A stretch of 64,000 nucleotides of DNA from Actinomycetospora endophytica. Lineage in GTDB: Bacteria; Actinomycetota; Actinomycetes; Mycobacteriales; Pseudonocardiaceae. A program made the position numbers and the translations under genes. Position 1 is the stretch's first letter. Each line of letters begins with the position of its first letter. The stretch covers positions 1,736,001 to 1,800,000 of the forward strand of contig NZ_JAJNDB010000001.1 in assembly GCF_021026375.1 (NCBI RefSeq). Reading direction: 5' to 3'. This document shows, one piece after another, positions 1 through 64,000 of the stretch. The notes beneath the pieces are model-generated. The model was not told the origin of the DNA. It did not search any database and saw only the letters and a program-made list of their open reading frames with translations.

Positions 1-2
1 TC

Positions 3-194
3 TGGAACCTCGCGAGCCTCGGCTGGGCGATGCACTCGGTCGGGTCCGGCGGGGTCACGACGACGGTGCCGGTGTCGCCGTCGTCGTCGGTGTCCGGTGC
101 GGTGGACTGGGACAAGCGCGACGCCCCGCGGCTCTGGAACGCCCTGCGCTCCGGCGACGACATCCCGCCGGACCTGGTGACCTCGGGGAAGTGA
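3..194 (+). CDS. C-terminal fragment of a probable LytR-CpsA-Psr (LCP) family protein
   Basis: Only the last 63 codons lie in the window; the gene begins upstream. The frame runs without a stop to TGA at 192-194. The tail contains VDWDKRDAPRLWNALRSGDD, which resembles the end of LCP phosphotransferase domains, where a Trp-Asp segment precedes a Leu-Trp/Phe-x-Ala-Leu-Arg helix. LCP enzymes attach wall polymers to peptidoglycan outside the membrane. Assignment rests on this short tail, so it is tentative. The stop faces the stop of the next gene with only 2 bases between them (TGA-GG-TCA). Confidence 0.45.
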   Translation, partial: WNLASLGWAMHSVGSGGVTTTVPVSPSSSVSGAVDWDKRDAPRLWNALRSGDDIPPDLVTSGK

Positions 195-196
195 GG

Positions 197-307
197 TCAG
201 CGGTCCCGGGAGAACAGGATCGCCAGCGCGGTGCAGCCCACCACGATGAGCACGATCGGCAGGACGGCGATGATCGAGTCCGCGTCGACCGCTGCGAGCA
301 GCTGCAC
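197..307 (-). CDS. 36-residue single-span membrane peptide
   Basis: A GTG start at 305-307 is preceded by AGGAGGGG with 6 nt spacing, one of the best ribosome sites in the window. The peptide has a short polar N-terminus (VQLLAAVDADS), one hydrophobic segment at about residues 12-32, and a basic end SRDR, the outline of a type I small membrane protein. It starts 14 nt after the stop of the DMT transporter, so it is the last gene of the glycosyltransferase / transporter operon. No known family is recognised. It might be a transporter accessory peptide, which is inference from position. Confidence 0.6.
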   Translation of the reverse strand: MQLLAAVDADSIIAVLPIVLIVVGCTALAILFSRDR

Positions 308-321
308 GGCGATCCCCTCCT

Positions 322-1209
322 TCAGCCCCACGCGAGGGCCGGCGTGCCCTCGCGGTCGTCGCGCAGGACCGCGGCCGAGTGCCGGGTGATGACGACCGTG
401 CCGGCGACGACGACCGCGGCGGCGAGGATCTCGCCGGCGATGTCCAGGGGCGAGGTCGCGACGTGCTCGCCGAGCACGAGCACCCCGAGCAGCACCGCGA
501 CCGCGGGGTCGGTGGTGCCGATGACGGCGTTGACCGGGGCGTTGAGGCGCCCGAGGTGCAGGGCGCGCTGGGAGAGCGCCCAGCCGCACACCGCGCTCAC
601 GGCCGCTCCCGCCGCGTACCAGGTGGTCAGGGCCGCGATCAGGCTCGGCTCGCGGAGCGCGGAGGAGAAGAGCGTCGCGGTCAGCCCGTAGAAGCCCCCG
701 GTGGCGAGGGCGAGCAGCGCGGCGCGGACCGGCTCGCCCCAGCCCATCCCGCGCAGGCCCAGCAGGCCGAGCCCGCCGGCGGCGACGGCCACGGCGAACA
801 GCGGCGCGAACGCGGGCTCGGGCGGGACGGCGGGGGCCTGCGGTCGCGCGATCGCCAGGAAGGTCGCGAGGCCCAGCACGCACGCGCCGGAGGCCACGAG
901 CAGGCGGCGGTCGAGCCGGCGCCGGGCGAACCGCGCCGAGGCGATCGTCCCGAACACCAGGCCGGTCACCAGCACCGGCTGCACGAGGGCCACGGGGCCG
1001 ATGTGGAGCGCGAAGGCGTACGAGCACCACGCGATGCCGATGACCGCCTGTCCGGTCCACCAGCGCCGGCGGCGCAGCACCCGGACGAGGAGGTCGCGGG
1101 TCGAGTCCGGCTCGTCGATCTCCTGGCCGGCCCGCTGCTGGAGCACGGTGCCGGTGGCGATCCCGCAGGCCCCGAACAGCGCCGCGATCAGCGCGATCGC
1201 GGGGCTCAC
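322..1209 (-). CDS. DMT-superfamily (EamA/NIPA-like) membrane transporter
   Basis: 295 residues, almost wholly hydrophobic, with about nine or ten membrane segments and short basic loops (LRRRRWW near residue 50, ARRRLDRR near 98). Two halves each carry the DMT-type pattern of helices separated by Gly/Pro motifs. The late segment NAVIGTTDPAVAVLLGVLVLGE is typical of the second EamA repeat, where Pro and Glu are conserved. The GTG start overlaps the glycosyltransferase stop (GTGA), so the two are translationally coupled. Family members export metabolites or move Mg2+; the substrate here is unknown. Coupling to a lipid or wall glycosyltransferase hints at a lipid-linked or sugar precursor, but this is inference. 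Confidence 0.75.
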   Translation of the reverse strand: MSPAIALIAALFGACGIATGTVLQQRAGQEIDEPDSTRDLLVRVLRRRRWWTGQAVIGIAWCSYAFALHIGPVALVQPVLVTGLVFGTIASARFARRRLDRRLLVASGACVLGLATFLAIARPQAPAVPPEPAFAPLFAVAVAAGGLGLLGLRGMGWGEPVRAALLALATGGFYGLTATLFSSALREPSLIAALTTWYAAGAAVSAVCGWALSQRALHLGRLNAPVNAVIGTTDPAVAVLLGVLVLGEHVATSPLDIAGEILAAAVVVAGTVVITRHSAAVLRDDREGTPALAWG

Positions 1210-2432
1210 CGGGCACTCCCGACGAGGCGCGGCGGGATCTCGTCGTCCCCGTCGCGGCTCGGCTCGGCGGGCTCGGGCTCCGCGACCGGGGCGGGCAGTC
1301 CCAGGACCGCGGCGAGGTCGACGTCCGCGTGGCCGTCGGACCAGCGGGCGGCGCGGGCGTGGGCGGCGGCCAGCGCGGCGGGGTCGGCGATCCAGGTGCG
1401 CAGCAGCCGGGTGAGGGCGCCCGGGCGCCGGCAGGTCCGGGCCAGGCCCGCCGCGGTCAGCAGGCGGGCGGAGTCGCGGCCGTGCCCCGGCAGCGGCTGG
1501 TAGATCACGAGCGTCCGGCCGCAGGCGAGCGCCTCCTGCGCGGTCGCCCCGCCGGAGTTGTTCACCACGACGTCGGCGGCGGCGAGCAGGGTCGGGACGT
1601 CGTCCACCCAGTCGGGTACCCGCAGACGCTCGCCGCCGACCTTCTCGCGCAGCGCGCGCAGCCGCGTCCGGGCCCGCTCGTCGCGGCCGCAGATCGCCAC
1701 CACGTGGGCGCGCGGGTGCGCGGCGAGCGCGGCGCGCACCGCGCCCGCCACCCCGCCCAGGCCCAGCGAGCCCGCCGTCACGACGACCACCAGGGCATCG
1801 TCGGGCAGTCCGAGCTCCGCCCGGGCCGCGCGGGACTCGTCGTCGTCGACCGGCCGGAACGGGGCACCGACCAGCGGCGAGCGCACCGTGACCCCGGCCC
1901 CGGGGTCCATCGCCCGGGTGGGCTCGCGGGCGAGGTCGTCGAGCACGAGGTACTCGTCTACGCCGGGGTAGGTCCAGTAGGCGTGAGGGGCGAAGTCGCA
2001 GACCGCGGCGACGATCCGCGCGTCGAGCTCCCCGCGGCGGCGCAGCCAGGCGAGGCCGGCGGTGGCGAGCTGGTGGGTGGACACGACGACGTCGGTCGGC
2101 TCACCCGCCAGGTCCTCCTCCAGGGCCCGGGCCACCCACGCGCCCATGACCTCGCGGTAGAACCAGCGGACCAGCCGCGAGTGGGTCACCGCGGCGTACC
2201 AGGCCTCCTGCAGCAGCGGCGTCCACTGCACCGCGAACTCGAAGAGCCAGCGGAAGACCGGACCCGAGCCGTGGCCCATCCGGGCGAAGGCCTCGGCGAC
2301 CCGGACGTCGCTGTCCGGTCGGTCGCGCGTCACCGTCGACTGGACGGCGCGCGCGACCGCCTCGTGGCCCTGGCCGATCTCGCCGGAGACGATGAGCACC
2401 CGGGTCGCGTGGTCGTTCTGCGGCCTCGTCAC
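1206..2432 (-). CDS. GT28 / MGDG-synthase-like glycosyltransferase
   Basis: 408 residues. The N-terminal Rossmann domain opens with VLIVSGEIGQGHE (about 12-24), the GxGH signature of MurG and diacylglycerol galactosyl/glucosyltransferases. The C-terminal domain has VTAGSLGLGG, a CGRDERAR strand, ADVVVNNSGGATAQEAL and QPLPGHGRDSA, the nucleotide-sugar binding part of GT-B enzymes. It would transfer a hexose or HexNAc from a UDP-sugar to a lipid at the inner membrane face. A paralogue with the same motifs lies divergently at 2714-3907. The start is GTG at 2430-2432 with only a weak GA-rich site upstream. Acceptor and sugar cannot be told from sequence. The tail from about residue 375 is acidic, Pro-rich and probably disordered. 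Confidence 0.8.
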   Translation of the reverse strand: MTRPQNDHATRVLIVSGEIGQGHEAVARAVQSTVTRDRPDSDVRVAEAFARMGHGSGPVFRWLFEFAVQWTPLLQEAWYAAVTHSRLVRWFYREVMGAWVARALEEDLAGEPTDVVVSTHQLATAGLAWLRRRGELDARIVAAVCDFAPHAYWTYPGVDEYLVLDDLAREPTRAMDPGAGVTVRSPLVGAPFRPVDDDESRAARAELGLPDDALVVVVTAGSLGLGGVAGAVRAALAAHPRAHVVAICGRDERARTRLRALREKVGGERLRVPDWVDDVPTLLAAADVVVNNSGGATAQEALACGRTLVIYQPLPGHGRDSARLLTAAGLARTCRRPGALTRLLRTWIADPAALAAAHARAARWSDGHADVDLAAVLGLPAPVAEPEPAEPSRDGDDEIPPRLVGSAR

Positions 2433-2647
2433 GGGTGTCAGTCTCTCGACCCGCGTTCGGCCGCACCCGTCCGGGTGTGCTGTTCATGCTCCGGGGAGGC
2501 CATGTTCACCCGCTCACGGGGGCTTCGGCCGGGCTTCACCCGCCCCTCATCACACCGCCGTGCGCGACACCGATCATGTGTCCCGGCGTCGTGGTCCGGA
2601 GTGGGTCACAGTAGGTTCACGGGCGGGTCACGGCCAGCGGAACGCCG

Positions 2648-2653
2648 TACGGT
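2648..2653 (+). promoter_or_regulatory. Candidate -10 box of the 2714 glycosyltransferase
   Basis: TACGGT fits the actinobacterial -10 pattern TANNNT and would start RNA near 2661, giving a leader of about 53 nt. Two or three GGGTCAC-like words (2606-2637) lie just upstream in the divergent intergenic region and could bind a regulator. No clear -35 is seen. Confidence 0.35.
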
Positions 2654-2713
2654 GGCGTGGATCAAACCCGTGCCCGTCGGACGTCGTCACGCCCGAGAGG
2701 AGCCCCGCGACCG

Positions 2714-3907
2714 ATGACCGCACTCGGCGTCCCGAGGTCGATTCGTCCCCGGAGGCGTCACGGTCCCCGCGCCGTCGCCCCGGACCAGCCCACGCCGGCC
2801 CGGGAGCCGAACGCGCGCTCTCCGCGCGTCGTCGTGCTCACCGCGCGCGTCGGGGCGGGGCACGACCGGCCCGCCTACGAACTGGCCGCGCGCCTGCGCG
2901 CGCGGGGTGCCGTGGCCGAGGTGCACGACTACCTCGACGCGCTGCCCCGGTTCGGCCAGGTGATCATCGGCGACGGCTACGGCGTCGTGGTGAACAAGCT
3001 GCCGCGCTTCTTCGACTGGCTCTTCCACGCCCTCGAGCACCGGGGTCTCGTGCGCGGCATCATCCTGACGTTCCTGATGTGCTCCGAGCGCACGGTGCGC
3101 CGCTGGACCCGGGACGCGGACGTCGTGGTCTCCACGTTCCCGCTCTCGTGCCAGACGCTGGGGCGGATGCGGGCGGCGGGCCAGATCGCGGTGCCCGTCG
3201 TGAGCTACCTCACCGACCCGGCGCCGCACCGGATGTGGCTGCACCCGGGCGTCGACGTCCACCTGTCGGTGACGACCGCCTGCGCCGACGCCGCCGGCGA
3301 GGTCTACGGCGTCGCCGTGAGCCCGGCCGGCCCGCTGGTCGACCCGCGGTTCTCCCGCGCGCACACCGACGCCGACCGCACCGACACGCGGCGCTCCCTC
3401 GGCCTGACCGACGACGAGACCGCGGTGCTCATCAGCGCCGGCTCGCTCGGCCTGGGTGACGTGCCCGCGCTCGTGGACGCGGCGCTGACGAACCCGTCCG
3501 CGCACGTGCTGGTCCTCTGCGGCCGCAATTCCCTGCTGCGCGAGGACCTGGACGCCCGGGACCGGGTGACCGCGCTGGGCTGGCGCGACGACGTCCCGGC
3601 GCTCATGGCGGCCGCGGACGTGCTGCTGCACAACGCGGGCGGGCTCTCGGTGACCGAGGCGCTCGTCGCGAACCTCCCCGCCGTGACGTACCACCCGATC
3701 CCCGGGCACGGCCGCGCCAACGCGACGGTGCTCGCCGACGCCGGCCTCGCCCCGTGGCCGACGACACCGGAGGGGCTCGCCACGGTGCTCGACGGCATGG
3801 CGTACACCTCGCCGCTCTCGCCGTGGCCCGCGGCGCCCGACCGCGACGTGGCCGCGATCGTGCTCGAGCTCGCCGCCGAGGAGCATCAGGCGGTGCCGGC
3901 GGCGTAG
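2714..3907 (+). CDS. GT28 / MGDG-synthase-like glycosyltransferase, paralogue of the 1206-2432 gene
   Basis: 397 residues from ATG 2714, chosen because AGAGGAG lies 11 nt upstream; an in-frame start at 2657 has no such site. After a basic, Pro-rich 35-residue lead comes VVVLTARVGAGHDRPA (about 39-54), the GxGH loop, then ISAGSLGLGDV, VLCGRNS, ADVLLHNAGGLSVTEAL and HPIPGHGRAN, matching its divergent neighbour motif by motif. It should be a GT-B enzyme moving sugar from a nucleotide donor to a membrane lipid. The stop TAG is the first codon of a 76-bp palindrome shared with the katA end. Donor and acceptor unknown. Confidence 0.78.
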   Translation: MTALGVPRSIRPRRRHGPRAVAPDQPTPAREPNARSPRVVVLTARVGAGHDRPAYELAARLRARGAVAEVHDYLDALPRFGQVIIGDGYGVVVNKLPRFFDWLFHALEHRGLVRGIILTFLMCSERTVRRWTRDADVVVSTFPLSCQTLGRMRAAGQIAVPVVSYLTDPAPHRMWLHPGVDVHLSVTTACADAAGEVYGVAVSPAGPLVDPRFSRAHTDADRTDTRRSLGLTDDETAVLISAGSLGLGDVPALVDAALTNPSAHVLVLCGRNSLLREDLDARDRVTALGWRDDVPALMAAADVLLHNAGGLSVTEALVANLPAVTYHPIPGHGRANATVLADAGLAPWPTTPEGLATVLDGMAYTSPLSPWPAAPDRDVAAIVLELAAEEHQAVPAA

Positions 3908-3980
3908 GTGGCCTCCGGCCTCGTGAGCAGTAATTGATGCTCTGGCGTCAATTACTGCTCACGGGCGCGGAGCGCACCTA
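3905..3980. repeat. 76-bp palindromic element holding both convergent stop codons (copy 1)
   Basis: Inverted arms GTGAGCAGTAATTGA and TCAATTACTGCTCAC are separated by a short loop. The outermost bases TAG and CTA are the stop codons of the glycosyltransferase (plus) and of the lipoprotein (minus). A second copy of exactly the same length at 37434-37509 differs at only five positions, three of them in the loop. Its fold in either strand makes it a plausible bidirectional terminator. The AT-rich core is unusual for this genome. Confidence 0.85.
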
Positions 3981-5096
3981 TGCGGGCGGATCGGTGATCT
4001 GGATGACCCCGCCGGACACGCCCGCGATGTAGAGCCGGCCGGTCCGCTGGTCGACCCCGAGCGTGTACGGGTTCTGGACCGTCGGGACCCGCGCCACCTC
4101 CCGCGGCTGCGGGCTCGTCATGTCGTAGCCGATCACCTGGTTCGTGCCGGACGAGGCGACCCACACCCGGTCGCGCACCGCGTCGTAGGTGATCCCGTAC
4201 GGCCCGCCCGGCTGGGGCACCGCGCCGACCTGGGTGGGCGGCCCCGACTGGTTCGGCTGGAACACGAGCACCTGGTTGCCGCGGGTGTCGGTGGCGATCA
4301 TCCGGCCGTGGCGGTCGGCGACGAGGTGCGTCGGGCCGCCGCCGGCGGGGGCCTCGCCGACGATGTGCAGGGTGTCCACGTTGTAGGTGGTCAGCGTGTT
4401 CTTGCGCACGTCGATCATCCCGACGAGGTCCCCGACCGGCGCCACGCCCGCCGGCTGCACCGCGTCGGTGAAGACCTTGACGACCTGGTTCCCGCGCACG
4501 GCCGACACCGTCCCGCCGAGCTCGTCGGCGGTGATGACGGTGCCGTTCGGGTCCTGCGTGGCGTCGTGCGGCACCGAGCCGACGAACAGTGGCGGCGCCG
4601 CCTGCCCGCCCGGCAGCGTCACCCGCACCAGGGCGTTCGCGCTCTCCACCGGCACGAGCACCGGCCCGCCGGGGGCGGCGAGCTGGAGGTGGCGCACGAA
4701 GCCGGGGAGCGGGGTACGGGAGCGCACGGCACCGGTGTCGGCGTCGAGCAGCACCAGCTCGTTCGGGTTGCGCTTGGCGACCGCGACGGTGCGGGTCACC
4801 GGGTCGACGACCACGCCCTCCGGGGCCGACCCGACCTGGACCTGTCGGCCCGGCGGCGGGACGGTCGGGACCGGCGCGGACTGCGGCTCGGCGGCGAGCG
4901 GGAGCCCGGCGGTGTTCGGCCGCGTCCCCTCGGTGGGCACGCCCGGTGGGAGCAGGCCGGTCGTCGGGGCCGCGGCTCCCGCCGGGGTCGAGCTCGGTGG
5001 CGCGGCGGCGGGGGGTGGCTCGTTGCTGCAGGCGGTGAGCGCCAGTCCGGCGACCGCGAGGGCCGTCAGCAGGACGCGGGCTCGACGTCGAGGCAT
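3978..5096 (-). CDS. Secreted lipoprotein with YncE/NHL-type beta-propeller
   Basis: 372 residues from ATG 5094-5096; longer in-frame starts would bury the signal peptide. Residues 1-23 (MPRRRARVLLTALAVAGLALTAC) have a basic n-region, hydrophobic core and lipobox LTAC with Cys23 as lipidated residue. A Pro/Ala/Thr-rich linker follows to about residue 75. The rest is a set of repeated 40-45 residue blades (PVTRTVAVAKRNPNELVLLD, DAVRDRVWVASSGTNQVIGY, DQRTGRLYIAGVSGGV) typical of YncE-like propellers. Such proteins sit on the outer face of the membrane; some bind ligands, many have no known activity. The stop lies inside the 76-bp palindrome. Confidence 0.75.
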   Translation of the reverse strand: MPRRRARVLLTALAVAGLALTACSNEPPPAAAPPSSTPAGAAAPTTGLLPPGVPTEGTRPNTAGLPLAAEPQSAPVPTVPPPGRQVQVGSAPEGVVVDPVTRTVAVAKRNPNELVLLDADTGAVRSRTPLPGFVRHLQLAAPGGPVLVPVESANALVRVTLPGGQAAPPLFVGSVPHDATQDPNGTVITADELGGTVSAVRGNQVVKVFTDAVQPAGVAPVGDLVGMIDVRKNTLTTYNVDTLHIVGEAPAGGGPTHLVADRHGRMIATDTRGNQVLVFQPNQSGPPTQVGAVPQPGGPYGITYDAVRDRVWVASSGTNQVIGYDMTSPQPREVARVPTVQNPYTLGVDQRTGRLYIAGVSGGVIQITDPPA

Positions 5097-5431
5097 GTCC
5101 GGAGTATTCCGTTCGTCGTCGGAAGGTGCCGACGGCGGCCGGGGCAGCCGCCGTCGTCGTCGCGAGGACTCCGTGCGCGGCGCCCCGGGCGGTTCGTCGT
5201 GGCGTGCACTCCTGGATCGATCCGGAGCCCGGGGTTCGGGGATACCCTCGGGGGGTACGGTTCCGCGATCATGCCAGGCGCCCCCGGTGCCGCCGCCGCG
5301 GAACGCCCCGGGGTGCCCGGCACGCCCGGACCGGGGGCGTGGCACCGTCGCGAGGACGCACGGGGGCACCGACCGGTGACCCACCGCCCCCAACACGCCG
5401 GCCGCGCTGCCGGCCCGACAGGGAGGACGAC
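5097..5431. promoter_or_regulatory. Divergent intergenic region with a CsoR-like operator
   Basis: 335 bases without a convincing gene. ATACCCTCGGGGGGTAC at 5242-5258 is an inverted TACCC/GGGTA pair like copper-sensing CsoR operators, and the gene it faces (5432) encodes a copper-chaperone-like protein. An ATG-led frame at 5271 runs open but is Pro/Gly/Ala noise, so it is not called. CsoR itself is not in the window. Confidence 0.35.
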
Positions 5432-5659
5432 ATGGCCAAGACCACGCTCTCGGTCCCCGAGATCCACTGCGACCACTGCCGCGCCGCCATCGAGGGCGCG
5501 CTGTCCCCGATCGACGGCGTCGAGGGGGTCGACGTCGACCTCGAGGCGCGGGTCGTCCGCGTCGAGCACGACGACGAGCTGGCCCTCGGGTCCGTCGTCG
5601 AGGCGATCGAGGACCAGGGCTACGACGTGCCCGGACGCGACGCCTACATGCGCGCCTAG
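5432..5659 (+). CDS. Heavy-metal-associated domain protein, CopZ-like copper chaperone
   Basis: 75 residues, one full HMA domain. The metal site is IHCDHC, with Cys13 and Cys16 in a CxxC loop. The fold order beta-alpha-beta-beta-alpha-beta is visible through TTLSVPEIHC, RAAIEGALSPIDGVEGVDVDLEAR, VRVEHDD and VVEAIEDQGYDV. Such proteins carry Cu(I) to P-type ATPases. ATG 5432 has GGGAGG 5 nt upstream; an open frame extends to 5126 but lacks any domain. A CsoR-like box at 5242-5258 would fit copper control. No copper ATPase is adjacent. Its TAG stop overlaps the Ku stop on the other strand inside CCTAGG. Confidence 0.85.
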   Translation: MAKTTLSVPEIHCDHCRAAIEGALSPIDGVEGVDVDLEARVVRVEHDDELALGSVVEAIEDQGYDVPGRDAYMRA

Positions 5660-6726
5660 GCGGTCCGGCTGGCCTTCTCGTCCTTGCTCTCGTCGTCGGA
5701 GGTCTTCCGGCGCGACCGTGACGGGGACCCGGACTTCGTGCCGGACGACGAGCCCGACTTCTCCGACGAGCCCGTGCTCTTCGACGACGACGAGCTCTTC
5801 TTCCGCGTGGTCGAGCCCTTCGACCCGGACGAGGCGGCCTTCTCGGGCTCCTTCGCCGGTTCCTTCCCCGGCTCCGCCTTCTTCCCGGGCTCCGCCTTCT
5901 TCTCGGGCTCTTGCTTCTCCTCGGCCGGCGCGTCCGACCCGGACGCCGTGCCGCCCGCCGCCTCCACCGAGCGACGCAGCGCGGTGAGCAGGTCTGTCAT
6001 GTCGTCGGTGTCCTCGGCGACCGTCTCCTCGGGGGCCGGGCGCCCGCCGCCGTGCTCGCGCTTGTACTCGATGAGGTCGCCCACCGCCTTGCGGTAGTCG
6101 TCCTCGAACCCGTCGGCCTCGAAGTCCCCGGCGAGCGAGTCGATGAGCGAGGACGCCATCGCCATCTCCTGCGGGCGCAGGTCGACCTCGCCGTCGAGCA
6201 CGGGGAAGTCGGCGTCACGGACCTCGTCGGGCCACAGCATCGTCTGGAGCACGATCGCGTTCCCGCGCACCCGCAGGAGCGCCAGCGTCTCCCGCTGGCG
6301 CAGCGCCACCTTGACCAGCGCCATCCGGTCGGTCTCGCGCAGCGCCTCCCGCAGCAGCGAGTACGGCTTGAGCGCCTTGCTCTCCGGCTCCAGGTAGTAG
6401 CTCTTGTCGAGCAGCAGGGCGTCGACCTGGTCGGCCGGGACGAACTGCACGACGTCGATCTCGTGGCCGGTCGCGGTGGGCAGCGTCGCGAGGTCGTCGT
6501 CGTCCAGGATGATCAGCTGGCCGTCGTCGGTCTCGTAACCCTTCGCGATCTCGGAGTAGGCGACCTCCTCGCCACACACCGAGCAGACCCGCTTCTGGCG
6601 GATGCGGCCGCCGTCGACCTCGTGCACCTGATGGAAGCGGATGTCGTGGTTCGTCGTCGCGGCGTAGAGCCGTACGGGTACGTTGACCAGCCCGAACGAC
6701 ACCGCGCCGTTCCAGATCGCGCGCAT
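5656..6726 (-). CDS. ku: Non-homologous end-joining protein Ku
   Basis: 356 residues from ATG 6724-6726 (MRAIWNGAVSFGLVNVPVRLY, the classic Ku opening) with AGGGGAG upstream. Residues 1-255 form the Ku core, including the VCSVCGEEV segment (48-55), DLATLPTATGHEID and the EYKREHGG end of the core. Bacterial Ku is a homodimeric ring that binds double-strand ends and recruits LigD. The tail from about 265 is a long disordered Lys/Glu/Ser region with imperfect KKAEPG repeats and basic patches, as in actinomycete Ku proteins with DNA-binding extensions. No LigD polymerase or nuclease is nearby. Instead a ligase-like protein without catalytic lysine is divergently transcribed. Confidence 0.93.
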   Translation of the reverse strand: MRAIWNGAVSFGLVNVPVRLYAATTNHDIRFHQVHEVDGGRIRQKRVCSVCGEEVAYSEIAKGYETDDGQLIILDDDDLATLPTATGHEIDVVQFVPADQVDALLLDKSYYLEPESKALKPYSLLREALRETDRMALVKVALRQRETLALLRVRGNAIVLQTMLWPDEVRDADFPVLDGEVDLRPQEMAMASSLIDSLAGDFEADGFEDDYRKAVGDLIEYKREHGGGRPAPEETVAEDTDDMTDLLTALRRSVEAAGGTASGSDAPAEEKQEPEKKAEPGKKAEPGKEPAKEPEKAASSGSKGSTTRKKSSSSSKSTGSSEKSGSSSGTKSGSPSRSRRKTSDDESKDEKASRTA

Positions 6727-6897
6727 CGCGCGGCTCCCCTCGCTCCGCCGCCCGTCACCCCACGTGACGGCATACTCCCCCCCAGGATGCCCCACATGCG
6801 TCCCGGCTCACAGGATTGCGCGACGGACACGCGACCCACGACACGCCCGAGGGGCGTCCGCGACAGTCCGATCACGGGCTCAGGGCACGATGTCGGC

Positions 6898-7767
6898 ATG
6901 CAGGATGTCGGCGTGCGCGGCGCCGGGGTCCGGCCCATGCAGCCGGTGCCCGGTCGCCTCCCGGTGGGTGAGGCGTGGAGCTACGAGGTCGACTGGAGCG
7001 GGATCCGCCTGCTCGCCGACGTCGACCAGGGGACGCTGCACCTGCGCACCCTCGACGGGGACGACGTGACGGCGCGGTTCCCGGAGTTCGCCCCGCTGGC
7101 CGAGGTCGTCGCCGACGGGCTGTTCGACGGCGAGGCGGTGCTGCTCGACGCGGGGCAGCCCTCGTCGCTGGCGCTGTTCGACCGGCTGCGCCGCGCCGAC
7201 CCCCGCAAGGCCCGCTCCCTCGCGCACGCCCGCCCGGCGATCTTCATGGTCTACGACGTGCTGCGGCTCTACGGCGTCCCGCTCACCGAGCGCCCGCTCG
7301 ACGAGCGCCGCGCCACCCTGGGGCGGCTCTCGCTCGACGAGGTCGGGCGCATCCAGGTCTCCCCGGTGTACGACGACGGCGCGGCGCTGCTCGCGGGGGT
7401 CCGCGAGCAGGGGCTGCCGGGCGTGATGGCCCGGCGTCGGGACACCCCGTACGACGCCGAGGCCGCTGACGACTGGGTCCGGGTGGTCGCCGGCGTGGAG
7501 GCGCTGCCCACCACGCCGACCGACGCCGTCCGGGACCTGCCCGCGCCGGCCGAGCCACCGCCCGCCGGACCGGCCCTGTCGGCGATCGCGCCGACGCTGC
7601 CGGGGATGGCCGTGCCGCCGGGCGAGGCGCCGTCGGACCCGTCACCGGCCGCGGCGTCGTCGGGCCCCGCCGCGGCCGCGTCGTCGTCCACCGGACCACG
7701 CTCGTCGTCGGGACCAGGCCGCGGCCGGCACAGCCGCGACGAGGAGGAGACCCTCGGGCTGTGGTGA
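6898..7767 (+). CDS. ATP-dependent DNA-ligase-like protein lacking catalytic lysine and OB domain
   Basis: 289 residues from ATG 6898; ATG 6937 is also possible, neither has a strong ribosome site. The order of motifs follows a LigD-type adenylation domain: RPMQPV (12-17), motif I position YEVDWSGIR (29-37), FDGEAVLLD (76-84), FMVYDVLRLYG (116-126), LPGVMARRRDTPY (173-185) and DDWVRVV (191-197). In active ligases motif I is E-x-K-x-D-G-x-R and motif IV/V carry further lysines. Here the lysine is Asp32, WDG is WSG, AKR is ARR and WLKVK is WVRVV, so AMP cannot be bound covalently. The OB domain is replaced by an 85-residue Pro/Ala/Ser tail. Its place opposite Ku suggests a non-catalytic DNA-end role. 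Confidence 0.7.
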   Translation: MQDVGVRGAGVRPMQPVPGRLPVGEAWSYEVDWSGIRLLADVDQGTLHLRTLDGDDVTARFPEFAPLAEVVADGLFDGEAVLLDAGQPSSLALFDRLRRADPRKARSLAHARPAIFMVYDVLRLYGVPLTERPLDERRATLGRLSLDEVGRIQVSPVYDDGAALLAGVREQGLPGVMARRRDTPYDAEAADDWVRVVAGVEALPTTPTDAVRDLPAPAEPPPAGPALSAIAPTLPGMAVPPGEAPSDPSPAAASSGPAAAASSSTGPRSSSGPGRGRHSRDEEETLGLW

Positions 7768-7773
7768 GGCGGG

Positions 7774-8448
7774 TCAGCCCGTCGGGAGCCGACCGCCCCG
7801 CGCCAGCAGCCCGGCGAGGAGCAGCGCCACCAGTTCGCGGAGCGCGGCGGTGAAGTCGAGGCGCATCGCGGCGAGGTCCGGGTCCTGCTCGTAGGCCGCG
7901 AGCATCGCGGACGAGGGCTGGCAGGCCGTCCACACCGCGCCGGCGCACAGCACCGCCGCGCCGCCCACGTGCATCGCGGCGTCCGCGTCGACCTCGGGCA
8001 CGTGCCGGCGCACGGTGGCGGCGAGCGTGCGGGCCGCGGCCAGGGCGGCGTGCTTGTGCCGCACCGCCAGCTCGGTCGAGACGTTGCGCTCGAGCACCGC
8101 GGCCTGGGCGCCGAGCAGGTCGCAGAGCACGGGGCGCTCGGCGAGCGTCGTCGCGATCAGCCCGGCGATGCCGTCGGCCCGCTGCTGGGCGGACCCCGCC
8201 GTCACCGGGGCCTCGTCGAGAGCGGTGAGCCACTCCTCGGCGCGCGCGTGGAGCAGGTCGAGCAGCGCCGCCTCCCGGGACTCGACGTAGCGGAGCACGT
8301 TCGACTTCGCGAGCCCGACCCGGCGGCTGATCTCGTTGAGGCTCACCTCGGCGACCGGCATCTCGAGGAGCATCGCGGCGGCCGTCTCGAGGATCGCCCG
8401 CCGTCGTTCCTCGCGCTGGGAGTCACTGCGCGCCCGGCGGAACGTCAT
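7774..8448 (-). CDS. TetR-family repressor of the adjacent SDR gene
   Basis: 224 residues. The start ATG 8446-8448 is set by a -10 box TAATAT on the minus strand (8456-8461) exactly 7 nt away, a leaderless arrangement; longer frames would cross the operators. Residues 14-62 form the TetR helix-turn-helix ([45 protein letters not shown]). The C-terminal ligand domain is all helical. Three palindromes of the form AACAGACCG-N-CGGTCTGTT lie between it and the divergent dehydrogenase, one overlapping its own -10, so it should repress both itself and the SDR. The inducer is unknown. Confidence 0.85.
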
Positions 8449-8460
8449 GCCGCCGATATT

Positions 8461-8539
8461 ACGGACCGGCGGTACGTTGCGAACAGACCGGCGGTCCGTT
8501 AGCGTCGTCGGTAACAACAGACCGCCGGTCTGTTGTTAC
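8461..8539. promoter_or_regulatory. Triple TetR operator in the TetR/SDR divergent promoter
   Basis: Three related inverted repeats are centred at 8469, 8491 and 8525. The best, 8511-8539, has perfect 14-base arms GTAACAACAGACCG and its complement around one base. The other two, 8482-8500 and 8461-8477, have one arm mismatch each. The first overlaps the tetR -10, the last ends just before the SDR ribosome site. Centre spacings are 22 and 34 bp. Confidence 0.8.
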
Positions 8540-8554
8540 CGAGAGGAGTCAGCC

Positions 8555-9511
8555 GTGCACGTCGTTCCCGACCTCACCGGACGGACCGCCGTCGTCACCG
8601 GAGCCAACAGCGGCACGGGCAAGGAGGCGGCGGCGCGGCTCGCCGGCGCCGGGGCCCGCGTCGTGATGGCCGTGCGCGTCCCGGAGAAGGGCGAGGCCGC
8701 GCGGACCGAGATCCTCGGCCGGGTGCCCGGCGCGGACGTCGAGGTGCGCCGTCTGGACCTCGCGGACCAGGCGTCCGTGCGGGAGTTCGCCGACGGCTTC
8801 GACGGCCCGCTGGACCTGCTGCTCAACAACGCCGGGGTGATGGCGATCCCGGAGCAGCACCTCAGCGCGGACGGGTTCGAGCTGCAGACGGCCTCGAACG
8901 TCCTCGGGCCGTTCGCGCTCACCGTCCGGTTGCTGCCGCGCCTGCTCGCGACGCCCGGGGCGCGGGTGGTGACGATGAGCAGCACCGCCGCCTGGATGGG
9001 GCGGGTCGACCCGGCCCGGCTCGCCGTCCCGCGCCGGTACACCCCGTGGTCGGTCTACGGGAGCACCAAGCTCGCGGACCTCCTGCTCGCCAACCACCTC
9101 GCGAAGGTCGCCACGGCCCGGGGCTGGGACCTGCGGAGCCTGGCCGCGCACCCCGGCATCACGCGGACCAACCTGGGGGTGGCCGGGGCCTCGGTCGGCA
9201 GCGCGACGCCGCGGCGCAGCTTCCCCCTGCTCGCCGAGCGGCTGCTGCCGACGCAGGAGGTGGACATGGGCGCCGAACCCATGCTGGTGGCCGCCACGGA
9301 CCCGCACGCGGCGACCGGGTCCTACTGGGGCCCGACCGGGTGGGGCCCGGCCGGCCTGCTGCAGATGGCGGGGCGCACCGGGGAGGTGCGGGCCCCGGCC
9401 GCGGCCGGCGACGCCGATCTCGCGGCCCGGTTCTGGGCGGCCGCGGAGGAGCTCACCGGGGTGGCGCTCCCGTCGGCCGTTGCTGGGCGAGGGGCACCTT
9501 CGGTCGGTTAG
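8555..9511 (+). CDS. Short-chain dehydrogenase/reductase
   Basis: 318 residues from GTG 8555, with GAGAGGAG 6-7 nt upstream. Classical SDR features: TGANSGTG (15-22) for NAD(P) binding, DLADQAS, LLNNAGV (89-95), SS at 142-143 and YGSTK with Tyr168 and Lys172 as catalytic pair. The larger length and WGPTGWG segment near 270 resemble the retinol-dehydrogenase-like group of oxidoreductases. The TetR gene on the opposite strand and its operators control it. The last codons and the TAG stop fall within a repeat unit of the GAAGGG(N)CCTTCG type. The substrate is unknown. Confidence 0.85.
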
Positions 9512-9537
9512 ACCGAGCGAAGGGACCCTTCGCTCAG
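9487..9537. repeat. GAAGGTGCCCTTCG-type palindromic repeat, locus 1
   Basis: Two inverted units, GCGAGGGGCACCTTCGGTCGG (9487-9507) and GACCGAGCGAAGGGACCCTT onward (9511-9537), lie where SDR and tyrA converge. Each unit is itself a near palindrome, and the pair folds as one long hairpin. Four more units are at 13237-13364. Likely terminator and/or REP-like dispersed element. Confidence 0.65.
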
Positions 9538-9543
9538 AACGGG

Positions 9544-10572
9544 TCAGTCCTCGTCCGGAGCTGCCGCCTCGAGCGCCTCGCTGGTCCAGCCGATGATCCG
9601 ACCCCCGGTCCGGCCGAGCTCGCGCATGGCCTCGAGGTGCTCCGCCGGGCTCGGGTCGAGGTCGATCCGGACCTCGCGGCGATCCTGCCGGGCGGCGTCC
9701 AGCGCGGCGCGGCCGTCGTGCCCCGCGGTGAGCGTGGAGAGCAGCCCGCCGGTCGAGGCGAGCGAGCCGCGGGCGGCGCCGAGGCGGCCGAGCGCGTCGT
9801 CGAACGCGGAGAGCAGGGCGTCGCGGTTGCCCTCGCACATCGCGGCCGTGAGCTCGGGGCGGGTGGCCGCGACGCGCGTCCCGTCGGTGAACGACCCGGC
9901 CGCCAGCGCGAGGGCCAGCTCCCCGCCGTCCGCGCCGACCGCGGCGAGCACGGCGGCCAGCAGGTGCGGCAGGTGGGAGATGCGGGCGACGGCGACGTCG
10001 TGCTCGTCGGACGCGGCGGGCACCACGGTCGCGCCGCAGGCCAGCGCGAGCGCGACGACGTCGGTCCACACCTCGAGGTCGGCGTCGTCGTCGGTGGCGA
10101 CCACCCAGACCTTGTCGTGGAAGAGCTGCAGCGAGCCCGCGTCCCAGCCGGAGAACTCGGTGCCGGTCATCGGGTGCCCGCCGACGAAGCGCGCGGCGGG
10201 CGCCCGGCGCCCGACGGCCTCGCCGACCGGCTCCTTGACGCTGGTGACGTCGGTGAGCCGGCAGCCGGGCGCCTCCCGCCCGACGACCGCGAGCACGTCG
10301 TCCATCGCGGTCAGCGGCACGGCGACGACGACGAGCGCGTCGGCCTCGGCGGCGCGGCGCACGGCCGCGGCCACGTCGTCGGCGACGTCGTAGCCGTCCG
10401 CGCGGGCCTTCTCGGCCGTCGTCGTCGAGGCCGACGCGCCCCACGCATCTCTGCCGGCGTCGACGGCGGCCCGCAGCAGCGAGCCCCCGATCAGCCCGAG
10501 TCCGAGCACGCACACGGGTCGCTGCAGCGCGGCGGCCAGGACGGCGCCGCTGTCCACCTCCGGAGTCCCCAC
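9544..10572 (-). CDS. tyrA: Prephenate dehydrogenase
   Basis: 342 residues from GTG 10570-10572; a TTG at 10611 would add 13 residues and neither has a clear ribosome site. Residues 19-50 contain VCVLGLGLIGGSLLRA, the NAD-binding loop of TyrA. Further marks are DVTSVKEPV, GGHPMTGTEFSGWDAG (His and Thr of the active site) and the helical dimer domain with HDVAVARISHLPHLLA and ALAAGSFTDGTRVA. The enzyme oxidatively decarboxylates prephenate to 4-hydroxyphenylpyruvate for tyrosine. The order tyrA next to the TadA-associated gene and tadA is conserved in actinobacteria as far as I recall. About 50 extra residues at the end have no recognised ACT domain. Confidence 0.88.
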   Translation of the reverse strand: MGTPEVDSGAVLAAALQRPVCVLGLGLIGGSLLRAAVDAGRDAWGASASTTTAEKARADGYDVADDVAAAVRRAAEADALVVVAVPLTAMDDVLAVVGREAPGCRLTDVTSVKEPVGEAVGRRAPAARFVGGHPMTGTEFSGWDAGSLQLFHDKVWVVATDDDADLEVWTDVVALALACGATVVPAASDEHDVAVARISHLPHLLAAVLAAVGADGGELALALAAGSFTDGTRVAATRPELTAAMCEGNRDALLSAFDDALGRLGAARGSLASTGGLLSTLTAGHDGRAALDAARQDRREVRIDLDPSPAEHLEAMRELGRTGGRIIGWTSEALEAAAPDED

Positions 10573-10648
10573 GGCACGGGAGCGTAGGACGACACGGACG
10601 GGTGACGACAATTCCCCCGTGTGCGCGTTCAGGGGTCGCCGTCCCGGG

Positions 10649-11914
10649 TCACGACGGACGCAGCGACTCCAGCGCGTAGCCGGCGTAGAGCGCGACGCCC
10701 GCGACCATGGCGTCCTCGTCGAACACGACGCGGTTGGAGTGGTTCGGCGGCGCCTCGGACGGGTCGGTGCCGGGCGGGCAGGCGCCGAGGAACGCGAGCG
10801 CCCCGGGGACCCGCGCGAGCACGTAGGAGAAGTCCTCCGAGCCCATGATCGGGTCGGGCATCGGCTCGACGAAGCGCGATCCGAGCACCGAGCGCCCGAC
10901 GTCGGCGACCCGGTCGGCCACCCCGGCGTCGTTCACCGTCACGGGGTATCCGCGGTCGATCTCGACGGTGGCGGTGCAGCCGTACGCGTCGGCCATGCCG
11001 GTGCACACCCGCCGCAGCTCGGCGAGCAGCGTCTCCCGGGTCTGCTCGGACAGCGTCCGCACGGTCCCCTCGAGCACCGCGGTCTCGGGGATGACGTTCG
11101 TCGTCGTCCCGGCGGTGAGGTGGGCGATGGTGAGCACCGCGGGATCGAACGCGCTCACCCGCCTGCTCGTCATGGTGTGCAGCGCGCCGACCATCGCCGC
11201 GGCGGCGGGGACCGGGTCCAGCGCGTCGTGCGGGGCGGAGGCGTGCCCGCCGGCGCCGTGCACGGTGACGGTGAAGTCGTCGGACGAGGCCATGATCGAG
11301 TCGGCGCGGGTCTGCAGCGTGCCGGAGGCCAGCCGCGAGGTCACGTGCAGCGCCATCGCCGACGTCGGCCTGGTGCCGCCGTGCTCGAGCAGCCCCTCGG
11401 CGAGCATCGCCAGCGCCCCGTGCCTGCTCTCCTCGCCCGGCTGGAACATGAACACGACGGTGCCCGCAAGCCGTTCCCGGCGACCGGCCAGCAGGGTGGC
11501 GGCGGAGGCGAGCATCGCGGTGTGCAGGTCGTGCCCGCAGGCGTGCATCGCGCCCTCGATCCGCGACGCGTGATCGACCCCGCTCTCCTCCTGCAGCGGC
11601 AGCGCGTCCATGTCGGCGCGCAGCAGCACCGGGGGGCCGGGGTGGTTCCCGGTCAGGGTGGCGACGACGGAGCTCGACGAGCGTCCCGTCGTGAGGGTCA
11701 GCGGCAGGTCGCGCAGCGCGGCGAGCACCGCGGCCTGGGTCGTCGGCAGCTCCAGACCGAGCTCCGGATGACGGTGCAGCGTGCGGCGCAGGGCGACGGT
11801 GTCGGGCTGCAGCGCGCGGGCCTCGGCGAGCAGCGCGCGCTCCGGAGCACGGTGCGCGGCGCGGCGCCCACCCCCGGCCGCGTGGCCCGAGCGGGTCTCC
11901 GAGGACGTGCTCAC
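10649..11914 (-). CDS. M20-family amidohydrolase (hippurate hydrolase/N-acyl amino acid amidohydrolase-like)
   Basis: 421 residues from GTG 11912-11914. M20D pattern: LHRHPELGLELPTTQ (about 48-62), LLRADMDALPLQEE, MHACGHDLHTAML with the metal-binding His/Asp, FMFQPGEE with catalytic Glu, and late GSEDFSYVL. The lid domain between shows GAGGHASAPHDALDPV. Enzymes of this group split acyl or aryl amides from amino acids in the cytoplasm, using two metal ions. It lies divergent from the TadA-associated gene with a 120-bp gap, and its stop is 38 bp from the upstream end of tyrA. The substrate is not predictable from sequence. Confidence 0.85.
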   Translation of the reverse strand: MSTSSETRSGHAAGGGRRAAHRAPERALLAEARALQPDTVALRRTLHRHPELGLELPTTQAAVLAALRDLPLTLTTGRSSSSVVATLTGNHPGPPVLLRADMDALPLQEESGVDHASRIEGAMHACGHDLHTAMLASAATLLAGRRERLAGTVVFMFQPGEESRHGALAMLAEGLLEHGGTRPTSAMALHVTSRLASGTLQTRADSIMASSDDFTVTVHGAGGHASAPHDALDPVPAAAAMVGALHTMTSRRVSAFDPAVLTIAHLTAGTTTNVIPETAVLEGTVRTLSEQTRETLLAELRRVCTGMADAYGCTATVEIDRGYPVTVNDAGVADRVADVGRSVLGSRFVEPMPDPIMGSEDFSYVLARVPGALAFLGACPPGTDPSEAPPNHSNRVVFDEDAMVAGVALYAGYALESLRPS

Positions 11915-12022
11915 ACCCCGATCCTGCACCCCCGACCCCTGACGGGCGACCGCCCGGCGCGCAGAAGGTGTCGATTCGGTGCGAGCAGGCTGAACTCCCT
12001 TTCCGACGCGGAAGGACGCCCC

Positions 12023-12028
12023 TACCGT
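12023..12028 (+). promoter_or_regulatory. -10 box of the leaderless TadA-associated gene
   Basis: TACCGT is followed by 7 nt and then ATG 12036, so transcription should start at the A of the start codon. GAAGGA at 12011-12016 could alternatively serve a GTG at 12027, which the -10 would make untranscribed. Confidence 0.5.
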
Positions 12029-12035
12029 GGTCCAC

Positions 12036-12587
12036 ATGGCTGGTCAGGGCGCGCAGGCCGCCCCGCGCGGTGGGCCCAAGGGTGGTGGGCCGGGCACCGT
12101 CGTGCCGCTCGACGGCTGGGCCGTCGCCGTGACGCGGGAGGAGGGGCGCTGGCGCGCGGTCTCGATGGACCGTACCGCGCTGGCCGACCTCGACTCGGCC
12201 ATCACCGCGCTGCGGGCGCTGCGCTCCACGGGCGCGGTGCTCGGCCTGCTCGACGTGGACGACGAGTTCTTCGTGCTCGTGCGGCCCGTGCCCGGCGGTG
12301 TGGCGCTGCTCCTCTCCGACGCGGTCGCGGCACTGGACTACGACGTCGCGGCCGACGTCCTGGACCTGCTGCGCCTCGACGTCCCGGACGAGGACGAGGT
12401 CGACGACGACCCGTGGCCCGAGGGCGACCTCGCGATGCTGGCCGACCTCGGCGTCCCGGCCGACGAGCTCGCCGTGCTGGTCGACGAGATCGACCTGTAC
12501 CCGGACGAGCAGCTCACCGCGATCGCCCGGCGCTGCGGGTTCGCCGACGAGCTGGCCAAGGTCGTGGAGACCGCGCCTGCGTCCTGA
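12036..12587 (+). CDS. tRNA adenosine deaminase-associated protein
   Basis: 183 residues from ATG 12036, chosen because a -10 box sits 7 nt upstream. After a Gly-rich lead the protein has a strand-rich domain (GWAVAVTREEGRWRAVSMD, DEFFVLVRPVPGGVALLLSDA) and a very acidic segment DEDEVDDDPWPEGD before helices ending ELAKVV. This is the pattern of the actinobacterial family always found beside tadA; its role is unknown, and it is presumed to assist or regulate the deaminase. It overlaps the proposed tadA start by about 11 bases, so the two are expected to be made from one mRNA. Confidence 0.75.
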   Translation: MAGQGAQAAPRGGPKGGGPGTVVPLDGWAVAVTREEGRWRAVSMDRTALADLDSAITALRALRSTGAVLGLLDVDDEFFVLVRPVPGGVALLLSDAVAALDYDVAADVLDLLRLDVPDEDEVDDDPWPEGDLAMLADLGVPADELAVLVDEIDLYPDEQLTAIARRCGFADELAKVVETAPAS

Positions 12588-13056
12588 GGACCTGATCGGC
12601 CGGGCGCTCGAGGTCGCGGCCGGCTCGGATCCCGACGACGTGCCGGTGGGCGCGGTCGTCGTCGACTCCGCCGGTCGGGAGCTGGCCGTCGCCGCCAACC
12701 GGCGCGAGGCGGACGGCGACCCCACCGCGCACGCCGAGATCCTGGCGCTCCGTGCGGCCGCTGCGGTGCACGGCGACGGGTGGCGGCTGGGCGGCTGCAC
12801 CCTGGCGGTGACACTCGAGCCGTGCACGATGTGCGCCGGCGCGGCGGTGCTCGCGCGGGTCGACCGGATCGTGTTCGGGGCGTGGGAGCCGCGGACCGGG
12901 GCGGTGGGTTCGCTGTGGGACGTGGTGCGCGACCGGCGCCTGACCCACCGCCCGGAGGTGGCCGGCGGGGTGCGCGACGCGGAGTGCTCGGAGCTGCTGC
13001 TGGCGTGGTTCCGCAGCGGTCGGGGGGGTCGCGAGGGCGAGGCCGGCGTCCCGTAG
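12577..13056 (+). CDS. tadA: tRNA(adenine-34) deaminase
   Basis: About 159 residues if started at CTG 12577. The zinc deaminase core is complete: TAHAEILAL with ligand His and catalytic Glu, and LEPCTMCAGA with the two Cys ligands. The core opening DDVPVGAVVVD and the end RDAECSELLLAWFR fit TadA length and order. It makes inosine at the wobble base of tRNA-Arg(ACG). No ATG, GTG or TTG is found in frame just before the first helix; only CTG 12577 or 12592 fit, overlapping or directly after the upstream stop. GTG within DDVPVG would delete a needed helix. So the start is uncertain, although the gene is not. Confidence 0.88.
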   Translation: MRPEDLIGRALEVAAGSDPDDVPVGAVVVDSAGRELAVAANRREADGDPTAHAEILALRAAAAVHGDGWRLGGCTLAVTLEPCTMCAGAAVLARVDRIVFGAWEPRTGAVGSLWDVVRDRRLTHRPEVAGGVRDAECSELLLAWFRSGRGGREGEAGVP

Positions 13057-13059
13057 GGT
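13054..13059 (+). promoter_or_regulatory. -10 box of tRNA-Ser(CGA), overlapping the tadA stop
   Basis: TAGGGT shares its first three bases with the tadA stop codon TAG. Seven bases separate it from the first tRNA base at 13067, the expected transcription start distance. Confidence 0.55.
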
Positions 13060-13066
13060 TACCACC

Positions 13067-13155
13067 GGTAGCGTGTCCGAGCGGCCAAAGGAGCGCGCCT
13101 CGAAAGCGCGTGTGGGTTCTGCCCACCGTGGGTTCGAATCCCACCGCTACCGCCA
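13067..13155 (+). tRNA. tRNA-Ser(CGA), CCA encoded
   Basis: Acceptor arms GGTAGCG and CGCTACC with discriminator G and encoded CCA. The D-arm GTGTCCGAGCGGCC, anticodon loop CTCGAAA between GCGCG arms giving anticodon CGA, a long variable arm TGTGGGTTCTGCCCACC and T-arm GTGGGTTCGAATCCCAC make it a class II serine tRNA that reads UCG. It begins 10 bp after tadA. Confidence 0.95.
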
Positions 13156-13184
13156 CGCCGGTCATCCCCTCGGGATGGCCGGCG
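13156..13184 (+). terminator. Terminator of tRNA-Ser(CGA)
   Basis: Stem CGCCGGTCATCCC (13156-13168) pairs with GGGATGGCCGGCG (13172-13184) with one mismatch and a three-base loop, directly after the CCA end. Confidence 0.7.
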
Positions 13185-13236
13185 TTCGTGCGTCCGGGCC
13201 CGGTTCCGGGTTCCGCGTCCCCCGGCCCCTCGTTTC

Positions 13237-13364
13237 GACCGAAGGGCACCGTCGCTCGAAAGAGCCGCCGAAGGGCGCCCCTCGCCGGAACGCGCTCGCC
13301 CCGCCCCGAACGAGCGAAGGGCACCTTCGCGCGAATAGATCGAGCGAAGGTGCCCTTCGGTCGG
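13237..13364. repeat. Cluster of four GAAGGTGCCCTTCG-type palindromic repeats, locus 2
   Basis: Units of about 22 bp are at 13237-13258, 13267-13288, 13312-13333 and, inverted, 13342-13364. Each is close to GACCGAAGGGCACCTTCGCTCG. The last two have the best symmetry and can pair with each other. They fill most of the gap between tRNA-Ser and the convergent MftD-like gene. Spacing is irregular, so this is not a CRISPR array. Related units are at 9487-9537. Confidence 0.7.
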
Positions 13365-13383
13365 TACGAGAGCCGCGAACCCG

Positions 13384-14565
13384 CTACGAGTTCGTCGCCG
13401 TCCGGGCGAAGTTCGGCGGGATGAGCAGGTCCTCCGGCGCGAGCTCCTGGACCGACTTCTTGCCCAGCCCGAGCAGCCCGGAGTCGAGGCCGCCGCGCAG
13501 GATGTCCAGGACGTTCCCGACGCCGACCTCGCCCGCCGCCGCGAGGCCCCACAGGTAGGCCCGGCCGACCGCGACCGCGTTCGCCCCCAGCGCCAGCGCC
13601 TTGACCACGTCCGAGCCGCGCCGGATGCCGCCGTCCATGATCACCTCGACGTCGCGCCCGACCGCCTCGACGATGCCCGGCAGGACCCGGATCGGGGCGG
13701 GCGTCGAGTCGAGGTTGTTGCCGCCGTGGTTGGAGACCTGGATCGCGGTGGCCCCGGCGTCCACGGCGCGCTTGGCGTCGTCGGCGCGGGTGATGCCCTT
13801 GACGCAGAACGGCGAGTCCGTGCCCCACTGCTCACGCAGCCACGCGACGTCGGCCCAGGTGGGCGGCGGGGTGAACATCCACTGGCCGTAGGCGCCGAAG
13901 AAGGTCGGGGGGACGGACCCGTCGACCGGGATGTTCGGCACCGTCAGGTCGGGGATCTTGCCGCTGCGCAGGAACTCGATGCCCCACTTCGGCCGCGAGA
14001 CGCCCTCGGGGATGTACTTGAGGATCGTCTTCCAGTCCATCTTCTCGGGGATGGACGGGCTGCCCCAGTCGCGCCCGTGCGAGAACGACCAGTCGAGCGT
14101 GACGATCAGACCCTTGGCCCCGGCGCGCTTGGCGCGCTCGGCGCGGGCGGCGAGGGTGTCCCGGTCGCCGACCCAGTACATCTGGAAGAACGTCTTGTCG
14201 TTGACCGCGCAGACGTCCTCGATCGACCGGCTCGCGAACGACGACAGGCCCATCGCGGTCCCGCGCGACGCCGCGGCGCGGGCCACGGCCACCTCGCCCT
14301 CGGGATTGACGGCCTGCACCCCGGTCGGCGAGATCATGATGGGCATGGAGATCTCCTGGCCCATGATCGTCGTCGCCAGGGAGCGCTCCGCCGGGAGATC
14401 CGCGACGTGCGGGGCGAAGCCCAGCTCACGGAAGGCGCCCGTGTTGTCGTCGAGGGTCACCCCGGCCTCGCTGCCGGCCACCAGCGCGCCGTACACCGAC
14501 TTCGGCAGCCGCTTGCGCGCGCGGCGCTGCGCCTCCGCCACCGACTCGAACCACTGACCTGCCAT
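13384..14565 (-). CDS. FMN-dependent alpha-hydroxy-acid dehydrogenase, MftD (pre-mycofactocin synthase)-like
   Basis: 393 residues from ATG 14563-14565 with AAAGGGG about 15 nt upstream. It is a lactate-dehydrogenase/glycolate-oxidase type TIM barrel: SPTGVQAVNPEGEVAVARAA (FMN region), TLDWSFSHGRDWGSPSIPEK, VKGITRADDAKRAVDAGA, SNHGGNNLDSTPAPIR with the active-site His, and IMDGGIRRGSDVVKALALGA. The opening WFESVAEAQRRARKRLPKSV and the FTPPPTWADVAWLREQW segment look closer to MftD of the mycofactocin pathway than to LldD. MftD converts AHDP to pre-mycofactocin. The other mft genes are not beside it, so it may be an isolated pathway copy or a paralogue with another hydroxy acid substrate. Confidence 0.75.
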   Translation of the reverse strand: MAGQWFESVAEAQRRARKRLPKSVYGALVAGSEAGVTLDDNTGAFRELGFAPHVADLPAERSLATTIMGQEISMPIMISPTGVQAVNPEGEVAVARAAASRGTAMGLSSFASRSIEDVCAVNDKTFFQMYWVGDRDTLAARAERAKRAGAKGLIVTLDWSFSHGRDWGSPSIPEKMDWKTILKYIPEGVSRPKWGIEFLRSGKIPDLTVPNIPVDGSVPPTFFGAYGQWMFTPPPTWADVAWLREQWGTDSPFCVKGITRADDAKRAVDAGATAIQVSNHGGNNLDSTPAPIRVLPGIVEAVGRDVEVIMDGGIRRGSDVVKALALGANAVAVGRAYLWGLAAAGEVGVGNVLDILRGGLDSGLLGLGKKSVQELAPEDLLIPPNFARTATNS

Positions 14566-14833
14566 GAGAGCGCTCCGCCCCTTTCCTCGTCCGGATCTCC
14601 GGGTCGACCGGATCGTCCTCTCCACGCGCGGGAACGCGCTCGGTGACCCGTCCCGACGGAGCCTAGATGGCGGCGGTCACCGGGGGACCCGCGTGAGCGG
14701 GCGGCCCGGTCCCCTCCGGGCGGAGGGGGCCCGCACCTTCGCCCGATCGACCGAACCGCGGTGGGGCCGGACGCCGAACCCCTGCACGTCTCCGGCGTGA
14801 CCTACCGCGGCCGGGGAGAGGAGACCGCAGACC

Positions 14834-15529
14834 ATGCACCCGTCCAGCCCCCCGGGGCCCCCGCTCACGGGGCCCGCCCCCGCCGTCCCGGTCGGAGCCG
14901 ACCGGTCGGCTCCGGCGGGCTCGCCCGCGGGTCCGGACGCCGACGTCACCGACGCCGAACTGGTCTCGCGGCTCGTCGAGCGCGACACCTCCGCCCTCGA
15001 CGTCCTCTACACCCGCCACGGCCGCGCCGCCTACTCGCTCGCCCGCCGCATCTGCGCGGACGAGAGCCTGGCGGAGGACGTCGTGCAGGAGGTCTTCCTC
15101 GTCCTGTGGCGCGACCCGGCCCGCTTCGACCGCACCCGCGGCACCGTCGTGAGCTGGCTGCTGACCCTGGTGCACCACAAGGCGGTCGACGCCGTCCGGC
15201 GCGAGGCCACCCGCCGTCGCCACCACGTCCCGACCGAGGAGCCCGACGACGGCGGTACCGCCACCGGGCCGTCGGCGGACCGCGCGGCCCTCGGGTCGGT
15301 CATCGCCGAGCACGTCCGGGCCGCCCTGCGCCACCTGCCGAACGAGCAGCGCCAGGCGCTCGGGCTCGCCTACTACGGCGGCTACACCCAGCGTGAGGTC
15401 GCCTCGATGACGGGCGTCCCCATCGGGACGGTGAAGTCGCGGATGTTCACCGGTGTCGCGAAGCTGCGGGTGCTGCTGGCCCCCGTCCTCGGCACCTCCG
15501 GCCTCGACCTGCTCGGGGACACCTGGTGA
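14834..15529 (+). CDS. ECF-type RNA polymerase sigma factor (SigK/SigL-like)
   Basis: 231 residues from ATG 14834 with GAGAGGAG upstream. After a 40-residue Pro-rich lead, region 2 shows ELVSRLVERDTSALDVLYTRH and CADESLAEDVVQEVFLVLW, the DNA-melting and -10 contact helices. Region 4 shows LRHLPNEQRQALGLAYYGGY and TQREVASMTGVPIGTVKSRM for -35 contact. No region 3 is present. The stop overlaps the anti-sigma start (GTGA), the usual arrangement for a sigma factor held by its membrane anti-sigma. The paired RskA-like protein suggests the SigK/SigL group. I see no sure autoregulatory promoter in the gap upstream (14566-14833). Confidence 0.88.
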   Translation: MHPSSPPGPPLTGPAPAVPVGADRSAPAGSPAGPDADVTDAELVSRLVERDTSALDVLYTRHGRAAYSLARRICADESLAEDVVQEVFLVLWRDPARFDRTRGTVVSWLLTLVHHKAVDAVRREATRRRHHVPTEEPDDGGTATGPSADRAALGSVIAEHVRAALRHLPNEQRQALGLAYYGGYTQREVASMTGVPIGTVKSRMFTGVAKLRVLLAPVLGTSGLDLLGDTW

Positions 15530-16404
15530 GCGCCGGCCACGAGAACGGACAGGACCCGGAGCTCGCCGAGGGCGTCGTCGGGCGTGCCCTGCACGCGCTC
15601 GAGCCCGACGAGGAGGACCGCGTCGCCGAGCACCTGCGCGAGTGCGCGGCCTGCCGGGCGCTGCTCTCCGAGACCCACGAGACGATGGCCGCCCTGGCGC
15701 ACGCGGTCCCCGTCGTCGAGCCGTCGGCGGCGCTGCGGGAGCGCATCCTCGCGGCGGCCGCGGCCGAGCCGGACCCGCCCCGTCCGGCCCCCGCGCGCGA
15801 GCGGACCACGCGGGAACTGCCGGCGGTGACCCCGTCCGGCGCCGAACCGACCCCGGGCACGACGACGGGCCCGCTGCCCGTCCCGCTCCCGCGTCGGCGG
15901 GTCGCGGCGATCCTGGCGCTCGCCGCGGTCATCGCGGGCATCGTGGTCTTCGCCGCGCGGGGCGCGGCGGGCCCGGACCCGACCGACCCGCGCACGGCCG
16001 TGGCGCAGCGTGCCCAGCAGGTGGTCGCGAGCGCCCAGGCCCGCGACCCCGCGGTGCGCTCCGCGTCCCTGATCCAGCGGGGCAACGGCAACGTCGCCGC
16101 GGTGGTGCTCGACGACGGCTCGGGCCCGCGCGTCGTCCCGCTGGACCTCCCGGCGATCGGCAGCGGGCGCACGTTCGTGCTCTGGCGGGTCGCCGGGGTC
16201 AGCGCGACCCCGGTCGGGACGGTCGATCCCACCGGCGGGTCGTTCACCCCGACGGCGGGCTCGACGCCGGGCGCGACCGGCGCGCCGGGGTCCGACGGCA
16301 ACCCCCTGACGCTGCAGCAACGCGCCTACGCGCTGTCGGCCGAACCGGTCGGGCCGGTGCCCACGCGACCGACCGCGATCGTCGCGAGCGGCCCGCTGGT
16401 CTGA
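15526..16404 (+). CDS. RskA-family membrane anti-sigma factor
   Basis: 292 residues. The cytoplasmic zinc anti-sigma domain has H36-x3-C40-x2-C43 (HLRECAACR) following an acidic helix. A Pro-rich linker leads to one membrane span at about 126-144 (VAAILALAAVIAGIVVFAA). The outer part contains the RskA pattern DDGSGPRVVPLDLP, RTFVLWRVAG and a Gly/Thr-rich loop. It would hold the sigma factor encoded just before it, with which it overlaps by 4 bases, and release it on regulated proteolysis. It is followed by 294 bases without a gene before the kinase fusion. Confidence 0.88.
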   Translation: MSAGHENGQDPELAEGVVGRALHALEPDEEDRVAEHLRECAACRALLSETHETMAALAHAVPVVEPSAALRERILAAAAAEPDPPRPAPARERTTRELPAVTPSGAEPTPGTTTGPLPVPLPRRRVAAILALAAVIAGIVVFAARGAAGPDPTDPRTAVAQRAQQVVASAQARDPAVRSASLIQRGNGNVAAVVLDDGSGPRVVPLDLPAIGSGRTFVLWRVAGVSATPVGTVDPTGGSFTPTAGSTPGATGAPGSDGNPLTLQQRAYALSAEPVGPVPTRPTAIVASGPLV

Positions 16405-16595
16405 TCGGGCGAGAGCCCGGGGCGGTCCGGGGGCGACTGGCGGCCATCGGTCGTCCGGCGGCGTCCTATCGGCTGTGGGCAGGCACCCGACGCGGCAGGA
16501 TGGCGGGTCAGCCGCTCGTCGCGTCGTGGCGGTGTCCGGCCGCAGCACCGCCGTGGCGCGGCGCGGAACTCACGGACGCCGTCGGGGGGTCTGGC

Positions 16596-16601
16596 TACCG
16601 T
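16596..16601 (+). promoter_or_regulatory. Candidate -10 box for the ligase/kinase fusion gene
   Basis: TACCGT would start RNA near 16608. That start lies beyond the GTG at 16600 that opens the same frame, so ATG 16699 is favoured. GGAACT at 16564-16569 is a possible upstream element. The rest of 16405-16698 shows nothing else I recognise. Confidence 0.35.
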
Positions 16602-16698
16602 GTCGCTCGTCGGGTGGGACGCGGCGCTCCGACCGCCGCGGAGCACCCGCCGCGCCGGAACGGGCCGGTGCGGGCCGACGAGCAGGGGAGGCGCCGCG

Positions 16699-18516
16699 AT
16701 GGGGACCTCACCGCTGCGCGGCCCGTCCGCGGCCCCCGGGGCGCGGGAGACCGTCGCCCGCGTGCCCGGCCCCCGCGGCCGGGCCCGTCCGATGCTCGCC
16801 TCGCCCGGGGAGCTGCCCCGCGGGGCGGGCTGGGCGTTCGAGTTCGTCTGGTCCGGGCTGCGCTGCCTCGGGCACGCCGGCGGCGGTGAGCTGCGCCTGC
16901 TCGACGCCGACGGGCACGACGTCACGGCCGGTTTCCCGGAGCTCGGCGCGCCCGCCGCCCCGGGGCTGGTCCTCGACGGCGTGGTGGTCGCGCTCGACGC
17001 GGTCGGGCGCCCCAGCCCATCGCGGCTGCGACGCCGGAGCAAGGTGCGCGCGCCGTCCCGGGGGCTGGTCGAGACCACGCCGGTGTCGTTCTACGTGTTC
17101 GACGTGCTGGAGGTCGGCGGGCGCTCCACCGCCCGCATGAGCTACCGGGAGCGCCGCGAGCTGCTCGCGGAGATCGATCTCGCGGGCGGCCGGGTGGTCG
17201 TCCCGCCGTCGTTCACCGGCGTGGACGCCGAGCAGGTCGTGCGCACCGCGCGCCACTACGGGCTCGAGGGGGTCGTGGCGAAGCGCGTGGAGTCGACCTA
17301 CCAGGGCGGGCGGCGCTCGAGGAGCTGGATCTCCTCGGTGGTCACCCGCCCGCAGGACGTCGTCGTCGGCGGCTGGCTGCCCCCGCGCGGCGGCGGGGCC
17401 GGGATCGGCTCGCTGCTGCTCGGCGTCCCCAGCGAGGGCACGCTGCGCTACGTCGGCCGCGTCAGCACCGGGGTCACCGCGGGCGCCCGCCGGGAGATGT
17501 TCGAGGCGGCGCAGGGGCTCACGTGCCCGGTCAGCCCCTTCGACGACCCGCTGCCCGCCGACGTCGACGCCGCGGCGCACTGGCTGACCCCGCGCCTCGT
17601 CGGGCACGTCGAGCACCGGCGGTGGACCCCGACCGGCCTGCTCGGCCGTCCCGTGTGGCGGGGGCTGCGGGCCGGGACGCACCCCGCGACGGTGCAGGCG
17701 CCGGTCCTGGCCGCACCGGTCGTCGCGACGGATCTCGCGCTCGACGATCTCGCGACCGTCGACGGCCCGCGCCTGCGCCGGCCGGGGCACTCCCGCGGCA
17801 TGACGGGGTCGGGGGGCGCGTCGGACGTCGGGGGCACGACGCCGGCCCGGACGCCGCCGACGCTGGAGGTGGCGCTGCCCGACGCCGAGGTCGAGGCCGC
17901 GCTGCGCTCCCGGTTCTCCGCGCACTTCGTGCACAACGCCCTGACCGCGATCGCGGCCTACGTGCGGCTCGACCCGTCCCGGGCCCGGGAGCTGCTCACC
18001 GAGTTCGCCGATTTCACGCGCTACTCGTTCCGCGACGGCGAGGCCGGCACCACCGTGGCGGAGGAGCTCCGCAACGCGCGGCGCTACCTGACGCTCGAGC
18101 AGGCCCGGTTCGGCCCGCGGCTGGGCGTCGAGGTGACGATCGCCCCCGACGTCGAGAAGGTCGTGCTGCCGCCGTTCGTGGTGGCGCCCCTGGTGGAGAA
18201 CGCGGTGCGGCACGGCATCGAGCCGAAGCCGGAGGGCGGCACGGTGCACGTGACCGCGTCGGGTGCCGGGGCGGACTGCCTGGTGACGGTGTCCGACGAC
18301 GGCGCGGGCATGGGTCCGGAGGCCTTTCGCGCGGCCTCGCAGGTCGACGCCCGTCACGGCGGCATCGCCGAGGTCAGCCGCCGGCTGCAGGCCGCCTTCG
18401 GCAGCAGCTGCGACCTGCACGTCGACTCCCGGCCGGGCAGCGGGACCACCGTACGGCTGCGGGTCCCGGCGCGTGATCGCGAGCAGGTACCCACGGAGCA
18501 GTTGCTGGTCGGCTGA
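16699..18516 (+). CDS. Fusion of inactive ATP-dependent DNA-ligase domains with a LytS-type histidine kinase
   Basis: 605 residues from ATG 16699, AGGGGAGG 7 nt upstream. Residues 30-270 follow a LigD ligase: RPMLAS (30-35), FEFVWSGLR (47-55) at motif I, VLDGVVVALD (91-100), FYVFDVLEVGG (131-141), LEGVVAKRVESTY (189-201), SWISSVVTRPQDVVVGGW (209-226) and an OB fold with GSLLLGVPSEGTLRYVGRVS (238-257). The nucleotide-binding Lys of motif I is Val50, WDG is WSG, DGE is DGV, and WLKVK is WISSV, so it cannot ligate. After a linker (about 325-395) comes a LytS/YehU-type kinase: RSRFSAHFVHNALTAI with His409, PLVENAVRHGIEPK (497-510) and DDGAGMG (533-539), with no membrane span. This predicts a soluble kinase with a DNA-binding input domain. 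No LytTR regulator is adjacent. Confidence 0.85.
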   Translation: MGTSPLRGPSAAPGARETVARVPGPRGRARPMLASPGELPRGAGWAFEFVWSGLRCLGHAGGGELRLLDADGHDVTAGFPELGAPAAPGLVLDGVVVALDAVGRPSPSRLRRRSKVRAPSRGLVETTPVSFYVFDVLEVGGRSTARMSYRERRELLAEIDLAGGRVVVPPSFTGVDAEQVVRTARHYGLEGVVAKRVESTYQGGRRSRSWISSVVTRPQDVVVGGWLPPRGGGAGIGSLLLGVPSEGTLRYVGRVSTGVTAGARREMFEAAQGLTCPVSPFDDPLPADVDAAAHWLTPRLVGHVEHRRWTPTGLLGRPVWRGLRAGTHPATVQAPVLAAPVVATDLALDDLATVDGPRLRRPGHSRGMTGSGGASDVGGTTPARTPPTLEVALPDAEVEAALRSRFSAHFVHNALTAIAAYVRLDPSRARELLTEFADFTRYSFRDGEAGTTVAEELRNARRYLTLEQARFGPRLGVEVTIAPDVEKVVLPPFVVAPLVENAVRHGIEPKPEGGTVHVTASGAGADCLVTVSDDGAGMGPEAFRAASQVDARHGGIAEVSRRLQAAFGSSCDLHVDSRPGSGTTVRLRVPARDREQVPTEQLLVG

Positions 18517-18525
18517 CCCGGAGCG

Positions 18526-18553
18526 CCCCCGGCCCCGTGGGTGGAGCCGGGGG
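18526..18553. terminator. Hairpin between convergent genes
   Basis: CCCCCGGC (18526-18533) pairs with GCCGGGGG (18546-18553) in the 51-bp gap between the kinase fusion and the secreted protein. It may end transcription from both sides. Confidence 0.5.
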
Positions 18554-18567
18554 ACGCCGCCGAGGGG

Positions 18568-18858
18568 TCAGTCGTCGGAGTTGGTGTCCGACTGGGCGCA
18601 GCTCGCGTGGTCCGAGTTCCCGCCGAGGATCCCGGAGAGGATCGGTACCTGGGTCCCGCAGGCCTGCACGGGGAGAACGGTCGAGTGGTTGAGGACGCCG
18701 ACGTCGCCGTCGTCGTCGTTCCAGTCGTGGTGCTTCGTGCTGGTGTGGGCCGACGCCATCGGCGCGACGGCCGTCAGAGCGGCCGCGGAGAGCGCGAGGG
18801 CTGCGACGGGCGTGGCGGCGCGACGGCCGAGCCGGCGCGGGGCGCGGTGCTTGGACAC
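18568..18858 (-). CDS. Small secreted chaplin-like protein
   Basis: 96 residues from GTG 18856-18858, with GGGAGGA 6 nt upstream, which decides the start. Residues 1-38 are a signal peptide: basic KHRAPRRLGRR, core PVAALALSAAALTAVAPM, cleavage after ASA. The mature part of about 58 residues has a His/Asp-rich start (HDWNDDDGD) and then VGVLNHSTVLPVQACGTQVP and ILGGNSDHASCAQ. The two Cys flanking hydrophobic VPV/VPI strands resemble chaplins, the amyloid coat proteins of aerial hyphae, though no exact chaplin domain is certain. It could equally be an unnamed small secreted actinomycete family. It stands alone and faces the kinase gene. Confidence 0.5.
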   Translation of the reverse strand: MSKHRAPRRLGRRAATPVAALALSAAALTAVAPMASAHTSTKHHDWNDDDGDVGVLNHSTVLPVQACGTQVPILSGILGGNSDHASCAQSDTNSDD

Positions 18859-19115
18859 GGAGTTCCTCCCAGGTGATCGGACCGATCGGTTCGACCGTTC
18901 GTCGCAGGTAACGTACGGCGAACGGCTGCGCGGAGCCTGCGCTGCGGGTGACGGGTGGGGCCACTGGGACGGCGGATGACGCCCGGAAAGCGTGGTACGG
19001 CTCGCGTGTCGCCCCGTGGGCGAGTACAACCCGCTGAGCGGTCATCCTGATACGACGAATGGTCTAATGTGTTGATGCTGTCGCGGGCCGGTCTCGGAGG
19101 GGTGACGATGGCCCG

Positions 19116-19904
19116 GTGCGCGTGCTCGCCGTCGACTGGTCCGGGGACGCCCGTGGGGCGCGGCACCGGATCCGGGTGGCCGAGGCGCGCCCGGGCGAGC
19201 TGCTCGAGGTGCGCCTCGGCCTCGACCGGGAGGGGGTCGGCGACCTGCTGCTCGGCCTGCGCGCGGGAACCGAGCCCGCCGTCGTCGGGATGGACTTCTC
19301 GTTCGGTCTCGCGTCGTGGTTCGCCCGCGAGCACGGCTGCGCGACCCTGCCGCAGATGTGGGACCTGGCCGCCCGCGACGGCGAGCGCTGGCTGCGCGCG
19401 TGCCCGCCGCCGTTCTGGGGGCGGGCGGGGACCCGGAAGCCGACGGGGGACCCGGCGCGCCCGCTGTACCGGTCGACCGAACAGGACGTGCGGGCGCGCG
19501 GACTGAACCCGCTCTCGACGTTCCAGATCGGCGGGGCCGGGGCGGTCGGCACCGGCTCGGTGCGGGGGATGGCGCTGCTCGCGGCGTGGCGGGCCGCGGG
19601 CGTCGGGGTGTGGCCGCTGGACCCGGCGCCAGGGAGCTCCGGAGTGCTGCTCGTCGAGGTCTACCCGCGCGCGATGACCGGGCCGGTGGTGAAGTCGTCG
19701 CCGGACGCGCGCCGGGCCCACGTCGTCGCCGACCCCCGCATCCCGACCGCGCTGCGCGACGCCGCGGCCGCCACCGAGGACGCCTTCGACGCCGCGCTCG
19801 CCGCCCTGGGGATGGCCGAGCACGTCGACGAGCTGGCGGGGCTGGGACCGCTGCGCGATCCCACGTACCTGCTGGAGGGCGCGATATGGGCTCCGCCCAT
19901 GTGA
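19116..19904 (+). CDS. DUF429-like protein, predicted RNase H-fold nuclease
   Basis: 262 residues from GTG 19116, GGAGGGG 11 nt upstream. The opening VRVLAVDWSGDARGA puts an Asp in the first strand, and VVGMDFSFGLASWF gives a second Asp, the acidic pattern of the RNase H-like fold in DUF429 proteins. Further parts are FWGRAGTRKP, NPLSTFQIGGAGAVGTGSVRGM and VEVYPRAMTGPVVK. No function has been shown for the family as far as I know. The gene ends ATG TGA inside a palindrome that also holds the stop of the convergent oxidoreductase. Confidence 0.6.
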   Translation: MRVLAVDWSGDARGARHRIRVAEARPGELLEVRLGLDREGVGDLLLGLRAGTEPAVVGMDFSFGLASWFAREHGCATLPQMWDLAARDGERWLRACPPPFWGRAGTRKPTGDPARPLYRSTEQDVRARGLNPLSTFQIGGAGAVGTGSVRGMALLAAWRAAGVGVWPLDPAPGSSGVLLVEVYPRAMTGPVVKSSPDARRAHVVADPRIPTALRDAAAATEDAFDAALAALGMAEHVDELAGLGPLRDPTYLLEGAIWAPPM

Positions 19905-19943
19905 ACGATTGTGGTCGTTCCGGCGACCACATCCATTCACATG
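19899..19943. repeat. 45-bp palindrome holding both convergent stop codons (family 2, copy 1)
   Basis: Arms CATGTGAACGATTGTGGTCG and CGACCACATCCATTCACATG are near-complementary around a five-base centre. TGA 19902-19904 and its mirror 19937-19939 are the stops of the two convergent genes, both ending Met-stop. A relative of equal length, with 18 of 20 bases equal in the right arm, lies at 30235-30279. Confidence 0.75.
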
Positions 19944-20944
19944 GCGCGAGCCTCGGAGAACGTCAGGCCGAGCTGGTCACCGGCCTCGGCGAGCACGCCC
20001 TGGACCGCGAGGGTGTCGTCGAGCGGCATGACGGCGGACTCGGTGCGCCCGGCCCGCAGGCAGGCGTTCACCTCGTCGATCTCGTGCGAGTAGCCCGCGC
20101 CGTGCGGCGGCAGCTCGATGGTCTCGGCCTCGGACCCCGCGCGGTGCACCACGATCGTCGTCGGGTGGTGGAAGCGGGGCAGCACGTCGATCCACCCGGT
20201 CGACCCGAAGATGCGCGCCTGACCCGGCGACGGGCTGTGGAACGAGGTCTGCGCGGTCGCGAACCGGCCGTCCTCCCAGGCCAGCAGCAGCGCGTTCTCG
20301 GCGTCGACGCCCGTCGTCTCGCGGGAGGCCACCGCGTTCACCGACGACGGTGTCCCGCCGAGCACCATCTGGGCGAACGAGACCGGGTAGACGGTCAGGT
20401 CGAGCAGCGCGCCGCCGCCGAGCTCGGGGGCGAAGAGCCGGTCGGTGGGGTCGACGTCGCGGACGGTGCCCAGGTCGGCCTGCACCGACCGGACCTCGCC
20501 GATCTCCCCGGCCTCGTAGATCTCACGCGCGCGCACGATGGCGGGCTGGAAGCGCGTCCACATCGCCTCCATCGCGAACACCCCGTGGCGTCGCGCGGTG
20601 TCGACCACCCGCCACGCGCCGGCCAGCGTCGCGGTGAACGTCTTCTCGACGAGCACCGCCTTGCCGGCCTCGAGTGCGGCGACGGCGAGGTCGGCGTGCT
20701 GCGGGTGAGGGGTCGCGATGTAGACGACGTCGACGCCGTCGTCGTCGAGCAGGTCCCGGTAGGAGCCGTGCGCACGGGTCGCGTCGGTGCCGTGCTCGCG
20801 GGCGAACGCCTCGGCCCGGTCCGCCGACCGCGACCCGACGGCGGCCAGCTCCGCGCCGTCGGTGCGGGTGAGGTCGCCGGCGACGTTCGCGGCGATGCGG
20901 CCCGGCCCGGCGATACCCCAGCGGATCGTCTGCACGGCGCTCAC
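19937..20944 (-). CDS. Gfo/Idh/MocA-family NAD(P)-dependent oxidoreductase
   Basis: 335 residues. The Rossmann part has IRWGIAGPGRIAANVA (7-22), VVYIATPHPQHADLAVAALEAGKAVLVEKTF with the EK(T/P) motif whose Lys is catalytic, and the second domain has GALLDLTVYPVSFAQMVLG, matching the YP(V)..LG pattern of dihydrodiol/glucose-fructose oxidoreductase relatives. It likely oxidises a sugar or cyclitol with NAD(P). It is followed by the DUF2993 gene upstream in the same direction with a 25-bp gap. The C-terminus ends in the 45-bp palindrome. Substrate unknown. Confidence 0.85.
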   Translation of the reverse strand: MSAVQTIRWGIAGPGRIAANVAGDLTRTDGAELAAVGSRSADRAEAFAREHGTDATRAHGSYRDLLDDDGVDVVYIATPHPQHADLAVAALEAGKAVLVEKTFTATLAGAWRVVDTARRHGVFAMEAMWTRFQPAIVRAREIYEAGEIGEVRSVQADLGTVRDVDPTDRLFAPELGGGALLDLTVYPVSFAQMVLGGTPSSVNAVASRETTGVDAENALLLAWEDGRFATAQTSFHSPSPGQARIFGSTGWIDVLPRFHHPTTIVVHRAGSEAETIELPPHGAGYSHEIDEVNACLRAGRTESAVMPLDDTLAVQGVLAEAGDQLGLTFSEARAM

Positions 20945-20969
20945 CCTGTCACGGGGCCGACCACCGGCC

Positions 20970-21758
20970 TCACAGGGAGCCGCCGAGCAGGTCGACGTTC
21001 TTCGCGGTTCCCGAGACGACGAGCTTGCCGTCCTGCGCGCGCAGGTCGGTGGCGCTGATGGAGAAGGGCAGCGCGCCCGGGTCGACCTTCGCCGAGAAGC
21101 CCGAGAGCCGGCCGCGCAGTGCGTTCGACACGGCGCTGGGGACGGCGGCGTCGCCCGAGTCGACCGCGATGTCCCGGGCGGAGAGCACGATCTGACCGCC
21201 GGAGAGCTTGAACGTCGCGATGACCGAGACGTGCACCTGCTGGCCGAGCACCGTCGTCGTCGAGGTGAGCTGCACCGCCTGGCTCGGGTCGACCCCGGAG
21301 AGCGCCTTCTGGGCGGTCGACCCGGTCGCCCGTCGTGCGTCCAGCGTCTCCTGGGTCACCGGCGCGACCGTCACGTCCTGGACGCCCAGCACCCGCGCGA
21401 GGTCGGTGGGGTCGACCTGCGCGCTGGCCGTGACCGTCTTCGCGGGGATCGAGGACACCGTGCCGTCGATCAGCGACTGCGGCGGCAGGCTGACGTCGCC
21501 CAGGTCGGCGACCAGCGTGATGTCCTGCAGCTGCCGGTACTGGATGTGCTGCGCGGTCAGCGTCACCGCGCCGTAGTCGCCGGCGGCCGCCTGCGTGACG
21601 AACGGGAAGCCGTGGATGGCGACGTCGGGCTTCTCCTGCAGCTTCAGCTGCGACTGCAACTGTGTCGCCACCCGGTCCTCGGCGATCCACCGCGCGCCGA
21701 AATCGGCGCCCACGAGCAGCACGACGAGCACCAGCAGGGTGACCAGGAAACCGCGCAT
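20970..21758 (-). CDS. LmeA/DUF2993-family phospholipid-binding protein
   Basis: 262 residues. One N-terminal membrane anchor or uncleaved signal (MRGFLVTLLVLVVLLVGADFGARWIAEDRVA) is followed by a DUF2993 domain: VAIHGFPFVTQAAAGDYGAV, VTLTAQHIQYRQLQDITLVADLGDVSLP and repeated strand segments ending DLRAQDGKLVVSGTAKNVDL. Family member LmeA in mycobacteria binds phosphatidylinositol and aids lipomannan elongation in the periplasm. Whether this organism makes lipomannan cannot be seen here, so only the family is claimed. It sits between an oxidoreductase and an acyl-CoA dehydrogenase, all on the minus strand. Confidence 0.8.
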   Translation of the reverse strand: MRGFLVTLLVLVVLLVGADFGARWIAEDRVATQLQSQLKLQEKPDVAIHGFPFVTQAAAGDYGAVTLTAQHIQYRQLQDITLVADLGDVSLPPQSLIDGTVSSIPAKTVTASAQVDPTDLARVLGVQDVTVAPVTQETLDARRATGSTAQKALSGVDPSQAVQLTSTTTVLGQQVHVSVIATFKLSGGQIVLSARDIAVDSGDAAVPSAVSNALRGRLSGFSAKVDPGALPFSISATDLRAQDGKLVVSGTAKNVDLLGGSL

Positions 21759-21810
21759 CGGAGGCCATCCTGCGCCACGGCGCCGGGCGCGCCGCCGTCG
21801 CCCCGCCCGG

Positions 21811-22953
<1,143 letters not shown>

Positions 22954-22963
22954 GGGACTCCCT

Positions 22964-22995
22964 ATCGGTACTGAGATCGGAACGTCAGTACCGAT
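22964..22995. promoter_or_regulatory. TetR operator between acyl-CoA dehydrogenase and its regulator
   Basis: Perfect 11-base arms ATCGGTACTGA (22964-22974) and TCAGTACCGAT (22985-22995) with a 10-base spacer. It overlaps an ATG at 22994 in the regulator frame, which argues for the downstream GTG start. Confidence 0.8.
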
Positions 22996-23026
22996 GAGAG
23001 TAGCCGTGGCCGGTTATGATCGCCAG

Positions 23027-23626
23027 GTGGCGACGACGGGCACGCGTTCTGGTCCGGTTCGCCGTGGGGCGGCCCGGCGGGACGAGCTGTTCGACGCGCT
23101 GGTCGAGCTGCTGCTCGCCGAGGGGTTCAGCGCGTTCACCCTCGACGACGTCGCCGCCCGCCTGCGCTGCTCCAAGCGCACCCTCTACGGGCTCGCCGGA
23201 TCGAAGGAGCAGTTGGTGACGGCGGCCGTGGTCCGGTTCTTCCGCTCGGCCACGGGGCGGGTCGAGGCCACCGTCGCCACCCGCACCGACCCGGCCGACC
23301 GGCTCGCCGCCTACCTGCGTGCGGTGTCGGCGGAGCTCGCGCCCGCCTCCGCGCGGTTCTTCGAGGACCTGGCGTCGTTCCCGCCGGCGGCCGAGATCTA
23401 CGAGCGCAACACCCGCGCGGCGGCGCGGCGGGTGCGGGAGATCATCGCCGAGGGCGTCGAGTCCGGGGCGTTCCGCGACGTGCACGTCGGGTTCGCCGCG
23501 GAGGTGATCGCCTCGACGATGGAGGCCATCCAGCAGCGCCGGATCGCGGCGACGACGGGTCTCGCCGACGCCGAGGCCTACGAGCAGCTGGCGGCGTTGC
23601 TGGTGCGGGGTCTGCGTTCCGAGTGA
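23027..23626 (+). CDS. TetR-family regulator of the adjacent acyl-CoA dehydrogenase
   Basis: 199 residues from GTG 23027. TATGAT at 23015-23020 lies 6 nt before this GTG, a leaderless start; ATG 22994 falls in the operator and is rejected. The HTH spans RDELFDALVELLLAEGFSAFTLDDVAARLRCSKRTLYGLAGSKEQLV (about 18-65). The C-domain has the helices of a small-ligand TetR, with FFEDLASFPPAAEIYERNTR. By position it represses the divergent fadE-type gene, with an acyl-CoA as likely inducer (inference from similar pairs). Confidence 0.83.
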   Translation: MATTGTRSGPVRRGAARRDELFDALVELLLAEGFSAFTLDDVAARLRCSKRTLYGLAGSKEQLVTAAVVRFFRSATGRVEATVATRTDPADRLAAYLRAVSAELAPASARFFEDLASFPPAAEIYERNTRAAARRVREIIAEGVESGAFRDVHVGFAAEVIASTMEAIQQRRIAATTGLADAEAYEQLAALLVRGLRSE

Positions 23627-23730
23627 GTCCTTGCTGTGTCGGCGTGGCTCTCGCCTCGAGGAGGGGCACCCTGCGGCCGGAACGCCTCGGGTGGCGCGAC
23701 GGGAGCGAAGGACTCTCCCGACGCTACGCA

Positions 23731-23782
23731 GTTGATCTTGACGAGCGCGGCCCGAACCGGCGCCGCGCTCGCCACCATCAAC
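23731..23782. terminator. Hairpin between tetR and the convergent methyltransferase
   Basis: CGAGCGCGGC (23742-23751) pairs perfectly with GCCGCGCTCG (23762-23771) over a 10-base loop, flanked by outer arms GTTGAT and ATCAAC. The remainder of the 247-bp gap (23627-23873) shows no gene. Confidence 0.6.
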
Positions 23783-23873
23783 TGACTAGCGCCACCGACG
23801 TCGATCGCCACCGCGAGGCCGTATCCCGGCGAGATCGACCGCCGGCGCGAGACCCGCCCGACACCCGCGCCGA

Positions 23874-24437
23874 TCAGCTCTTGTGGGCGGTGAACCGCAG
23901 GCGCCCGTCGGAGCGGATCGCGACGTCGGGATCCTCGTCGAACCCGGCCGTCGTCAGCCGCCCCGGCAACGTCCCCGGGTCCACGACGACCATCGTGTCG
24001 CCGATGTGGAGCACGCGGAAGCGCAGGCTGAGCTGGGAGTCCACCCCGCGGAACACCCCGCCCGGTCGCAGCACCCGGCACGCCTCCGCGAAGAGCGAGT
24101 CCTGGAGGGCCCGCGACGGCACGTGGTGCAGCATCGTGAAGCAGACGACGGCGGAGAAGCGGCCGTCCTCGAAGGGCAGCGCGGTGCCGTCGCCGTGCAC
24201 GATCGTCGCCCGCCCGCGGTACTCGGCCTCCAGTCGCGCCGCCGAGGTCTCGTCCACCTCGACGGCCGTCAGTCGCGGCACCTGCCCGACCAGCACCGCC
24301 GTCGTCGCGCCGAAGCCCGGACCGATCTCCAGGACGTCGTCGCCGAGGTCGACGTCGGCGAGGTCGCGGGGCATCCACCCGGCCACTTTCTCGGCCCAGC
24401 CGGCGGAGCTGCAGAGGCGGCGGTGCATCAGGTTCAT
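23874..24437 (-). CDS. Class I SAM-dependent methyltransferase
   Basis: 187 residues from ATG 24435-24437; a GTG two codons earlier is possible. SAM fold: VLEIGPGFGATTAVL (motif I), LTAVEVDETSAARLEAEY with the acidic ribose-binding residue, GDGTALPFEDGRFSAVVCFTMLHHV (motifs II-III) and EACRVLRPGGVFRGVD. The N-terminus MNLMHRRLCSSAGWAEKVAGW is a common lead of actinomycete methyltransferases of the Methyltransf_11 type. No substrate can be named. It precedes nothing in its direction except the gap to the TetR gene, and lies beside tRNA-Ser. Confidence 0.8.
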   Translation of the reverse strand: MNLMHRRLCSSAGWAEKVAGWMPRDLADVDLGDDVLEIGPGFGATTAVLVGQVPRLTAVEVDETSAARLEAEYRGRATIVHGDGTALPFEDGRFSAVVCFTMLHHVPSRALQDSLFAEACRVLRPGGVFRGVDSQLSLRFRVLHIGDTMVVVDPGTLPGRLTTAGFDEDPDVAIRSDGRLRFTAHKS

Positions 24438-24496
24438 GGCCACGGTCGACGACGATCCCCGCCCCGGATCGTCGTCGCGACCCCTGTGAACGACAG

Positions 24497-24531
24497 AACG
24501 CCGGGCCCTCCGCGATGGAGGACCCGGCGTT
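24497..24531 (-). terminator. Terminator of tRNA-Ser(GGA)
   Basis: AACGCCGGGCCCTCC (24497-24511) pairs with GGAGGACCCGGCGTT (24517-24531), one mismatch, five-base loop, just 9 bases after the tRNA 3' end on the minus strand. Confidence 0.75.
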
Positions 24532-24540
24532 CGTCGGAGC

Positions 24541-24628
24541 TGGCGGAGGATACGGGATTCGAACCCGTGAGGGTGTTACCCCAACACGATTTCCAATCGT
24601 GCGCCTTAGGCCGCTCGGCCAATCCTCC
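24541..24628 (-). tRNA. tRNA-Ser(GGA), CCA encoded
   Basis: Read on the minus strand: acceptor GGAGGAT with ATCCTCC, discriminator G, encoded CCA. The anticodon loop TTGGAAA between CACGA and TCGTG gives anticodon GGA. Long variable arm TTGGGGTAACACCCT and T-arm CGGGTTCGAATCCCG confirm a class II serine tRNA reading UCC/UCU. A -10 box TACGCT on the minus strand (24636-24641) lies 7 nt before the first base. Confidence 0.95.
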
Positions 24629-24716
24629 GCCGAGAAGCGTACAGGGCATGCCTCCGGCGTCCGCGAGGCGGAGGGAGCATCCACCCCACCCCCTCGGGAC
24701 ACGAGCCGAGGACCGG

Positions 24717-24722
24717 TACAGT
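24717..24722 (+). promoter_or_regulatory. -10 box of the SRP RNA gene
   Basis: TACAGT with a 7-nt spacer to G24730, the first base of the RNA closing stem. This fixes the RNA 5' end. Confidence 0.6.
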
Positions 24723-24729
24723 TCTCTGC

Positions 24730-24815
24730 GGACCCCGCGCGGCGTCCATCCTGTGAACTCCCCCAGGGCCGGAAGGCAGCAAGGGTCAGCGGGCTCTGGC
24801 GGGTGCGCGGGGTCC
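24730..24815 (+). ncRNA. ffs: Signal recognition particle RNA (4.5S-type)
   Basis: The conserved SRP domain IV is unmistakable: GGGCCGGAAGGCAGCAAGGG (near 24766-24785) with the GGAAG tetraloop-side motif and symmetric AGCA/CAG loop. The ends GGACCCCGCGC and GCGCGGGGTCC close the helix. The RNA pairs with Ffh to target membrane proteins. It lies between tRNA-Ser and dnaX, the usual actinobacterial place. A short run CCCTTTCG follows the stem and may end transcription. Confidence 0.9.
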
Positions 24816-24921
24816 CCTTTCGTCTCAGGCGCCGGTTCGTCGAAGGCGCCCCATCGCTGTCGGACGGTCCGCGTAGCCTCGCGGCCGTGGCGGGGACATC
24901 GAGCGCAGCGGAGCCGGACCG

Positions 24922-27222
24922 ATGAGTCTCGCGCTGTACCGCAGGTACCGGCCCGGCACGTTCGCCGAGGTCGTGGGGCAGGAGCACGTCACCGATCCGC
25001 TGCGCACCGCGCTGTCGGCCGGCCGGATCAACCACGCCTATCTGTTCTCCGGTCCGCGTGGCTGCGGGAAGACCTCCAGCGCCCGGATCATGGCCCGCTC
25101 GCTGAACTGCGAGCAGGGGCCGACGCCTGATCCGTGCGGGGTCTGCGAGTCGTGCGTGGCGCTGGCCCCGAACGGCCCCGGGTCGCTCGACGTCACCGAG
25201 ATGGACGCCGCCAGCCACAACGGCGTGGACGACGCGCGCGAGCTGCGGGACCGGGCGCACTTCGCGCCGGTCAACTCGCGGTACCGCGTCTTCATCATCG
25301 ACGAGGCGCACATGGTGACCACGGCGGCGTTCAACGCGCTGCTCAAGGTCGTCGAGGAACCGCCCGAGCACCTGATCTTCGTCTTCGCGACGACGGAGCC
25401 GGACAAGGTCCTGCCGACCATCCGGTCGCGGACGCACCACTACCCCTTCCGCCTGTTGCCGCCGAGCACGCTGCGCGGCCTGCTCGAGCGGATCTGCGGC
25501 GAGGAGGCCGTGACCGTCGAGCCGGCGGTGTACCCGCTGGTGGTGCGGGCGGGCGGCGGCTCGGCGCGCGACTCGCTGTCGGTGCTGGACCAGCTGCTCG
25601 CCGGTGCCGACGACGCCGGGGTCACCTACGCCCGGGCGGTCGGCCTGCTGGGCGTCACCGACGTCGCGATCCTCGACGACGTCGTCGACGCCCTCGGTGC
25701 CCAGGACGGCGCCGCGGTGTTCGGCGCCGTGGACCGGCTGGTGGAGGCGGGGCACGACCCGCGCCGTTTCGCGGCCGATCTCCTGCAGCGCCTCCGGGAC
25801 CTGATCCTCGTGCACGCCGTACCCGACGCGGGGGAGAAGGGCCTGGTCGACGTCCCCGCCGACGAGCTCGAGCGGATGGTCGACCAGGCGCAGCGCCTCG
25901 GTCCGGCGTCCCTGGCGAGGCACGCCGAGCTGGTGCACACCGCGCTGACCGAGATGCGCGGCGCCACCGCGCCCCGCCTGCTCCTGGAACTGGTCTGCGC
26001 CCGGATGCTGCTGCCCGCGGCGTCGTCCTCGGACGCGGCGCTGGTGCAGCGGCTCGAGGGCGTCGAGCGGCGTCTCCAGGCGGGTGCGACGGCGGGTGCG
26101 GGCGGCCCGCTGGCACCCGGCGCCGGTCCGGCGGTGTCGGAGGAGGCCGCGGAGCCCCGCTTCCAGCGTCCGTCCCGTCGTCGCGACGAGGAGGTGCCCG
26201 CCCCGGCGTCGGCTGCGGCGTCGGAGGCCGCCCCCGCCGCTCAGGCCGCCGACCCGCAGGACGCCACGGTCGAACCGCCCACCGAGCGGCCGGGCGCGAC
26301 GGTGGAGGCGCCCCGGGAGCAGGACCGGCCGGCCCAGGAGCAGTCCGCCGGGCCGGCCGAGGAGCCCCGGCGACGCCCGGCCGAGCCGCCGCCGGCCGCC
26401 ACGTCGGCGGAACCCACCCCCGAGCAGGCGCCGCCCGCCGCCGCGCCCGGGGCGATGGACGCCGCGGGCCTGCGGCGGATCTGGTCCGAGGTGATGTCGG
26501 CGGTCCGGGAGTCGAGCAAGCCGACGCACGCGCTGCTGCAGAACGCCACCGTCGCCGCCGTCGAGGGCACCACCGTGACCCTGGCGATGCCGACCCCGCC
26601 GCTCGCGAAACAGCTCTCCCAGCCGAACCGGGCCGCCCACGTCACGGCGGCGCTCGGTCGCGTGCTCTCCGGGGAGTGGGCGATCCGGGCGGTGGACGCG
26701 GACGGGCGCGGCCCGGGAGGGGCAGGCCCCGGCGGCCCGGACGCACGCGGTCGTGGCGGCCAGGCCCCGGCCGCGCCGCAGCGCCCCCAGGCCCAGACGC
26801 GCGGGGCCTCACCGCCCGACGGCGGGTCGCGCGGCGGCCGGGAGTCGTCCTCCGGGCCGTCCGAGCGCCCCGCCGACCCCGAGGCGGGCGCCTCCGCCGG
26901 ACGACCGCAGTTCCAACGCCCGAGCGCCCGCAACGGCGGCAGCGCCTCCGGGGCGGCCGCCACCCAGTCCGGTGAGCAGCAGCCCGCCCGGCCGCCCGAA
27001 CCCCCGGCCGGCCGCGACGGTCCCCGCCCCGCGGCCGCCTCTCCCGACATCCCGCCCCCTCCGGAGCCTCCCGACGACGAGGACGTGACCGAGGAGGACA
27101 TGTACGCCGAGGCCCACGCCGACCCGGGCTCGAGCGAACCCGCGAACCGTCGCGACCCGGACGACATCGTCATGGAACTGCTCACCGAGCAGTTGGGGGC
27201 GCGGCGGGTCGACGGCCGCTAG
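24922..27222 (+). CDS. dnaX: DNA polymerase III subunits gamma and tau
   Basis: 766 residues. Clamp-loader AAA+ domain: LYRRYRPGTFAEVVGQEHV at the start, Walker A GPRGCGKT (44-51), zinc Cys at 63, 72, 75 and 78, DEAH (127-130), LLKVVEEPPEH and SRTHHYPF. Domain III follows to about residue 365. From about 375 to the end it is Pro/Ala/Glu-rich and mostly disordered, with a short folded tau-like part near 515-595 (AAGLRRIWSEVMSAVRESSK to GEWAIRAVD). I see no clear A-rich frameshift site, so a separate gamma product is not predicted. Start ATG 24922 has a -10 box TAGCCT (24874-24879) upstream. Neighbours ffs, ybaB and recR fit the conserved cluster. Confidence 0.95.
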   Translation: MSLALYRRYRPGTFAEVVGQEHVTDPLRTALSAGRINHAYLFSGPRGCGKTSSARIMARSLNCEQGPTPDPCGVCESCVALAPNGPGSLDVTEMDAASHNGVDDARELRDRAHFAPVNSRYRVFIIDEAHMVTTAAFNALLKVVEEPPEHLIFVFATTEPDKVLPTIRSRTHHYPFRLLPPSTLRGLLERICGEEAVTVEPAVYPLVVRAGGGSARDSLSVLDQLLAGADDAGVTYARAVGLLGVTDVAILDDVVDALGAQDGAAVFGAVDRLVEAGHDPRRFAADLLQRLRDLILVHAVPDAGEKGLVDVPADELERMVDQAQRLGPASLARHAELVHTALTEMRGATAPRLLLELVCARMLLPAASSSDAALVQRLEGVERRLQAGATAGAGGPLAPGAGPAVSEEAAEPRFQRPSRRRDEEVPAPASAAASEAAPAAQAADPQDATVEPPTERPGATVEAPREQDRPAQEQSAGPAEEPRRRPAEPPPAATSAEPTPEQAPPAAAPGAMDAAGLRRIWSEVMSAVRESSKPTHALLQNATVAAVEGTTVTLAMPTPPLAKQLSQPNRAAHVTAALGRVLSGEWAIRAVDADGRGPGGAGPGGPDARGRGGQAPAAPQRPQAQTRGASPPDGGSRGGRESSSGPSERPADPEAGASAGRPQFQRPSARNGGSASGAAATQSGEQQPARPPEPPAGRDGPRPAAASPDIPPPPEPPDDEDVTEEDMYAEAHADPGSSEPANRRDPDDIVMELLTEQLGARRVDGR

Positions 27223-27241
27223 CGACGGACGCCCCGCCCTT

Positions 27242-27303
27242 CTTGATCAGGGGCACATAGCGCAGGTCAGCGGGCGCGTCGGCCTGCGTGGTGTGCCTCT
27301 CGC
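27242..27303. repeat. 62-bp imperfect palindromic element (family 4, copy 1)
   Basis: Begins CTTGATCAGGGGCAC and ends TGCGTGGTGTGCCTCTCGC; the two halves are near inverted copies. It lies in the gap where dnaX and the S9 peptidase converge. Relatives are at 35278-35340 (opposite orientation) and 57752-57810. Confidence 0.6.
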
Positions 27304-27336
27304 GGCGGGCCCCGGGCCGATCACCCGGAAGCCGCG

Positions 27337-29142
27337 CTACCCCAGGACCCGGCCGAGGAAGTCGATCGCGCGCGGGTAGGCATCGAGCCGGTTGACCCGC
27401 TTCGCCAGGCCGTGGCCCTCGTCGTCGTAGACCACCAGCTCGACCTCCACCCCGCCCGCACGCACGGCGTCCGCGACCTGCACTGCCTCGGAGAGCGGCA
27501 CCCGCGGGTCGTTCGCGCCGTGGATGACGAACAGCGGCGCGCGGACGTCGGAGATCCGGTTCAGCGGCGAGGCCCGCTCCAGGAACTCGCGGTTGCGCTC
27601 GAGCGAGCCGTACTCCCGCTCCCGGTGGGCGCGCCGGTACGGCGAGGTGTTCTCCAGGAACGTCACCAGCGACGAGATGCCGACGATGTCCACGCCGGCG
27701 GCCCAGCGCTCGGGCTGGAACGCGACCCCGGCCAGCACCATGTAGCCGCCGTACGACCCGCCCCAGAGCGCCGAGCGCGCCGGGTCCAGGCCGAGCTGCG
27801 GCAGGTAGTCGTGGATCGCGGCGAGGTCCGCGACCGAGTCCAGCCGGAGCTCGACGTCGTCGAGCGAGTACCAGCGCTTGCCGTAGCCGACGGACCCGCG
27901 CACGTTCGGCACCAGCACGGTGTGCCCCTGCGCGGTCAGCGCCTGCACGATCGGGGAGAACGAGCGCACCGACTGCCCCTCGGGTCCGCCGTGCACGATC
28001 AGCACGCTGGACCCCGAGGGCTGCTCAGGGGCGTAGACGAAGCACGGCACCGTCTCGCCGTCCGGGGTCGGGACGCCGACGCTGGTCGGGGTGACCAGCT
28101 CGAGGCCCTCGAGGTCGTCGACCGACGACGCCGCGGTGCCGGTGCGCCCGCTGGCGGCGTCGACGAGCACGACGTCGGCGGGGATCGTCGGGGACGTCCA
28201 GGTCAGCGCGAGGCCCTGCGAGTCGGCCGACCAGCGCGGCACGGTGAGGAAGTCGCCGACCCCGACGCCGGGGGTGACGACGTCGACGCGGTGTGCGCCG
28301 GTGGTCACGTCGTGGATCGCGAGCCGGGACGCGCCGTCGTCGTCGGTGACGACGAGCAGGCTCGCGCCGTCGGGGGAGAGGCGCCCGGAGACGTCGTGGG
28401 CGTCGTCGGTGACGAGGTAGGTCACCGTGCCGGTGGCCGGGTCGAGGCGGGCGATCCCGGTGCGGTCGCGCCCGGAGTTCGTGGTGACGATCGCGGCGGA
28501 GGAGTCCGGGAGCCACTGGAGACCACCGAAGAGCGCGGGCTCGTCGGCGGCGGTGATCTCGCGGGTCTCGGCGCCGGCGAGCAGGAGCACCTGCGAGCTC
28601 ATGGCGGGCGTTCCGGGGCGGGTCATGAGCGCGCCGGATCCGTCGGGCGCGACCGCCGCGCCGCCGACCATGCCGCCGCCGTCGTAGAGGACGGTCTCGG
28701 TGGTGGCCTCGACGTCGCGCAGCACCAGGTCGAAGTCGACGCCGTTGCGGCGGTTGGTCGCGTAGACGACCCGCCCGCCGTCGAGGACCTCGGCGAGCGA
28801 GTGGATGTGGGCCGGGTCGCGCACGAGCGGCTCGAGTCCGTCCTCGCCGACCGGGTCGGTCACCTCGTCGGGGCGCAGCAGCGAGAGCTGGGCGCGCTCG
28901 TCGCCCGCGGAGTCGTGCGAGACGACGACGGTGCGCGGGGAGATCCCCTTGAGGTACCGGCCGGAGCACGCGCCCGGGAGCGCGGTGAGGGTGCGCCGCC
29001 CGCCGTCCGGGGTGAGCTCGACGAGCTGCACCGAGCCGGAGGTGTCGTCGCCGGCGAGGACGCGGCCGTCCGCGTCGACGTCGAACGCTCGCCAGGTGCG
29101 GGCGGAGAGCAGGCGGTGGACGAGGTCGGCGGTGTCGCTCAC
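27337..29142 (-). CDS. S9-family prolyl oligopeptidase-like serine peptidase
   Basis: 601 residues from GTG 29140-29142; a start nine codons earlier is possible. Residues 1-340 form a beta-propeller with repeated LSPDGASLLVVTDDDG-type blades. The alpha/beta-hydrolase follows: SVLIVHGGPEGQSVRSFSP (oxyanion), NVRGSVGYGKRWY, catalytic Ser in ALWGGSYGGYMVLAG, Asp in VIHGANDPRVPLSEAVQ and His in VYDDEGHGLAKRVNR. Cytoplasmic acylaminoacyl- or dipeptidyl-peptidase-like enzyme acting on short peptides. It is inserted, reversed, between dnaX and ybaB, which are close neighbours in many actinobacteria. Confidence 0.88.
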   Translation of the reverse strand: MSDTADLVHRLLSARTWRAFDVDADGRVLAGDDTSGSVQLVELTPDGGRRTLTALPGACSGRYLKGISPRTVVVSHDSAGDERAQLSLLRPDEVTDPVGEDGLEPLVRDPAHIHSLAEVLDGGRVVYATNRRNGVDFDLVLRDVEATTETVLYDGGGMVGGAAVAPDGSGALMTRPGTPAMSSQVLLLAGAETREITAADEPALFGGLQWLPDSSAAIVTTNSGRDRTGIARLDPATGTVTYLVTDDAHDVSGRLSPDGASLLVVTDDDGASRLAIHDVTTGAHRVDVVTPGVGVGDFLTVPRWSADSQGLALTWTSPTIPADVVLVDAASGRTGTAASSVDDLEGLELVTPTSVGVPTPDGETVPCFVYAPEQPSGSSVLIVHGGPEGQSVRSFSPIVQALTAQGHTVLVPNVRGSVGYGKRWYSLDDVELRLDSVADLAAIHDYLPQLGLDPARSALWGGSYGGYMVLAGVAFQPERWAAGVDIVGISSLVTFLENTSPYRRAHREREYGSLERNREFLERASPLNRISDVRAPLFVIHGANDPRVPLSEAVQVADAVRAGGVEVELVVYDDEGHGLAKRVNRLDAYPRAIDFLGRVLG

Positions 29143-29188
29143 GGGCGCCACTCTGCCCGACGTCCCCACCGGTCAGCCGTGCGCCGTT

Positions 29189-29207
29189 GCTGACATCCGG
29201 CGTCAGC
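29189..29207. repeat. TGACATC(N)GTCA palindrome in the divergent promoter region
   Basis: GCTGACATCCGGCGTCAGC has 6-base arms and equals 16 of 19 bases of 35198-35216 after asd. Here it lies between the divergent S9 peptidase and ybaB. It could be a chance match or an operator. Confidence 0.35.
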
Positions 29208-29241
29208 GATGCGGCATCGCGGGCACGTGGCGGGGACCGCC

Positions 29242-29247
29242 TACCCT
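29242..29247 (+). promoter_or_regulatory. -10 box of leaderless ybaB-recR
   Basis: TACCCT lies 6 nt before GTG 29254. Transcription would start at or one base before the start codon. Confidence 0.45.
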
Positions 29248-29253
29248 GGGGGC

Positions 29254-29607
29254 GTGCAGCCAGGACAGCAGGACATGCCCGACATGGGTGCCCTTCTGCA
29301 GCAGGCCCAGGCCATGCAGGAACAGCTCATGAACGCCCAGGCCGAGCTCGCGGAGACCGAGGTGACCGGCCAGGCCGGCAACGGCCTGGTCACGGTCACC
29401 CAGACCGCCGCCGGCGAGGTCCGCGGGATCTCGATCGACCCGAAGGTCGTGGACCCCAGCGACGTCGAGACGCTCCAGGACCTGATCCTCGGCGCCCTCT
29501 CGTCGGCCGCCGACAACGCCGCGCAGCTGCAGGCCGAGAAGATGGGCCCGCTCGCCGGCGGGCTGGACATGGGAGGCGCGCCGGGCGGCCCGCAGCTGGG
29601 GGCGTAA
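29254..29607 (+). CDS. ybaB: YbaB/EbfC-family nucleoid-associated protein
   Basis: 117 residues from GTG 29254 (leaderless); ATG 29275 would also keep the whole domain. The YbaB core reads [46 protein letters not shown], then [31 protein letters not shown], a helix-strand-helix dimerisation fold that binds DNA. It directly precedes recR with a 6-bp gap, the conserved pairing in bacteria. The C-terminus is a Gly/Pro-rich tail. Confidence 0.92.
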
Positions 29608-29613
29608 GGACCA

Positions 29614-30240
29614 GTGTTCGAGGGCCCGGTCCAGGACCTGATCGACGAGCTCGGCCGGCTCCCCGGGATCGGCCCGAAGAGCGCCCAGCGCCTGGCGTTC
29701 CACATCCTCGCGGCCGAGGACGCCGACATCACCCGGCTGCAGGACGCGCTGGCCAAGGTCAAGGCCGGGGTCGTGTTCTGCGAGGTGTGCGGCAACGTCA
29801 GCGAGAAGCCGCGCTGCCGGATCTGCGCCGACACCCGGCGTGACGCGACGCTGGTGTGCGTCGTCGAGGAGCCCAAGGACGTCATGGCCGTCGAGCGCAC
29901 CCGGGAGTTCCGGGGGCGCTATCACGTGCTGGGCGGGGCCCTCGACCCGATGGGCGGCGTCGGTCCCGACCAGCTCCGCGTGCGGGAGCTGCTCCGCCGC
30001 ATCGGGGGCCAGGAGACCGAGGGCGGCGAGCAGGAGCCCGAGATCACCGAGGTCATCCTGGCGATGGACCCGAACACCGAGGGTGAGGCGACCGCTACCT
30101 ACCTGGTGCGCCTGCTCCGGGACTTCCCCGGCCTCTCGGTGACGAAGCTGGCGTCCGGCCTGCCGATGGGCGGCGACCTGGAGTTCGCCGACGAGCTGAC
30201 GCTGGGTCGGGCGCTGGCCGGGAGGCGCGGAGCGATGTGA
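29614..30240 (+). CDS. recR: Recombination mediator protein RecR
   Basis: 208 residues from GTG 29614. The helix-hairpin-helix [20 protein letters not shown] opens the protein. A four-Cys zinc site is [19 protein letters not shown], and the Toprim domain follows with [16 protein letters not shown] and [19 protein letters not shown]. The Walker-B-like end is [23 protein letters not shown]. With RecO it loads RecA on gapped DNA. Its TGA stop lies in a 45-bp palindrome that also abuts the end of leuA. Confidence 0.95.
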
Positions 30241-30279
30241 GTGGATTTGGTCGTCTGAACGACCAAATCCACTCACATG
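30235..30279. repeat. 45-bp palindrome at the recR/leuA junction (family 2, copy 2)
   Basis: ATGTGAGTGGATTTGGTCG pairs with CGACCAAATCCACTCACAT around a short centre. It contains the recR stop TGA (30238-30240) and ends 4 bases before the leuA stop (30284-30286). Same length as 19899-19943, with nearly equal right arms. Confidence 0.75.
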
Positions 30280-30283
30280 CGCG

Positions 30284-32338
<2,055 letters not shown>

Positions 32339-32375
32339 CTACCACCCGGTAGGGCGGCGTGCCATGATCTGTGTC

Positions 32376-32729
32376 ATGACGCAGGATGCCGAGACCGGTC
32401 AGCAGCGCAAGGCCAGCACCCAGCAGGATCTCCGTGCGCTGGCGAGCAAGTCGCTGACGCTCGCGGCCTCGGTGATCCGCATCCTCACGGTCATCTTCGC
32501 CGCCATCCTGGTCATCCACATCGTCCTGACGGTGGCCGCGGCGAACCCGCAGAACGGCATCACCACGTTCTTCGCGGACGCGGCGAACAACCTCACGCTC
32601 GGCATCGGCGATCTCTTCCTGCCGGCGAGCGAGGCGCTCAAGGTGATCCTGAACTACGGCATCGCGGCCGTGGTCTGGCTGGCCATCGGCATCGTCATCG
32701 CGAAGATCCTCAACGCCCTCGCGCCCTGA
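32376..32729 (+). CDS. Small membrane protein of unknown function
   Basis: 117 residues from ATG 32376; an ATG at 32364 is possible. A polar lead of about 20 residues is followed by two hydrophobic segments, about 31-55 (VIRILTVIFAAILVIHIVLTVAA) and 89-113 (YGIAAVVWLAIGIVIAKIL), joined by a loop with NPQNGITTFFADAANNLTLGIGDLF. This is an outline seen in a conserved actinobacterial family beside leuA/ask, but I cannot name a function. It lies between divergent leuA and ask, 120 bp before the latter. Confidence 0.65.
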   Translation: MTQDAETGQQRKASTQQDLRALASKSLTLAASVIRILTVIFAAILVIHIVLTVAAANPQNGITTFFADAANNLTLGIGDLFLPASEALKVILNYGIAAVVWLAIGIVIAKILNALAP

Positions 32730-32848
32730 TCTCCGCACCACGCCACATCTGGGGAGTTCGTCCGGCACCGCTCGGCTAGGGTGGAGCCCCGGTCCGGGTC
32801 GCCGGGCCGATGGTCCCGCACACCCCAGGTAGCCGGAGGTCGGTCGAG

Positions 32849-34114
<1,266 letters not shown>

Positions 34115-34116
34115 TC

Positions 34117-35172
34117 ATGACGACCCTGGCCATCGTGGGAGCTACCGGAGCGGTCGGCTCCGTCATGATCGACATCATCGACGCCCGCGAGACGGTGCCG
34201 TGGTCGGAGATCCGGCTCATCGCCTCGCCGCGCTCCGCGGGCCGTCGGTTGACCGTGCGCGGGCAGGAGATCGAGGTCGTCGCGCTCTCCGCGGGGGCGT
34301 TCGACGGCGTCGACATCGCCATGTTCGACGTCCCCGACGAGGTCAGCGCGACGTGGGCCCCGGTCGCCGTCGAGCGCGGCGCGATCGCGGTGGACAACTC
34401 CGGCGCGTACCGCATGGACCCCGACGTGCCGCTCGTGGTGCCCGAGGTGAACGCCGACGCGGCGCACACCCGGCCCAAGGGCATCGTCTCGAACCCCAAC
34501 TGCACGACGCTGTCGATGATGGCGGCGATCGGCGCCCTGCACCGGGCGTTCACGCTGACCGAGCTGGTCGTGGCGAGCTACCAGGCCGCCTCCGGGGCCG
34601 GTCAGGAAGGCATCGACCGCCTGCAGGCCGAGATGTCGGCCGTGGCGGGCAAGGGCGTCGGGCACCGGGCGGGCGACGTGCGCGAGGCGCTGGCCGCGGC
34701 CGGGCTCGGGACCGACTCGCCGTTCCCCGCGCCGCTGGCGCTCAACGTGGTGCCGTGGGCCGGCTCCTGGCGCGATGGCGGCTGGTCGTCCGAGGAGCTC
34801 AAGGTCCGCAACGAGTCGCGGAAGATCCTGGGTATCGAGGGCCTCAAGGTCTCGGCGACCTGCGTGCGCGTGCCCGTGGTGACCACCCACGCGCTCGCGG
34901 TGCACGCCACGTTCGACTCCCCGGTGGACGTCGAGACCGCCCGCCAGGTGTTCGCCGCGCAGCCGTCGATCGTGCTGGTCGACGAGCCGCGCGAGGGCCG
35001 GTTCCCGACGCCGGCCGACGTCGTTGGGGAGGACCCGACCTACGTCGGGCGCATCCGCCAGGCGCTGGACTTCCCGAACACGCTCGACTTCTTCGTGTGC
35101 GGCGACAACCTGCGCAAGGGCGCGGCGCTGAACACGTACGAGATCGCCGAGGAGCTCGTCGGGGACCGGTGA
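34117..35172 (+). CDS. asd: Aspartate-semialdehyde dehydrogenase
   Basis: 351 residues from ATG 34117; GGGAAGG inside the end of ask serves as ribosome site. NADP loop [15 protein letters not shown] (4-18), SAGRRL phosphate contact, [21 protein letters not shown], active Cys in [12 protein letters not shown] and [16 protein letters not shown] with catalytic His-region residues. It reduces aspartyl phosphate to the semialdehyde, directly after aspartate kinase in the pathway and on the mRNA. A stable hairpin follows at 35181-35203. Confidence 0.95.
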
Positions 35173-35180
35173 GAGTACGC

Positions 35181-35203
35181 GTCAGCGACGGTCCGTCGCT
35201 GAC
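35181..35203 (+). terminator. Terminator of ask-asd
   Basis: GTCAGCGACGG and CCGTCGCTGAC are perfect 11-base arms around a single base, 9 bp after the asd stop. A second palindrome (35198-35216) and TCAGGA/TCCTGA arms follow directly. Confidence 0.7.
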
Positions 35204-35277
35204 ATCTGACGTCAGGATGAACCCTTCCTGACATGCCGGGCGATCCCCCGAGCCGCCGGTGAGGTGCGCCCGCGACA

Positions 35278-35340
35278 GCGAGGGGCACGTGGCGCAGGGC
35301 CGGGCGAGGTCGGAGCTGCCTGGAGTACTCCTGATCAAGG
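35278..35340. repeat. 63-bp element (family 4, copy 2, opposite orientation)
   Basis: Starts GCGAGGGGCACGTGGCGCAG and ends CCTGATCAAGG. Its reverse complement begins CCTTGATCAGG and ends CTGCGCCACGTGCCCCTCGC, matching both ends of 27242-27303. It lies between asd and the fur-like gene. Confidence 0.5.
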
Positions 35341-35364
35341 CCGACGCCAGCCCGCCCGGGCTTT

Positions 35365-35380
35365 TCTTGACCAGTTCCAG
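35365..35380 (+). promoter_or_regulatory. FurA-type operator overlapping the -35 of the fur-like gene
   Basis: TCTTGACCAGTTCCAG resembles the mycobacterial furA-katG operator (TTGACTCATTCCAG, from memory). TTGACC at 35367-35372 would be the -35. It lies 25 bp before the ATG at 35405, consistent with autorepression. Confidence 0.5.
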
Positions 35381-35404
35381 TTTCGGTGGCACCGTCGAGC
35401 CATC

Positions 35405-35893
35405 ATGACGATCGACGGCGAGCTCTCCGGAGGCGTCCCCGACGTCGGGTCGCGGGACCCGCGGCACGACATCGGCGACGTGGTCTCGGCGTTGCGCGCC
35501 GTGGGCCTGCGGGTCACCGCGCCCCGTCGCGCGGTGCTCGCGACCCTCGCCGACCACCCGCACTCCACCGCCGACGCCGTGGCCACGGCCGTCCGCGGCG
35601 AGCTCGGGTCGGTGTCCACCCAGGCGGTGTACGACGTCCTCGCGGCGTGCGTGGACGCAGGCCTGGTGCGGCGGATCGAGCCGGCGGGGTCGGCGGCGCG
35701 CTACGAGACACGGACCGGCGACAACCACCACCACGTCGTGTGCCGCTCGTGCGGGGTCACGGCCGACGTCGACTGCGTGGTCGACGAGCGCCCGTGCCTG
35801 ACTCCCTCCGACGACGCGGGTTTCGAGATCGACGAGGCCGAGGTCGTGTTCTGGGGTCGATGCCCCGCATGCCGCGCGACCCCGAGCGGGTAG
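35405..35893 (+). CDS. Fur-family peroxide-responsive regulator (FurA/CatR-like)
   Basis: 162 residues from ATG 35405. Winged helix: VSALRAVGLRVTAPRRAVLATLADHPHSTADAV and VSTQAVYDVLAACVDAGLVRRIE, the Fur recognition helix. The metal part has GDNHHHVVCRSCG with a His cluster, then DCVVDE and GRCPACRA with CxxC pairs for structural zinc. It stands 58 bp upstream of a catalase gene in the same direction, the furA-katG or catR-catA arrangement, so it should repress catalase until H2O2 oxidises its metal site. An operator-like site overlaps its own -35. Confidence 0.88.
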   Translation: MTIDGELSGGVPDVGSRDPRHDIGDVVSALRAVGLRVTAPRRAVLATLADHPHSTADAVATAVRGELGSVSTQAVYDVLAACVDAGLVRRIEPAGSAARYETRTGDNHHHVVCRSCGVTADVDCVVDERPCLTPSDDAGFEIDEAEVVFWGRCPACRATPSG

Positions 35894-35951
35894 CCCCCGG
35901 CCTCACCACAGAACGCAGAACGCCTTTCACCACCACCACGAGAGGTGAGCA

Positions 35952-37436
35952 GTGACTACCGCGAAGGACCAGGCCACCACCGCCACCACCGATGCCGGCA
36001 TCCCGGTCGAGAGCCAGGAGTACTCGCTCACGGTCGGCGCCAACGGGCCGCTGCTGCTCCAGGACCACTACCTGATCGAGCAGATGGCGAACTTCAACCG
36101 GGAGCGCATCCCGGAGCGTCAGCCGCACGCCAAGGGCAGCGGGGCGTTCGGGCGCTTCGAGGTCACCCAGGACGTCTCGCGCTACACGAAGGCCGCGGTC
36201 TTCCAGCCGGGCGAGGTGACCGAGGGCGCGATCCGCTTCTCCACCGTCGCCGGTGAGCGGGGCAGCCCCGACACCTGGCGCGACCCGCGCGGCTTCTCGC
36301 TGAAGCTCTACACGCGCGAGGGCAACTGGGACATGGTCGGCAACAACACGCCGGTCTTCTTCGTCCGCGACCCGATGAAGTTCCAGAACTTCATCCGCTC
36401 GCAGAAGCGCCTCGCGCGCAACGGGCTGCGCGACCACGACATGCAGTGGGACTTCTGGACGCTGTCGCCGGAGTCGAAGCACCAGGTCACGTGGCTCATG
36501 GGCGACCGGGGGATCCCGGAGACCTGGCGCCACATGAACGGCTACTCCAGCCACACCTACATGTGGGTCAACGCCCAGGGCGAGGAGTTCTGGGTCAAGT
36601 ACCACTTCATCTCGGACCAGGGCGTCAAGTGCATGACCCAGGACGAGGCCGACGCGATGTGCGGCAAGGACAACGACTACCACCAGCGCGACCTCTACGA
36701 GTCGATCGAGCGCGGTGAGTTCCCGTCGTGGACCCTGAAGGTGCAGATCATGCCCTTCGAGGACGCCAAGACCTACCGCTTCAACCCGTTCGACCTCACC
36801 AAGGTCTGGCCGCACAGCGACTACCCGCTGCAGGAGGTCGGGCGCCTGACGCTCGACACCAACCCGGTCGACTACCACACGCAGATCGAGCAGCTGGCGT
36901 TCGAGCCGAACAACCAGCCCCCCGGGACGGGCCTCTCGCCCGACAAGATGCTGCTCGCCCGCGGGTTCTCCTACGCCGACGCCCACCGCGCCCGGCTCGG
37001 CGTGAACTACAAGGAGATCCCGGTCAACGCGCCGAAGGTCCCGACGGCGGCGTACACGTTCGCCGGGGCGCACCGGACCCAGAACGCGCTCGACCCGGTG
37101 TACGCGCCGAACTCGAAGGGCTCGCCGCAGGTCCCGCAGGGGCACGTCGAGCAGCCGCCGACGTGGTACGCCGACGGCGACATCCAGCGCGCCGCCTACG
37201 TGAAGCACCCGGAGGACTCCGACGAGATCCAGGCCCGCACCATGATGATGGAGGTCTGGAACGACGAGGAGCGCGAGCGCTTCATCGGCAACGTCTCCGG
37301 CCACCTCGCGGGTGGCGTCGGTGACGACGTCCTGCAGCGCGCCTTCGAGTACTGGCGCTCGATCGACCAGGGCGTCGGTGAGCGCATCGAGGCCAAGGTC
37401 CGCGAGCTGACCGGCAAGGTGCTCTCGCAGAGCTAG
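35952..37436 (+). CDS. katA: Monofunctional heme catalase
   Basis: 494 residues from GTG 35952 with GAGAGG 6 nt upstream. Catalase core: [19 protein letters not shown] with the active His, [33 protein letters not shown] with the conserved Asn, and the heme-ligand Tyr in [17 protein letters not shown]. The short, clade 3 type of about 490 residues lacks the large-subunit flavodoxin end. It disproportionates H2O2 in the cytoplasm and is paired with a Fur-type regulator upstream. Its stop TAG is part of the second copy of the 76-bp palindrome. Confidence 0.95.
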
Positions 37437-37509
37437 GTGGCCTCCGGCCTCGTGAGCAGTAATTGATGCCAGGGCGTCAATTACTGCTCACGAGCGCGAA
37501 GCGCACCTA
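37434..37509. repeat. 76-bp palindromic element holding both convergent stop codons (copy 2)
   Basis: Same length and 71 of 76 bases equal to 3905-3980. TAG at 37434-37436 ends katA and CTA at 37507-37509 ends the epimerase on the minus strand. Arms GTGAGCAGTAATTGA and TCAATTACTGCTCAC are unchanged. The loop differs in all three central bases, and one arm has two G-to-A changes. Confidence 0.85.
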
Positions 37510-38430
37510 CACGTACTTGCTGCCCGCGGCCTCGTCGAAGTAGTGGCCCTTGTCCAGGTCCTCGAGCAGGCCGGGCCCGCTCGGCGACCAGCCGGTGACC
37601 TCCCGCGTGATCGCGCTCGACGCGGGGCTGTCGAGGGTGACGAACCCCGCCAGGAAGCCGAACTGCTCGCCCGCGTCCTCGGGTGCGACCTGCTGCACCG
37701 GGATGTCGAGATGGCGCCCGATCACCTCGGCGATCTCGCGGATCCGCACCCCCTCGTCGTCGACCGCGTGCAGCACCGACCCGGCCGGCGCGACCTCGAT
37801 CGCGAGCCGGAAGAGCCGGGCGGCGTCCGAGCGGTGCACCGCGGTCCAGCGGGTGCCCCCGTCGCCGAGATAGCCGGCCACGCCGCGGCCCCGTGCGGCG
37901 GCGATCAGCGTCGGGACGAAGCCGCCGTCGCCCTCGCCGTGGACGGTCGGGGACAGCCGGACGACCGACGAGCGCAGCCGCGGCGCGAGCGCCAGCGCCG
38001 CGGTCGCCGACGCCTGGCGTCCCGCGGCCATGCTGTCGGCCGCCGGGACGTCGCGCTCCGTGGCGGGCACGCCGTCGTGCGCCAGGCCGAGGATGCCGCC
38101 GGCGATGGTCAGCGCCCCGCCGTCGGGCAGTCCCTCGCCGAGGGCGCCGATGGCCGCGGCGTCCGATCCGACGGCCTCGGCGAAGCCGCCGGAGAACGCG
38201 ATGTCGTGGCGGAAGGCGAGGTGCACGACGGCGTCCGACGCGGCGGCCGCGTCGCGCAGGATGTCGAGGTCCTCGATGCCGCCGCGGACCACCGCGGCCC
38301 CCGCGGCCTCGACGGCGGCCGCCGAGGCGTCCGAGCGGGCCAGCCCGGTGACCTGGTGGCCGGCCGCGACGAGCTCCGGGACGACCGCCGAGCCGATCCA
38401 GCCCGACGCACCGGTGACGAACACGCGCAT
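37507..38430 (-). CDS. Extended-SDR NAD-dependent epimerase/dehydratase-like protein
   Basis: 307 residues. Rossmann start MRVFVTGASGWIGSAVVPEL (1-20) with the extended-SDR TGAxGWIG loop, VVHLAFRHD, then variable substrate part with VVRLSPTVHGEGDGGFVPTL and GDGGTRWTAVHRSDAARLFRLA. The typical YxxxK is not clear: the usual place reads SMAAGRQASATAAL, so catalysis may be altered or it may be a reductase of the NmrA/atypical type. A TetR gene is divergent, with ATGTCAGT-type operators between the two. Substrate unknown. Confidence 0.78.
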   Translation of the reverse strand: MRVFVTGASGWIGSAVVPELVAAGHQVTGLARSDASAAAVEAAGAAVVRGGIEDLDILRDAAAASDAVVHLAFRHDIAFSGGFAEAVGSDAAAIGALGEGLPDGGALTIAGGILGLAHDGVPATERDVPAADSMAAGRQASATAALALAPRLRSSVVRLSPTVHGEGDGGFVPTLIAAARGRGVAGYLGDGGTRWTAVHRSDAARLFRLAIEVAPAGSVLHAVDDEGVRIREIAEVIGRHLDIPVQQVAPEDAGEQFGFLAGFVTLDSPASSAITREVTGWSPSGPGLLEDLDKGHYFDEAAGSKYV

Positions 38431-38451
38431 GGGAACTGCCTCCTGAGGAGA

Positions 38452-38499
38452 ATGTCAGTGACTGACATGACCGTACGCCTTCATGTCAGTCGCTGTCAT
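38452..38499. promoter_or_regulatory. Two TetR operator palindromes between epimerase and tetR
   Basis: ATGTCAGT-G-ACTGACAT (38452-38468) is perfect. A second, weaker site ATGTCAGTCGCTGTCAT (38483-38499) lies 31 bp further. The -10 box TAGGCT of the tetR follows at 38503-38508. Confidence 0.75.
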
Positions 38500-38515
38500 C
38501 ACTAGGCTGGAGGTC

Positions 38516-39079
38516 ATGGGTCGCTGGGTGCCGGGTGCGCGGGGGCGCCTGCAGCGTGCGGCCATGGAGCTCTACGCGGAGCGCGGGTTCGAGCAGACCA
38601 CCGTCGCCGAGATCGCCGCGCGCGCCGGGGTCACCGAGCGGACCTTCTTCCGGCACTTCGCCGACAAGCGCGAGGTGCTCTTCGCCGGGCAGGAGCAGCT
38701 GTCCGAGCTCGTCGTCGGCGCGCTCACCGACGCACCGGCCGATCTCTCCCCGCTCGACGCCGCCGCGCGGGCCGTCGAGGCGAGCGCGGAGCTCTTCGGC
38801 GAGCGCCCCGACGGGCCGCGCGCCCGGCAGGCGATCATCGACGCCCATCCCGACCTGCGGGAACGGGAGCTCATCAAGCTGGAGGGCCTCGCCGCGGTGA
38901 TCGCCGAGGGACTCCTGCGCCGCGGGGTGCCCACGGCGGCGGCGACCCTCGCAGCCTCGAGCGCCGTCGCCGTCTTCCGGATGGGCTTCGAGCGCTGGAT
39001 CACCGACGACGGCGACGACCGCGGCCTCGAGGAGCTCATCCGCGAGGCGCTGGCCGAGCTCCGCGCCGTCACCCGGTAG
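38516..39079 (+). CDS. TetR-family regulator
   Basis: 187 residues from ATG 38516: TAGGCT 7 nt upstream makes it leaderless, and an ATG at 38483 lies within the operator. HTH at about 8-55: GRLQRAAMELYAERGFEQTTVAEIAARAGVTERTFFRHFADKREVLF. The C-domain has LFGERPDGPRARQAIIDAHPDLRERELIKLEGLA, as in many TetR proteins of the AcrR group. It should repress the divergent epimerase and itself. Its last 11 bases overlap the end of the convergent aldolase gene. Confidence 0.83.
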   Translation: MGRWVPGARGRLQRAAMELYAERGFEQTTVAEIAARAGVTERTFFRHFADKREVLFAGQEQLSELVVGALTDAPADLSPLDAAARAVEASAELFGERPDGPRARQAIIDAHPDLRERELIKLEGLAAVIAEGLLRRGVPTAAATLAASSAVAVFRMGFERWITDDGDDRGLEELIREALAELRAVTR

Positions 39080-39878
39080 GTGCGCGGAGCGCACCCTTGA
39101 GGTGCGCCTGGCTCGCCTCCTCGAGGTGCGTGAGGTCGCTCGCGATGCTCACCCAGCTGAACCCGGCCGCGATCCGCTCGGCCGCCACCGTCCCGCTCGG
39201 GCAGTGGATCCCGAGGACGATGCCCGCCGCGGCCGCGGCCGCACGGATCCGGTCGAGCGCCGCCGCGAACTCCGTGTCGAGGGACGCGTCGTCGGGAGCG
39301 GAACCGCCGAGGCCGAGACGCAGGTCCGACGGGCCGATGTAGAGCCCGTCCACGCCCGGCGTCGCGGCGATCTCCTCGACGTTGGCCAGCCCCTCGGCGG
39401 TCTCGATCATCGGCAGGCAGAGCACCGCCGCGTTCGCCTCGGCCGGCGTCGTCGGCATCCGCAGCTCCGCGCGCACCGGCCCGAACGAGCGACGTCCTAC
39501 GGGCGGGTACCGGCAGGCGGCGACCGCGGCCCGCGCGTCGGCCGGGGTGTCCACCATCGGCACGATCACGCCGGCCGCGCCCGCGTCGAGAGCCTGGCCG
39601 ATGAAGAACTGCTGGTTGTCCTGGACCCGGACGAGCCCCGGGCAGCCGCACGCGTCCAGCGCGGTGAGCCCGTCCAGCAGCGCCCGGTAGTCCAGCAGGC
39701 CGTGCTGGGCGTCGAAGCAGAGGTAGTCGTAGTTCGCGCCGTCGTCGCCGGCCGCGGCGATCCGCTCGACCGCCTGCGGGTTGTCGGACAGCATCCAGTA
39801 GCCGATGGTCCGCGCGCCGCTGCGCAGTTGCTCCGGCAGGGTCATGGGTCGGGCTCCGCTTCGCGTCTCCGGCGTCAT
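39069..39878 (-). CDS. HpcH/HpaI-family aldolase
   Basis: 269 residues from ATG 39876-39878; GAGAAG inside the preceding gene is the ribosome site. Class II pyruvate aldolase marks: YDYLCFDAQHGLLDY (catalytic His region), VRVQDNQQFFIGQALDAGAAGVIVPMVDTPADAR with VPMV loop, LCLPMIETAEGLANVEEIAATPGVDGLYIGPSDL with metal-binding Glu/Asp. It cleaves hydroxy-keto acids to pyruvate and an aldehyde, metal-dependent. It starts only 2 bases after the S9 peptidase stop, so the two are co-translated, though no shared pathway is evident. Confidence 0.87.
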   Translation of the reverse strand: MTPETRSGARPMTLPEQLRSGARTIGYWMLSDNPQAVERIAAAGDDGANYDYLCFDAQHGLLDYRALLDGLTALDACGCPGLVRVQDNQQFFIGQALDAGAAGVIVPMVDTPADARAAVAACRYPPVGRRSFGPVRAELRMPTTPAEANAAVLCLPMIETAEGLANVEEIAATPGVDGLYIGPSDLRLGLGGSAPDDASLDTEFAAALDRIRAAAAAAGIVLGIHCPSGTVAAERIAAGFSWVSIASDLTHLEEASQAHLKGALRAPTG

Positions 39879-39880
39879 GG

Positions 39881-41746
39881 TCACTTCTCGTCGCCGACCG
39901 GAAGATTCATACCCAGCGCGTGTCGGGTGAACGTGATCTCGGCCGCCGTGTGGCGCAGCGTCTCCGCGACCACCAGCGAGCCGTGCCCGGCGTCGTAGCG
40001 GACCATCGCATACTCCCGGCCCCGTGCGGCGAGCCCGTCGAGGTAGTTGTCGATCTGCCGGATCGGGCAGCGCGGGTCGTTCTCGCCCGCCAGCACCAGC
40101 ACCGGCGCCGACACCTCGTCCAGGTAGGTCAGCGGGGACGCCGTCCGGTAGATCTCGGGCACCTCGGTGGGCGAGCCGCCGAACAGCGAGCGGTCGAACG
40201 CGCGCAGCGGCTCCATCTCGTCCTCGTAGGCGGCGACGTAGTCCGCGACCGGGACGCCCGCGCAGCCCACCGCCCAGCGCTCGGGCTGCAGGCCGAGCCC
40301 CAGCAGCGTCAGGTACCCGCCCCAGGACCAGCCCTCGAGCACGCACGCGGCCGGGTCGGCGAGCCCGGACTCCACCGCCCAGGCCTGCACGACGGCGACG
40401 TCCTCCAGCTCCGTCGTCCCCGGCCGGCCCTCGATGGCGTCGCGCCACGCCGAGCCGTAGCCCGAGGAGCCGCGGTAGTTCACGTGCACCACCGCGAACC
40501 CGGCGTCCAGCCACACCGCGCGGACCGCCGAGTAGCGGTCCTCGTCGGCCGCCTGGGGGCCGCCGTGGATCATGAAGAGGGTCGGGACGGGGCGGCTGGT
40601 CCCCTCCGGACGGGCGTACAGGGCGTGGACCTCACCGCCCGGGCCCGCGACCCACGCGTCCTGCAGCGCCACCGACGGCGCGGGCTTGTCCCCGGGCGGG
40701 GTCAGCAGTACCTCGTCGGTCCCGTCCGGACGCAGCACCCGCACCGACGACGGGTGCTCCGCCGACGACCAGCCGTACTCGACCGACCCGTCCGGACGCA
40801 CGTCCGCGCCCCCGACCGACCCGCGCGCCGTCGGGAGGTCGGAGAGCTCGCCGGTCGTGAGGTCGTAGCGGTGCAGCGTGGTCCGCCCGGCGCGGGTGTG
40901 GGCCACGAGCAGTGCGGAGGCGTCGGGGTAGAAGCCGGCCGACAGGTCGCCGGGCAGGTCGATCACCAGCTCGGTCTCGACGCCGGCCACCGGGTCCCAG
41001 ATCAGGAGCTCGTCGCGGCCGCGGCGCTCGTGGGACACCAGCAGGCGGGTGTCCCCGGCGACCGGCGCGAACTCGACGGGCTCCAGGCCCTTGCCCTCGC
41101 CGTCGTACAGGTCCGCGACCGCCGAGCCGTCGGCCACCTGCAGGACCCGGACAGCGGGGTGGCGGGAGTCGCCGTGCTCGGAGTGCGAGATCGCGAGGAG
41201 GGTCTCGTCGCGGGAGAGCCCGCCGATGCCCGCGTCCTCGGTGTGGGCGTAGACGGTCCGCAGCGCCGCATCGCCGACCGCGACCGCGAGCGTGGACCCC
41301 TCGTCGGTGGACCAGCCGATCGCCGTCGTCGTGCGCCCCAGGTCGAGCCCGGCGGGGTAGCCGCGCTCGGCGCCCGGCACGGCCTGCCGGCGCTCCCCGG
41401 CCGCGAACGGCTCCGCCACCCAGGTCCCGAACTCGTCGCCGTCGGTGTCGTCGAACCACCAGATCTCGGTGCCGTCCACCGACACCGTCGCCCCGCGGGT
41501 GCCCTGCGGCCGGTCGGTGACCTGCCGGTGCGCGTCGGCCTCCCGGTCCCAGGCGTAGACCTCCCACGTGCCGCTCGCGTTCGACGAGTAGACGCTGTGC
41601 GCGGGGGCGTCGCGGGCCCAGTCGGGCACGGAGATGCGGGCGGCGGTGAAGCGACCGCGCCAGCGGGCCTCGGCCGCCGGATCGGCGAAGAGGGGCTCGG
41701 GGACGTCGACCGTGGGGTCGCTGCGCTGTGTGCTCTCGGTGACCAC
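39881..41746 (-). CDS. S9-family prolyl oligopeptidase-like serine peptidase
   Basis: 621 residues from GTG 41744-41746; GGAGG is only one base before it, so the true start may differ slightly. Propeller part to about 365 with SPSVRVLRPDGTDEV-type blades. Hydrolase part: LFMIHGGPQAADEDRYSA, VNYRGSSGYGSAWRDAIE, catalytic Ser in LEGWSWGGYLTLLGLG, Asp in VLAGENDPRCPIRQID and His in VRYDAGHGSLV. Cytoplasmic oligopeptidase by family. It is the first gene of a pair with the HpaI-type aldolase and is divergent from the large carboxylase. Confidence 0.87.
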   Translation of the reverse strand: MVTESTQRSDPTVDVPEPLFADPAAEARWRGRFTAARISVPDWARDAPAHSVYSSNASGTWEVYAWDREADAHRQVTDRPQGTRGATVSVDGTEIWWFDDTDGDEFGTWVAEPFAAGERRQAVPGAERGYPAGLDLGRTTTAIGWSTDEGSTLAVAVGDAALRTVYAHTEDAGIGGLSRDETLLAISHSEHGDSRHPAVRVLQVADGSAVADLYDGEGKGLEPVEFAPVAGDTRLLVSHERRGRDELLIWDPVAGVETELVIDLPGDLSAGFYPDASALLVAHTRAGRTTLHRYDLTTGELSDLPTARGSVGGADVRPDGSVEYGWSSAEHPSSVRVLRPDGTDEVLLTPPGDKPAPSVALQDAWVAGPGGEVHALYARPEGTSRPVPTLFMIHGGPQAADEDRYSAVRAVWLDAGFAVVHVNYRGSSGYGSAWRDAIEGRPGTTELEDVAVVQAWAVESGLADPAACVLEGWSWGGYLTLLGLGLQPERWAVGCAGVPVADYVAAYEDEMEPLRAFDRSLFGGSPTEVPEIYRTASPLTYLDEVSAPVLVLAGENDPRCPIRQIDNYLDGLAARGREYAMVRYDAGHGSLVVAETLRHTAAEITFTRHALGMNLPVGDEK

Positions 41747-41840
41747 GCCTCCAGATCATGCCTGCTCCGGACCCGGCCGTTCGAAACCGATCGGGACGGC
41801 GGACTGGCGAGTACAGGCGGGAACCGGAATCTTCTCGGGC

Positions 41841-47372
<5,532 letters not shown>

Positions 47373-47460
47373 GGGCGCGGGGCGGCATGCCCGCCCCGCG
47401 CCACGGCCGGGATGGTGGGGGAGGATCCGGCCCGACGACGAGCCGGTGGGGGGATGCCGG

Positions 47461-48255
47461 GTGGACGATGGGGTGGATCCGGTCGACGACGACGTGCCGA
47501 GCATGGCGCGCACGTTCGACTTCATGCTCGGGGGCTCGGAGAACACCCCGGTCGACCGCGAGTTCACCGAGGCGGCGCTGGACGTGTTCCCCGGCATGCC
47601 GGAGCTGTGCCGCGACCTGCGCACGTTCTCCCGGGCGGTGGTCGCCCACCTCGCCCGGCACGGCGTCGACCAGTTCCTCGAGCTCGGCTCCGGCCTCCCG
47701 ACGGTTCGCCCGGTGCACGAGGTGGCCGCAGCGGCCGGGGCGCGCCCGCGGGTGGTCTACGTCGACGTGGAGGAGCGGACCGTCCGCCACGCCCGGCGCC
47801 TCGTCGAGGACGTCGACGGCGTGGCGGTGGTGCGCGGGGACGTCGGCGACGCGGCGGGCATCCTCGCCGACCCGGACGTCCGCGCGACGATCGATCTGAC
47901 CCGGCCGGTGGCGGTGCTCGCGCTCGGCGTCCTGCACTACGTCGGGATGGACGTCGCCGAGCGGTCCGTCCACGCGATCCGCGACGCGACGACCCCGGGC
48001 AGCGCGCTCGCCCTCAGCGCCATGACCGACGCCGGCCGCCCCGACATCACCGACTGGGTGACCTATGCCCACCAGGGCCTCTCCTACCCGCCGGAGCTGC
48101 GGGAACCGGAGGTCATGACGCCGTGGCTGTCCGGCTGGGAGCTCGTGCCGCCGGGCTGGGTGTCGGCCCCGGACTGGACCGCGGACGGGACGGACGTCCC
48201 GGGGCCGGGACAGGCCCGGTCGGGTCACTGGGGCGTGCTGGCCACCCGGATCTGA
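47461..48255 (+). CDS. DUF574-family SAM-dependent methyltransferase
   Basis: 264 residues from GTG 47461; a GTG at 47446 is possible. The family opening PSMARTFDFMLGGSENTPVDREF, with the ARxxDxxLGGxxNxxxDR pattern, is diagnostic. SAM fold follows: FLELGSGLPTVRPVHEVA, VVYVDVEERTVRHARRL and VLALGVLHYVGMD. Streptomycetes hold many such genes, without known targets. It lies 88 bp after the carboxylase on the same strand. Start has no strong ribosome site. Confidence 0.85.
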   Translation: MDDGVDPVDDDVPSMARTFDFMLGGSENTPVDREFTEAALDVFPGMPELCRDLRTFSRAVVAHLARHGVDQFLELGSGLPTVRPVHEVAAAAGARPRVVYVDVEERTVRHARRLVEDVDGVAVVRGDVGDAAGILADPDVRATIDLTRPVAVLALGVLHYVGMDVAERSVHAIRDATTPGSALALSAMTDAGRPDITDWVTYAHQGLSYPPELREPEVMTPWLSGWELVPPGWVSAPDWTADGTDVPGPGQARSGHWGVLATRI

Positions 48256-48283
48256 CGGGATCCGTCGGGTCGGACGCCGGTGC

Positions 48284-48937
48284 TCACGCGCGGACCACCC
48301 GGGCGTGCAGCACGGTCTCGGAGGGGATGAACGGTTCGAGGCGGTAGCCGGGCCACGGGCCGTCGAACAGCCGCTCGCCCGCCCCGATGAGGACCGGCGA
48401 GACGACCAGGTGCATCTCGTCCACGAGCCCGGCCCGCAGGAACTGCTGGACGGTCGACACGCCGCCACCGAGACGGACGTCCTGCCCGCCCGCCGCGCCC
48501 ACCGCGAGCTCGAGGGTCTTCTCCGGGGAGGCGTCGACGAAGTGGAAGGTCGTGCCGCCCGCCATCTCCAGGTCCGGGCGCGGGTGGTGCGTCATGACGA
48601 AGACGTCGTGGTGGTACGGCGGGTTCGGGCCCCACCAGCCGGTCCAGGAGTGGTCCGGCCAGGGCCCGCGGACCGGCCCGAACATGTTGCGGCCCATGAT
48701 CGTGGCACCGATGCCCTCGAAGCCCTCGCGCGCCTCGTCGTCGTCCGGGCCGGTGGTGCCGCCCTCCTCGCCGGTGAGCTCGTGGAAGTAGCGGGTGGCG
48801 AACATCCAGTCGTGCAGGCCGTCGCGGGCGTCGCCGCCGGTGGGGCCGTCCCCCATGGGGGCGTCGAGGCGCTGGTTCGGGCCCGCGGCGTAGCCGTCCA
48901 GGGAGAGCGTGAAGGCGTGGACACGGAGACGGGCCAC
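48284..48937 (-). CDS. Dihydrofolate reductase/RibD-like family protein
   Basis: 217 residues from GTG 48935-48937 with GAGGAGG 6 nt upstream. RibD C-terminal fold: RVHAFTLSLDGYAAGPNQ at the start, IGATIMGRNMFGP, DVFVMTHHPRP, VRLGGGVSTVQQFLRAGLVDEMHLVVSPVLIGAGERLF, where GGGxxxxxxL binds NADPH. Such stand-alone proteins are common in actinomycetes, probably reductases of unknown substrate. It is divergent from an HxlR regulator, a usual pairing. Confidence 0.85.
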   Translation of the reverse strand: MARLRVHAFTLSLDGYAAGPNQRLDAPMGDGPTGGDARDGLHDWMFATRYFHELTGEEGGTTGPDDDEAREGFEGIGATIMGRNMFGPVRGPWPDHSWTGWWGPNPPYHHDVFVMTHHPRPDLEMAGGTTFHFVDASPEKTLELAVGAAGGQDVRLGGGVSTVQQFLRAGLVDEMHLVVSPVLIGAGERLFDGPWPGYRLEPFIPSETVLHARVVRA

Positions 48938-48999
48938 GGTGGCCTCCTCGAAGTGGTAGCAACCTGCAACTGGTCCCGAACCGTAGAGCGCAGTGGTGG

Positions 49000-49005
49000 T
49001 AAAGT
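49000..49005 (+). promoter_or_regulatory. -10 box of the HxlR regulator
   Basis: TAAAGT, near consensus, is 9 nt before ATG 49015, giving a very short leader. GCAACCTGCAAC (48959-48970) and GTGCAAGCAC (49004-49013) are candidate HxlR contact sites in the same gap. Confidence 0.45.
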
Positions 49006-49014
49006 GCAAGCACT

Positions 49015-49512
49015 ATGGACCGTGAACCGCGATCGGGCTGTCCGATCAACCAGGCCGTCGAGGCGTTCGGCGACCGCTGGAGCCTGCTGGTGCTGCGGGA
49101 CATCGTCTTCGGCGGCCGCCGGCACTTCCGCGAGCTGCTCGCGGGCAACGAGGAGAGGATCGCCTCCAACATCCTGGCCGACCGGCTCAAGAGCCTCGTC
49201 GCGTCCGGCCTCCTGATCCGCGACGACGCCGGGCGCGGCCGGCGCGCCACCTACAGCCTCACCGAGGCGGCGATCCAGCTCGTGCCGGTGTTCGCGGCGC
49301 TGGGCTCGTGGGGGCTGCGGCACCGGGAGACCACCGAGCCCCTGCGGGTGCGCGCGGAGCTGCTCGAGGCGGGCGGTCCGGAGCTGTGGGCGGATTTCAT
49401 GGACGAGCTGCGCACCCTGCACCTCGGGGCGCCCGCGCCCGCCGGCCCGTCGGCCACCGCACGCCTGGCGGCGGCCTACCAGGAGGCGCTGGGGCAGACT
49501 GCGGTCTCGTGA
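49015..49512 (+). CDS. HxlR-family transcriptional regulator
   Basis: 165 residues. HxlR core at 9-110: CPINQAVEAFGDRWSLLVLRDIVFGGRRHFRELL, NILADRLKSLVASGLLIR and the wing GRGRRATYSLTEAA. The Cys near the start (CPIN) is the family redox-sensing position. It lies 77 bp from the divergent DHFR-like gene, which it likely controls, and its stop overlaps the enoyl-CoA hydratase start (GTGA), so these two share an mRNA. The tail after 110 is helical and Ala-rich. Confidence 0.87.
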   Translation: MDREPRSGCPINQAVEAFGDRWSLLVLRDIVFGGRRHFRELLAGNEERIASNILADRLKSLVASGLLIRDDAGRGRRATYSLTEAAIQLVPVFAALGSWGLRHRETTEPLRVRAELLEAGGPELWADFMDELRTLHLGAPAPAGPSATARLAAAYQEALGQTAVS

Positions 49513-50246
49513 TCGAGTCGCACTCCCACGGCGCCGTGACCGAACTGCGGATCGCCCGCCACGACCGGCGCAACGCCCTGAACACCGCCCACTGCCGCGA
49601 CCTGCACGCCGCGCTCGACGACGCCGTCGCCGGCGGCACCCGCGTCGTCGTGCTCACCGGGGAGGGCTCCGCGTTCTGCTCCGGCGCCGACCTCGACACC
49701 GTCGGCGACGCCGGGTTCCTCGACGCGCTCTACGCGATGCTGCAGCGGGTCGTCGCGGTCCCGGTCCCGGTGATCGCCGCCGTCCAGGGCGCGGCCATCG
49801 GCGCGGGCACCCAGCTCGCCATCGCCGCCGACCTGCGGGTCGCCGCCGAGCGCGCGGTCTTCGGACTCCCGACGGCGGCGCTCGGGCTCGCCGTGGACCC
49901 GTGGACGGTCCGGCGCCTGGCGCTGCTCGCGGGAGGCGGCCCGGCGCGCCGGATGCTGCTGGCCTGCGAGCGCCTCGACCATGCCGAGGCCCTGGCCCAC
50001 GGGCTGGTCGACCGGACCGGCTCGCCCGAGGACGCGCTGGCCTGGGCGGCCGAGATCGCCGCGCTGGCGCCGCTGACGCTCGCCTACAACAAGCTGGCCG
50101 CGAACCGTCTGCTCGAGGACCAGCGGGATCCGGAGACGCTCGACGCCGTCGGGGACGCCTTCGCCGCATGCTGGGCGAGCGAGGACCTCGTCGAGGGCCG
50201 CCGGGCCCGCGAGGAGAAGCGGGCCCCGAACTTCGTCGGGAAGTAG
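49509..50246 (+). CDS. Enoyl-CoA hydratase/isomerase family protein
   Basis: 245 residues from GTG 49509, coupled to the HxlR gene by a 4-base overlap. Crotonase fold: RIARHDRRNALNTAHCRDLHAAL, VVVLTGEGSAFCSGADLDTVGD with the oxyanion loop, VPVIAAVQGAAIGAGTQLAIAADLRVAAERAVFGLP with second oxyanion Gly and the position of catalytic Glu. The second Glu of hydratases is replaced here by Asp or absent (ALGLAVDPWTVRRL), so hydratase activity is not sure. It could be a hydrolase or isomerase. Mycobacterial EchA6-like proteins have similar size. Confidence 0.85.
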   Translation: MIESHSHGAVTELRIARHDRRNALNTAHCRDLHAALDDAVAGGTRVVVLTGEGSAFCSGADLDTVGDAGFLDALYAMLQRVVAVPVPVIAAVQGAAIGAGTQLAIAADLRVAAERAVFGLPTAALGLAVDPWTVRRLALLAGGGPARRMLLACERLDHAEALAHGLVDRTGSPEDALAWAAEIAALAPLTLAYNKLAANRLLEDQRDPETLDAVGDAFAACWASEDLVEGRRAREEKRAPNFVGK

Positions 50247-50250
50247 GGGC

Positions 50251-51717
50251 TCAGTCCTCGCCGGGCCAGTGGGCGAGGGTGTCCAGGTAGAGCTGCCGGA
50301 CGCTCTCGACCCGCTCGTCGAGGTCCTCGGCGTCCCAGCCGGACACGTCGATGGGCGGCAGCACCGCCACCTGCACGACGCCCGGGTGGATGATCATCGC
50401 GTTGCGGCTCATCAGCTCGCCGGTGTTGCGGAACACCAGCGGGATCACCGGCACCCCGGCCTGCATCGCCAGGTGGAACGCGCCCTTCTTGAACGGGCCC
50501 GGGCTCGGCGTCGCCGACCGGGTGCCCTCCGGGGCGATGACCACCGAGACGCCCGACCGCAACCGCTCGACGGCGGGCTCGAGGGCCTTGCGGGCCTGCG
50601 CGTTGTCGGCCCGGTCGATGAACGCCGTCTCGAGCAGCCGCATCAGCGGGCCGAACAGCGGGTTGGTCGCCAGCTCCTTCTTCGCCACCGGCGCGAAGTT
50701 GCCGCGCAGCAGCCCGCCCAGGACGAGGACGTCGAGCTGGCTCTGGTGGTTGAACAGGAACACCGCGGGCTGGGAGTCCCAGATGTGGTGGGCGCCGTGC
50801 ACGTCGAGCGAGACCCCCGAGGCCAGCAGCGAGAGGTCGCCGCCGAGCCCGATGCCCATGTTCAGCCCCGCGCGCCGCGACCCGCCGATCAGACCCAGCC
50901 CGAGGCCCGTCGCGAACCCGCCCATCATCCCGGCGTAGGTCCCCGCGGTGCGGGCCACCTCGACGGGGCCCGACCACGGCCGGCCGGCGAAGTCGACGAC
51001 GGGCCAGCCGCGCTCCGCCGCCGCGCGGCGCAGGCCTCCAGACGGGTTGACCGCGGTGGGACGGCCGACGGTGGCGAGGAACGGGACGTCCTCGTTGCCG
51101 TTGGAGTAGGCGAAGCTGGTGTCGAGGTCGACCTGGTGCGCCGCGGCGAAGTCCTTGACGGCGGCCGCCTTGCCCTCGCCGTAGGGCGTGCGCCCGTCGG
51201 GGTGGCCGGTGAGCTTGCCGTCGGCGTCGACCTCGAGCGCGGTGTAGAGGGTGTGCTCGATCCCCAGCGCCTTCGCCGCCGGCCCGACCTGGAACCGGGT
51301 GGCGGACGAGGCCAGCACGACGGTGTGCCCGCGCTCGAGGTGCGCGCGCACCAGCCGCCAGGCCTCCGGGTAGACCGACGGCCCGATCTCGTCCCGGAAG
51401 AGCTGCTGCCCGAGCTGCTCGAGCTCCTCGGGCGTGCGGCCGGCCCAGGTGCGGCCGGTGATCTGGAGGAACTTGCGGAAGTCCTCCTCGGTCTCGAGCT
51501 TCTGGGTGCCCGCGGCGAGGGTCTTCAGCGTCGTGCTCAGGTGCACGTCGAAGTTGCGCAGGTGGTGGCGCATGAACGCCATCACCGAGTACCCGGCGAT
51601 CACCGTGCCGTCGAAGTCGAAGAACGCGCCGACCTGTGGTCCCTCGGGACTGTTCCGGACGTCCTCGAGCAGCTGGGCAGCGGCGCCCCCGGCGATGGGG
51701 GCGTCAGGGTCGGACAC
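50251..51717 (-). CDS. plsC: HAD-IB hydrolase fused to 1-acyl-glycerol-3-phosphate acyltransferase
   Basis: 488 residues from GTG 51715-51717, AGGAG 8 nt upstream. HAD part 1-245: AFFDFDGTVIAGYS with nucleophile Asp34, VVLASSATRFQVGP, GEGKAAAVKDF and AYSNGNEDVPFLATVG. PlsC part from about 300: FNHQSQLDVLVLG with HX4D at 324-329, FIDRADNAQARKAL, VIAPEGTRS and PVIPLVFRNTG. A Gly-rich hydrophobic stretch at 262-300 lies between. The acyltransferase would make phosphatidate; the HAD part may dephosphorylate a lipid or head group. It overlaps the plsB-like gene by 14 bases, as the Rv2482c/Rv2483c pair does in mycobacteria from memory. Confidence 0.9.
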   Translation of the reverse strand: MSDPDAPIAGGAAAQLLEDVRNSPEGPQVGAFFDFDGTVIAGYSVMAFMRHHLRNFDVHLSTTLKTLAAGTQKLETEEDFRKFLQITGRTWAGRTPEELEQLGQQLFRDEIGPSVYPEAWRLVRAHLERGHTVVLASSATRFQVGPAAKALGIEHTLYTALEVDADGKLTGHPDGRTPYGEGKAAAVKDFAAAHQVDLDTSFAYSNGNEDVPFLATVGRPTAVNPSGGLRRAAAERGWPVVDFAGRPWSGPVEVARTAGTYAGMMGGFATGLGLGLIGGSRRAGLNMGIGLGGDLSLLASGVSLDVHGAHHIWDSQPAVFLFNHQSQLDVLVLGGLLRGNFAPVAKKELATNPLFGPLMRLLETAFIDRADNAQARKALEPAVERLRSGVSVVIAPEGTRSATPSPGPFKKGAFHLAMQAGVPVIPLVFRNTGELMSRNAMIIHPGVVQVAVLPPIDVSGWDAEDLDERVESVRQLYLDTLAHWPGED

Positions 51718-54220
51718 CGGTGCTCTCCTGTCGGTTACGGGCGTCGGTCTCGTCGATCCGCACGACGCGGCCGACCACGGCGCGGATCTCGTCGGCGAAG
51801 GCACGGCGCCGGACGGCCAGCTCCGCGCGGGCGGCATCGACGTCGGCGGCGGACGCCGGGGTGGGAACCTCCACGAGTCCCCTGTTCCCCGCCAGACGCA
51901 GTGCCGATGCGAACAGTTCGCGGGACAACGCTTCCGGACCGTGCAAGCGGCCCTGGAGCAGCAGCTGCTGGCCCACCGCCGAGCAGTCGTCGAACAGCTC
52001 GGACTCCTCCACCGGGCGCGCCGTCTCCCAGGCCGCGAGCCGCTCCGCGAAGAGCCACTGCGCGTCCACGAACGAGCGCAGCACGCGGTGCGCGCACAGG
52101 AACGGGCTCGCGAGCAGGATCTCCTTGGTGCGGGTCACCGGGCGGTCGCGCTCGGTCCAGTCCGGGTCGATCAGCGACAGCTCGGTGGTGAGCTCGTTGC
52201 GGAAGGTCTCCTTGTCCGGGAAGAAGAACTCGTACTTGAGCAGGTCGCGCAGGGCGAGGGCGTGGGTGAAGCCCGCCGCCAGCGCCTCCCGGCCCTCCTC
52301 GGCGTCGTCGACCTCGAGCACCGAGAGCTCCACGATCGCCCGGTTGACGAAGTGGTGGATCGCCGAGTTCCGGTAGAAGGCGGCGACGATGTGGTGGCCC
52401 GGCTCGACCGAGAACACCGGCTCGGTGCCGTCGGTGTAGGCCGACACGACCTTCTCCTGGCGCAGCGCGAGCAGCGCCTCGGCGACGCCGCCGTTGGTGC
52501 GCAGCGACTCGACGCCGGTGTGGGGCAGCTTGCGGGCCTCGGCGTAGTCCAGGACCGGCTCGAGCACCCGGCGCACCTGGGAAAGGGTGAGCGCCCGGTC
52601 GCGGACGCCGAGCAGGGCCAGGGCGGCCAGCGCGATCGGCGTGACGGGCGTGACCCGGTTGATGCGCACGAAGACCTCGAAGGCGGTCTTCTGCAGGGCG
52701 AGCCGGCGGGCCGACGCGTCGGTGGAGTCGCCGTCGATGTCGTCCGGGGTGCGCTCCAGCGCGGGGTCGCCCGCGGTGGAGAGCGCCTGGCGCAGGGACA
52801 GCGGCTCCCCGAAGCTCACGTGCAGGGCACCGACCGGCCGGCGCTGCGCGCGGGCGTACCCGGCCAACCAGCGCAGGCCCTCCGGCGTCTTCGCCGTGCC
52901 GGTCTGCTCGGCGGCCATCTGGTGCACTTCCTGGAGCTGGTCGTGCATGATCGACACGGGCACCAGGTAGACGTCGGAGGTGCGGCGGGTCTCCACCGCG
53001 TGCGCGACGTCGGAGAGCAGCCCGTACTTCGCGGGCCGCAGCTTGCCGGTCCGCGACCGGCCGCCCTCCATGTACCACTCGAGGTTGAACCGCTTGGCTG
53101 CCAGCCACGAGAAGTACTCACGGACCACGGCCTTGTAGACGGCGTCCTTGCCGAAGCTGCGGCGGATGAAGATGATCCCGCTGCGCCGGGCCAGGGCCTC
53201 CAGACCCCAGATGCGCAGGTTGTTGCCGCCGAGCACGTGGTTGCGGGGGAAGTCGTTCTCGCGCAGCACCTCGGCCAGCACGAACGGGTCGGTGTAGGAG
53301 CGGTGCGAGGGCAGGAAGACCAGGGCGTGCTCGGCGTTGAGCTCGCGCAGCGGCTCCAGGCCGCTGGTGTCGGCGTGGACCTCCCACGCGCGCTCGTGCA
53401 TCGGGCGCAGGACCCCGGAGAACATGTCGACCGCGGTCGGGTCCATCGCCGCGACGAGGCTCTGCAGATCCTTCTCCGCCTCGGCCGCCACGTCGGACTC
53501 CGAGCGGCCGGTCTCCTCGGCCAGGCGCCGGACCTCGCGGGCGAAGTGCGCGCCGCCGACGATCTGGTCGCTGACCTCGCGCGGCACCTTCGAGCGGTTG
53601 CCGAGCACGCTGCGTTCCGCGCGGTCGAGCGCGAGCTTGGCCTGCTGGGCGACGAAGCGGACGAAGTCCTCGGTGTTGGTGCCCATCCGCTCGCGACGGT
53701 GCCGGACGAGCAGTTCCCGCGCGGTCGCGGGACGGCCGACGACGATGCGGTGGCGGATCTCGCGGCCGTCGCGGCGCGGCTGGGCGCGGGCGGCCCGCGC
53801 CCGGTCCCGCAGCTTCGACCGCCGGGTGACCGCGTCGAGCAGGCGCAGCAGCGTCTTCTCCGGCGCCGGGCCGGCCGGTTCCCAGACCAGCCGCACCGGG
53901 ACCAGCAGGGCGTTGTCGCCGCGGGTCAGCCGGCTCGCGAGCTGCTCGCTCTCGACGGGCACCGTCTCGACCCGGCGCCCGTTCGCCGAGGACATCCCGG
54001 CGAGCCACCGGTCGATGAGCCGGCGCTCGAGCACGCTCGGGGCGTCGACGAGGACGACGAGGGGCCGGTCGCCGGAGTCGGGCAGGTGTGCGCCGTGCGG
54101 GGGCAGCGCCGTCGGCTGCTCCGGGAGCCCCACCGGGCCTGACGCTCGCGGCGTGCCCCCCGGGCCGGGCGCGCCCGGCGGCTCCGAGGGGGACGCGGCG
54201 GGGACGGACGGGGACTCCAC
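51704..54220 (-). CDS. plsB: Glycerol-3-phosphate 1-O-acyltransferase, PlsB-like
   Basis: 838 residues from GTG 54218-54220, GGGAGG 9 nt upstream. The acyltransferase site is LVFLPSHRSYTDPFVLAEVL with HX4D at 306-311, then HVLGGNNLRIWGLEALARRSGIIFIRRSFGKD, LEWYMEGGRSRTGKLRPAKYGLLS and VYLVPVSIMHDQLQE, the blocks II-IV of PlsB. The first 50 residues are Pro/Ser-rich and probably disordered. It puts the first acyl chain on glycerol-3-phosphate at the membrane. The HAD-PlsC gene follows directly to add the second. A -10 box TAGGGT (54283-54288, minus strand) is a likely promoter. Confidence 0.92.
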   Translation of the reverse strand: MESPSVPAASPSEPPGAPGPGGTPRASGPVGLPEQPTALPPHGAHLPDSGDRPLVVLVDAPSVLERRLIDRWLAGMSSANGRRVETVPVESEQLASRLTRGDNALLVPVRLVWEPAGPAPEKTLLRLLDAVTRRSKLRDRARAARAQPRRDGREIRHRIVVGRPATARELLVRHRRERMGTNTEDFVRFVAQQAKLALDRAERSVLGNRSKVPREVSDQIVGGAHFAREVRRLAEETGRSESDVAAEAEKDLQSLVAAMDPTAVDMFSGVLRPMHERAWEVHADTSGLEPLRELNAEHALVFLPSHRSYTDPFVLAEVLRENDFPRNHVLGGNNLRIWGLEALARRSGIIFIRRSFGKDAVYKAVVREYFSWLAAKRFNLEWYMEGGRSRTGKLRPAKYGLLSDVAHAVETRRTSDVYLVPVSIMHDQLQEVHQMAAEQTGTAKTPEGLRWLAGYARAQRRPVGALHVSFGEPLSLRQALSTAGDPALERTPDDIDGDSTDASARRLALQKTAFEVFVRINRVTPVTPIALAALALLGVRDRALTLSQVRRVLEPVLDYAEARKLPHTGVESLRTNGGVAEALLALRQEKVVSAYTDGTEPVFSVEPGHHIVAAFYRNSAIHHFVNRAIVELSVLEVDDAEEGREALAAGFTHALALRDLLKYEFFFPDKETFRNELTTELSLIDPDWTERDRPVTRTKEILLASPFLCAHRVLRSFVDAQWLFAERLAAWETARPVEESELFDDCSAVGQQLLLQGRLHGPEALSRELFASALRLAGNRGLVEVPTPASAADVDAARAELAVRRRAFADEIRAVVGRVVRIDETDARNRQESTGVRP

Positions 54221-54420
54221 GGTGCACCTCCCGCGTCGTGAGCCCGCGTGGCCCGGAGATGACCGCGACGCGGGTGAGGGTCACCCTACCCGGCGGTCAT
54301 CGTGGCACGTGGTGATCGCGACGGTGGTGATCGTGACGCCCGCGCGTCGGTCCGTCCATGCGCGGGTACGCATCCGACGGTGCCGGAACCGGCGCCGTTC
54401 GCGAGAGGTGGAGTGACGAC

Positions 54421-55437
54421 GTGCGTGCAGTACAGGTGCCGAAGGCCGGAGCGGACTTCGAGCTGGTCGAGCGGGACCTCCCCGTGCCCGGCGAGGGCGA
54501 GGTGCGGGTGACGGTGCAGGCCTGCGGGGTCTGTCACTCGGACATGTTCGCCAAGGAGGGCGTGATGGGGGACGCGACGCCGTTCCCGATCATCCCCGGC
54601 CACGAGGTCGTCGGCCTCGTGGACGCGGTCGGCCCGGGTGTCACCGCGGAGTTCTCGCCCGGTGACCGCGTGGGCGTCGGCTGGTTCGGCGGCGCCTGCT
54701 ACCACTGCGAGTCCTGCCGCCGGGGCGACTTCATCACCTGCGCGAACGGGCGCATCCCCGGCGTGACGTTCGACGGCGGGTACGCCGACGCCCTCGTCGT
54801 GCCCGCCGACGCGCTGGCGCGGATCCCGGCCGAGCTGTCCGCGGAGGACGCGGCGCCGCTGCTCTGCGCCGGCGTGACGACCTTCCACGCGCTGCGCTCC
54901 AGCCCGGCCCGCCCCGGGGACCGGGTGGCCGTGCTCGGCGTCGGCGGCCTGGGCCACCTGGCGATCCAGTTCGCCGCGCGCATGGGCTGCGAGGTCGTGG
55001 CGATCTCCCGCGGCACCGACAAGGCCGACCTGGCCAAGCAGCTCGGCGCCCACCACCACATCGACTCGCAGGCGACCGACCCGGGCGCGGCGCTGGCCGA
55101 GCTGGGCGGGGCCACGACGATCCTCGCGACCGCCACGAACGGCGAGGCGATCTCCGCGCTCGTCCCGGGGCTCGCGCCGCGCGGCCAGCTCGTCGTCCTC
55201 GGCGCCGCGGAGACCCCGCTGACGCTGGACGCGATGTCGCTGATCGGGCCCGCGACCGACGTGGCGGGCCACCCCTCGGGCACGTCGAAGGACTCAGAGG
55301 ACACCCTGAACTTCTCCCGGATCACCGGCGTGCGCCCGATGATCGAGACGATGCCGTTGGAGAAGGCGGCCGAGGCCTACGACAAGATGATGGCCAACGA
55401 CGCCCGCTTCCGGATGGTCCTCACCACCGGGAACTGA
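54421..55437 (+). CDS. Zinc-dependent alcohol dehydrogenase
   Basis: 338 residues from GTG 54421, GAGAGGTGGAG 7 nt upstream. MDR family: ACGVCHSDMFAKEG with catalytic-zinc Cys, PIIPGHEVVG with zinc His-Glu, GGACYHCESCRRGDFITC with the four structural-zinc Cys, and VAVLGVGGLGHLAIQFAARMGCEVVAIS for NAD(P). The loop GWFGGACYHC and late DTLNFSRITGVRPMIETMPL are as in NADP-linked cinnamyl-alcohol-type or propanol-preferring dehydrogenases. It stands alone, convergent with the GH18-like gene with 9 bp between stops. Confidence 0.9.
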   Translation: MRAVQVPKAGADFELVERDLPVPGEGEVRVTVQACGVCHSDMFAKEGVMGDATPFPIIPGHEVVGLVDAVGPGVTAEFSPGDRVGVGWFGGACYHCESCRRGDFITCANGRIPGVTFDGGYADALVVPADALARIPAELSAEDAAPLLCAGVTTFHALRSSPARPGDRVAVLGVGGLGHLAIQFAARMGCEVVAISRGTDKADLAKQLGAHHHIDSQATDPGAALAELGGATTILATATNGEAISALVPGLAPRGQLVVLGAAETPLTLDAMSLIGPATDVAGHPSGTSKDSEDTLNFSRITGVRPMIETMPLEKAAEAYDKMMANDARFRMVLTTGN

Positions 55438-55446
55438 GGGCCCGGC

Positions 55447-56541
55447 TCACCGGAAGCCCTGCAGCGTCCTCGTGAACGCCCACCGGGACTGGTCGATGCC
55501 GCTGCAGTCGTCGGCCTCGGTCGCGGTGCCGGGACAGCCGCCGTTGTCCCGGGCCAACGACCACGCTCCGACGTAGCCGTAGCCGGCCGCCCGGGCGCCC
55601 TCGACGAGCGCCCGGGCGTCGGCCAGGGTCGTCGTCGCGTCGGTGTCGTTGCGGCCCAGCATCAACGTCACCCCGACCCGCGCGGCGACGTCGGCCGGGT
55701 CGCTGCCCGGCCACATCCCCTCGAGGGTGCGGGTCGAGGCGGCCGCCGCGTCGAGCATCGCCCGGGACCACGACCCGCTCGCCGCGAAGTTCATGACCAT
55801 GAGGTTGACCCGCACCGCGACCCCGCGGTCGGACACCGCCCGGACGAGATCCTCGGCGGTGGCGGTCATCCCGGTCGCGGCGTCCTCGACCTGCACGGTC
55901 AGCGTGATCCGGGCGCCGCGTTCGGACTGGAGCAGCGCCAGCGCGTCGGCGATGCGCGCGACCGAGACCGCCCGCCCGGTGTCGGTCTCCACGTCGACGT
56001 CGAGGTGATCGGTGCCCACCGCGTCGAGGGCCTTGCCGTACGCGGTGGCGAGCGAGCGCGCGTCGGGGCAGCGGGTCTCCAGGTAGGTCCCGACGGCGCC
56101 GCCGGAGGAGACCGTCGTCGTGCCGCCGCGGGCCTTGAGCGCCGCGACCGAGCGCTGCACCGCGGGGTCGGTGATCGGCGTCGTGCCGCCCCAGGTCGGC
56201 GTGCACGAGGCCCCCGCGAGGACGAACGCCAGCACGACGTCGTTCTGTCCGGAGGCGGCCGCGAGCGCGCCCAGGTCGGGCAGCGGCGGGGTGGTCAGGT
56301 CGACGTACGGCGCGACGCGGACCGTGGGCAGCGGGCCGGCGGGCGCCTTGGTGCCCTCCCGGACGGGGGCGGCGGTCGTCGTGGTCGTCGCCGGGCTCCT
56401 CGCCCCGGCGGCCGCGACGGGGGTGGACTCGGCGGCCGGCGCCGGATCCGCCGTGCGCACCGGCGAGGGCACGACCGAGCAGGCGACGAGCACCATCGTC
56501 AGGAGGACCCCGCCGAGGGCCGCGCGGAGGGCGAGGCGCAC
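55447..56541 (-). CDS. Secreted lipoprotein with GH18 chitinase-like domain
   Basis: 364 residues from GTG 56539-56541. The lipoprotein signal has a basic start, core LGGVLLTMVLV and lipobox LVAC with Cys21. A Thr/Ala/Pro linker runs to about 70. The domain starts PTVRVAPYVDLTTPPLPDL, then VLAFVLAGASCTPTWGG and the GH18 active motif DHLDVDVET (DxxDxDxE), NLMVMNFAASGSWS with the expected Met-Asn and GYVGAWSLARDNGGCPG with the last-strand Trp. It belongs to the bacterial chitinase-like group without a chitin-binding module and may act on chitin or other GlcNAc polymers outside the cell. It starts 10 bp after the Pro-rich protein gene. Confidence 0.8.
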   Translation of the reverse strand: MRLALRAALGGVLLTMVLVACSVVPSPVRTADPAPAAESTPVAAAGARSPATTTTTAAPVREGTKAPAGPLPTVRVAPYVDLTTPPLPDLGALAAASGQNDVVLAFVLAGASCTPTWGGTTPITDPAVQRSVAALKARGGTTTVSSGGAVGTYLETRCPDARSLATAYGKALDAVGTDHLDVDVETDTGRAVSVARIADALALLQSERGARITLTVQVEDAATGMTATAEDLVRAVSDRGVAVRVNLMVMNFAASGSWSRAMLDAAAASTRTLEGMWPGSDPADVAARVGVTLMLGRNDTDATTTLADARALVEGARAAGYGYVGAWSLARDNGGCPGTATEADDCSGIDQSRWAFTRTLQGFR

Positions 56542-56551
56542 TAGCGGACGC

Positions 56552-57565
56552 TCACGTGGTGAGGGGCTTGGCCTGCGCCGCGCCGTTCTGCTGCGCGGGC
56601 GCCGGCTGCTGGGGCTCGGTGTTCTGGCCGGCCCCGGTCTTCGGCGTGGTGTTCGTGGCGGGTGGCGTCACCGGGGCCGCGGGCGCCACCGGTACCGGCG
56701 CGGCGGGAGCCGGTGCGACGACGGGCGCGGGCGCCTGCGGGGCGACGACCTTCGGCGCGACCTTCTTCGGCGTGACCTTGGCGGTCGTCCGCTTCTTGGC
56801 GGTGGTCGTCGGCTTCGCGGGCGTCGTCGTGACCGCGGAGGGCCGTGCGACGACCGGCGTCGGCACGATCGCGGGGGTCGCCGGCAGGGAGGGGGCGAGC
56901 GAGGCGCCGGACGCGACGGGGACGGCTCCGCCGGCCGGTCCGGTCGACCCGGCGACGGCGCCGGTGACGACGACCCCGACGTAGCCCGCGGCGAGCGCGG
57001 CGGCGGCGACGGCGATCCCCTTGAACCGGCGGGCCCGGCGGCCGCTGCCGTCGACGAACACCGGGCCGGCGCCGCGCCGCGCACCGGGCGAGCTGGGGAT
57101 GAGCGTGGTCGTCGCCCGGGCGGCGATGTCGTCCGGGGCGCTGCGCCGGGCCGCGTCGGGGTCGAGCGCCTCGGTGAGGGCCGGCGTCGAGCCGGTGGGG
57201 GCGCCGGCGGCGGGCGGCATCGGGGCGGCCCAGGCGTGCGGCGGCGAGGCGGGGGAGGGGCCGGCCTGGGTGGGGACGACGGGCATCGGCGCCGACGGCG
57301 TCGGCCGTGCCGGCGTCGGCCCCGCCGGAGCGGTGAGGTCGGCGGGCCCGGGGGCGATGCGGGGGAGCCCGGTCGGGGTGCCGGTCCGGGGCGCCGGGAT
57401 CGCGGGCGCGCTGCCGGTGCGCGGTGCCGGGATCGCCGGAGCGGTGCCGTACGTCCAGGCGGACGTGGCGATGCGTGACTGCGGAGCGGTGTACGTCGTC
57501 CGAACGGCCGAGTCGAGCGCCGTGTAGCGCGGCGCGACTCCGTCTGGTGTCCGGTGGTTCGCCAT
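56552..57565 (-). CDS. Pro/Ala/Thr-rich single-span membrane protein
   Basis: 337 residues from ATG 57563-57565 (MANHRTPDGVAPRYTALDS). The first 170 residues are low-complexity and Pro-rich, with the repeat APAIPAPRTG twice at about 43-62. A span FKGIAVAAAALAAGYVGVVVTGAVAG lies near 180-210. The outer part is Pro/Ala/Thr/Lys-rich (TTAKKRTTAKVTPKKVAPK). No catalytic domain is seen. It probably spans the membrane and wall. It shares an operon with the GH18-like lipoprotein, so a wall-anchoring or display role is possible. Frameshift artefacts are unlikely because codon bias holds through the gene. Confidence 0.65.
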   Translation of the reverse strand: MANHRTPDGVAPRYTALDSAVRTTYTAPQSRIATSAWTYGTAPAIPAPRTGSAPAIPAPRTGTPTGLPRIAPGPADLTAPAGPTPARPTPSAPMPVVPTQAGPSPASPPHAWAAPMPPAAGAPTGSTPALTEALDPDAARRSAPDDIAARATTTLIPSSPGARRGAGPVFVDGSGRRARRFKGIAVAAAALAAGYVGVVVTGAVAGSTGPAGGAVPVASGASLAPSLPATPAIVPTPVVARPSAVTTTPAKPTTTAKKRTTAKVTPKKVAPKVVAPQAPAPVVAPAPAAPVPVAPAAPVTPPATNTTPKTGAGQNTEPQQPAPAQQNGAAQAKPLTT

Positions 57566-57751
57566 CTCGTCCCCGTCGTCCGGTTCGCGGTGCGTGCGCT
57601 CGGGTCGAGCGTCACCCGTACGAGCTATCGCCGGGGCGGCAGTGACCGTTACCGATCGGAGATGTCTTGCCGAGGGTGTGGGAGAGACGACGCTGTGCTG
57701 TCGGCGCCGGCACACGTTCTCGAACACGCCTGAGGCCCCGGCCGCGTCACC

Positions 57752-57810
57752 TCGAGAGGCACGTGACGCAGGCCGTGTGGCCGGTCGGGATGCGCGGTGT
57801 GCCCCTCGCG
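57752..57810. repeat. 59-bp imperfect palindromic element (family 4, copy 3)
   Basis: Left arm TCGAGAGGCACGTGACGCAG and right arm TGCGCGGTGTGCCCCTCGCG are near inverted copies. It aligns with 27242-27303 over both arms. Confidence 0.55.
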
Positions 57811-57836
57811 CCGCCGGCGAGGTCCGGACACGACGA

Positions 57837-57864
57837 AGGCCCCGGTCCGATCGGACCGGGGCCT
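57837..57864 (-). terminator. Terminator of tRNA-Pro(CGG)
   Basis: AGGCCCCGGTCC (57837-57848) and GGACCGGGGCCT (57853-57864) are perfect 12-base arms with a GATC loop, 3 bases after the tRNA 3' end on the minus strand. Confidence 0.8.
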
Positions 57865-57867
57865 CCA

Positions 57868-57944
57868 TGGTCGGGGTGGCGGGATTCGAACCCACGGCCT
57901 CCTCGTCCCGAACGAGGCGCGCTACCAAGCTGCGCCACACCCCG
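57868..57944 (-). tRNA. tRNA-Pro(CGG), CCA encoded
   Basis: On the minus strand: acceptor CGGGGTG with CACCCCG, discriminator A, encoded CCA. D-arm GTGGCGCAGCTTGGTAGCGC, anticodon stem CCTCG/CGAGG with loop TTCGGGA giving CGG, short variable loop and T-arm GTGGGTTCGAATCCCGC. 77 nt, the normal size. It reads CCG codons. Confidence 0.95.
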
Positions 57945-57988
57945 AGCACTCGAGCGACGTAGCGACGTCGTTTGCTCTGGGGATCAGC

Positions 57989-59026
57989 CTACCTGGCGCT
58001 CCCCGCGGGACGGGACGGGGGCCGGGTGCTCGCGGGCGCGCCCGCCGCGGCCGTGGCGTCGGGCCCGGTCACCTCGCGGGGCACCAGTTCGAGCAGGCTG
58101 GCCTCGGGGCGGCAGCCGAACCGGACCGGGGCGTACGGCGACGTCCCGAGCCCTGCCGAGACGTGCAGCCGCATGTGGGCGCCCCACCGGGACGCGCCGC
58201 GCGCCCGCGACCGGTCGACGCCGCAGTTGGTGACGATCGCGCCGTAGCCGGGCAGGCGCAGCTGCCCGCCGTGGGTGTGGCCGGCGAGCACGAGGTCGTA
58301 GCCGTCGGCCGCGAAGCCGTCCAGCACGCGGGGCTCGGGGGAGTGCGTCAGGCCCAGGCGCAGCGTCGGGCCCCCGTCGGTCGCCGGGCCGTCGTCGTCG
58401 GGGTCCGCCGGCCCGGCGATCCGGTCGTAGTCGTCGTGGCCGATGTGCGGGTCGTCCACGCCCGCCACCGCGATCCGCTGCCCGGCGACGGTGAGCTCGA
58501 GCCGGGTGTGTGTCGCGTCGTGCCACCCGTGCTCGATGAAGGCCGCGCGCAGGTCCCGCCACGGGAGGTCCGGGCCCAGGATGCGGTGCTGCGGCCGGAA
58601 CAGGTAGTTCGCGGGGTTCTTGGGCCTCGGCCCGTGGTAGTCGTTGCTGCCGAAGACGAACACACCGGGACGGTCGAGCAGCCGTCCGAGCGCCCGCAGC
58701 ACCACCGGCACGGCGCGCCGGTGCGAGAGGTTGTCCCCGGTGTTGACGACGAGGTCGGGCTCCAGCTCGGCCAGACCCGCCACGAAGCGCTCCTCGGTGC
58801 GCTGCCCGGGCCGCAGATGCAGGTCCGAGACGTGCAGCACCCGCAGCGGCCGGGAGCCGGGCGAGAGGACCGGCAACGTCGCGTGGCGCAGCGTGAACCA
58901 GTGCCGTTCGACGACGGAGGCGTAGCCCAGCCCGAGCGCGCCGGCGGCGGCGCCCGCGGCGGCCGTCCGGATCAGGCCCCGGGTGAGCCCGTGGGTCGTG
59001 CCGTCCGTCGCCGGCTGGTCGGCCAC
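57989..59026 (-). CDS. Membrane-anchored metallophosphoesterase
   Basis: 345 residues from GTG 59024-59026, GAGGAGGA 6 nt upstream. One N-terminal hydrophobic segment (AAAGAAAGALGLGYASVV, about 22-39) anchors it. Calcineurin-type metal motifs: LHVSDLHLRPGQ (DxH), VVNTGDNLSH (GDx), VFGSNDYHG (GNxxH), and LVLAGHTHGGQLRLPG (GHTH). It lies after the penicillin-binding protein gene, 59 bp away, as Rv3683 follows ponA2 in mycobacteria from memory. Family members cleave phospho-mono- or diesters; a role with lipid-linked wall precursors is possible but unproved. Confidence 0.88.
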   Translation of the reverse strand: MADQPATDGTTHGLTRGLIRTAAAGAAAGALGLGYASVVERHWFTLRHATLPVLSPGSRPLRVLHVSDLHLRPGQRTEERFVAGLAELEPDLVVNTGDNLSHRRAVPVVLRALGRLLDRPGVFVFGSNDYHGPRPKNPANYLFRPQHRILGPDLPWRDLRAAFIEHGWHDATHTRLELTVAGQRIAVAGVDDPHIGHDDYDRIAGPADPDDDGPATDGGPTLRLGLTHSPEPRVLDGFAADGYDLVLAGHTHGGQLRLPGYGAIVTNCGVDRSRARGASRWGAHMRLHVSAGLGTSPYAPVRFGCRPEASLLELVPREVTGPDATAAAGAPASTRPPSRPAGSAR

Positions 59027-59084
59027 CGCGTTCCTCCTCTGGCGTGGTCGGCCCCGCCGGGTGCCCGGGCCCTCCCCGTCGGTC

Positions 59085-61457
59085 CTACGGCGGCGGAGGA
59101 GGTGCGCCCACGGTGCCGCTGGCGACCTGGAGCGTGACGACCTGGTCGGGCAGCGCGGACCCACGCGGGGACTGCCCGACCACGGTACCGGCGGCGGCAC
59201 GGTTGTTCACCGTGGTCCGGGTGACCGCGAAGCCCGCGTCCTCGAGGCGGGACTGCGCGTCGTCGGCCTGCCGTCCGACCACGTCGGGGATCTGCTCGTT
59301 CGTCCCGCCGGAGACGTAGCGCGGGTCGGTCGCCGGCAGCGGCTGGGCCGGGGCGGCGGCGAGCAGCGGCGTCATCGTCTTGTACCAGGTCCGGGCGGGC
59401 GTCTTGCCGCCGAAGATGTTCCCGTCGCCGCAGGGGTAGGGCGGCGAGTCCCCGCCGCCGTCGCACAGCGGACGGGGCGACGACGAGTCGTCGAAGGTGA
59501 TCACCGCGCCCGCGATCCCCGGGGTGAACCCGAGGAAGGCGGCGGACTTGTTCTGCTGGGTGGTCCCGGTCTTGCCCGACATCGGCCGGCTCCAGCCGTT
59601 CTCCCCGGCGGCGCCGGAGGACGTGCCGCCGGCCTGGTCGTCCTTGGACAGGCCCGTCATCAGGGTGTCGGCGAGCGTCGGCGGGACGACCTGTTCGCAG
59701 GGCTGCTCGGCGACGGGGACCGGGTTTCCGGAGGCGTCGGTGATGCCGAGGACCGGGGTCGGCGGGCACCACTTCCCGTGCGAGCCGAGCGTGGCGCCGA
59801 CGTTCGAGAGCTCGAGCACGCTGGTCGGGGTCACGCCGAGGGTGAAGGAGCCCTGGTTCTGCTCCTTGGCGACCTCGGCGATCGACTTCCCGCCCGCGCC
59901 CTGGGGCTCGGCCAGCGAGCGCATGCCGAGCTTCACCGCCATGTCGACCACGGGCGCCACCCCGGTGTACTCCATGAGCTTGACGAACCCGGTGTTCGGG
60001 GACTGGGCCAGCGCGTCGGTCATCGAGAGCACCGGTGCGTAGGAGCCGGCGTTGCGCACCGGGAACGGGTTGCCCTGGCCGTCGCGGTAGATCGGGGACG
60101 CGTAGCCGTCGGCGGGGATCTGCATCTGGTAGTCGATGCCCAGGCCCTTGTCGAGCGCCGTCGCGGCGGTGAAGACCTTGTAGACCGAGCCCGCGCCGAG
60201 GTTCACCGGCTCCCACGGCAGCCCGTAGCTCGTCTCCAGCGCCGACCCGTCGACGCCGAACACCCGGTTCGACCCCATGGCGAGGACCTCGTGGCGGTCC
60301 GCGCCGGGGGAGACGGCGGCCATCACGTCGGCGACGTTGCGCTGCCGCGCGGGGACCTCGCCCCGCAGCGCGGCGGACATCGCGGTGAGCGTGTTCCGGT
60401 CCAGCGTCGTCCGGATCGTGTAGCCGGCCCGGTTGAGCTGCTCGGCCGAGATCCCGGCCTGCCCGAGGTACTCCACGACGTACTTGCAGAAGAACGCCCC
60501 GTCGCCCGCGCCGATGCAGCCGTTCGCGGGGGTGGCGAGCGGGCTGACGACCCCGAGCGGGCTCGTCGCCGCCTCCTGGGCCTGCGCCTGGGTGATCATC
60601 CCCTGCACGGCCATCTGGTTGATGACCTCGTTGCGACGACCGGTCGCGGCCTGCGGGTGCGCGACCGGGTCGAACGCCGCCGTGGACTGCACCATCCCGG
60701 CGAGCAGCGCGGCCTGCGGGATCGTCAGGCGGTCGGGCGTGGTGTTGAAGTACGTGCGGGCCGCGGCGCCGATCCCGTAGGAGTTGTTCCCCAGGAACAC
60801 GATGTTGAGGTAGCGCTGGAGGACCTCCTCCTTCGCGTCCTTCTTCGTGCGCCCGTCCGCGAGCTGGCGCTCCAGCTGCAGGGCGACGCGGACCTCGCGC
60901 AGCTTGCGGGCGTAGGTCGCCTCGGTCGCCTTGAGCCGCTCGGACTGGCTCCGCGCGGTGACGTAGAGCTGGTAGTTCTTGATGTACTGCTGGGTGAGGG
61001 TGGACGCGCCCTGCTGGGTGGACCCGGCGCTCTGGTTCGTCACGAGCGCGCGCAGCGTCCCCGTCCAGTCCACGCCGTCGTGCTCGTAGAACCGGCGGTC
61101 CTCGATCGCGACGATCGCCGCCTTCATCGTCGGCGCGATGCTCTCGAGCGGGGTCGGCTGGCGGTTCTGGTCGTAGAGGTAGGCCAGCGGCGCGCCCTGC
61201 CGGTCGGTGACCGTCGTGACGAGGGGCAGCTGGCCCGCCGCGAGGTCGGTGGACGTGGCGCTCACCGTGTCGCTCGCGTCGTTGCTGACCAGGCCGACGC
61301 CCCCGACCAGCGGGAACGTCACCCCGGCCAGGATCAGGCCCGCGACGAGGCAGAGCCCGAGCAGGCGCGCCACCGGACCGGCCCGCAGGCCGCGTCGGCG
61401 TCCCTCGGGAGCCTCGCCGGTGTCCGCCGCGTCGTCCCGATCCGTTCCTCCGGTCAT
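59085..61457 (-). CDS. ponA: Bifunctional penicillin-binding protein with PASTA domain (PonA2-like)
   Basis: 790 residues. Cytoplasmic lead 1-30, one span about 31-52, then GT51: AIEDRRFYEHDGVDW with catalytic Glu119, GASTLTQQYIKN (150-161) and EEVLQRYLNIVFLGNNSYGIGAAA. Transpeptidase: GAGSVYKVF with Ser424 and Lys427, SPN (486-488) and SGKTGTT with KTG at 629-631. A PASTA domain (PDVVGRQADDAQSRLEDAGFAV) spans about 712-780, followed by a Pro tail. It builds and cross-links glycan strands outside the membrane. It is divergent from the WhiB gene, as ponA2 and whiB4 are in mycobacteria. Confidence 0.95.
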   Translation of the reverse strand: MTGGTDRDDAADTGEAPEGRRRGLRAGPVARLLGLCLVAGLILAGVTFPLVGGVGLVSNDASDTVSATSTDLAAGQLPLVTTVTDRQGAPLAYLYDQNRQPTPLESIAPTMKAAIVAIEDRRFYEHDGVDWTGTLRALVTNQSAGSTQQGASTLTQQYIKNYQLYVTARSQSERLKATEATYARKLREVRVALQLERQLADGRTKKDAKEEVLQRYLNIVFLGNNSYGIGAAARTYFNTTPDRLTIPQAALLAGMVQSTAAFDPVAHPQAATGRRNEVINQMAVQGMITQAQAQEAATSPLGVVSPLATPANGCIGAGDGAFFCKYVVEYLGQAGISAEQLNRAGYTIRTTLDRNTLTAMSAALRGEVPARQRNVADVMAAVSPGADRHEVLAMGSNRVFGVDGSALETSYGLPWEPVNLGAGSVYKVFTAATALDKGLGIDYQMQIPADGYASPIYRDGQGNPFPVRNAGSYAPVLSMTDALAQSPNTGFVKLMEYTGVAPVVDMAVKLGMRSLAEPQGAGGKSIAEVAKEQNQGSFTLGVTPTSVLELSNVGATLGSHGKWCPPTPVLGITDASGNPVPVAEQPCEQVVPPTLADTLMTGLSKDDQAGGTSSGAAGENGWSRPMSGKTGTTQQNKSAAFLGFTPGIAGAVITFDDSSSPRPLCDGGGDSPPYPCGDGNIFGGKTPARTWYKTMTPLLAAAPAQPLPATDPRYVSGGTNEQIPDVVGRQADDAQSRLEDAGFAVTRTTVNNRAAAGTVVGQSPRGSALPDQVVTLQVASGTVGAPPPPP

Positions 61458-61601
61458 CGGCGTCCAGGTTACTGGCAGGACGTGTGCTTCGTGCTCGTGT
61501 CATGCCCTACGGGCGGGTAGGGCGATGTGTCGGGGATGCCGGTCACGGATCTTCCGATGACGGATCCGTTTCGGGTCTTTCTCGGTGGAACCGTCCGCTC
61601 C

Positions 61602-61607
61602 TAAGCT
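61602..61607 (+). promoter_or_regulatory. Candidate -10 box of the whiB gene
   Basis: TAAGCT in the 271-bp divergent region would give a 5' leader of about 115 nt, long leaders being usual for whiB genes. GGAACC lies 17 bp before it, so another sigma factor is possible. Nothing else firm is seen in the gap. Confidence 0.35.
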
Positions 61608-61728
61608 GCGTCGAACCCTGTGAACGGGCGAGACGCGCGGCCGAGGAAGGCCGGGCGTCCGGGAGACGCGTGCCGGCGGGGCGGGCGCGGACCCCGGGAG
61701 CCATGGGGCCACACGAGGGCGGGATGAC

Positions 61729-62085
61729 GTGAGCGACGATTCGGGACGGACGACGACCACGCGGAACTGGCGCCGCGACGCGCGCTGCCGCGACGAGCAC
61801 CCCGACACCCTGTTCGTCCAGGGTGCGCAGCAGCGGGACGTGCGCGAGGTGTGCAAGGCGTGCCCGGTGCGCACCGAGTGCCTGGCGCACGCGCTGGACA
61901 ACCGCATCCGCTTCGGCGTGTGGGGCGGGATGACCGAGCGCGAGCGCAAGGCGCTGCTCAAGCGCCGCCCGGACGTCGTGTCCTGGGCGGCCCTGCTCGA
62001 GGCGGCCCGCCGCGCCGCGATGCGCCCGGCGCAACCGGCGGCCGGGTCCGCCGGGAAGGGCCGGTCCTCGCGTCAGGCCGGCTGA
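61729..62085 (+). CDS. whiB4: WhiB-family iron-sulfur transcriptional regulator (WhiB4-like)
   Basis: 118 residues from GTG 61729. Four cluster-binding Cys at 20, 42, 45 and 51 (DARCRDE, VREVCKACPVRTEC) are followed by the turn GVWGG (63-67) and basic ERERKALLKRRP for DNA contact. The pattern and place between a ponA2-type gene and two ArsA-like ATPases point to the WhiB4 group, which in mycobacteria senses oxygen and redox state through a 4Fe-4S cluster and controls antioxidant genes. Its C-terminal 25 residues are Ala/Gly/Ser-rich. Confidence 0.9.
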   Translation: MSDDSGRTTTTRNWRRDARCRDEHPDTLFVQGAQQRDVREVCKACPVRTECLAHALDNRIRFGVWGGMTERERKALLKRRPDVVSWAALLEAARRAAMRPAQPAAGSAGKGRSSRQAG

Positions 62086-62226
62086 GCCGACCCGGCGCCG
62101 TCTCGGCGGCGGATGGGTGCCGGGCTGACGTGTGCGCTGGTGATCAGGGAGTCACTGCGGGGCCGGTCGGAGATCCGATCGACCTCTGGTGGCTCCCTCG
62201 CCGTCGGCAGCCCAAGGCCGACCCCC

Positions 62227-63393
62227 TCAGGCCGTCAGCAGCTCGCCGATCGCACGCAGGCCGTCGAGGTCGTGCACGTCGGTGGCCATCGCCGGCACGT
62301 CGACGATCGGCACGCTCGGGTGCGCGCGCGTGAACCGGGCGAGCACCCGGCGCTCGCGCTCCGCGGTCTCGACCCGGTCCGCGTGCAGACGCAGCACCGC
62401 CGCGGCCGTGGCGTCGCCGCGCGCGGCCTCCAGGGTCTCCGCGCCTTCCCGCGCCCGGGCCCCGGAGAGGGTGGCGTGCACCGGGTGGGTCCGGTTGAGG
62501 ACCATCCCGGCGAGCGGCATCTTCTCGTTGCCCAGCCGCTCGACGAAGTAGGACGCCTCGCGCAGCGCGTCCGGCTCCGGCGAGGCCACCACGAGGAATG
62601 CCGTCCCCGGGGCGCGCAGCAGCTGGTAAGTCGCGTTCGCGCGCTCCTGGAACCCGCCGAAGAGCGTGTCGAAGGCCTGCACGAACGCCGAGGCGTCGGA
62701 GAGCATCTGCCCGCCGAGGATCGTCGAGACGGCCTTGGCGAACAGGTTGAACGTCGAGCCGACGAGCTTGCGCAGCGCCGAGCCGCTCGCCCGCGCGGGC
62801 GCCGAGAGCAGCCGGATCATCCGCCCGTCGAGGAACGACGACAGCCGCTGCGGCGCGTCGAGGAAGTCCAGGGCGGACCGTGATGGCGGGGTGTCGACGA
62901 TGATCAGGTCCCACCGGCCCGTCGCGGCGAGCTGCCCGAGCTTCTCCATCGCCATGTACTCCTGCGTTCCGGAGAACGACGTGGAGATGGTCTGGTAGAA
63001 GGGGTTGTCGAAGATCGCCTGCGCGCGCTCCGGCGTGGCGTGACCGGAGACCATCTCGTCGAAGGTCCGGCGCATGTCGAGCATCATCGCCTGCAGCTCG
63101 CCGCCCGAGTCGCCGGTCACGGCGTCGGGCACCGCGCGCGGCTCGTTGTCGAGCTCCTCGAGGCCCATCGACTGCGCGAGCCGGCGCGCCGGGTCGATGG
63201 TGAGCACGACGACCTTGCGCCCGCGGGCCGCGGCCCGGAGGGCGAGCGCCGCCGCCGTCGTCGTCTTGCCGACCCCGCCGGAGCCGCAGCAGACGAGCAC
63301 GCGGGTCGCGCGGTCGTCGACCAGCGCGTCGAGGTCGAGGTGCTCCGGGCGGCGGAAGCGCCCGGTCGGCGCGGTACCGGACTCAGCGGCCAT
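62227..63393 (-). CDS. ArsA/GET3-family ATPase, second of a pair
   Basis: 388 residues. Deviant Walker [17 protein letters not shown] (35-50) of the ArsA type, [31 protein letters not shown] for the Walker B/switch region, and [21 protein letters not shown] late. It is the homologue of Rv3680 by order. Such paired proteins form an ATPase complex that in mycobacteria aids survival with nitric oxide and glycerol. Its ATG overlaps the end of the upstream partner by 11 bases, so both act together. It is convergent with the whiB gene across a 141-bp gap. Confidence 0.88.
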
Positions 63394-64000
63394 GGCGCAC
63401 TCCCTGCTCCCGCAGCAGTTCGGCGAGCTCGTAGAGCCCGCCCAGGTCGACGCCGTCGGTGAGCTCGGGCAGCTCGACCTGCGGCATCCCGGCCTCGTCG
63501 AGGCGCGAGCGCACGCCCGCCTCGACCGCGAGCCGTTCGGAGTGCTCGCCCACCTCGGTCAGCAGGCCGTCCATCTCCTCGTCCTTGAGGAACAGCCCGG
63601 CGGCTTCGAGTCCGGCGCGCAGGCCGCTGTCGTCGACCTCTCCGACGCCGTCGGCGGGCACCGGCAGGCGGGCCGGACGGACCCGGTTGACCATGACCGC
63701 CCCGGGCGGGAGGTTCGCGTCCGAGAGCTCCTCGACGGTGTCGAGGGTCTCCTGCACCGGCAGGTCCTCGAGCTGGGTCACGACGTGCACGACCGTCTGC
63801 GGGGAGTGCAGCAGCGCGACGACCCCTTCACTCTGCGTGCGGATCGGGCCGGTCCGCGCGAGCGAGCCCATCGCCTTGGTGACGTCGAGGAACTTCACGA
63901 CGCGGCCGGTGGGCGGCGCGTCGAGGATCACGGCGTCGTAGAGCGGCTGCCGTGAGGCGCGGGAGCGGCGGTCCTCGCCGACGGTGCGCCCGACGCACTC
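63383..64000 (-). CDS. ArsA/GET3-family ATPase, first of a pair (5' end beyond the window)
   Basis: 206 C-terminal codons are visible; the frame is open to the window edge, so the true start and the Walker A lie outside. [25 protein letters not shown] is the switch II/Walker B part, so an internal GTG at 63931 is not the start. [13 protein letters not shown] and repeated helices to [10 protein letters not shown] follow the ArsA fold. By order it is the Rv3679 homologue. It overlaps the second ATPase by 11 bases. Confidence 0.85.

Follow-up and report, generated by a model that had tools for sequence, protein, structure and literature searches.

A conserved fusion of a LigD-type ligase, lacking catalytic residues, with a LytS-type histidine kinase shows gene linkage to Ku in three genera of Pseudonocardiaceae

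Bacterial end joining is described, in the available text of PMC1378119, as a two-protein repair machine composed of Ku and a ligase, and according to the same text the genes for bacterial Ku often share operons with those of LigD-type ligases. The Ku contact of LigD that was described first is its polymerase domain but, besides this domain, Ku and the Ku core also bind the LigD ligase domain directly (PMC9638933, in its accessible part); binding between the ligase domain and Ku is likewise reported in the accessible part of PMC13201618. Within this ligase domain, adenine, ribose and gamma-phosphate are contacted by Glu479, Lys618, Arg486 and Arg629, phosphates are held by Arg501, Lys635 and Lys637, and Glu613 binds metal. 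The mutations E613A and K637A each abolish nick sealing on their own, while a Lys481-to-Met mutant holds ATP in crystal 6nhz (all as given in the available text of PMC8656161). Among the matches listed in a search of open papers in PubMed Central, none named a ligase-histidine kinase fusion in its title or the start of its abstract, and no report of a signalling arm of bacterial end joining was among those listed.

Here we describe such a fusion from Actinomycetospora endophytica, lying in a window (the whole stretch of 64,000 nucleotides that was analysed), together with its relatives. The original prediction had read the gene as one uninterrupted frame in which a LigD-type adenylation plus OB module is followed by a LytS-type kinase with His409, VENAVRHG and DDGAGMG. 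This architecture is borne out: the reading frame is unbroken up to a TGA stop codon (18514-18516), a ribosome-binding-site-like GGGGAGG (16685-16691) precedes it, the kinase motifs are as described, and four Pfam domains follow each other in the 605 aa product, all of them above the curated cut-offs (Table 1). A sequence search of the PDB matched residues 30-332 to the LigD ligase domain (1vs0/6nhz, E ~1e-52) and residues 404-590 to the histidine kinase 6swj (E 3e-20), and a family profile retrieved the same two matches more strongly (3e-87 for the ligase, 3e-29 for the kinase). The ligase fold is assigned from these sequence matches to solved structures. A structure model, which had been proposed as a check, drew on 16 close sequences; with a mean pLDDT of 52.8 (mostly below 70 in the ligase half, mostly above 60 and in parts up to 87 in the kinase part) it was too poor to serve as evidence. 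In agreement with the prediction, no membrane span is convincingly present in the protein: hydropathy averaged over 19 residues peaks at 1.60 (residues 84-102), within the ligase fold. Upstream of the gene, a -10-like element and the stretch before it are kept in 14 Actinomycetospora sequences; the upstream stretch CCGTTCGTCGCG is not commoner than chance in the window (49 occurrences, 52 expected), and positions 14000-19500 gave no Rfam match.

Table 1. Coordinates of the fused gene, its parts and other features in the window
Feature	Position	Strand	Basis or remark
Fused gene, LigD-type ligase (predicted dead) + LytS-type histidine kinase	16699..18516	+	single frame, 605 aa
Adenylation (nucleotidyltransferase) domain, residues 42-211	16822..17331	+	Pfam PF01068, DNA_ligase_A_M (E 3.3e-18); PDB 1vs0
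Codon of Val50, position of LigD nucleophile Lys481	16846..16848	+	alignment to 1vs0
OB domain, residues 234-325	17398..17673	+	Pfam PF04679, DNA_ligase_A_C (E 5.7e-17)
Linker, residues 326-400, middle part fast evolving	17674..17898	+	between Pfam matches
DHp (dimerisation + phospho-acceptor) domain, residues 401-475	17899..18123	+	Pfam PF06580, His_kinase (E 2e-15)
Codon of His409, presumed phospho-acceptor	17923..17925	+	invariant in 22/22
HATPase_c ATP-binding kinase domain, residues 494-592	18178..18474	+	Pfam PF02518 (E 1.8e-11)
TACCGT, putative -10-like element upstream of fused gene	16596..16601	+	MAFFT alignment, 14 upstream regions
Ku gene, sole Ku match in genome; linked, not adjacent	5656..6726	-	Pfam PF02735 (E 7e-50)
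Second ligase (predicted dead), adenylation domain only (EVDWSG motif I), divergent from Ku	6898..7767	+	
DNA-damage promoter pattern matches	6002-6024, 28340-28362, 38452-38474	+	two mismatches
DNA-damage promoter pattern match	55000-55022	-	two mismatches

Residues were mapped onto LigD through the alignment to 1vs0, and 22 fused proteins were compared. None of the 22 has a lysine at the position of the nucleophile Lys481 or at those of Lys635 and Lys637 (eight carry arginine at Lys635), nor an arginine at Arg501 or a glutamate at Glu530 of the DGE motif. The predicted loss of ligase lysines in the window protein is thereby confirmed, with Val50 in motif I and Ser212 and Val214 in motif V. 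The nucleophile lysine is found in all 18 other aligned ligases and is missing from four ligases encoded beside Ku. The loss at Lys637 was given no weight, because many relatives that retain the nucleophile are likewise without this lysine. The positions of Glu479, Arg486, Lys618 and Arg629 are invariant in all 22 fused proteins, and that of Glu613 varies (E 5, D 9, H 3, S 3, R 1, P 1; glutamate in the window protein). Judged by these residues, the ligase half is predicted to have kept its fold and to be catalytically dead. An empty nucleotide pocket does not follow from the missing lysine alone, given that all four positions contacting ATP are unchanged.

Counting substitutions in related pairs by the Nei-Gojobori method, we found that the adenylation domain is under purifying selection: its dN/dS is 0.05-0.17 in six pairs with intact kinases and 0.10-0.14 in three pairs of the group in genus g30 whose kinase has decayed (see below). 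The linker (residues 340-395) gave 0.12-0.74 in five Actinomycetospora pairs. Ligases that do bear the lysine are present in the same organisms, with KLDG or KFDG motifs in 7/7 Actinomycetospora genomes and KWDG in 2/2 genomes of genus g14. One further ligase of the genome studied here (KYDG, WLKLK; L145, G000:C2:112000-120000, ~3100-4200) appears split between two frames, seemingly by a frameshift or by a fault in the assembly.

In the kinase half, His409 and the asparagine of HFxxN are invariant in all 22 fused proteins, and the window protein has an intact N-box and G-boxes. The N-box asparagine separates two sets of proteins: 14 of the 15 proteins aligned from outside the decayed g30 group have it, and all seven within the group lack it. 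Of the 49 g30 genomes with a match spanning both halves, 46 have matches that stop at positions 493-525 of the 550-position family profile and only three reach position 545. The ATP-binding domain has a dN/dS of 0.02-0.27 in Actinomycetospora (five pairs), while in the decayed g30 group (three pairs) its remnant shows 0.21-0.51 and the DHp domain, the most constrained part of these proteins, 0.02-0.08. The end of the kinase domain is also missing from L113, a Ku-adjacent copy of genus g45. The histidine domain thus seems to have been kept for some role even in the decayed g30 group, where use of ATP is unlikely. The window protein has its kinase motifs intact, but the originally predicted role of sensor kinase cannot extend to every member, because the ATP-binding domain has decayed in most g30 genomes.

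A single-sequence search of 18 Actinomycetospora genomes recovered the fusion in 17, including one copy cut by a contig end; the remaining genome (83% complete) gave no match. With a profile built from the 22 chosen fused proteins, 90 of 390 family genomes matched at E up to 1e-122, and a match spanning ligase and kinase, defined as one reaching position 490 or beyond of 550, was obtained in at least 78 of them, distributed over 4 of 46 genera (Actinomycetospora 17, g14 10, g45 2, g30 49). The 12 other genomes comprise eight of g7, in which the match stops near the end of the ligase half, and four of g30, in which it stops at 338-362. The figure of 78 is probably a lower bound, because one genome outside the cut (G294) carries the kinase histidine region in frame. 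A stop codon lies within the matched stretch in 4 of the 78 (G195, G297, G322, G323), and gene calls at these four loci give single frames of 524-537 aa with ligase and histidine domain. It had been considered that homologues might always be two genes, joined here by a frameshift; this does not agree with a spanning match in at least 78/390 genomes. Together with the selection on both halves, the same breadth rules out a frameshift or annotation artefact, and likewise a pseudogene.

Outside the family, profile searches that scored the best three candidates per genome returned nothing that convincingly spanned both halves, either in the order (397 genomes, E up to 1e-70, among the matches listed) or in the phylum (396 genomes, E up to 1e-118); several matches from the order extend beyond the ligase half, one as far as position 411 of 550. 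In maximum likelihood trees, the ligase halves of 23 fusions cluster together, apart from 21 other ligase-type sequences (100/99). Their kinase halves are set off by a single branch (100/99) from eight stand-alone LytS-type kinases, a small comparison set from one genus whose rows are mostly identical. Both results would fit a single fusion event.

To compare the surroundings of the gene, a simple codon-position method was used to call genes on the window, 15 loci and 33 genome stretches (49 sequences in all), and the products were clustered. Ku and a second ligase without the nucleophile lysine lie about 10 kb upstream of the fused gene in the same window; neither had been noted in the original prediction, and the Ku linkage of a ligase-kinase fusion is new here. 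L035, L048, L138 and L139 encode the same Ku-side ligase, and at the g45 locus L113 a related one (EVRWTG) adjoins Ku. Of the 49 genomes searched for Ku itself, 48 have it, so that its place is informative and its presence is not. In Actinomycetospora it lies 8.5-15.3 kb from the fusion in all 15 genomes that have both on one contig (two genomes with the genes on different contigs and one in which the fusion was not found are excluded). In g14 it stands directly upstream of the fused gene on the same strand in 10/10 genomes; gene calls show this for nine, and the Ku search shows it for the tenth, where the locus falls at a contig end. The gaps in the nine loci are 21-205 bases as called, and in five of seven junctions read the Ku stop is 6-22 bases from an in-frame fusion start; the junction of L111 measures about 85 bases, and in L125 the fusion start is ambiguous. 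Two near-identical inverted-repeat units (CCGCAGTCTG...) lie between Ku and the fused gene at L111:8041-8130 and are absent from the other six g14 junctions read. Two of the three g45 copies adjoin Ku in convergent orientation, at distances of 8 and 68 bases; the third (L122) showed no Ku in the 18 kb that were read. None of 17 g30 loci has Ku within the stretch read.

The fused protein is thus tied to Ku by gene linkage in three genera. Although these counts come from related genomes, represent few events and are not independent, the persistence of linkage in three different arrangements suggests more than inherited gene order, and it gives DNA breaks a better grounding as the input than the original prediction had. 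Given that the LigD ligase domain binds Ku, a dead ligase domain encoded next to Ku may be a Ku-docking module, by analogy with LigD, and the fused kinase may report the docking.

Other neighbours are less widely shared. The original prediction had placed the gene behind an ECF sigma/anti-sigma pair; Pfam confirms the sigma gene, but the anti-sigma match lies below the cut-off (RskA_C 24.0 bits against 29.4). Among the loci read, both gene clusters of this pair adjoin the fusion in Actinomycetospora only, and other sigma-like genes, recognised by eye, are found a few genes away in some g30 loci. A gene for a DUF3516 helicase (Pfam scan of one) is divergent from the fusion in 15/17 g30 loci, and genes that by eye resemble RecQ, HelD and topoisomerase IB lie near it in some of them (L107-L137). 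On the minus strand, positions 18568-18852 of the window encode a small protein without a Pfam match, whose start resembles a signal peptide by eye; its gene adjoins the fusion in several of the Actinomycetospora loci (clusters 20 and 34). A promoter pattern associated with DNA damage, TTGTCRGTG-N8-TANNNT, occurs four times in the window when two mismatches are allowed, more than the expected mean of 0.84, and one of 100 shuffles reached four; none of the matches in the window is at the fused gene, and one lies inside the Ku gene.

The absence of a LytTR regulator beside the fused gene, as originally predicted, holds. The genome has two LytTR matches, both elsewhere, and two His_kinase (PF06580) matches, namely the fusion and a stand-alone LytS-type kinase. 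By Pfam, one LytTR match belongs to a response regulator of receiver-LytTR type (L134:13104-13964), encoded about 5 kb away from the LytS kinase (L134, G000:C9:1567000-1585000), and the other (C9:415039) has no receiver by eye. No regulator was seen by eye beside the fused gene in the gene lists of 11 loci, nor any LytTR match within 100 kb of it on the same contig in 44 genomes (by eye; many contigs are short). A single LytTR match is found in 9 of 15 Actinomycetospora genomes and 8 of 10 g14 genomes, and in all nine such Actinomycetospora genomes it lies 4.4-5.2 kb from the LytS relative. The fusion is 54% identical to the LytS-type kinase of its own genome over residues 396-591, with 7/16 identical residues in the histidine helix and 19/21 in residues 425-445 after it. 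Because this latter segment is nearly identical, and because no regulator stands beside the fusion and this is the only receiver-LytTR gene found in the genome, it is a fair guess that the receiver-LytTR protein near LytS is the likeliest regulator of the fused kinase. Genes resembling sodium-solute symporters (by eye) lie just downstream of the LytS kinase and its presumed LytTR regulator.

The reading that we put forward, with confidence a little short of even, is that the fusion is a cytoplasmic sensor kinase whose input is the docking of its dead LigD-type ligase on Ku-bound DNA ends. We infer the following course of events. Ku would clamp a double-strand end, and the ligase domain would dock on Ku, perhaps also on the end, as a real ligase domain does, without being able to react. 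Two copies on one end, or on a synapsed pair of ends, would alter the packing of the DHp dimer, whereupon the kinase would phosphorylate, or stop dephosphorylating, a LytTR-type response regulator. Ku docking, the sensing of DNA ends and kinase activity are each predicted, and the regulator would be the candidate named above. The linkage to Ku in three arrangements, the binding of the LigD ligase domain to Ku, the loss of catalytic residues from a ligase fold that is kept, the constraint on the adenylation domain (0.05-0.17), the kinase motifs, the similarity to LytS and the place of the single LytTR match near the LytS relative in nine Actinomycetospora genomes all argue for this course. Against it stand the g30 group, L122 and L113, since kinase competence and Ku linkage are not shared by all members, the absence from the fused protein of the polymerase domain, the lack of an adjacent regulator and the low identity of the histidine helix to that of LytS (7/16).

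The main rival, which is unlikely but serious, assigns the protein a structural role in end joining: the DHp domain would dimerise, and two dead ligases would bridge Ku-bound ends or hold them for a real ligase, signalling being lost or secondary. Accessory scaffold proteins of eukaryotic end joining offer an analogy. The main g30 group, in which the DHp domain is kept (0.02-0.08) while the ATP-binding domain has decayed (0.21-0.51) and the dead adenylation domain is still constrained (0.10-0.14), would suit such a factor, as would the linkage to Ku in three genera and the lysine-bearing ligases in the 7/7 Actinomycetospora and 2/2 g14 genomes read. A mere dimeriser, however, has no need of the ATP-binding domain that Actinomycetospora retains (0.02-0.27, with N-box and G-boxes intact), and the group in which only DHp survives is also the group without Ku in the stretches read. 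Decidedly less probable is a role as a nucleotide sensor, in which the dead pocket would bind ATP, ADP, AMP or a relative without reacting and report this to the kinase, the proximity of Ku being incidental. The invariance (22/22) of Glu479, Lys618, Arg486 and Arg629 alongside the loss of the transfer residues fits such a sensor, and Lys481-to-Met LigD does hold ATP (6nhz; available text of PMC8656161). Yet the phosphate-holding Arg501, Lys635 and Lys637 are replaced (Lys635 by arginine in 8/22), the metal-binding Glu613 position varies, and the repeated linkage to Ku is left unexplained.

Least probable, by a slight difference, is that the protein acts as a brake, either through competition of the dead ligase with real ligases for Ku or through titration of the LytS kinase or its regulator by the kinase half. 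The second, unfused dead ligase divergent from Ku in the window, with related ones in five other loci read, the closeness to LytS after the histidine helix and the retention of DHp in members with decayed kinases speak for such a brake. A simple competitor would not need a kinase domain, though, and ATP-binding motifs are kept in 14/15 aligned members outside the decayed g30 group. Returning to the Ku-recruited sensor kinase, the occurrence of the fused gene near Ku in several genera suggests that bacteria have a means of converting broken DNA into a signal. If the coupling to Ku is true, the whole system would be of a new kind. The conserved, Ku-linked fusion makes signalling from Ku-bound DNA ends directly testable in bacteria, and its intact and decayed kinases, with the histidine kept in both, provide a natural series in which to study how a sensor kinase may turn into a scaffold.

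Compared with the LigD ligase domain (1vs0, 6nhz), the fusion shares adenylation and OB domains over residues 30-332 as well as a linkage to Ku that is typical of LigD (PMC1378119, in its available text). It differs in that the nucleophile lysine, the motif Ia arginine, the DGE glutamate and the motif V lysine are replaced and in that a kinase stands in place of polymerase or nuclease domains, and it scores below the NCBIfam cut-offs for LigD-type ligases (TIGR02779, PRK09632). With LytS-type kinases (PF06580 + HATPase_c) it has in common the DHp domain with HFxxN, the N-box and the G-boxes, but its sensor is the dead ligase and no LytTR regulator lies next door; in the LytS relative, by comparison, one segment looks membrane-like by eye, and a GAF match falls short of the Pfam cut-off. 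The missing partner is compatible with the LytS-type class, as many kinases have distant partners, and by its domains the fusion would be a LytS-type kinase with a kind of sensor unrecorded in the literature searched. The g14 order of Ku followed by a ligase-type protein, operon-like, recalls the Ku-LigD end-joining module, from which the fusion departs in that its ligase is, by its residues, without catalytic function and carries a kinase. DNA-PK of animals is a Ku-recruited kinase with serine/threonine chemistry and no ligase domain. Its kinase fold is unrelated to that of the fusion, and the likeness, by analogy only, is that a kinase is expected at DNA ends through Ku. It is possible, and we suggest it tentatively, that a Ku-recruited kinase in these bacteria turns a double-strand end into a two-component signal, forming a functional counterpart of DNA-PK that in one genus has decayed to a histidine-bearing scaffold.
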